Source of the DNA: a virus
Strand: one strand, 5' to 3'
Virus record (IMG/VR): IMGVR_UViG_3300047480_000697
Span: 1 to 22,541 of that record
DNA: 22,541 bases
Made by a program: the position numbers and the translations under genes. Position 1 is the first letter of the stretch. Every line of letters starts with the position of its first letter. The notes below the pieces were generated by a model. It was not told where the DNA came from, searched no databases, and saw nothing but the letters and a program-made list of their open reading frames with translations. This document shows positions 1 through 22,541 of the stretch, piece after piece.

Positions 1-157
1 AATTAGGATATCCATATTCTTTTCTTAATTCTTTTCTTTCTCTAGCAAGTTTATTATTACATTCCCTGCATTCTGGTCTAAGATAATTAGCACCAGATGA
101 TTTTGAAAATAAAGAATCGTCAAGATTACGATTGCATTTATTACATATTTTCATCAT
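1..157 (-). CDS. HNH/endonuclease VII-like zinc protein, partial (3' end beyond window)
   Basis: The gene starts at tandem ATG codons (155-157 and 152-154) and runs off the low-coordinate edge, so only about 52 N-terminal residues are visible. It has two CxxC pairs (Cys5/Cys8 and Cys30/Cys33), which form a small zinc-binding knuckle, followed by a Lys/Arg/Glu-rich helix. This layout is common at the N-terminus of phage HNH and endonuclease VII-type proteins, but the catalytic part is not in view, so the class is inference. The start overlaps the end of the upstream HNH gene, which suggests translational coupling. It could instead be another short zinc protein. Confidence 0.5.
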   Translation of the reverse strand, partial: MMKICNKCNRNLDDSLFSKSSGANYLRPECRECNNKLARERKELRKEYGYPN

Positions 158-593
158 ATATATCTTCCATTATTGAAATATCTAACGATACTCCAGAACC
201 ATTTTTTAATCTCCTTAAATAGGTTCTATTTCTATGGCAATTTGCACATACAACTTCACACTTATTTATTTCATTTTTTATCTTTTCAATATCTTGTGTA
301 TTTCTATAAAAACTACTTATTCCAAATTCTTTATCTGATAAATGATCAAAGTCCATCATCCAATATGGATAGTTTTCTTTACAATCAGCACACGACCTTG
401 ATTGTTTATAATTTGCTATAAATTCTTTTATAGTATTTCTTTTTTGCTGTGTTCTTGATCTAGTTTTTTCTTTTTGTCCAAATCCAATATGATATGAGAT
501 AGTTCCCTTAGAGCACCCAAGAATAGACTGAATCTCTGAATAGCTTTTCCCCTCTTTATGTAATTTTATTATATTGTCCCTGTGAATAGTCAT
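141..593 (-). CDS. HTH-HNH homing-type endonuclease
   Basis: A 150-residue protein. Residues 1-35 form a helix-turn-helix of the kind that recognises DNA (pattern of EGKSYSEIQSILGCSKGT). The C-terminal half has the HNH fold: a CADC zinc pair near residue 68, the DFDH catalytic motif near residue 82, and the CANCHRNRT motif near residue 116 with the second zinc pair and final His. Proteins with this architecture are free-standing phage endonucleases that nick or cut DNA, often next to tRNA genes, as here. No Shine-Dalgarno is visible. A TGG-TATAAT box ends 6 nt before the ATG, so the mRNA is probably leaderless and independent of the tRNA transcript. The substrate is unknown. Confidence 0.85.
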   Translation of the reverse strand: MTIHRDNIIKLHKEGKSYSEIQSILGCSKGTISYHIGFGQKEKTRSRTQQKRNTIKEFIANYKQSRSCADCKENYPYWMMDFDHLSDKEFGISSFYRNTQDIEKIKNEINKCEVVCANCHRNRTYLRRLKNGSGVSLDISIMEDIYDENM

Positions 594-599
594 AGTTCG

Positions 600-608
600 A
601 TTATACCA
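600..608 (-). promoter_or_regulatory. Extended -10 promoter of the HNH gene (leaderless)
   Basis: Minus strand reads TGGTATAAT, then CGAACT, then ATG. The -10 box (600-605) matches consensus and has the TGn extension; no good -35 is seen. The first transcribed base should fall at or next to the A of the start codon. Confidence 0.6.
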
Positions 609-621
609 TATATTCGAACAT

Positions 622-696
622 TGGAGCGTTATATCGGTACTGCCCCGATTACTGCAACTTGGAAGGATGCCGTGATAACTTCTTCACCAATAACGC
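622..696 (-). tRNA. tRNA-Gly(TCC), divergent, with encoded CCA
   Basis: A cloverleaf can be drawn by hand. The acceptor stem is a perfect 7 bp (690-696 with 626-632). The D-stem is 4 bp (GTGA/TCAC), the anticodon stem is 5 bp with one T-T mismatch, the anticodon loop is CTTCCAA (anticodon TCC), and the T-stem is a perfect 5 bp (ATCGG/CCGAT). The discriminator is T, as in bacterial tRNA-Gly, and CCA is encoded. The T-loop is GGCAGTA instead of the usual TTCRANY, and the D-loop is AGAAGTTA without the invariant GG, so the normal elbow contacts cannot form. It may be a working but odd phage tRNA, a degenerate one, or one with a non-translational role. Confidence 0.7.
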
Positions 697-699
697 AAA

Positions 700-784
700 C
701 AGATAGCACATGGTTGCTTATGCCACTACGCTATCTGGATTCTGGAGATCTCTCCAAAGCTTAAACCAGATGAATCACTTCTGG
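700..784 (-). other. Structured spacer between tRNA-Gly and tRNA-Asn
   Basis: No gene is seen here and no standard tRNA could be folded. The stretch holds several inverted repeats: 700-707 with 730-737 (8 bp, perfect), 734-739 with 766-771 (6 bp), 743-747 with 752-756 (5 bp around a 4-base loop) and 766-770 with 780-784 (5 bp). Some share the same bases and so exclude one another. The minus-strand segment 732-717 also resembles a tRNA D-arm (AGTGGCA loop). It may be a decayed tRNA, a processing signal or a small RNA. Confidence 0.4.
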
Positions 785-829
785 GCTACCTTTCCACAAA
801 TAGTTTGCACCTATCGGGATTGGGCTTTG

Positions 830-903
830 CTCCCCAAGCTGGACTTGAACCAACAGCATTTTCGTTAACAGCGAAACACTCTGCCTAATTGAGTTATTGG
901 GGA
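830..903 (-). tRNA. tRNA-Asn(GTT)
   Basis: Complete cloverleaf: a 7-bp acceptor stem (TCCCCAA/TTGGGGA), a D-arm with ACTC/GAGT, an anticodon stem TTTCG/CGAAA around the loop CTGTTAA (anticodon GTT), and a T-arm GTTGG/CCAGC with the loop TTCAAGT. The discriminator is G and CCA is not encoded. It lies 4 nt downstream of tRNA-Tyr and was probably co-transcribed with it. Confidence 0.95.
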
Positions 904-907
904 TTAG

Positions 908-986
908 TGCTGGATGTTAGAATCGAACTAACCATGCATAAGCCAGTGATTTACAGTCACCTACCCCACCTTGGGGTCTATCCAGC
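908..986 (-). tRNA. tRNA-Tyr(GTA)
   Basis: A class II tRNA with a 7-bp acceptor stem (GCTGGAT/ATCCAGC), a D-stem CCCC/GGGG, an anticodon stem GTGA/TCAC around CTGTAAA (anticodon GTA), a long 13-base variable arm typical of bacterial tRNA-Tyr, and a T-arm GTTAG/CTAAC with the canonical loop TTCGATT. The discriminator is A and CCA is not encoded. It starts 7 nt after the stop of the 41-residue gene, so it is probably cut out of the thioredoxin-operon transcript. Confidence 0.95.
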
Positions 987-993
987 AAACTAT

Positions 994-1119
994 CTATTTA
1001 CTTTTATATCCAGTTTTCTTTTTATTCATAGATCCTGGAGTATTATACCCACCCTTATTGGGTACATTTTTAATTCTAATTTCTAATGCCCTTGCAATTT
1101 TATCGTGATGCTTTCCCAC
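994..1119 (-). CDS. Small basic protein, 41 aa
   Basis: This GTG-started ORF of 41 residues is not recognised as a family. It is strongly basic (about 12 Lys/Arg/His) with an N-terminal amphipathic stretch (KIARALEIRIKN) and a glycine/asparagine-rich middle ending in a Lys-rich tail, which might bind nucleic acid. Its GTG overlaps the TAG stop of the upstream membrane protein (TAGTG), a sign of coupled translation that supports it as a real gene. It closes the protein-coding part of the thioredoxin operon, and tRNA-Tyr follows 7 nt later. Function unknown. Confidence 0.6.
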   Translation of the reverse strand: MGKHHDKIARALEIRIKNVPNKGGYNTPGSMNKKKTGYKSK

Positions 1120-1280
1120 TAGATCTTCTTTCTAAGAGTATTCTTATTCTTTTGTTGTTCTTCTACTAGGTTTTGTAGATATTCTTTTTCTAATTCAATT
1201 TTTTCTAGCCAGTTATAAAATGCAAATGCAACTACACCAAGCACTGCAAAAAAGGTAACTGTACTTATAAAATCTAACAT
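1119..1280 (-). CDS. Small single-span membrane protein, 53 aa
   Basis: A 53-residue ORF. Residues 4-22 are a hydrophobic helix (FISTVTFFAVLGVVAFAF) that should span the membrane once. Residues 24-50 form a charged, heptad-like Glu/Lys/Leu helix that would lie in the cytoplasm and could be a coiled coil. It starts 3 nt after the thioredoxin stop, and its own stop overlaps the next GTG. Size and topology resemble small phage membrane proteins such as spanin-like or superinfection-exclusion factors, but no motif fixes a role. Confidence 0.65.
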   Translation of the reverse strand: MLDFISTVTFFAVLGVVAFAFYNWLEKIELEKEYLQNLVEEQQKNKNTLRKKI

Positions 1281-1283
1281 TAT

Positions 1284-1556
1284 TTATTTCCCTTCTGGAA
1301 ATACTCGTTGTAAAAATGCAAACTTAGGTTTTGCACCAATTATTCTATCAATTTCTATGCCATCTTTTAAGATAACATATGTTGGTACTGACTGGATTCC
1401 ATATTCTTTTACCTTGTCAGTTTCTACGTCAATATCATATTTAGTTATAGTTAATTCATCAGCATATTCTTGTTCAATTTCATCAAGAATTGGATTCATT
1501 AGTTTACATGGACCACACCAAGTTGCCCAAAAATCAATTACTTCTGTCTTTGCCAT
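1284..1556 (-). CDS. Thioredoxin
   Basis: A 90-residue thioredoxin-fold protein, slightly shorter than cellular thioredoxins (about 105). The active site WATWCGPCKLM is at residues 10-20 with the redox pair Cys14/Cys17. The cis-proline motif SVPTY lies near residues 56-60, and the DVE/KEYGIQ context is typical. It should reduce disulfides in the cytoplasm, for example supplying electrons to ribonucleotide reductase; phages often carry thioredoxin or glutaredoxin for this. The ATG overlaps the stop of the upstream 56-residue gene (TAATG). No signal peptide is present. The redox partner is not in this window. Confidence 0.93.
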   Translation of the reverse strand: MAKTEVIDFWATWCGPCKLMNPILDEIEQEYADELTITKYDIDVETDKVKEYGIQSVPTYVILKDGIEIDRIIGAKPKFAFLQRVFPEGK

Positions 1557-1726
1557 TACTTTTCCTCAAATATTCTGAAGTCAGCGACACTAAAACCTTT
1601 TCTGCCCTTTAGTTCTTTTTTAACCATGGCAACGATATCTTTAGCTTCTTTATCAGTTTTAACATTATAGAAGTGTGCTTTTCTTGAGCCACTTGGTTCT
1701 TCCACAACGATCTTTAACTTTTTCAC
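1556..1726 (-). CDS. Unknown small protein upstream of thioredoxin, 56 aa
   Basis: A GTG-started ORF with an AGGAG ribosome-binding site 6 nt upstream, placed right behind a near-perfect promoter. The product is 56 residues, Lys-rich and mixed alpha/beta by eye: a beta-type start (KKLKIVVEEP), a Lys/Glu-rich middle containing KTDKEAKDIVAMVKKELKG, and a beta-like end. No known family is recognised. The stop overlaps the thioredoxin start (TAATG), so the two are translationally coupled. It is the first gene of the late-end operon. Confidence 0.75.
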   Translation of the reverse strand: MKKLKIVVEEPSGSRKAHFYNVKTDKEAKDIVAMVKKELKGRKGFSVADFRIFEEK

Positions 1727-1749
1727 TTTACTCCTAAGTTATGTCTAAA

Positions 1750-1778
1750 ATTGTATCTTATTTTTTTATATTTGTCAA
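1750..1778 (-). promoter_or_regulatory. Strong sigma70/SigA-type promoter of the thioredoxin-tRNA operon
   Basis: Minus strand: TTGACA (1773-1778), a spacer of exactly 17 nt, then TACAAT (1750-1755), followed by a short leader with AGGAG and the GTG start at 1726. The -35 lies inside the last codons of the NlpC/P60 gene. It probably drives the 56-aa gene, thioredoxin, two small genes and the tRNAs. Confidence 0.85.
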
Positions 1779-2221
1779 GTTGTAGGTAGTGTTGCATATA
1801 TTGGATTTTTAAATACTGGAGCTATTTTAACTCTTTGCCCTGGTTTTGGGGAATGAATCATTTTTCCATCTCCAATGTAAATTCCAACATGATATATGTA
1901 TCCACTCTTTGTAGAAAAGAATACTAAATCTCCTGGTTCTGCTTCTTCAGGGGACACTCTTTTCATTGACCTTAACTGATCTCCACCCATTCTAGGTAAA
2001 TCAATGCCAATTTTAGCATATACATATTGAGTAAGACCTGAACAGTCAAAGCATCTTGGACTTTCTCCACCCCTACAGTACCTTGTTCCAATATATTGAG
2101 ACGCTTGGTCAATAACCACTTGCTCAAAATTTACTGGGTATTCTTTAATTGGTCTTGCATTTACTGAAGTTGGAATTAACAGCATAAAAATACTAATAAA
2201 AATAATTAAAATCTTTTTCAT
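1775..2221 (-). CDS. Secreted NlpC/P60 peptidoglycan endopeptidase
   Basis: A 148-residue protein. Residues 1-24 form a signal peptide: a Lys-Lys start, a hydrophobic core and a TSVNA-R cleavage-type site. The rest is an NlpC/P60 domain with the catalytic Cys in the FDCSG motif near residue 60, the His in YHVGIYIGDG near residue 113 and the third polar site in MIHSP near residue 126. Such enzymes cut the stem peptide, usually between D-gamma-Glu and meso-diaminopimelate, outside the membrane. I chose the ATG at 2221 because it overlaps the transglycosylase stop (TAATG). The pair looks like a two-enzyme wall-cutting unit exported by the host Sec system. Confidence 0.9.
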   Translation of the reverse strand: MKKILIIFISIFMLLIPTSVNARPIKEYPVNFEQVVIDQASQYIGTRYCRGGESPRCFDCSGLTQYVYAKIGIDLPRMGGDQLRSMKRVSPEEAEPGDLVFFSTKSGYIYHVGIYIGDGKMIHSPKPGQRVKIAPVFKNPIYATLPTT

Positions 2222-2745
2222 TAGTACCACCCCTTATTCTTAAAGGCTCTCCATGCTCCACAAGGAGTATCATATCTGCCCTGTATATAGGCAAGTCCCC
2301 ATTTTATTTGAGTCTCAGGATTGGTTTTCCAATCTGATCCAAATTCTGCCATTTTATTTCCTGGCAGTGACTGAGGAATTCCATGTGCTCCAGAGTTAGG
2401 GTTGTGTGCTGTTTCTTTCCACCCACTTTCTTTTTCCCAAAGGGATTCTAGGCATTGAAACTGATCTTCGCCCCATCCATAGTCTTGAGCCATAAAGGAT
2501 TTGGCAAATGTTTTATTTAATTCTATATTTGATGATCTAGAACTGCTTCTACTTACCTTTTCAATTTTTTCTGGCTTTACTTCTAAAGCCGTTTCTGGCA
2601 TAATTAGTTCTAGTTTTACTTTCTGCGGTGCATTAGCACTGGCTTGATATTGGCTAACTGGTAGGTGTGACTGTCGTAAACTTGCGTTTACATTTGCAGC
2701 AAGAACCGCAGCTAGGGATATCGCAACCAAGGTTTTGATACGCAT
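2221..2745 (-). CDS. Secreted lytic transglycosylase-like protein (actinobacterial type)
   Basis: 174 residues. The N-terminus (MRIKTLVAISLAAVLAANVNA) is a signal peptide. It is followed by a Ser/Arg/Glu-rich linker and a C-terminal lysozyme-like domain from about residue 80. That domain has FQCLESLWEKESGW with the likely catalytic Glu, then NPNSGAHGIPQSLPG and the ending TPCGAWRAFKNKGWY. This C-terminal block is characteristic of transglycosylase-like proteins of actinobacteria and their phages, which cut the glycan MurNAc-GlcNAc bond. There is no Shine-Dalgarno; a TTGACA/TAGACT promoter ends 6 nt before the ATG, which suggests a leaderless mRNA. It is coupled to the NlpC/P60 gene behind it. 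Confidence 0.88.
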   Translation of the reverse strand: MRIKTLVAISLAAVLAANVNASLRQSHLPVSQYQASANAPQKVKLELIMPETALEVKPEKIEKVSRSSSRSSNIELNKTFAKSFMAQDYGWGEDQFQCLESLWEKESGWKETAHNPNSGAHGIPQSLPGNKMAEFGSDWKTNPETQIKWGLAYIQGRYDTPCGAWRAFKNKGWY

Positions 2746-2751
2746 TAATCT

Positions 2752-2781
2752 AGTCTATCACTAGAACATGTCAAATGTCAA
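2752..2781 (-). promoter_or_regulatory. Leaderless promoter of the transglycosylase gene
   Basis: Minus strand TTGACA (2776-2781), an 18-nt spacer, TAGACT (2752-2757), then AGATTA and ATG. A second TTGACA at 2769-2774 is too close to the same -10. It lies downstream of the terminator at 2828-2857, so the transglycosylase/NlpC pair forms its own unit. Confidence 0.6.
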
Positions 2782-2827
2782 GTTTAGTCAACAATGTCTA
2801 ATAAGTTTATCAAATTGTTATAAATAG

Positions 2828-2857
2828 AAAAAACCCCCAGTTTCCCAGGGGTTTTAA
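2828..2857 (-). terminator. Rho-independent terminator after the M23 endolysin
   Basis: Minus strand AAAACCCC, an inner TGGGAAACT, then GGGGGTTTTTT: a GC-rich stem with a run of six T, 13 nt past the endolysin stop. The A-rich opposite side would allow function on both strands. Confidence 0.85.
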
Positions 2858-2869
2858 CTAGTTTATTAG

Positions 2870-3610
2870 TTATACAACCTTAAATCCGTACTTTTCTCCA
2901 AGCTTTGTTAGAGATTGACGACCAGGTTTTCCATCAGCATCTTTACCTTTGAATCCTAAAGACATTTGCCATTTTTTATAGGCTTCTGCTGTTTGTGGAC
3001 CCCACTTACCATTAGGTGCAAACTTAGCACCAACGATATCAACTAATGCAGACTGAATAATCTTAATATCTTCAGGATCATTCTTCATTAAATCAGCATA
3101 GCTTACAACCTTAGTTGCAGGTGCGGCTTTTGGTGCTGGTGTTACAGCAGCTACAATCTTTGACTTTAAGGTTGGCTTTCTATCTGCTGGTGCATTTGGA
3201 TCAATTACTCCAGGCATATCTAATAGAATTGGACATGCAACATCATTGCCATATCTAAATGGTGCAATACGAGTTTCTAAGTGGAGGTGAGGACCCGTGG
3301 AATTTCCAGTATTACCTGAAAGCCCCAACTGCTGTCCTTCCTTGACTACTTGACCAGGACCAACTTCTTGCTTTGACATATGACAATACCAAGTTTCATA
3401 TTTGACACCATCAACTGTATATTCAATTGCTACAACTAGACCATATGACTTATCATTTAAAACCTTAGATACTTTTGCATCACAAATTGCTAATAGTGGT
3501 GTGCCAACTGGCATACCAAAATCAATGCCAGTGTGACGCTTTGCAGAATATCTAGGGTTAGGACGACCCCACGGTTGTGTAACTCTTGGACTTTTAACAG
3601 GACTTCCCAT
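2870..3610 (-). CDS. Endolysin: M23 (LytM-type) metallopeptidase with peptidoglycan-binding domain
   Basis: 246 residues from the ATG at 3610, which has an AAGGAG site 7 nt upstream; a longer upstream start lacks one. Residues 20-125 form an M23 zinc peptidase: HTGIDFG (His and Asp zinc ligands, near residues 28-32), YCHMS, and GPHLHLE near residue 108 with the HxH motif. After an Ala/Pro/Lys linker, residues 175-245 match a peptidoglycan-binding repeat (DIKIIQSALVDI, KWGPQTAEAYKKWQ). It has no signal peptide, so it should need the holin to reach the wall, as usual for endolysins. It cuts peptide cross-links. The gene is flanked by terminators on both sides. Confidence 0.93.
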   Translation of the reverse strand: MGSPVKSPRVTQPWGRPNPRYSAKRHTGIDFGMPVGTPLLAICDAKVSKVLNDKSYGLVVAIEYTVDGVKYETWYCHMSKQEVGPGQVVKEGQQLGLSGNTGNSTGPHLHLETRIAPFRYGNDVACPILLDMPGVIDPNAPADRKPTLKSKIVAAVTPAPKAAPATKVVSYADLMKNDPEDIKIIQSALVDIVGAKFAPNGKWGPQTAEAYKKWQMSLGFKGKDADGKPGRQSLTKLGEKYGFKVV

Positions 3611-3640
3611 TATATTTCTCCTTTTTATTTTGTACAAAAT

Positions 3641-3669
3641 AGAGGAGTCTCCATTACGGAAACTCCCCT
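3641..3669 (-). terminator. Hairpin terminator after the holin genes
   Basis: A near-perfect 12-bp stem (3658-3669 with 3641-3652, two G-T pairs) around a 5-base loop, then ATTTTGT on the minus strand. It sits 19 nt after the stop of the upstream gene and before the endolysin ribosome site. The T-run is short, so it may be partial or act as an mRNA stabiliser. Confidence 0.6.
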
Positions 3670-3688
3670 ACCCTATTATATATTAGAT

Positions 3689-3985
3689 TTACTTCTTCTT
3701 TGAAGTTGTTTTTTCTTCTTCTACAACAAATGTATCCTCAATGGCTGGTTCTTCTTCTTGGCTTCCAAAACCACTGAATGCAGAATTTACTTCATCCATA
3801 GAAAGCTCTCCATCTTCTAGATATGCTCTGGATAGTCTTTCTAGAACTACAGCAACTGCACCAACACCTGCCATAAGAGCAGCCTTGGCAACATCTACAC
3901 CAACGATAGCACCTGAACCAACAACGCCAATTGCTGTTGCAACAAATGTTGCGATCATTCTTTTCACAATATTAATTATCATCAT
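3689..3985 (-). CDS. Holin, r1t-like
   Basis: 98 residues from the ATG at 3985 (AGGAAGG upstream). The opening NIVKRMIATFVATAIGVVG and the second hydrophobic segment ALMAGVGAVAVVLERLSRAYLEDG resemble the r1t holin family: two transmembrane helices with an Arg-rich N-terminus. The tail (about residues 60-98) is acidic and ends in TTSKKK. Holins form membrane holes that release the endolysin at a set time. It overlaps the upstream 68-residue membrane protein by a few codons and precedes the endolysin, which supports the role. Confidence 0.75.
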   Translation of the reverse strand: MMIINIVKRMIATFVATAIGVVGSGAIVGVDVAKAALMAGVGAVAVVLERLSRAYLEDGELSMDEVNSAFSGFGSQEEEPAIEDTFVVEEEKTTSKKK

Positions 3986-4178
3986 CTTCACCTTCCTCTT
4001 CTTCTTTTTTCTCTCTTATCCCCATTGAGATTAACCATACAAAGGTTGCCCATAAAATTGCCCAACCAACAACAGTCTTTGCAGACCCTTCTAGAACTAC
4101 CCATGCAATGAACATGCCTAGAAGTGTAAATGTTTGATTAAGAATTTCTAGGAACCAATCTTTTACCCATTTTTTCAC
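3972..4178 (-). CDS. Small two-span membrane protein of the lysis cassette
   Basis: 68 residues, GTG start directly after the TAA of the upstream gene with GGGAGG 9 nt upstream. An amphipathic N-terminus (KKWVKDWFLEILNQ) is followed by two hydrophobic helices (about 16-30 and 35-53), then REKK and a tail of acidic residues (EEEEGEDDDN). Its position between a surface protein and an r1t-like holin suggests a second holin, an antiholin or a pinholin-like partner. No family is recognised with certainty. Confidence 0.7.
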   Translation of the reverse strand: MKKWVKDWFLEILNQTFTLLGMFIAWVVLEGSAKTVVGWAILWATFVWLISMGIREKKEEEEGEDDDN

Positions 4179-5507
4179 TTATAGCTTCCTCCCTATATTA
4201 TTTGCAACGGATAGTCCATTCATTAATTGCCCTGCAATAACAGCAGCAATAACAACTTTTTGAGACTCTTCTCGTTTTTCTGGTGTCATGTCTGCACCAA
4301 CATTGGCTAAAGCGGTTAATGCCTTTCCTGGATCAGTAAACACTGCAGCCAAAACTTCACTTGGATTTTCAAAAATTTCAAGAGCATTTGCTACTTCAGC
4401 AGTTAAAATTACACCATTTTCTAATTCAACTGGAGTATCTGGTGGAAGGTCCTCATAATCTATACCAAGCTCTTTCATAAGATCAGCAGATACTGCCTCT
4501 CCCTCTTTCAGCTGTTCTAATACATATTCAACCTTTTCTTCTGTGCTATCATTATCTTGTGGAAGAGGAATGGCTGTCTCAGTTGGATCGGGAGTTGGAC
4601 TCTCAGTTGGAATTAGAACTTCTGGTTCTGGAGATGAAGTCTGTGGCTCAGGAGTTGGGCTTTGAGTTGAATGAGGTTCTTCAGGCTGCAACGGATATTC
4701 TGAAGGGGTTGAAACAGGAGAAGGATCAACAGGAACTATAGTTTCAGTTGGTTCAGGTGTAAGCTCAGGCGTAGGCTCAGGCGTAGGCTCAGGCGTAGGC
4801 TCAGGCGTAGGCTCAGGCGTAGGCTCAGGCGTAGGCTCTGGTGTAGGCTCAGGTGTAGGTGTTTCAGTTGGACTTGGTGTAGGACTTGGTGCTGGTGGCT
4901 CCGTAATAGTTTGAATAGTTAATGGTTGTACTGGACCACCAAAAGTATATCTAACACCATATCTAGCACCTGCTGGTGCATTTGAACTAACTTGGTATGT
5001 TGGAGTCCATGTATAATTTACTGGATTTACTTCTGCTAACATTCTAATATAAACTGGATTACCTGAACTTTGCCCCCATGGCAATACCTTCCAGTCAACA
5101 CATATAGAAGTTGCTGTAGATCCATATCTTACATATAAATCATTTCCTATACCCCATCCTGGATTCCATCCATTAGATGAAGTTGTATTTGGAAAGGCGT
5201 GATAGTCCCAAGACCCTATTGATATAGATGGTGTTGCAGGATAATCCCAAAAAGTATAGTCTCCCTGACCAAAAGTAATTGTTCCTTTAGGACTTACATA
5301 TACATTTCCATTATAAACAGTTCCCCCAAATTCTAGTGGGGTATTTAAATTCATTAAAAAGGCTTCGTCTCCACCATTTACTTGATATGTATCACACGGT
5401 GCAGCGGCAGCTTGTGCAGGTATTGAAAAAGAAGGTACTACAATCCAGACTACCATAAATAGAAATATTGGCAGATTTGCTAATAGTCTAAATTTTCTTT
5501 TATTCAA
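4179..5507 (-). CDS. Secreted protein with PEPT repeat stalk
   Basis: 442 residues, TTG start with AAAGG 3 nt upstream. Residues 1-34 form a signal peptide (NKRKF, a hydrophobic core ending SIPAQAAAA). Residues 35-205 are a beta-rich globular domain with many Gly/Tyr/Trp/Asn and [12 protein letters not shown], resembling extracellular adhesion-type domains, with two Cys (residues 38 and 136) that could pair. Residues 205-315 are a Pro/Glu/Thr stalk with repeated PEPT. The C-terminal 120 residues are acidic, helical and end in a weakly hydrophobic Ala/Val/Ile stretch. It may be a host-surface protein made during infection or a virion decoration. Placement directly before the holins suggests late expression. 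Function is not known. Confidence 0.75.
4750..4857 (-). repeat. 12-bp tandem repeats encoding PEPT
   Basis: Nine tandem 12-bp units; five (4774-4833) are identical on the plus strand (ggctcaggcgta) and the rest differ by one to three bases. The unit is in frame and encodes Pro-Glu-Pro-Thr in the stalk of the secreted protein. Identical units point to recent slippage expansion. Confidence 0.95.
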
Positions 5508-5554
5508 TTACCTTTCTATCCCTTGCTAGTTTAATAATAAAACTAACATATACC

Positions 5555-5563
5555 ATTATAGCA
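5555..5563 (-). promoter_or_regulatory. Extended -10 promoter of the secreted-protein/holin unit
   Basis: Minus strand TGCTATAAT, a full extended -10 box, 47 nt before the TTG start at 5507. The -35 region is only A/T-rich (TTGTAA at 15-nt spacing). It lies between the terminator at 5583-5611 and the gene. Confidence 0.65.
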
Positions 5564-5582
5564 TTTCTTTAAAAATTACAAT

Positions 5583-5611
5583 AAAAAATAAGCAGTTTAT
5601 ACACATGCTTA
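5583..5611 (-). terminator. Terminator after the sugar operon
   Basis: Minus strand TAAGCA, an 11-nt loop, TGCTTA, then TTTTTTA, about 25 nt beyond the stop of the 4,6-dehydratase gene. The 6-bp stem is short, but the T-run and place support it. Confidence 0.55.
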
Positions 5612-5635
5612 GGTGTTTTCCCATCCCAAGGAAAT

Positions 5636-6541
5636 TTAAAAGAATTTCTTCATTTCTTCAGATGAATACCATTCTTTATTACTAGTACTATTATACGAAA
5701 AATTATTAGTATTATTATCGTTAATCAATATGTAGTATTTCCCATAATCTTTTACCGTGCCAAGTTCAAAACTTGACAAGATATCTTCACTCAATTTTTC
5801 CCCTGCCCTAAGACCAACTATTTCTATCATTGACTCATCAACAAGTGATCTAGCTATTTCATAAATATTTGCACTCTTCATTTTAGGAACAAATATTTCT
5901 GCTCCAGACATGTTGTCCATGAAAGAAACAGACCATTCTGCAGCCTTATCAGATCCTATAAAAAACCTAGTCATACCCTTATGTGTTACTGGTATTTTTT
6001 CATTATTTTCCTTTAAAATCTTCCATTTTTTAAATATAGAGCCATTGCTTCCAATAAGATTTCCAAATCTAACTACAGAAAACTTAGTATTTGATAAGCC
6101 ATTTGAAAGTATCACATTTTTCTCAGAAAGTAATTTGCTTACGCCATATATGCTAGTTGGAAGACAGGCTTTATCAGTTGATACAAACAATACCTTTTTT
6201 ACACCATTTTGAATTGCAGCATTTATAACATTATTTGTTCCTAAAACATTTACCTTTATTGTTTCATCTGGACTTTTTTCAGCTAGATCTATATGCTTCA
6301 TTGCAGCAGTATGAAAAACAAAATCAATTCCTTTCACAATATTGAACAATGAGTCATAGTTTTTTATATCTCCAATAACATACCTAACTCTTGGATCATT
6401 TATTTCCATTGAAGATTCAAACTGTCTTGTTTCATTTCTTGAAAACATAACTATTTCTTCTGTATCTAAATTTAGCAAAAGTTTTTTACATATTTCTTTT
6501 CCTAAAGACCCAGATCCACCAGTTATTAAATATTTATACAT
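5636..6541 (-). CDS. UDP-sugar 4,6-dehydratase (CapD/FnlA/PseB-like SDR)
   Basis: 301 residues. An extended short-chain dehydrogenase: the NAD(P)-binding motif TGGSGSLG at residues 7-14, then FSRNET and FESSM typical of the FlaA1/CapD group, AAMKHIDLAEKSP near residue 85, STDKACLP with the active-site region near residue 121, and the YGVSK Tyr/Lys pair near residue 132. These enzymes convert UDP-GlcNAc to a 4-keto-6-deoxy sugar, the first step to rare surface sugars. The start overlaps the upstream glycosyltransferase by 8 nt. It is the last gene of the ftsZ-sugar operon. Whether it keeps or inverts C5 cannot be read from sequence. Confidence 0.88.
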   Translation of the reverse strand: MYKYLITGGSGSLGKEICKKLLLNLDTEEIVMFSRNETRQFESSMEINDPRVRYVIGDIKNYDSLFNIVKGIDFVFHTAAMKHIDLAEKSPDETIKVNVLGTNNVINAAIQNGVKKVLFVSTDKACLPTSIYGVSKLLSEKNVILSNGLSNTKFSVVRFGNLIGSNGSIFKKWKILKENNEKIPVTHKGMTRFFIGSDKAAEWSVSFMDNMSGAEIFVPKMKSANIYEIARSLVDESMIEIVGLRAGEKLSEDILSSFELGTVKDYGKYYILINDNNTNNFSYNSTSNKEWYSSEEMKKFF

Positions 6542-7298
6542 TTCTTTTTGGAATCTTTCTATTTTCTACTGCAACTAATTGTCCCATATGATTTGCTCTT
6601 ACATCTTTTCTTACCCATGTTTGACCATACCCTAATCTTACCGCATGGTATTGAAAAGCTGGATCATCGCTAAGATTTAAAAGGGAATTATGAGACCATG
6701 GCAGATCATAAAATGCTGGTGAATTTACTAATAGCATCCCAGCAGTATTCCAGTGCTCTTCAATTCTTGGATCTTTATTTATAACATCACCCTTTAGCCC
6801 ATATGCTGGTACATCAACACTTACAATAGGATGATCAATCTCAAATAATTTTTCAACGGTAACCACATCAACAAACATATCTGAATCTACATAAAGTATT
6901 GCATCATAATTTACAACTCCATAATTTTGTTCTGTACAGTCTTCTCCCCAATGATGACCTGACATCTTCCTATGTCTTTGTGCAAATTCTCTAATAAGAT
7001 TTCTTCCAGTTTCAATTCTAATCCATCTATTTCCAGAAGTTACCACATCTTCCATGTCATTTATTGTATATGTCCAATAGTCGCCATTTACTTCTTTTAA
7101 AGCATCTATTACTTCAGAAAATACTTCAATTCCACGATTATCTAATTCAAAAGATGCAAAGAACTTAGCATTTGGAAATTTGTCTAGCACGACATTTCTA
7201 CTTTGTATCCAAGCCATGTGCTCTTTTCTGTCAACCTTCCATCCAACTAATGGAGTACCAATAACAAAATGTTTATTATAATCAACTTCTTTAAACAT
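6534..7298 (-). CDS. GT-A-type glycosyltransferase
   Basis: 254 residues without signal or membrane segments. The YVDSDMF motif near residue 136 fits a DxD metal/nucleotide-sugar site in a GT-A fold. It is preceded by an N-terminal beta strand (FVIGTPLVGW) and followed by an acceptor-type half with HWNTAGMLLVN and FQYHAVRLGYG. It probably moves a sugar from a nucleotide donor to a glycan or protein. It overlaps the FkbM methyltransferase by 1 nt and the dehydratase by 8 nt, so it is coupled to both. The exact donor and acceptor are unknown. Confidence 0.7.
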   Translation of the reverse strand: MFKEVDYNKHFVIGTPLVGWKVDRKEHMAWIQSRNVVLDKFPNAKFFASFELDNRGIEVFSEVIDALKEVNGDYWTYTINDMEDVVTSGNRWIRIETGRNLIREFAQRHRKMSGHHWGEDCTEQNYGVVNYDAILYVDSDMFVDVVTVEKLFEIDHPIVSVDVPAYGLKGDVINKDPRIEEHWNTAGMLLVNSPAFYDLPWSHNSLLNLSDDPAFQYHAVRLGYGQTWVRKDVRANHMGQLVAVENRKIPKRNV

Positions 7299-7999
7299 TA
7301 CAACCTTCTACTAATTAATTCATTAAATACTTCTTGGGAAATAAACCACGAATCATGTCTTGATTTATTTTCAAGAATATGAATGTACCCTTTTTCCTTT
7401 AATAAATTTTCAATTGGCATTTTATTTTCTGTATGATTATGCTCTACAGCTATTAGCCCAAAAGATCTTGAGAAATCATAAGCATTTAATATTTTAAACT
7501 CAGAGCCTTCTGTATCTATTGATAGAAATTCAATATATTGTGGAGCATTATTATTATCTAATAAGTCTTTTAATGATATTGTTTTAACATCATAAGTTTC
7601 ACCATTATTTTTTCTTACCCCTGACCAAGAATCTTTAAACGCATCACTTTGCATACCTGAAACACATTGAAAATCTCTAACTGCTAAAAATTTTACAATT
7701 TCATTACTCTTATCTGACACACACACATCATCAACAATAATACAGTTTCTCTTATCTTTTAATACTCTATTGTAGTATGGAACTGGTTCTACAAGAATTC
7801 CATTCCATCCATGGTAGGTCTCTAATAAAAATGTATTAGACATAATTATTCCATCACATGCACCAAACTCTACAAAGTATCCTGGGTTTTTATTGAAGCA
7901 AAATAAAGCTAGTACATCTTGCCCAAGTTGTGAATATGTTTCTGTAGTTGTTGCAAACTTTTCAAATAACTTAGTTATCTTATCTAATTCTTTTTGCAT
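7298..7999 (-). CDS. FkbM-family methyltransferase
   Basis: 233 residues. Starts with a helical segment, then SQLGQD near residue 22, the SAM-binding region FVEFGACDG near residues 42-50, LVEPVP near residue 71, and the diagnostic FLSIDTEGSEFKIL motif near residue 163 with VEHNHTE after it. FkbM enzymes O-methylate sugars in polysaccharides, glycolipids and antibiotics. Here it could cap a phage-directed glycan. One-base overlaps with both neighbours show tight coupling. Confidence 0.9.
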   Translation of the reverse strand: MQKELDKITKLFEKFATTTETYSQLGQDVLALFCFNKNPGYFVEFGACDGIIMSNTFLLETYHGWNGILVEPVPYYNRVLKDKRNCIIVDDVCVSDKSNEIVKFLAVRDFQCVSGMQSDAFKDSWSGVRKNNGETYDVKTISLKDLLDNNNAPQYIEFLSIDTEGSEFKILNAYDFSRSFGLIAVEHNHTENKMPIENLLKEKGYIHILENKSRHDSWFISQEVFNELISRRL

Positions 8000-8664
8000 T
8001 ATATGTCCAAACTATTTAGCAAGTTCTTATAATTAATCATTGATCCAACATCAAAATATTCTCCATAAACTCTAAATGCATAGTGATCATTAAAATTATC
8101 TTTGATACTATTCATTAGTGATATTCCAGGATGTGCATCTTCAGGACTCATGTTATATAAAATTTCTGAACTCATACCTAAAGCTCCCCACATGTGTTCA
8201 TAGTTGCAATTAGGCTGTTTATCTTGTATATCTATTATAGAATTATTTACAAATTCAACCTGTCCAACTTTACCTTTTAAAACTGGATTTACTTCCCAAC
8301 ATGCTACTGATATTGAATATTTTATTAAAGATTCAGACAAAACTTCATAGGGATTTTCACCTTTAAAATATGTGTCAGCCATTCCAATTAAATAAGATTC
8401 AGATGGGTGTGTTGATGCCATCTTTAATACAGCATCATTCATCGTAGAAGGTTCAACAATTATTAATTCTGCATCTAGATCAAAAGATTCAACTAGGTCT
8501 TTCCATTTTTTAGATGTACAAACTAAAACTTTATCGGTATATGGCAACATTTGATTTACTTGTCTTTTAATTAATGGAGTGCTGTCAGAGTCACAGGGCA
8601 AAGAAAATTTAGGCAAACCATTAAACCTAGTTGCTTTTCCAGAAGCTGGAATTAATCCAATCAT
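7999..8664 (-). CDS. Sugar-phosphate nucleotidyltransferase-like protein
   Basis: 221 residues. The N-terminus LIPASGKATRFNGLPKFSLP is a variant of the G-x-G-T/A-R...P-K signature of NTP-transferases (RmlA/GlmU N-terminal fold). GMADTYF near residue 125 holds the metal-binding Asp, and MWGALGMSSE, YGEYFDVGSMINYKNL fit the sugar-binding and closing parts. It should join a sugar-1-phosphate to UTP, dTTP or CTP. It lacks the C-terminal beta-helix. It overlaps the upstream glycosyltransferase by 4 nt. The substrate is not predictable. Confidence 0.8.
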   Translation of the reverse strand: MIGLIPASGKATRFNGLPKFSLPCDSDSTPLIKRQVNQMLPYTDKVLVCTSKKWKDLVESFDLDAELIIVEPSTMNDAVLKMASTHPSESYLIGMADTYFKGENPYEVLSESLIKYSISVACWEVNPVLKGKVGQVEFVNNSIIDIQDKQPNCNYEHMWGALGMSSEILYNMSPEDAHPGISLMNSIKDNFNDHYAFRVYGEYFDVGSMINYKNLLNSLDI

Positions 8665-9332
8665 CTCTTAACGTTCCATTTTTCCTTTAATAACTTAACA
8701 TCATCTGTTCTTGAGTCCATCATCCAGGAAAATTCTTCCGTTGAACTAGTTCCCTGCATATCACTTTGCATTGCACACTTATGAACTCTAAACTGTTTAT
8801 ATCCATTTTTTGTAGCATTTTGAGCAATATCATCATCAAGACCCCAATATGTAAATCTTTCATCAACAAGCATATCTTTAAATAATTTTGATTTTATCAT
8901 AAAACAATCTCCACGCATACCATGGTCTCCATAGGTTCCTTTTGTTTCTTGCGGAGCACTATTAGATATTTTTGGTGCAGGATATGTAATTGCAATTTTT
9001 TCATTTGAAGCTAAAACTTCTGCCAATTCTTTTCCAACATTTCCAAATATATCAATATCATCATTTGAAATAATTAAATATGCATCAATTTTTTCAGCGT
9101 CTAAGATAGATTTATTCCATTGTTGTGCAAGAGTTAGACCTCTAGTATCCACATACTTGGTTCTTTCTCTAAAAGAACATTCTCTTTCAAGTATTTCTCT
9201 ATCTTCATCTTTATGACCATTATCATATATCCATACTTCATCTATTGATAAATCTATTAGATATTTGTCAAGTAGGCTTATTGTTCTATAAGGTTCAATA
9301 ATTGTTGTTATTGCAACTATAATCTTATTCAC
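8661..9332 (-). CDS. GT-A glycosyltransferase (GT2-like)
   Basis: 223 residues, GTG start overlapping the end of ftsZ by 8 nt. A beta-alpha opening ([22 protein letters not shown]), VWIYDNG near residue 33, the [10 protein letters not shown] stretch and a DxD-type site SNDDIDIFG near residue 90 mark a GT-A glycosyltransferase; [13 protein letters not shown] and [11 protein letters not shown] near residue 165 fit the acceptor/catalytic acid part. No transmembrane helix is seen, so it would act at the cytoplasmic face. The overlap with ftsZ means its translation depends on ribosomes finishing FtsZ. Confidence 0.75.
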
Positions 9333-10260
9333 TTGTAAATCCTGTCGCTACAACAGTTACTAAAATTCCTTCTTCAAGATCTTCATCTAGTACTGTTCCA
9401 AATATTATATCAGCATCTTCATGTGCTTTATCTGAAACCAATGAGGCAATTGCATTAACTTCCTGCATCTTTATTTGTCCAGATGACGCTATTGATATTA
9501 GTACACCAGTAGCACCATTTAAATCTACATCAAGAATTGGACTTGTAATTGCCTGTGTACCTGCAGCATACGCACGATCTTCTCCATCAGCATATCCAAT
9601 TCCCATAAATGCAGATCCAGCATCTTTCATGACTCTTTTAATGTCTGCAAAGTCAATATTAATTTGACCAGGTGTGGTAATTAAATCTGATATACCTGCA
9701 ACTGCTTTTAATAGAACATTATCAGCTTCTTTAAAGGCATCTTCCATTGATATGTCTGGATCAAGCATTTGAACTAAATTTTCATTTGGAATAACAATTA
9801 ACGTATCCACTTCTTTTTTAAAGTTTTCAATACCTTCAAGAGCATTATTCATTCTTTTCTTACCCTCAAAACCAAATGGGGTGGTTACTACACCAACTGT
9901 CAATGCACCAGATTTTTTAGCACAATTAGCAACAATTGGAGCTGATCCAGTTCCAGTTCCACCACCCATACCTGCGGTAACAAATACTACATCTGCACCC
10001 TGAATTACTTCGGTTATTTCATGGGCACTATCTTTAGCGGCAAGTCTTCCAACATTTGGATCTGCACCTGCACCAAGACCCTTTGTTCTTTCTTTTCCAA
10101 TGTCAATCTTAACATCAGCTAAACTTGGTAGTAATGCTTGTGCATCTGTATTGATAGCAATAAATTCAACTCCTGATAATCCTTGATTTATCATACTATT
10201 TACGGCGTTAGTGCCACCGCCACCACAGCCAACTACTTTAATGTCAACAAAATTACTCAT
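9325..10260 (-). CDS. ftsZ: FtsZ, bacterial type, lacking the C-terminal linker and tail peptide
   Basis: 311 residues. The GTPase half has [12 protein letters not shown] (residues 9-20), NTDAQAL (37-43), the tubulin signature [12 protein letters not shown] (97-108), and [10 protein letters not shown] (127-136). The T7 synergy loop [11 protein letters not shown] (201-211) keeps both acidic residues, and the second domain runs through IIFGTV to VTVVATGF. All parts needed to bind and hydrolyse GTP and to polymerise are intact. It ends straight after this core: the variable linker and the terminal peptide that binds FtsA, SepF or ZipA are missing (cellular actinobacterial FtsZ is roughly 380-480). 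It has its own leaderless promoter and heads the sugar operon. It could poison, shift or sustain the host division ring. Confidence 0.95.
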
Positions 10261-10266
10261 TTATCA

Positions 10267-10272
10267 ATTATA
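10267..10272 (-). promoter_or_regulatory. Leaderless promoter (-10) of ftsZ
   Basis: Minus strand TATAAT, then TGATAA, then ATG: the box ends 6 nt before the start codon and no Shine-Dalgarno is present. It overlaps the 3' end of the 63-aa gene. No consensus -35 at 16-18 nt is visible. Confidence 0.6.
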
Positions 10273-10274
10273 CC

Positions 10275-10466
10275 TTAGTGAGACTCAAGTCTGGTATCAA
10301 TGTTATCTTCAAAAATTTTAAACACTACCATACAAGGATCTCCACCTTCTTCCCATTCTTGTGCCTCTTCATCAGACATAAAAGGGTCTCCTACATGTGT
10401 ATTACAGAATGGGTCAGAAATCCAACCCTTTTCAATACCATAATCACGCCATTCAAAGAAATCCAT
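10275..10466 (-). CDS. Unknown acidic protein, 63 aa
   Basis: 63 residues, strongly acidic (17 Asp/Glu), starting MDFFEWRDYGIEKGW. It holds two Cys, in SDPFCNTHVGDPF and GGDPCMVVF, and a DEEAQEWEEGG stretch. No family is recognised. The ATG overlaps the stop of the 47-aa gene (TAATG). It is the last gene before ftsZ and the two are 14 nt apart, but ftsZ seems to have its own promoter. Low isoelectric point and small size would fit a phage protein that binds or mimics a host factor, though nothing proves it. Confidence 0.7.
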   Translation of the reverse strand: MDFFEWRDYGIEKGWISDPFCNTHVGDPFMSDEEAQEWEEGGDPCMVVFKIFEDNIDTRLESH

Positions 10467-10609
10467 TACTTACTTACCTCTTCTGTATATTTTTTCCACA
10501 TGTTATTTGTTTCTTCAATTTTTGCTAAAGCTTCTACTACTGTTAAATCTAGTAGTTCTTCTTTATCTAAACCAATTTTTTCTGCGTATCTTAATACCTT
10601 TTGAATCAT
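10466..10609 (-). CDS. Unknown small helical protein, 47 aa
   Basis: 47 residues, predicted by eye to be mostly helical (residues 1-20 and 23-45), Glu/Lys/Leu-rich, with no Cys. It starts at an ATG that overlaps the previous stop (ATGA) and ends in a TAATG overlap with the 63-aa gene. The coupling on both sides is the main support that it is a real gene. No family recognised. Confidence 0.65.
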   Translation of the reverse strand: MIQKVLRYAEKIGLDKEELLDLTVVEALAKIEETNNMWKKYTEEVSK

Positions 10610-10779
10610 TTTCTCATCTCCATAATTATATATTCAATTGCGTGGTCAATAGTTGCACCATTTTCTTTAAGCCATTTTAATTTATTTAAAACAGAACCCA
10701 GAGTTGCTTTTCTTGTAAACTCAGAACTGTTTTGTAATTCTTTTACTTGCTCTTTATAGTAATGATAATCTTCTGACAT
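10606..10779 (-). CDS. Unknown small protein, 57 aa
   Basis: 57 residues with a Tyr/His-rich start (MSEDYHYYKEQVKEL), two amphipathic helices and RKATLGSVLNKLKWLKENGAT in the middle. No known family. The ATG overlaps the stop of the proteasome-like gene (TAATG), and its own TGA overlaps the next ATG. The order hydrolase, 57 aa, 47 aa, 63 aa is coupled throughout, so these could be adaptors or partners of the hydrolase; this is inference from position only. Confidence 0.65.
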   Translation of the reverse strand: MSEDYHYYKEQVKELQNSSEFTRKATLGSVLNKLKWLKENGATIDHAIEYIIMEMRK

Positions 10780-11342
10780 TACCCCACCAAATAGTCAAAT
10801 GGCTTATTTACTGATACTGCATATTTGGAAGCTGCCTCTAAAGCTAAGGTAAGTCTTTCTTTTGGAGAAATGTCAAAGTCTTTTGTAGTGTATAGCGATC
10901 CAAGAGCAAACTTGCTACCAGATCCAAGTGCCATATAATCTTCATACCACTCTAGTGCTTGTACATGTGACTGAACTTCAAAAAGTCTTCCATTTATGCC
11001 AACAATTAGATCAGCAACGTCATTATCAGACTCACTACCATCTGGCTCTTTAGATACTTCAATGACTAATTTATTTCTTTCAGCACACTCCATTAGTGCA
11101 GAAACAAACTCTTTATTCATATACTTATCAAGATTGTCTAAATCTGGGTTTGGTAGTTCAAGGTCATACTGAAAAACTTTTCCAGCTCTGACGCTTCCAC
11201 AATAGGCAAATAAAAATGGTCCATTCTTAAATATTTTTGGACTTTTCATTGGTATTGCAAGATCTACAGTAGTATCCGATAGTAAGCTGTCTGAACCAAA
11301 ATATAGTTTTCCATTTTCTTTAATTGCAACTATACAAGTCAT
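10779..11342 (-). CDS. Proteasome beta/HslV-like Ntn-hydrolase
   Basis: 187 residues. After Met removal the protein would start with Thr (MTCIVAI), the nucleophile of proteasome-type peptidases. Asp17 of the mature form is present in GSDS, and a conserved Lys follows in SPKIFK. FAYCGSVRAG fills the place of the FAG/AGS substrate-pocket strand, and ALGSGSKFALGSLY near residue 137 matches the Gly-Ser-Gly block of HslV and beta subunits. It has no propeptide, like HslV and unlike most actinobacterial PrcB. It may assemble into a ring protease or interfere with the host one. It is coupled to a 30-residue zinc finger upstream (TAATG). Confidence 0.85.
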   Translation of the reverse strand: MTCIVAIKENGKLYFGSDSLLSDTTVDLAIPMKSPKIFKNGPFLFAYCGSVRAGKVFQYDLELPNPDLDNLDKYMNKEFVSALMECAERNKLVIEVSKEPDGSESDNDVADLIVGINGRLFEVQSHVQALEWYEDYMALGSGSKFALGSLYTTKDFDISPKERLTLALEAASKYAVSVNKPFDYLVG

Positions 11343-11434
11343 TACTTTTCTCCATGGTTTTCTCTAATATGTGCTATTAAATCTAAAATATCTTCAAAAG
11401 AAGATTCACATTGATAACATTCATGCATGTCCAT
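11342..11434 (-). CDS. Minimal C2H2 zinc-finger protein, 30 aa
   Basis: 30 residues starting MDMHECYQCE. The pattern is Cys-x2-Cys-x12-His-x4-His, with Phe and Leu at the classical core positions (CYQCESSF...DLIAHIRENH). This is the textbook single C2H2 finger filling nearly the whole protein. It has an AAGG site upstream, starts 2 nt after the endonuclease VII stop, and its stop overlaps the start of the proteasome-like gene (TAATG). The finger could bind DNA, or a protein such as the hydrolase it is coupled to. It is too short for automatic gene calling. Confidence 0.65.
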   Translation of the reverse strand: MDMHECYQCESSFEDILDLIAHIRENHGEK

Positions 11435-11436
11435 AA

Positions 11437-11964
11437 TTATTTACCTTCTAAATATTTAATCATTGATCTTAATACTATTGTAGAGTCATCAATAAGACCT
11501 ATAGCACGATTACAGTTTTCACAAATAATCCCACGAACACACTTTCCGCAAGTCTTTTTAGTCTTACAGCAAGAATGATCATGATCAACTACAAATCTTT
11601 TTGACCATCTATTACATATCTTACAGGAATTTCCTTGTTTTGTCAACGTATCATTCCACTCTTTTAAAGATATTCCATATCTTCTCATAAGATTTTCATT
11701 TTTCTTTCTATGTGTGTCGCATACTTTACATCTAGAATTAATAAGATTTTCATTACCACATTTATTACACTTTCCATCATTTCTTCTATATGGTGGATTA
11801 CCACCTCTTTTTATGCAATTATCACATAAACCTTTTTTATTTGCTGCTGGTTGTATACATCCATTAATGCATACTCCATACTGCTCATAGCTCCAGTGTT
11901 TTTTACATAAACCTCTAGCACGAATTCTATCTGACCTACAGGAGTCTATAATACATTTAGGCAT
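11437..11964 (-). CDS. Recombination endonuclease VII (HNH family)
   Basis: 175 residues. The N-terminal 80 residues hold repeated CxxC-type zinc knuckles (CIIDSCRSD, CKKHW, CINGC, CDNC, CNKC, CKVC). The C-terminal part matches endonuclease VII: RRYGISLKEWNDTLTKQGNSC, CKIC, the FVVDHDHS catalytic motif near residue 125, GKCVRGIICENCNRAIGLI and the helix ending KYLEG. T4 endonuclease VII cuts Holliday junctions and branched DNA before packaging. A TGTTATAAT box ends 6 nt before the ATG, so the mRNA is probably leaderless. The window also encodes a RuvC-like resolvase. Confidence 0.92.
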   Translation of the reverse strand: MPKCIIDSCRSDRIRARGLCKKHWSYEQYGVCINGCIQPAANKKGLCDNCIKRGGNPPYRRNDGKCNKCGNENLINSRCKVCDTHRKKNENLMRRYGISLKEWNDTLTKQGNSCKICNRWSKRFVVDHDHSCCKTKKTCGKCVRGIICENCNRAIGLIDDSTIVLRSMIKYLEGK

Positions 11965-11970
11965 GTAACT

Positions 11971-11979
11971 ATTATAACA
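11971..11979 (-). promoter_or_regulatory. Extended -10 leaderless promoter of the endonuclease VII operon
   Basis: Minus strand TGTTATAAT, then AGTTAC, then ATG. It could drive the endonuclease, zinc finger, hydrolase and the small genes after them. Confidence 0.65.
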
Positions 11980-11981
11980 TG

Positions 11982-12461
11982 CTATTTATTATGACTGACC
12001 CAAAAATATGTGCATTTGTTTGGGCAGCATACATAGTCATTAAAATATTCTGCCTCTTTTTTATATTGTGGATATAGTTCTGGTGCTTTTTCATAAAGTC
12101 TTCCTCTATGAGTAGTCATTACTTTTATCCATCTATAATCATTCATCCAATCAGGATTTTTATTCTTATCTTGATTAGAAAAGTTTCTTTTATAAGTATC
12201 TTTAATAACATTCCAGTTATTTTCCCACTTATACCCTCTTAAATCCATTTCATTTCTAATAGCTTTAAGATAGTTGTACAGAGATGCTTCATATCCAGCA
12301 AACATTTTTACTGCAGGATGATTTCTCCAAGCACCACCTGGAGATTCATTTGCAAGTATGCTCATAATCTGACGACCCTCTAGTAATTGTTTTACTAAAC
12401 GTTTCTGATCAAGAACTTTTGCACAATCAGCAAAGCTGTTCTCTGGTAAAAATACTTGCAC
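11982..12461 (-). CDS. Pyrimidine-dimer DNA glycosylase-like protein
   Basis: 159 residues, GTG start overlapping the region of the FmdB stop. The opening MQVFLPENSFADCAKVLDQKRLVKQLLEG and GGAWRNHPAVKMFAGYE near residue 41-58 are the hallmarks of the Pyr_excise family (T4 endonuclease V-like; cyclobutane-dimer glycosylase/AP lyase) as found in actinobacteria. The rest is helical, with TTHRGRLYEKAPELYPQY near residue 117. It would start base-excision repair of UV damage in the phage or host genome. It is not a bare copy of T4 DenV, so activity is inferred. Confidence 0.8.
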   Translation of the reverse strand: MQVFLPENSFADCAKVLDQKRLVKQLLEGRQIMSILANESPGGAWRNHPAVKMFAGYEASLYNYLKAIRNEMDLRGYKWENNWNVIKDTYKRNFSNQDKNKNPDWMNDYRWIKVMTTHRGRLYEKAPELYPQYKKEAEYFNDYVCCPNKCTYFWVSHNK

Positions 12462-12463
12462 TA

Positions 12464-12637
12464 CTATCCGCCTGTCTTATAAAAACCTTTGCCTTTAAAC
12501 TGAATACCAGCGACATTAAATACTCTCTTAATATCGCCACCACAGTCTGGACATTTTTCAGGGTGTGGGTCGTTCATCCCCTTACTAATTTCCTTTACTT
12601 GTTCACATGATTCACATGAGTACATATAAATAGGCAT
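12464..12637 (-). CDS. FmdB-family zinc ribbon protein
   Basis: 57 residues from the ATG at 12637 (MPIYMYSC). CESC near residue 8 and CPDCGG near residue 29 form one zinc ribbon, and the ending VAGIQFKGKGFYKTGG is typical of FmdB-type regulators. Cellular relatives are short putative transcription factors. A TTG start further upstream is possible but lies inside the promoter. With the promoter placed just before the ATG, the transcript would be leaderless. In phages these proteins are of unknown use. Confidence 0.85.
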   Translation of the reverse strand: MPIYMYSCESCEQVKEISKGMNDPHPEKCPDCGGDIKRVFNVAGIQFKGKGFYKTGG

Positions 12638-12642
12638 AATAT

Positions 12643-12671
12643 ACTTTACCAAAAACTCTCTATTTTGTCAA
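12643..12671 (-). promoter_or_regulatory. Promoter of the FmdB-glycosylase unit
   Basis: Minus strand TTGACA (12666-12671), 17-nt spacer, TAAAGT (12643-12648), then five bases and the ATG. It sits directly behind the hairpin at 12673-12707. Confidence 0.7.
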
Positions 12672-12672
12672 G

Positions 12673-12707
12673 TATAGGCTCCCCCAGCATGTTTGAGGGA
12701 GCCTATA
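12673..12707 (-). terminator. Hairpin terminator after ssb
   Basis: A perfect 11-bp stem (tataggctccc with gggagcctata on the plus strand) around a 13-base loop, 7 nt past the SSB stop. No T-run follows, as is common for terminators in actinobacteria. Confidence 0.7.
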
Positions 12708-12713
12708 TTTAGG

Positions 12714-13130
12714 CTATGCCCAAGGATCTTCTTCTTCTTGAGCAATACTAACTACGTCATTTACAACGTTTGTGCTAGTTTTATTAGAAAAAGCAGACTT
12801 TTTAAATGTCAATGACTGCCCAATTTCTACTGCATCAATTTCAAATGCATTACCCTTGCTACCATCTTTACGATCAAATTCACGGTACTTTAATTTACCA
12901 TGAACAATCACTCTATTACCTTTAGTTAAAGATGATGCAACATTTTCTGCAAGACTTCTCCAGCAAACAACATCATAGAAGGCAGTTTCGCCATCTTTCC
13001 AGTTGCCACTCTGATCTTGTACTCTATCAGTACTTGCTAAACGAAGCTTAGCTAATACCTTACCTGAACCAAGATCCTTTTTTTCTGGATCTTTTACCAA
13101 GTTACCAACTACTGTAATTGTAGTAGCCAT
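12714..13130 (-). CDS. ssb: Single-stranded DNA-binding protein
   Basis: 138 residues. OB-fold SSB: TTITVVGNLVKDPEKK at the N-terminus, FYDVVCWRSLAENVASSLTKGNRVIVHGKLKYREF in the middle (residues 52-86) and FEIDAVEIGQSL closing the fold near residue 110. The C-terminal tail is acidic and ends EEEDPWA, close to the usual DDDIPF-type tip that docks replication and repair proteins. It coats ssDNA during replication. The start has a GGAG site 6-7 nt upstream. It closes the WhiB-containing operon. Confidence 0.94.
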   Translation of the reverse strand: MATTITVVGNLVKDPEKKDLGSGKVLAKLRLASTDRVQDQSGNWKDGETAFYDVVCWRSLAENVASSLTKGNRVIVHGKLKYREFDRKDGSKGNAFEIDAVEIGQSLTFKKSAFSNKTSTNVVNDVVSIAQEEEDPWA

Positions 13131-13142
13131 ATTTTTCTCCTA

Positions 13143-13397
13143 CTATATCTTTCTGTCATCATTATATTTAACATCTAGAATTGGATCAAGTGCAACCTGT
13201 GCACCCAACATTTCTAGTCTGCTTTTTACTGCATTCATATACTTTATGCAACGCAGTCTTTCTGGATCACTCAAGTGTCTCCAGTGGCTTTCATAAAATT
13301 GTATAGTCAAAAATTGCCCATAATCTGCTATACCTATTTCAAAATCTTTTGGTGGTTTTATGTCTCTAACAGCTTTTCTCATTTGCTCTGTATACAT
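13143..13397 (-). CDS. Unknown protein, 84 aa
   Basis: 84 residues with an N-terminal helix, a beta-rich middle (DFEIGIADYGQFLTIQFYESHW) and a helical end (CIKYMNAVKSRLEMLG) followed by LDPILDVKYNDDRKI. No family is recognised. Its ATG lies directly at the stop of the whiB-like gene and it precedes ssb by 12 nt, so it is part of the same operon. Soluble, cytoplasmic by composition. Confidence 0.75.
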   Translation of the reverse strand: MYTEQMRKAVRDIKPPKDFEIGIADYGQFLTIQFYESHWRHLSDPERLRCIKYMNAVKSRLEMLGAQVALDPILDVKYNDDRKI

Positions 13398-13678
13398 TAG
13401 TTTTTCTCCATAGTTGCACTAGACCAAATATCAAACCAGTCCTCTTTACTTTTATGTGTATTAAATTCTTTTGATATTTTTCCATCTTGCAAATAAACTC
13501 CACCCCAAACTCCCCACTCAGCATTACTTACACCATGTGCTAGGCAATCTCTTTGTACTGGACATCTTACGCATAATAAATCTATCTTTTTTGCGACATT
13601 ATGATCTTCTTCATATCTATCAAAAAATAGATTAAAATCCATATCTTTGCATATTGCCTTATCCTTAAAGTTACGCAC
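13397..13678 (-). CDS. WhiB-family Fe-S transcription regulator
   Basis: 93 residues, GTG start with AGG just upstream. Cys10, then Cys36-x2-Cys39-x5-Cys45 give the four [4Fe-4S] ligands, and GVWGGVYLQDGK at residues 57-68 is the signature turn of WhiB proteins. WhiB proteins bind the principal sigma factor and, with a basic tail, DNA. Here the basic tail (HKSKEDWFDIW) is weak, so it may act mainly through the sigma factor, as described for phage WhiB of mycobacteriophage TM4, which blocks host WhiB2 and septation. It overlaps the upstream 72-aa gene by 8 nt. Confidence 0.92.
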   Translation of the reverse strand: MRNFKDKAICKDMDFNLFFDRYEEDHNVAKKIDLLCVRCPVQRDCLAHGVSNAEWGVWGGVYLQDGKISKEFNTHKSKEDWFDIWSSATMEKN

Positions 13679-13889
13679 ACCTATTCCTTATTTTTGTAGG
13701 AATATTCCAATATCCATTTTCAAAACAAAGTGTAGTTTTTTTATGCCACTTATCTTGATGAAATATTGCGTCTTTATTCATATAGGCAGTTGGATCTTCT
13801 TCAAGAACAAGAACATTCCATCCATCCCATTTTAATAATGGACAAGATTTTACAAACATTTCCATTTCTTCTAAACTAAATATCTTCAC
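13671..13889 (-). CDS. Unknown protein, 72 aa
   Basis: 72 residues, GTG start. A helical N-terminus with MEMFVKSCPLLKW, then a Trp-rich stretch with two acidic residues (VLVLEEDPTAYMNKD) and KKTTLCFENGYWNIP near the end. It starts inside the last codons of the membrane protein gene and its stop overlaps whiB. No family recognised; likely cytoplasmic. Confidence 0.7.
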   Translation of the reverse strand: MKIFSLEEMEMFVKSCPLLKWDGWNVLVLEEDPTAYMNKDAIFHQDKWHKKTTLCFENGYWNIPTKIRNRCA

Positions 13890-14139
13890 TTATTTGTCTT
13901 TCTGTGCTAACCAATATAGTTATAATAGTTACAATAAACTGAAATATAAACATTAGTATAAAACCAATTTGACCTGTTGAAATTCCATACCATAGTGTTG
14001 CTATCTGATATAAAAGCCATCCACATATCATTACTACTAGCTTAGTTAACGATGCTTTTGTAGCCAATGCAATAAGTAAAGAGGTATAAAAAACCATATG
14101 AGATAAAAATAATATAATTGACCAAATATTTAAACTCAT
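13876..14139 (-). CDS. Small three-span membrane protein, 87 aa
   Basis: 87 residues from the ATG at 14139, one base after the SLOG-like gene stop. A longer start would sit fully inside that gene. Three hydrophobic helices are visible: about residues 5-25, 31-48 and 56-75. Charged residues are few until the tail STERQISEDI. It could be a superinfection-exclusion or other envelope protein, but no family is recognised. Confidence 0.7.
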   Translation of the reverse strand: MSLNIWSIILFLSHMVFYTSLLIALATKASLTKLVVMICGWLLYQIATLWYGISTGQIGFILMFIFQFIVTIITILVSTERQISEDI

Positions 14140-14140
14140 G

Positions 14141-14491
14141 CTAATACCTAAAAATTCCTGTTTCAACAGTTTCTTGTTGTTCCATATATGTTGCAAATTT
14201 TGATAGTGGCTCTTTTGGAAGACTAAAATATGCATAATAATTAACATAATCTATATTTTGTCTAACATATTCTGTATTAATTTTAGAAAAAGAAACCTTA
14301 AACCCTTTTGACTTTAAATAATTTTCTGCTGAGTTACAAAATGCTGCAGTAAAACTATTAATCTTATGTGGTCCAAGAGACCATACTTGTATTTCATTAT
14401 TATCATTTGGGGTTGACAATGCAACTGTCATAGCCCTCATAAAAATTTCATAGTCAGAGAAGGTCTTCGTACCTTCAACAACAATAATCAT
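14141..14491 (-). CDS. SLOG/YspA-like nucleotide-sensing protein
   Basis: 116 residues. The opening MIIVVEGTKTFSDYEIFMRAM fits the N-terminus of the SLOG/DUF2493 group (I-x-V-x-G-x-R/K-x-F-x-D-Y), followed by an alpha/beta layout with VWSLGPHKINSFTAAFCNSAENYLKSKG, where a G-rich loop would bind a nucleotide or nucleotide-derived ligand. Such proteins bind nucleotide-like ligands and are common in phages and their defence foes. It is preceded by a fully consensus promoter and AAAGGG. The match is moderate because the usual GGAxGAD motif is altered. Confidence 0.55.
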   Translation of the reverse strand: MIIVVEGTKTFSDYEIFMRAMTVALSTPNDNNEIQVWSLGPHKINSFTAAFCNSAENYLKSKGFKVSFSKINTEYVRQNIDYVNYYAYFSLPKEPLSKFATYMEQQETVETGIFRY

Positions 14492-14514
14492 GATAGTCCC
14501 TTTCTTGAACTATA

Positions 14515-14543
14515 ATTATACCTTTTTATTATCTACCTGTCAA
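14515..14543 (-). promoter_or_regulatory. Fully consensus promoter of the SLOG-to-ssb operon
   Basis: Minus strand TTGACA (14538-14543), a spacer of exactly 17 nt, and TATAAT (14515-14520), then a short leader with AAAGGG 8 nt before ATG. It is the strongest promoter in the window and would drive the SLOG-like, membrane, 72-aa, whiB, 84-aa and ssb genes. Confidence 0.9.
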
Positions 14544-14551
14544 ATCTGACA

Positions 14552-14815
14552 CTAGCTATTTATGCTATCCAATATTACTAAAAGATTGTTAACTTCCTTT
14601 TCAGATAGTTTAAATACGTCTATTTGTTCGGCTTCGTGATCCATTACATTTCCATATTCATCAATCTTAGCTTTATAAATAATGTTATTTACTACCCAAT
14701 ATGCAGTATTTTTATAAATTGCAACTTTTATAGAACTGTTTTCTAAAACTTTTTCCATTTGGCTTTTTTCTCTAACAAACTTAATATTTTTATTTAGCTT
14801 AATTTCTTTAAGCAT
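14552..14815 (-). CDS. Unknown protein, 87 aa
   Basis: 87 residues. Lys/Asn-rich N-terminus, then a beta-rich part (IKVAIYKNTAYWVVNNIIYKAKI) and a helical end (LSEKEVNNLLVILDSINS). No family is recognised. It stands alone between the head-type gene (92 nt away) and the SLOG promoter; no clear ribosome site is seen upstream, only an A/T-rich stretch. Soluble by composition. Confidence 0.7.
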   Translation of the reverse strand: MLKEIKLNKNIKFVREKSQMEKVLENSSIKVAIYKNTAYWVVNNIIYKAKIDEYGNVMDHEAEQIDVFKLSEKEVNNLLVILDSINS

Positions 14816-14907
14816 AATTATTTAATTTATGGCAATTGAGTTAAGATTAATTATCCATATTGATATTAATTGTGTCTTAGAAAGCTTTACCATAGGAGGC
14901 ACCTACT

Positions 14908-15957
14908 TTATTTATAAAATGAGAATGGCGAGTCTTTCCAAGTTTCATCATTTTTTGATGCTCTTGCATTTTGGATAGCCTCCCATTTTTGTTTAGCCCA
15001 AGCATAACCAGAATCTCCACCCCAAAGTAGCCATGCAATCTTTCCATTTGATGGACGTTCTGCATTATTCCAGTCTTTGCCCTGCTTATCAACTTCATGT
15101 CTTGAGAAAAATGAATACATTCTTGCAACTGTTTCTGGACTAAGTTCTTTACGATTTGCAAGATCACGAGCACGAGCAACACCAACTGCTGTTCCACCTC
15201 TATTAAATTTATCTCTTAGCTCTAAACCTCTACGAGCATTACTTGCCATTGATTCTGTTGGCTTTAAATCAATATCTGAAACATCTCTCTTTGTCATTTC
15301 AAATGCTTTTTGTGCTGACTTTGGCTTCCATTCTTCTGGAAGCAAATCTGTACGACCAAGTGCCTCTGCTCTACGAATGATATGATTACGAGCCTTTGAA
15401 TAATTTGATGCACGACCAACTGATTGAATTGCATTTCTTAAATCTGCGACTGTAACAATAGGAAATGATCCGTCTGGTAAAGCCATATCTCTACGAGCCA
15501 ACATATCTCTTTCTCTTTGAGTATACTCACGCTTATTCATTGAATGTTGTGGACAATTTTCATCATCACATTCTTCTATGCTATGTGCATTTGTATTTGG
15601 AACATCATCATTTCCAACTACTCCATCATGATCCTTAGAAACTGGTACACAGTTTGGAACCATGCGACCACCCTTTTCTTTCATGCCGTCTTGCTTATAT
15701 CCTACCCAGCATTTTTTTTCTAAGTTATCCCATTTATCCATTTCTTCATTATCAGATTCATAGGATTTTGAAATATCTTCCTCTAATGCTTTTTGAACCT
15801 TTTCTGCCTCTTTTGCAGCATAGATTGCTCTTTGTTGGTTTATTGCAGAAGCTCTTGTTGTATGGCATCCATGAATACCACCAGCACCAACTACAGCAAA
15901 GCCTCTACATCCGCCGTAGTTTCTTCTAATAACGTATTGACCTTCTTTAATCGCCAT
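14908..15957 (-). CDS. Phage head-morphogenesis-type protein (actinophage)
   Basis: 349 residues from the ATG at 15957, which follows a TACAAT box by 6 nt; an upstream ATG would overlap the previous gene by 23 nt. Residues 1-50 carry a GGCRGFAVVGAGGIHGCHTT segment. Near residue 165 a block (RRDMALPDGSFPI ... NHIIRRAEALGR) and, near residues 245-335, SPETVARMYSFFSRHEVDKQGK and GKIAWLLWGGDSGYAWAKQKW are blocks that recur in head/capsid-maturation proteins of actinophages and other phages. The exact role (protease, scaffold or minor head) is uncertain. Portal and capsid are not in this window. Confidence 0.6.
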   Translation of the reverse strand: MAIKEGQYVIRRNYGGCRGFAVVGAGGIHGCHTTRASAINQQRAIYAAKEAEKVQKALEEDISKSYESDNEEMDKWDNLEKKCWVGYKQDGMKEKGGRMVPNCVPVSKDHDGVVGNDDVPNTNAHSIEECDDENCPQHSMNKREYTQRERDMLARRDMALPDGSFPIVTVADLRNAIQSVGRASNYSKARNHIIRRAEALGRTDLLPEEWKPKSAQKAFEMTKRDVSDIDLKPTESMASNARRGLELRDKFNRGGTAVGVARARDLANRKELSPETVARMYSFFSRHEVDKQGKDWNNAERPSNGKIAWLLWGGDSGYAWAKQKWEAIQNARASKNDETWKDSPFSFYK

Positions 15958-15961
15958 AGGA

Positions 15962-16327
15962 CTATTGTACACTATTTTTCTCATCGTAAAGGGATAAAAT
16001 GCTTTCTAAAAATAGCCTTTCTTCCTCTTTAAAAGTAGATATATTTTCTCTAACATATTTAAACTGTTCTGGAGTTAGACCAACCACTGTTTGCCCTTGA
16101 GTAAATATGACATCAATTATATCTCTCATCCATAAATCTTGGGCAACCTCATTTACCATTTCATAGTGTGCATAATATAATTCTGGATAAAACTCTTTAC
16201 ATTTATCAGTTATTTTATATGTAAAAGTATCTGCAATTGAATCATATCCAAGTATTTCTAGTGCCCCAATCTCAAGTAGGTGCTCTATAACTTCTGTCAA
16301 TTCTTCATCAAACTGTTCTTCAGACAT
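15962..16327 (-). CDS. Unknown acidic protein, 121 aa
   Basis: 121 residues, strongly acidic and helical. The first 40 residues (FDEELTEVIEHLLEIGALEILGYD) look like a winged-helix or helical bundle start. LTPEQFKYVRENISTF near residue 80 and the end ERLFLESILSLYDEK are helical. No Cys-rich or catalytic motif is visible. Its ATG overlaps the end of the IMPDH/GMPR gene by 8 nt. It might be a partner of its neighbours; function unknown. Confidence 0.75.
   Translation of the reverse strand: MSEEQFDEELTEVIEHLLEIGALEILGYDSIADTFTYKITDKCKEFYPELYYAHYEMVNEVAQDLWMRDIIDVIFTQGQTVVGLTPEQFKYVRENISTFKEEERLFLESILSLYDEKNSVQ
15964..15969 (-). promoter_or_regulatory. Leaderless promoter (-10) of the head-type gene
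   Basis: Minus strand TG-TACAAT, then AGTCCT, then ATG. It sits inside the last codons of the 121-aa gene. No Shine-Dalgarno precedes the ATG. Confidence 0.5.
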
Positions 16328-17342
16328 GCGGCATTGACTCCTTAATTGTTAGTGTTGATACTTTAATATACATTGCATTTGTATATAGATCTTTTAATTT
16401 TGATACTCCGCTATAAGAACATCCACTTCCAATACCGCCACGAATATCTTTAATTATGTCATAAACGCTTCCTTTGTATGAAATCTTTGTTGATATACCC
16501 TCTGCAACAGCAATATCTTTACCTTGATTTGCTTCTGCACTTGCCATTCCTCTAAAAATTTTATACTTACCAGAATTATCTTGATATATTTCTCCAGGAG
16601 ACTCGTCTGTACCTGCAAGTATTGATCCAAGCATAACAGCATCTGCACCTCCAGCAAAAGCTTTTACCATATCTCCACTATTTTTAATCCCACCATCAGC
16701 AATAATTCCAACATTAATATCGTTTCTATCTTTTGCTTCTTTTACATCCATGATTGAAGTTAGTGTTGGAATTCCATGACCAGAAACCAATCTTGTTGTG
16801 CAAACACTGCCACCACCAATTCCAACACGAACTGAATCTGCACCAGCTTTTGCTAACTTTTTATATCCCTCACCAGTTGAAACATTTCCAACCATAACAT
16901 GAACCGATTCTTTTGCAAGTCTTCTTAATTTTTTAGTTGCCTCAATAGCATATTCACTGTGACCATTAGCTGTATCAATTAATATAAGTGATGCACCAAC
17001 AGATATTAATTTTAATACATTATATTCAAAATCTCCCTTTACGCCAATGGCAGCACCAACCGCAAATCCTCTTGATGCTACTTTAGAAACTTCTAATATT
17101 TGTTTTTCAATGGGCATAAATCTATGAATAATTCCAATAGCACCATTTTTTGCCATAGCAACTGCCATTTCACTTTCACACACAGTATCCATTGGTGATG
17201 CAATTATTGGGGTATTTAAAAATGATTTATTGCCAATATTCATAGATAGGTCAACATTACGTCTACTATTTATATCTGAATGTTGTGGAACCATTAAAAT
17301 ATCATCAAAGGATATTGCTTTTTTATCACTATATTTTTTCAT
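16320..17342 (-). CDS. IMP dehydrogenase/GMP reductase family enzyme without CBS domains
   Basis: 340 residues, a single TIM-barrel. SFDDILMVP (11-19), ASPMDTV (49-55), [17 protein letters not shown] with the catalytic Cys181, IADGGIK (214-220), [10 protein letters not shown] (231-240), FRGMAS (263-268) and [24 protein letters not shown] (289-312) are all present. The CBS pair that regulates cellular IMP dehydrogenases is missing, so it should be constitutive. The flap ([11 protein letters not shown]) lacks the catalytic Arg of the usual GRVPYKG form, and the ending resembles GMP reductase, so either IMP to XMP or GMP to IMP is possible. It adjoins the RmlB-like gene directly. Confidence 0.9.
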
Positions 17343-18350
17343 TTATATAATCCATTCTTTATTTTCTAAAGTCCATTTAACAACCTTTTCAATAGAGTCT
17401 TCTATTTTCATAGGGTGTAGCCATCCAGAATTTGCAAGATTTTCTCCAGATAGTGCGTAGTGCATATCGTGTCCTGGTCTTTCTAGGTTTGGATTCACTA
17501 ACTCATAGTCTAAATCTATACCAGAAAAAGCTGAAACCATTTTTGCTAACTGTAAATTATTTATTCTTTTTTCTCCAGCAATATGCATTCTTAGTGGAAG
17601 ATTATCTTCTTCATATTTTGGGAAATTTTGATTAAGTATATGCAATAGTCCTGATGCTAAACTTCTTGCATGTAAATAATATCTACTACCAATTTTGCCA
17701 TTATAGTAGTGAACAAATACTTTTTCTTTATTATATATTTTTTTTATTAGCATTGCCATATATTTTTCTGAATCTTGTGTCTCACCAATTATATTCATAC
17801 TATTGACAATTCCAATTGGAACACCATATGTTCTCCAGTAAGCTAATGCAATATCCTCCTGTGCTGCCTTTGATGCTGCATATGGATTACTAGGCAAATG
17901 TAGGTCTTTCCATTCTTTATTTGTTCTATACTTAGATCCTGGACCGTAAACTTCATCTGTTGATATATGTAAAAACTTTTCAACTCCAACATCTTTTGAC
18001 CAGTCAAGAATATTACACATTAAAGAAACATTGTTAATAATAAAAGAAGCTGGACTTTCTATGCTACGGTTTACATGACTTTCACTTGCAGCATTAATAA
18101 CATAGTCAATGTTTCCAAATTCATTATATGTTATTTTAGATATTGGCATTGATAAATCACAATTAATTATTTTTGTTCTAATAAAGTTATTATCAATTCC
18201 ATTAGTTGAATAGGTTATTCTATTTTGAATTCCACGATGTTTAAAAGTTACTGGACAAACTACTTCCCAATCAGTATTTATAAGTATATGTCTAAGAACA
18301 TGTGCCCCCATAAGACCAGAGGCACCTGTAAGCAAAACTCTTTTAGTCAT
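17343..18350 (-). CDS. dTDP-glucose 4,6-dehydratase-like SDR (RmlB-like)
   Basis: 335 residues. NAD-binding LLTGASGLMG (6-15), NAASESHVNRSIESP near residue 88, the STDEVYGPG motif near residue 130 with the Thr/Asp/Glu catalytic site, YAASKAAQED with the Tyr/Lys pair near residue 157, and YYLHARSLA near residue 231 match nucleoside-diphosphate-hexose 4,6-dehydratases. It makes a 4-keto-6-deoxyhexose nucleotide, as in rhamnose or fucosamine pathways. It starts 12 nt after terL and sits apart from the second sugar cluster at 9.3-5.6 kb, which may use its product. The GT and NTP-transferase partners are in the other cluster. Confidence 0.87.
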   Translation of the reverse strand: MTKRVLLTGASGLMGAHVLRHILINTDWEVVCPVTFKHRGIQNRITYSTNGIDNNFIRTKIINCDLSMPISKITYNEFGNIDYVINAASESHVNRSIESPASFIINNVSLMCNILDWSKDVGVEKFLHISTDEVYGPGSKYRTNKEWKDLHLPSNPYAASKAAQEDIALAYWRTYGVPIGIVNSMNIIGETQDSEKYMAMLIKKIYNKEKVFVHYYNGKIGSRYYLHARSLASGLLHILNQNFPKYEEDNLPLRMHIAGEKRINNLQLAKMVSAFSGIDLDYELVNPNLERPGHDMHYALSGENLANSGWLHPMKIEDSIEKVVKWTLENKEWII

Positions 18351-18362
18351 TAAAATACCAAT

Positions 18363-20144
18363 CTATAATAAGTTGAAATTAGCTAGATATTCTTCAACAT
18401 CGCCATTTATTTCAGGCTTTGATTTTACCAGTTCTCTATCTATTTTGTCAACTTTTGAACGAGTTTCATAGGTATGAACTTCAACTTCCTGAATTTTTTC
18501 TCTTCTTGTATGACTAATAGCATTATAAACAGAGCCACACATAGCATCTGCCAAGTCCTTAGATTTTTTACGAGGGTGGTCTACCTTATTATTATTCATA
18601 ATTCTAAGTTCTTGCATTTCTTCAAGTAATAAATCTATCTGTGGAAGAATCACTCTTTCTTCATAAATAAGCATTGACAAATCTTCATAATGTTTTTTAG
18701 CTACTGAAAGGGTTTCTGTTTTAATTCCAACACTACTTAGTTCTTTTTGAATATCAAATGAATTCCAGCGGTCAAATGTCACTAAGCCTAAATTAAATCC
18801 TTTACGTTTTAAATCAATAATCCAGTTTTTTACTTCTGATAAATCTACTGGACCTTCACGTCTTGGCTCCCAATAAACAATTGCATCTACAACAACAATT
18901 GGTGCAATTTGATCATAACCAGCAAATGATTGTACGTTTACCCATTTATCAACATGTGCAATTGATACAGCACACTTATCATGTTTTTGTGCAAGGTCAG
19001 CATGTACATAATAGGTAGTATCTGGATCAATAATAAAAGATTCTTCAAGTCTTTTAACTGCATCTATTGGGTTTGTTTTCTTAAATGCTGCCTCAAGTTT
19101 ATCCCTATTTTTAAAGAAAGCATCAGAAACTATAGTTGGTGTACAGGCAAAACGCATCATTGAATCTGCCATATCATTAAAGAAAGATAGTTTAAAATCT
19201 TCAATACTTCTTGTTGGATTAATCTCCCATGTAGGTCTTTTTAATGCAATTACACCAGGGTATTTATAAGAAACAATGGTGTCTTCTTCCCATTCAATAG
19301 AAAATTTATTATTTGGATCATCTTCTGACATTGTTGGATTAATAATAAAATCATGAGTTCTTACAATAGTTTCTTTTTCTGCAATTACATCATCATACCT
19401 TTGAGAAATAAAGTCACCCTTGAAACGAGGAAATGAAAGCAATACTACCTTGCCAAAGTCTGGAAAGCGTGAGTCAACGGATCCACGAAATGCTTTATAA
19501 ATATTGTCAGCAGTTTTAGCTTGATCATTTCCAGATGTTGTCTCCATTGCAAATCCAGAAATCTCATCAAGAATTGCAAGAATTAAGTTTAAACCTTCTG
19601 CAGATTCTCTTTCTGAGTGACCTGAATAAACAGTAATAGATTTATCAAACTCAAAACTTTCCGCTTTTGGATTATATTTACCTGCGAACCACGGAGAGCC
19701 CTCAATACGGTTTCTAAAGCCTTTGAAGAATACGTTTTTAGCCTGTTGAGCATTAATAGCAACATTCATAATATCAATAGCATCATTACTAGGCTTTCCA
19801 AAATATCTGGAAGGATCTTTTAAACATAATAATTTATATACCAAATAAGCACAGCCAATTGTTGAGGTATAGTCTTTTCCACTACCCTTGCCAAGCTGCA
19901 TTATTACTTCACTTTTTGTATATTTTTTATAGTGTTCTCTACCCTCTTCTTTTCCCATAATTCTAACAAGGTCTTCTTCTTTATAAATTTGGCTAAGACA
20001 TTCAACAAGTGTATATTGATATTCAGAAAGGTTTGGTTGATTCAGGTACTGTTCACCCATAACAAAAGTTTTTACATCAACTGGAGTTTCTGCGAATGGA
20101 TTCTCGTCAAGAGCCTCCATAAAATCGCTAATATCAATTGTCAA
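18363..20144 (-). CDS. terL: Terminase large subunit
   Basis: 593 residues. The ATPase part has a Walker A GKGSGKD (85-91), Walker B ILAILDE (188-194) and the coupling SFPRF near residue 237. The nuclease part has HADLAQKHDKCAVS with Asp383, FDRWNSFD with Asp458, and the closing KSKDLADAM with Asp533, giving an RNase H-type metal site. This motor and cutter packages the genome into the prohead. It overlaps the TerS end by 11 nt. Length is typical. It is the most secure phage marker in the window and a good basis for placing the phage in a group. Confidence 0.95.
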   Translation of the reverse strand: MTIDISDFMEALDENPFAETPVDVKTFVMGEQYLNQPNLSEYQYTLVECLSQIYKEEDLVRIMGKEEGREHYKKYTKSEVIMQLGKGSGKDYTSTIGCAYLVYKLLCLKDPSRYFGKPSNDAIDIMNVAINAQQAKNVFFKGFRNRIEGSPWFAGKYNPKAESFEFDKSITVYSGHSERESAEGLNLILAILDEISGFAMETTSGNDQAKTADNIYKAFRGSVDSRFPDFGKVVLLSFPRFKGDFISQRYDDVIAEKETIVRTHDFIINPTMSEDDPNNKFSIEWEEDTIVSYKYPGVIALKRPTWEINPTRSIEDFKLSFFNDMADSMMRFACTPTIVSDAFFKNRDKLEAAFKKTNPIDAVKRLEESFIIDPDTTYYVHADLAQKHDKCAVSIAHVDKWVNVQSFAGYDQIAPIVVVDAIVYWEPRREGPVDLSEVKNWIIDLKRKGFNLGLVTFDRWNSFDIQKELSSVGIKTETLSVAKKHYEDLSMLIYEERVILPQIDLLLEEMQELRIMNNNKVDHPRKKSKDLADAMCGSVYNAISHTRREKIQEVEVHTYETRSKVDKIDRELVKSKPEINGDVEEYLANFNLL

Positions 20145-20655
20145 TTACAACAGCCCCTTCATTTATTGCTGATAGTTTTGACAATACTTTTGGCTTACAA
20201 TGATCACATGTTGAAGTTACCTCTTTTAGAATTCCAATAAGAACTTCATGCTTTTTCTCTGTTTCAATAAGTTGATCTGCTAATTCTTGATTATCTAATA
20301 AACCTGCCTTCTGCAACATTTCAAGTCTTTTACTTTCAATGTCAGCAATAAGTTTAATAGATGTAGTTTTTGCTGTAAGGTTTTGAGTTGTGTCAGCAGA
20401 ATCAATTACCTCATATGCCTTTTTAATTAATGAGGAATAGTGCTGGTCTGCACCTGCCAAAGCTTCCTTAGCTCTTGCTTGAATTGCCTGATTGTTTGCA
20501 ACCATAGAACGCCAATCAGTTAATAGCGATCTAATTCTTGCTCTTGGAATATTTAAAGTTTTAGCAATTTCTGCATCATCTGCACCCTTAAGATATTCTG
20601 CAGCAACCTTATTTACTAAATCTAAATGCTCTACAACATTAACTTCGCTTGACAC
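20134..20655 (-). CDS. Terminase small subunit-like protein
   Basis: 173 residues, GTG start with GAGAGG upstream. The N-terminal part (LVNKVAAEYLKGADDAEIAKTLNIPRARIRSLL) is a helix-turn-helix DNA-binding domain; the middle is a long helical region (KAKEALAG to NLTAKTTSIKLI) for ring assembly; the end holds a CDHCKP pair. TerS proteins recognise the packaging start and load TerL. The placement just before terL with an 11-nt overlap supports this. The GTG overlaps the end of the 91-aa gene. Confidence 0.85.
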   Translation of the reverse strand: MSSEVNVVEHLDLVNKVAAEYLKGADDAEIAKTLNIPRARIRSLLTDWRSMVANNQAIQARAKEALAGADQHYSSLIKKAYEVIDSADTTQNLTAKTTSIKLIADIESKRLEMLQKAGLLDNQELADQLIETEKKHEVLIGILKEVTSTCDHCKPKVLSKLSAINEGAVVIDN

Positions 20656-20914
20656 GTTTACCTCTCTTTACTACTGGCTTTACCTTTTCTGGATAAAATG
20701 ACCTTGATGGACCAGTAATTCCTTTTTGCATTTCAAAACAGTCTACCCATTTTATACCATTTTTAGGATTAGTTACAAGGCATTGGAATTTAAAAACAAT
20801 ACCGTATTCTCCAGCAACTTTAATTAAATCACCTTTAGTAATCTCATGACCACTTTCAGTAATCATCTCGTACTCTCTTTTAAATGGGTCATTTAATTTA
20901 ACTCTTTTTACCAT
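20639..20914 (-). CDS. Unknown basic beta-rich protein, 91 aa
   Basis: 91 residues. A basic start (KRVKLNDPFKREYEMI), ITKGDLIKVAGEYGIVFKFQCLV, KNGIKWVDCFEM and a very basic tail KPVVKRGKRVKRS. The beta-strand pattern resembles a small SH3-like or OB-like barrel of the kind often seen before terminase genes in actinophages. Its ATG overlaps the DUF1599-like end and its stop overlaps TerS. Nucleic-acid binding is possible from the charge; not shown. Confidence 0.75.
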   Translation of the reverse strand: MVKRVKLNDPFKREYEMITESGHEITKGDLIKVAGEYGIVFKFQCLVTNPKNGIKWVDCFEMQKGITGPSRSFYPEKVKPVVKRGKRVKRS

Positions 20915-21149
20915 TTTCTAAAATCCTATATAAAGTTAGATATCCAATTAAATCTAACACTGTATCTTCACTAGCATATTCCTTGCCATTTTTAATTCTA
21001 TTTAATTTATCATCAATACGAATTAGAATCTGTTCACCAGGAGTCGCATGACTGAACACATTGATTGGCTTATTAAAAGAGCTTCCATAAGATATATTCT
21101 TATTGATTAATAGTTCTGCAACCAGAGGGTGCTTTAAGGGAAAGATCAT
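20898..21149 (-). CDS. DUF1599-like (nucleotide-modification associated domain 1) protein
   Basis: 83 residues from the ATG at 21149, with GAAAGG 4 nt upstream; a TTG 12 nt earlier is the alternative. NKNISYGSSFNKP, GEQILIRIDDKLNRIKNGKEYASEDTVLDLIGYL (from about residue 45) match the core of the DUF1599 domain: helical, with RIDDKLxRxKNG and EDTxLDLxGY motifs. The family is found in phages, often near nucleotide-metabolism genes, and is linked by association with modified DNA bases. No other base-modifying enzyme is seen in this window, so that link remains open. Confidence 0.8.
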   Translation of the reverse strand: MIFPLKHPLVAELLINKNISYGSSFNKPINVFSHATPGEQILIRIDDKLNRIKNGKEYASEDTVLDLIGYLTLYRILENGKKS

Positions 21150-21210
21150 ACAACCTTTCAAACTCTTCAGTTCTATACTTTTTAAAATTGATATCTGGAT
21201 ATTCAGCCAT
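21100..21210 (-). CDS. Possible small protein, 36 aa
   Basis: 36 residues, mostly helical and charged (INFKKYRTEEFERLYDLSLKA), ending SGCRTINQ. Its ATG overlaps the stop of the HTH gene (TAATG), which favours it, but its last 50 nt lie over the start of the DUF1599-like gene in another frame. It may be a short real gene or a by-product. No family recognised. Confidence 0.4.
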   Translation of the reverse strand: MAEYPDINFKKYRTEEFERLYDLSLKAPSGCRTINQ

Positions 21211-21362
21211 TATTTTCTTCTACTCTTTCTTAGTCCAAACTTAGCAAGGTAAACATAGATAGTTTCAACCGTAGCATTGCATTCTTTTGCAATATCTTCT
21301 GGGCTTTTCTTATCTATTAGATATCTTTTTCTAAGCCAATTTTCATTTGTATAAAGTTTCAT
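21210..21362 (-). CDS. Small helix-turn-helix protein, 50 aa
   Basis: 50 residues starting MKLYTNENWLRKRYLIDKKS. A single HTH (SPEDIAKECNATVETIYVYLAKFG, residues about 20-43) occupies most of the chain, ending in the basic LRKSRRK. It resembles the N-terminal HTH of homing nucleases and small phage regulators, here alone. A TATAAT box ends 6 nt before the ATG, so it is likely leaderless and independently transcribed. It could regulate the packaging genes behind it. It is too short for most gene callers. Confidence 0.75.
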   Translation of the reverse strand: MKLYTNENWLRKRYLIDKKSPEDIAKECNATVETIYVYLAKFGLRKSRRK

Positions 21363-21368
21363 AATATC

Positions 21369-21374
21369 ATTATA
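21369..21374 (-). promoter_or_regulatory. Leaderless promoter (-10) of the HTH-to-terminase unit
   Basis: Minus strand TATAAT, then GATATT, then ATG. A TTGACT lies only 9 nt upstream of this box; it is 17 nt from a second box TATTAT that overlaps the ATG itself, so the first reading is preferred. Confidence 0.55.
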
Positions 21375-21380
21375 CTCTTC

Positions 21381-21938
21381 TCAAGTCAAATTTCCGCTTA
21401 TTTTATGCCAATTATTTGTTGAATACCAGCCAATTCCAATAGCATCTGCCACATCATTGTCTTCAACATCAATCATAAAATTATTATTAACTAATTTAAT
21501 GGTTCTATTTTTTCTAAATTCACGCTCTTGATTCTTATACCAAGATTCAGACTTACCTGCATGATCTTTTCTAATCTTATACTTTTCTTCTTTTGTAAGT
21601 ACCTTATTTCCAATCCAGCTTTGCCATGCTACTGGAACACAAGAATACATCTTTGTAACACCATTCATAGCAGCAGCCCCCATTATGGCTCCCTGGACCA
21701 TAGCGAGTTGCATAGAGGTTTTTGGAGAGTTTGCATAAATAGTACTCTCAATTACTAAAGCTTCAATGTTAAATCTATTAAGAAAAGGAGTAAGTTTTCT
21801 ACAGGCATCTCCAGACTTTTCAAAATGATCTCTTCCAGCAAACTCAATCTTTCCATAAGATTTTAATTCTTTATTTTGAAGGTATGCAAAAGCCATTGAA
21901 TTCATAGAGGCATCAATTGATAAAATATTTTTAGGCAT
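21381..21938 (-). CDS. RuvC-like Holliday-junction resolvase
   Basis: 185 residues from the ATG at 21938; alternative TTG/ATG starts at 21968 and 21962 overlap the upstream gene. RNase H-like fold: ILSIDASMNSMAFA with the first Asp near residue 8, LVIESTIYANSP with Glu near residue 62, and NDVADAIGIGWY with the final Asp pair near residue 165. RuvC-type enzymes resolve four-way junctions in replicating DNA; phage forms trim branched DNA before packaging. It has the expected size (150-190). The window also holds an endonuclease VII, a second resolvase type. Confidence 0.85.
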   Translation of the reverse strand: MPKNILSIDASMNSMAFAYLQNKELKSYGKIEFAGRDHFEKSGDACRKLTPFLNRFNIEALVIESTIYANSPKTSMQLAMVQGAIMGAAAMNGVTKMYSCVPVAWQSWIGNKVLTKEEKYKIRKDHAGKSESWYKNQEREFRKNRTIKLVNNNFMIDVEDNDVADAIGIGWYSTNNWHKISGNLT

Positions 21939-21948
21939 TCCAATATCT

Positions 21949-22242
21949 TTAAGACTGTTCATAATCAAAAAATTCTTTAATGTCCTTTAGTGCTTGGTCT
22001 AGCTTTCTTTTGCTTACCATGCATACATTGCAAAAACCAATATCGTTATAAATACTGATAAAAGTTCCACATCCACCAGCACATCTCCTATTTTTGCCAA
22101 CTCTAGATTGTGCTTTAGATACTTTATATCTTTGCATAATCTTTTCTTTTGTTGCGATAGACCTGCAATCAGAAGAGCAATAGATTTGATTTCTATTATT
22201 GCTTTCAAATTGAGTATCACATTGTTGGCAAAATTTGCTCAC
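21949..22242 (-). CDS. Two-zinc-finger protein, 97 aa
   Basis: 97 residues, GTG start. First zinc module: CQQC...YCSSDCRS (residues 5-26), of the kind in HNH-like and ribosomal zinc proteins. Second: CAGGCGTF...GFCNVCMV (residues 54-75). Between them is a basic linker (KEKIMQRYKVSKAQSRVGKNRR). The end is an acidic helix. It lies between a PD-(D/E)XK nuclease and a resolvase in a DNA-processing cluster, so a DNA- or RNA-binding role is likely. No family name is given. Confidence 0.75.
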   Translation of the reverse strand: MSKFCQQCDTQFESNNRNQIYCSSDCRSIATKEKIMQRYKVSKAQSRVGKNRRCAGGCGTFISIYNDIGFCNVCMVSKRKLDQALKDIKEFFDYEQS

Positions 22243-22541
22243 CTACTCTAAATCCTTTCGTGGTTCAATTTTAATATCACCCTTTGGCTTTAGTTTACAC
22301 ACCTTCTCAAAGTCGCAACCTTTACAAACTTTTGAATTTGAACGATATGGATTCATGGGAAGCTTTTTATCATCAAATGCCTGTCTAACCTCTTTCATCC
22401 ACTCAAAGAAATAGTTAATAAAATCTTTATAGTGTTGATTTAATTTAACAGGGAACATAGAAAGTTCATGACTATTCTTAGATTCATAGATAAGAAAACC
22501 AATACTTCTTTTTAGAATCTTCATATAAATAAGTAATTGCT
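22243..22541 (-). CDS. PD-(D/E)XK (Cas4/RecB-like) nuclease, C-terminal part
   Basis: The frame stays open upstream of the first visible ATG (22524) to the window edge (QLLIYM), so this is the C-terminal end of a longer gene. The sequence QLLIYMKILKRSIGFLIYESKNSHEL matches the Q-x3-Y motif and following strand of PD-(D/E)XK exonucleases. The tail has CKGCDFEKVC with three Cys near residues 67-76, which with a Cys upstream would hold an Fe-S cluster as in Cas4/AddB-type nucleases. Such enzymes act in phage recombination. The active-site core is outside the window. Confidence 0.75.
   Translation of the reverse strand, partial: QLLIYMKILKRSIGFLIYESKNSHELSMFPVKLNQHYKDFINYFFEWMKEVRQAFDDKKLPMNPYRSNSKVCKGCDFEKVCKLKPKGDIKIEPRKDLE

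Follow-up and report, generated by a model that had tools for sequence, protein, structure and literature searches.

Genes and features of the locus

The window, by which is meant the whole stretch of DNA analysed, is a 22,541-base IMG/VR contig with a G+C content of 33.6%. It carries a gene for a proteasome-like Ntn-hydrolase, preceded by a gene for a small zinc finger (ZF30) and followed by three genes of 57, 47 and 63 residues. The features referred to below all lie on the minus strand.

10275-10466, minus strand: 63-residue gene, relatives of which follow the hydrolase at about 2-3 kb in the wider lineage
10466-10609, minus strand: gene of 47 residues that is conserved in relatives, where it lies upstream of FtsZ
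10606-10779, minus strand: 57-residue slot gene directly after the hydrolase, which it also follows in contig L314
10779-11342, minus strand: proteasome-like (HslV/BPH/AAH type) Ntn-hydrolase of 187 aa, assigned by PHROG 1040, PDB profile, AlphaFold2 model and Foldseek/VIA
10917-10925, minus strand: Gly-Ser-Gly block, residues 140-142 (G140 in 118, G142 in 117 and S141 in 88 of 118 homologs, the last being otherwise Cys or Ala)
11013-11075, minus strand: pore-loop equivalent, residues 90-110, with six acidic and two basic residues, between H2 (68-89) and the strand 111-116
11235-11237, minus strand: codon of the Lys33 equivalent (residue 36; Lys in 117 of 118 homologs)
11289-11291, minus strand: codon of the Asp17 equivalent (residue 18; Asp in 117 of 118)
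11337-11339, minus strand: codon of the catalytic Thr1 (residue 2; Thr in 117 of 118, Ser in one)
11342-11434, minus strand: 30-residue C2H2 zinc-finger gene ZF30 (CxxC-x12-HxxxxH), overlapping the hydrolase gene at TAATG
13397-13678, minus strand: WhiB-like gene, an actinobacterial marker (PF02467, E 5.7e-13), followed on this strand by the hydrolase at a distance of about 2 kb
18363-20144, minus strand: large terminase, 55% identical over 100% of its length to those of Streptomyces phages and near the Stanwilliamsviridae-type Streptomyces phages

Matches to the terminase include the Streptomyces phages Karimac, Gilson and IchabodCrane. On the terminase and whiB together, the phage is probably an actinophage, infecting actinobacteria. 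Published work on actinophages with whiB (PMC6802176), together with the low G+C content, leads us to infer a freshwater habitat for these phages.

The hydrolase gene and its family

The 187-aa product of ORF 10779-11342 (minus strand) opens MTCIVAIKENGKLYFGSDS, with a Met-Thr-Cys N-terminus. Its open frame comprises 194 codons and holds no other start codon between the upstream stop and the annotated start, which leaves no space for a propeptide and makes the threonine residue 2. The hydrolase stop overlaps the start of the next gene in the same manner as the finger stop overlaps the hydrolase start.

The product was matched by PHROG 1040 ('peptidase HslV family', E 1.6e-19), and relatives were located in 153 phage records using tblastn. 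From these matches, and from 118 aligned homologs in which the site residues are kept, the ORF is judged not to be a chance one. The score against Pfam PF00227 is 18.2 bits, below the gathering cut-off of 22.4, so routine annotation may miss the gene; its membership of the PF00227 family follows from PHROG 1040 together with the profile match to BPH and the fold. The single sequence matched solved structures weakly, and a profile of eight homologs searched against the PDB gave BPH (5ovs) at E 1.2e-8 and HslV at E 1.6e-4. Scores against the NCBIfam models for HslV (TIGR03692; 13.4 bits, equivalog cut-off 157.75) and for the actinobacterial 20S PrcB (TIGR03690; 14.5 bits, cut-off 191.9) are both below the cut-off, and a propeptide is absent.

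The AlphaFold2 model has a pLDDT of 91.2 and a pTM of 0.86. Helices H1-H4 are present in its secondary structure and the C-terminal S12/H5 is absent; loop 90-110 has a lower pLDDT (69-71). BPH is the best match in both Foldseek and VIA-align (Z 20.2, rmsd 2.7 Å over 169 residues), followed by HslV, and all 1000 re-aligned chains gave Z of at least 8 against the model, the four-layer fold of which matches proteasome-family structures. The hydrolase is assigned to the HslV/BPH/AAH-like "group I" proteasome homologs, a kind known from bacteria and other phages. Within that group AAH is the most likely subfamily, provisionally, on size, helices and bacterial kin. An identity with PPH was rejected, the hydrolase having 187 aa against about 140 aa in PPH and possessing an H2 (residues 68-89), which PPH does not have.

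The initial annotation had described a phage proteasome/HslV-like hydrolase with Thr right after Met, Asp17 and a Gly-Ser-Gly block, and hence with no propeptide to be cleaved. PHROG 1040, the BPH profile match and the AlphaFold2 fold bear out the first part of that description; T2, D18, residues 140-142 and the single possible start bear out the second.

Conservation of the active site and selection

Loss of the active-site residues on alignment had been named, along with failure to oligomerise, as an outcome that would speak against the initial annotation. These residues are kept: Thr or Ser at position 1 in 118 of 118 aligned homologs, Asp17 and Lys33 in 117 each, and Gly140 in all 118. The figure for Thr1 is partly ascertained, one search pattern having begun MTCI; Asp17 and Lys33 lay outside the patterns. 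The equivalent of the oxyanion Gly47 is G49 in the window by sequence alignment, and Asp, Thr or Ser in most homologs.

The median dN/dS was 0.043 and the maximum 0.14 over 1258 pairs of the main lineage, values taken from relatives and not from the window copy, with synonymous sites near saturation in many pairs. Strong purifying selection on the hydrolase in the actinophage lineage is thereby shown. A single-sequence scan returned no close homolog of the window hydrolase, and a scan using the three sequences nearest to it returned none closer than about 43%.

Distribution, synteny and phylogeny

A scan of IMG/VR using a five-sequence profile placed relatives of the hydrolase at 569 places at least. 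For the 80 loci kept out of these, a WhiB-like gene was counted by eye within the fetched flank in 77. Among 17 records of this kind tested whole, WhiB was above cut-off in 15, and the terminase was 53-60% identical to that of the window in 14. For the most part, the hydrolase of this wider lineage follows WhiB at a distance of 1-2.5 kb, with both genes on one strand (2.0 kb in the window). The sequences thus recovered indicate that the hydrolase is widespread and well conserved in this actinophage lineage.

Relatives nearer to the window were collected by way of its FtsZ, which is 78-89% identical in 43 viral contigs with a common block o72-WhiB-o84-SSB-FmdB-...-S57-S47-FtsZ. All four of the FtsZ-found contigs longer than 50 kb carry a hydrolase homolog, but there it is encoded on the other strand and sits beyond both FtsZ (by about 5-10 kb) and thioredoxin. 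In the relatives at least 1.8 kb separate this copy from thioredoxin, and the window has 1.3 kb of sequence beyond that gene. Contigs chosen by TerL had the homolog in 5 of 32 cases, most of the 32 being fragments that do not span the loci. Four TerL-chosen contigs longer than 50 kb have it (101.7, 94.2, 72.9 and 56.2 kb) and it was not detected in three others (80.7, 73.5 and 61.1 kb), so some phages of the window's own group may lack the hydrolase.

L314, from the terminase-based sample, is the only other phage found with the hydrolase in the window's slot (10243-10785, against 10779-11342 in the window), where it again lies downstream of WhiB. TerL is 82%, PDG 80% and SSB 79% identical between the two, the hydrolase just 40%. 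A common slot, combined with a divergence of the hydrolase that far exceeds that of the genes next to it, fits replacement as well as fast evolution.

In bacterial genomes, homologs were found at four Streptomyces, two alphaproteobacterial and two myxococcal or deltaproteobacterial loci. A clear homolog was present in 12 of 296 genomes of the genus Streptomyces, with one further marginal case, and in 1 of 396 genomes of a phylum-wide sample. The actinophage hydrolases grouped together in the tree (21 rows, 92/94), the window lying within a 16-row subset (95/96), and the Streptomyces/alphaproteobacterial set (86/95) stood apart from them. An earlier tree with fewer rows had paired the window hydrolase with L020 at 94/87. 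Branches are long, and we are unsure of the window's exact position.

The zinc finger and the small neighbouring genes

The ZF30 stop overlaps the hydrolase start (TAATG), as had been described, and GGAG lies at 11353-11350 on the minus strand. The best Pfam match of the finger, at E 5e-4, is below cut-off. Its pattern ECYxCExxxxDILDLIxHIRxxH is kept in 20 of 43 FtsZ loci, which marks ZF30 as a genuine small C2H2 gene. In none of those 20 does the hydrolase stand beside the finger, and in L314 three small genes separate the two. The proposal that hydrolase and finger are coupled does not agree with this arrangement.

The three tiny downstream proteins fare no better as the adaptors they had been suggested to be: the 57- and 47-residue genes are retained in most relatives that lack the hydrolase in that slot, and the 63-residue gene is a distant slot gene elsewhere. 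Finger coupling and tiny adaptors were rejected on the synteny of the FtsZ-linked relatives and L314. In the explanation preferred here, the finger and the tiny genes would be neighbours in a variable cargo slot and not parts of a machine.

The wider lineage has other neighbours. A CxxC...CxxC protein is encoded about 600 bases upstream of the hydrolase in 23 of 23 representatives. Downstream, a zinc-ribbon protein is present in at least 21 of the 23, usually directly after the hydrolase; in L023-L093 it lies at about +570 from the hydrolase start, often with an N-terminal membrane segment by eye. Both are absent from the window. Judged by its position, the zinc-ribbon protein is a candidate partner and a better lead than the window finger. 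In 19 of 23 representatives the hydrolase is also closely followed by a gene for a secreted subtilisin-like protease, which in L024, L029 and L082 lies at about +1.1 kb.

Other genes of the window

The FtsZ gene (9325-10260, minus strand; 311 aa) is bona fide, scoring 399 bits against the TIGR00065 cut-off of 295. As a clue to the host it was uninformative (best identity 64%). The phage protein ends after the FtsZ_C domain and so seems to lack the linker and the C-terminal tail, the bacterial open frames having about 350-620 codons. It is possibly a filament or division blocker; no paper on a phage FtsZ was found in the literature.

The remaining minus-strand genes include an IMP dehydrogenase/GMP reductase-like gene (16320-17342; TIGR01302 E 3.7e-88, below cut-off) adjoining an SDR epimerase-like gene, a cluster of sugar-nucleotide and glycosyltransferase-like genes (5636-9332) that varies between relatives, and a pyrimidine dimer DNA glycosylase-like gene (11982-12461; PF03013 E 1.3e-20).

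Comparison with known systems

AAH, CPH and PPH were named as group-I proteasome homologs in phages by Fuchs, Alva and Lupas in 2021, and their survey did not come upon AAH in any Actinobacteria-specific phage (PMC8665760). Like AAH, which is also phage-borne, the window hydrolase is a compact group-I subunit of the 180-residue type without a propeptide, and the bacterial kin found here (Streptomyces, Hyphomicrobiales and Nitratireductor) match the AAH name and distribution. The actinophage copies differ in forming a branch of their own, apart from the Streptomyces/alphaproteobacterial group.

The betaproteobacterial proteasome homolog BPH (5ovs, 5ovt and 5ovu; PMC5777263) shares the fold, the T-x15-D site, an acidic pore loop and the lack of an unfoldase. 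Its loop between H2 and the next strand is long and highly acidic (PMC5777263); across the homologs of the window hydrolase, the loop has a median of 15 residues and a net charge of -3. Identity to BPH is just 16-19%, however, the carriers differ, and BPH is a 14-mer whereas the window protein is known from sequence and model. Epoxomicin binds to solved BPH, yet none of the model substrates was cut (PMC5777263), so the activity of the hydrolase, expected in the initial annotation, is not to be taken for granted.

HslV (ClpQ) has the same fold (Z 19-20), the same Thr1, Asp17 and Lys33, and gives its name to the PHROG; the hydrolase differs from it in occurring without HslU in 17 long related contigs and in having a longer acidic loop in place of the short linker of HslV. 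The other PHROG 1040 proteins (of T5-like phages, Vibrio phages, Geobacillus virus E3 and Moorella phage MTATph1) share the MTC(I/V) start and the same residues at 26-37% identity, but their hosts and neighbours differ and some (L009, L012) have C-terminal extensions.

Proposed function and alternatives

The explanation that we regard as probable, with some reserve, is that the hydrolase is a group-I homolog of probably freshwater actinophages which forms by itself a BPH-like, unfoldase-independent double ring, with the finger and tiny genes as mere neighbours. Methionine aminopeptidase removes the initiator Met where the second residue is small, and the host enzyme would thus expose Thr1. The subunit would then assemble into a homo-oligomeric double ring, seven-fold symmetry as in BPH being likelier than six-fold. 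The acidic pore loop (residues 90-110) may substitute for a regulatory cap, and the chamber would cut unfolded or loosely structured proteins or peptides during infection without a dedicated ATPase. Its substrates might be host or defence proteins, or damaged proteins, which is a guess.

No ATPase or alpha subunit had been seen in the window by the initial annotation, and inspection of its ORFs here likewise shows no apparent alpha subunit or ATPase of the HslU/Clp type. A search of 17 long related contigs for an HslU/Clp-type unfoldase gave no PF07724 and no PF00004 above cut-off, the AAA (PF00004) search yielding just two sub-cut-off fragments. Self-assembly appears the most plausible of the modes of action proposed at the outset, the nearest solved fold, BPH, being a 14-mer without a known unfoldase.

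AAA+ partners are used by HslV and its 20S relatives, and as the phages encode no unfoldase of the tested type, such a partner could come from the host alone. Delivery of substrates by the host's ClpX, ClpC or Mpa is still conceivable. That it works with such an unfoldase (ClpX, ClpC or Mpa/ARC), redirecting host degradation to targets of the phage's choosing, is nevertheless unlikely: the phages that carry homologs have very different hosts, BPH has no known unfoldase and, according to the paper, pull-downs with it yielded no partner (PMC5777263), and no co-occurring AAA+ partner was observed in Fuchs 2021 (PMC8665760). Table 1 of that survey leaves Actinobacteria unmarked for HslV, which makes HslU an unlikely partner there (PMC8665760). 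About equally improbable is a specialised peptidase or ligase that processes a single substrate, e.g. a virion or regulatory protein of the phage, in place of a degradative chamber. Connectase, a monomeric ligase, shows that a proteasome-like fold can become a ligase (PMC8665760), BPH does not cut general substrates (PMC5777263), and the hydrolase diverges fast against its surroundings in L314. Yet the predicted hydrolase has H1 and H2, both absent in connectase, and shows no S3/S4 insertion; DNA/repair and accessory genes surround it, and phages differ in where they carry it.

A single functional module of finger, hydrolase and three tiny proteins is very unlikely on the synteny given above. 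Overlapping start and stop codons do run through the cassette, and L314 likewise has the 57-residue gene after the hydrolase, but overlapping starts are common throughout the packed operons of this phage. Least probable of all is that the hydrolase replaces or joins the host PrcB ring, forming hybrids with host PrcA, as had been suggested. Some bacteria, Actinobacteria among them, have a 20S proteasome, and four Streptomyces genomes with a hydrolase homolog also have PrcA/PrcB-type genes. Against this, the hydrolase lacks a propeptide and the C-terminal H5 and is much closer to BPH and HslV than to PrcB, and its kin occur in phages of Salmonella, Vibrio and Geobacillus, hosts not known to have PrcA. 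A PrcA/PrcB-kind gene was present in just 5 of the 34 small actinobacterial genomes tested.

The self-assembled, unfoldase-independent chamber is the reading retained as most likely. It is also conceivable, at a low probability, that in the large lineage the unfoldase-free barrel standing downstream of whiB strips or remodels the host proteome or defences; the zinc-ribbon protein could then be an adaptor.

Significance

The protein kind itself was already known; what is new is the wide and conserved presence of a proteasome homolog in actinophages. The 2021 survey that named these homologs had no functional context for them (PMC8665760), and no paper on proteasome homologs in freshwater actinophages was found. 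A tempting zinc-finger adaptor story is removed. Hundreds of phage contigs with actinobacterial markers carry a strongly selected homolog at a fixed place near whiB. They offer a setting that opens an orphan proteasome homolog to functional tests: a lytic infection, no ATPase of the tested type of its own, and few candidate neighbours.
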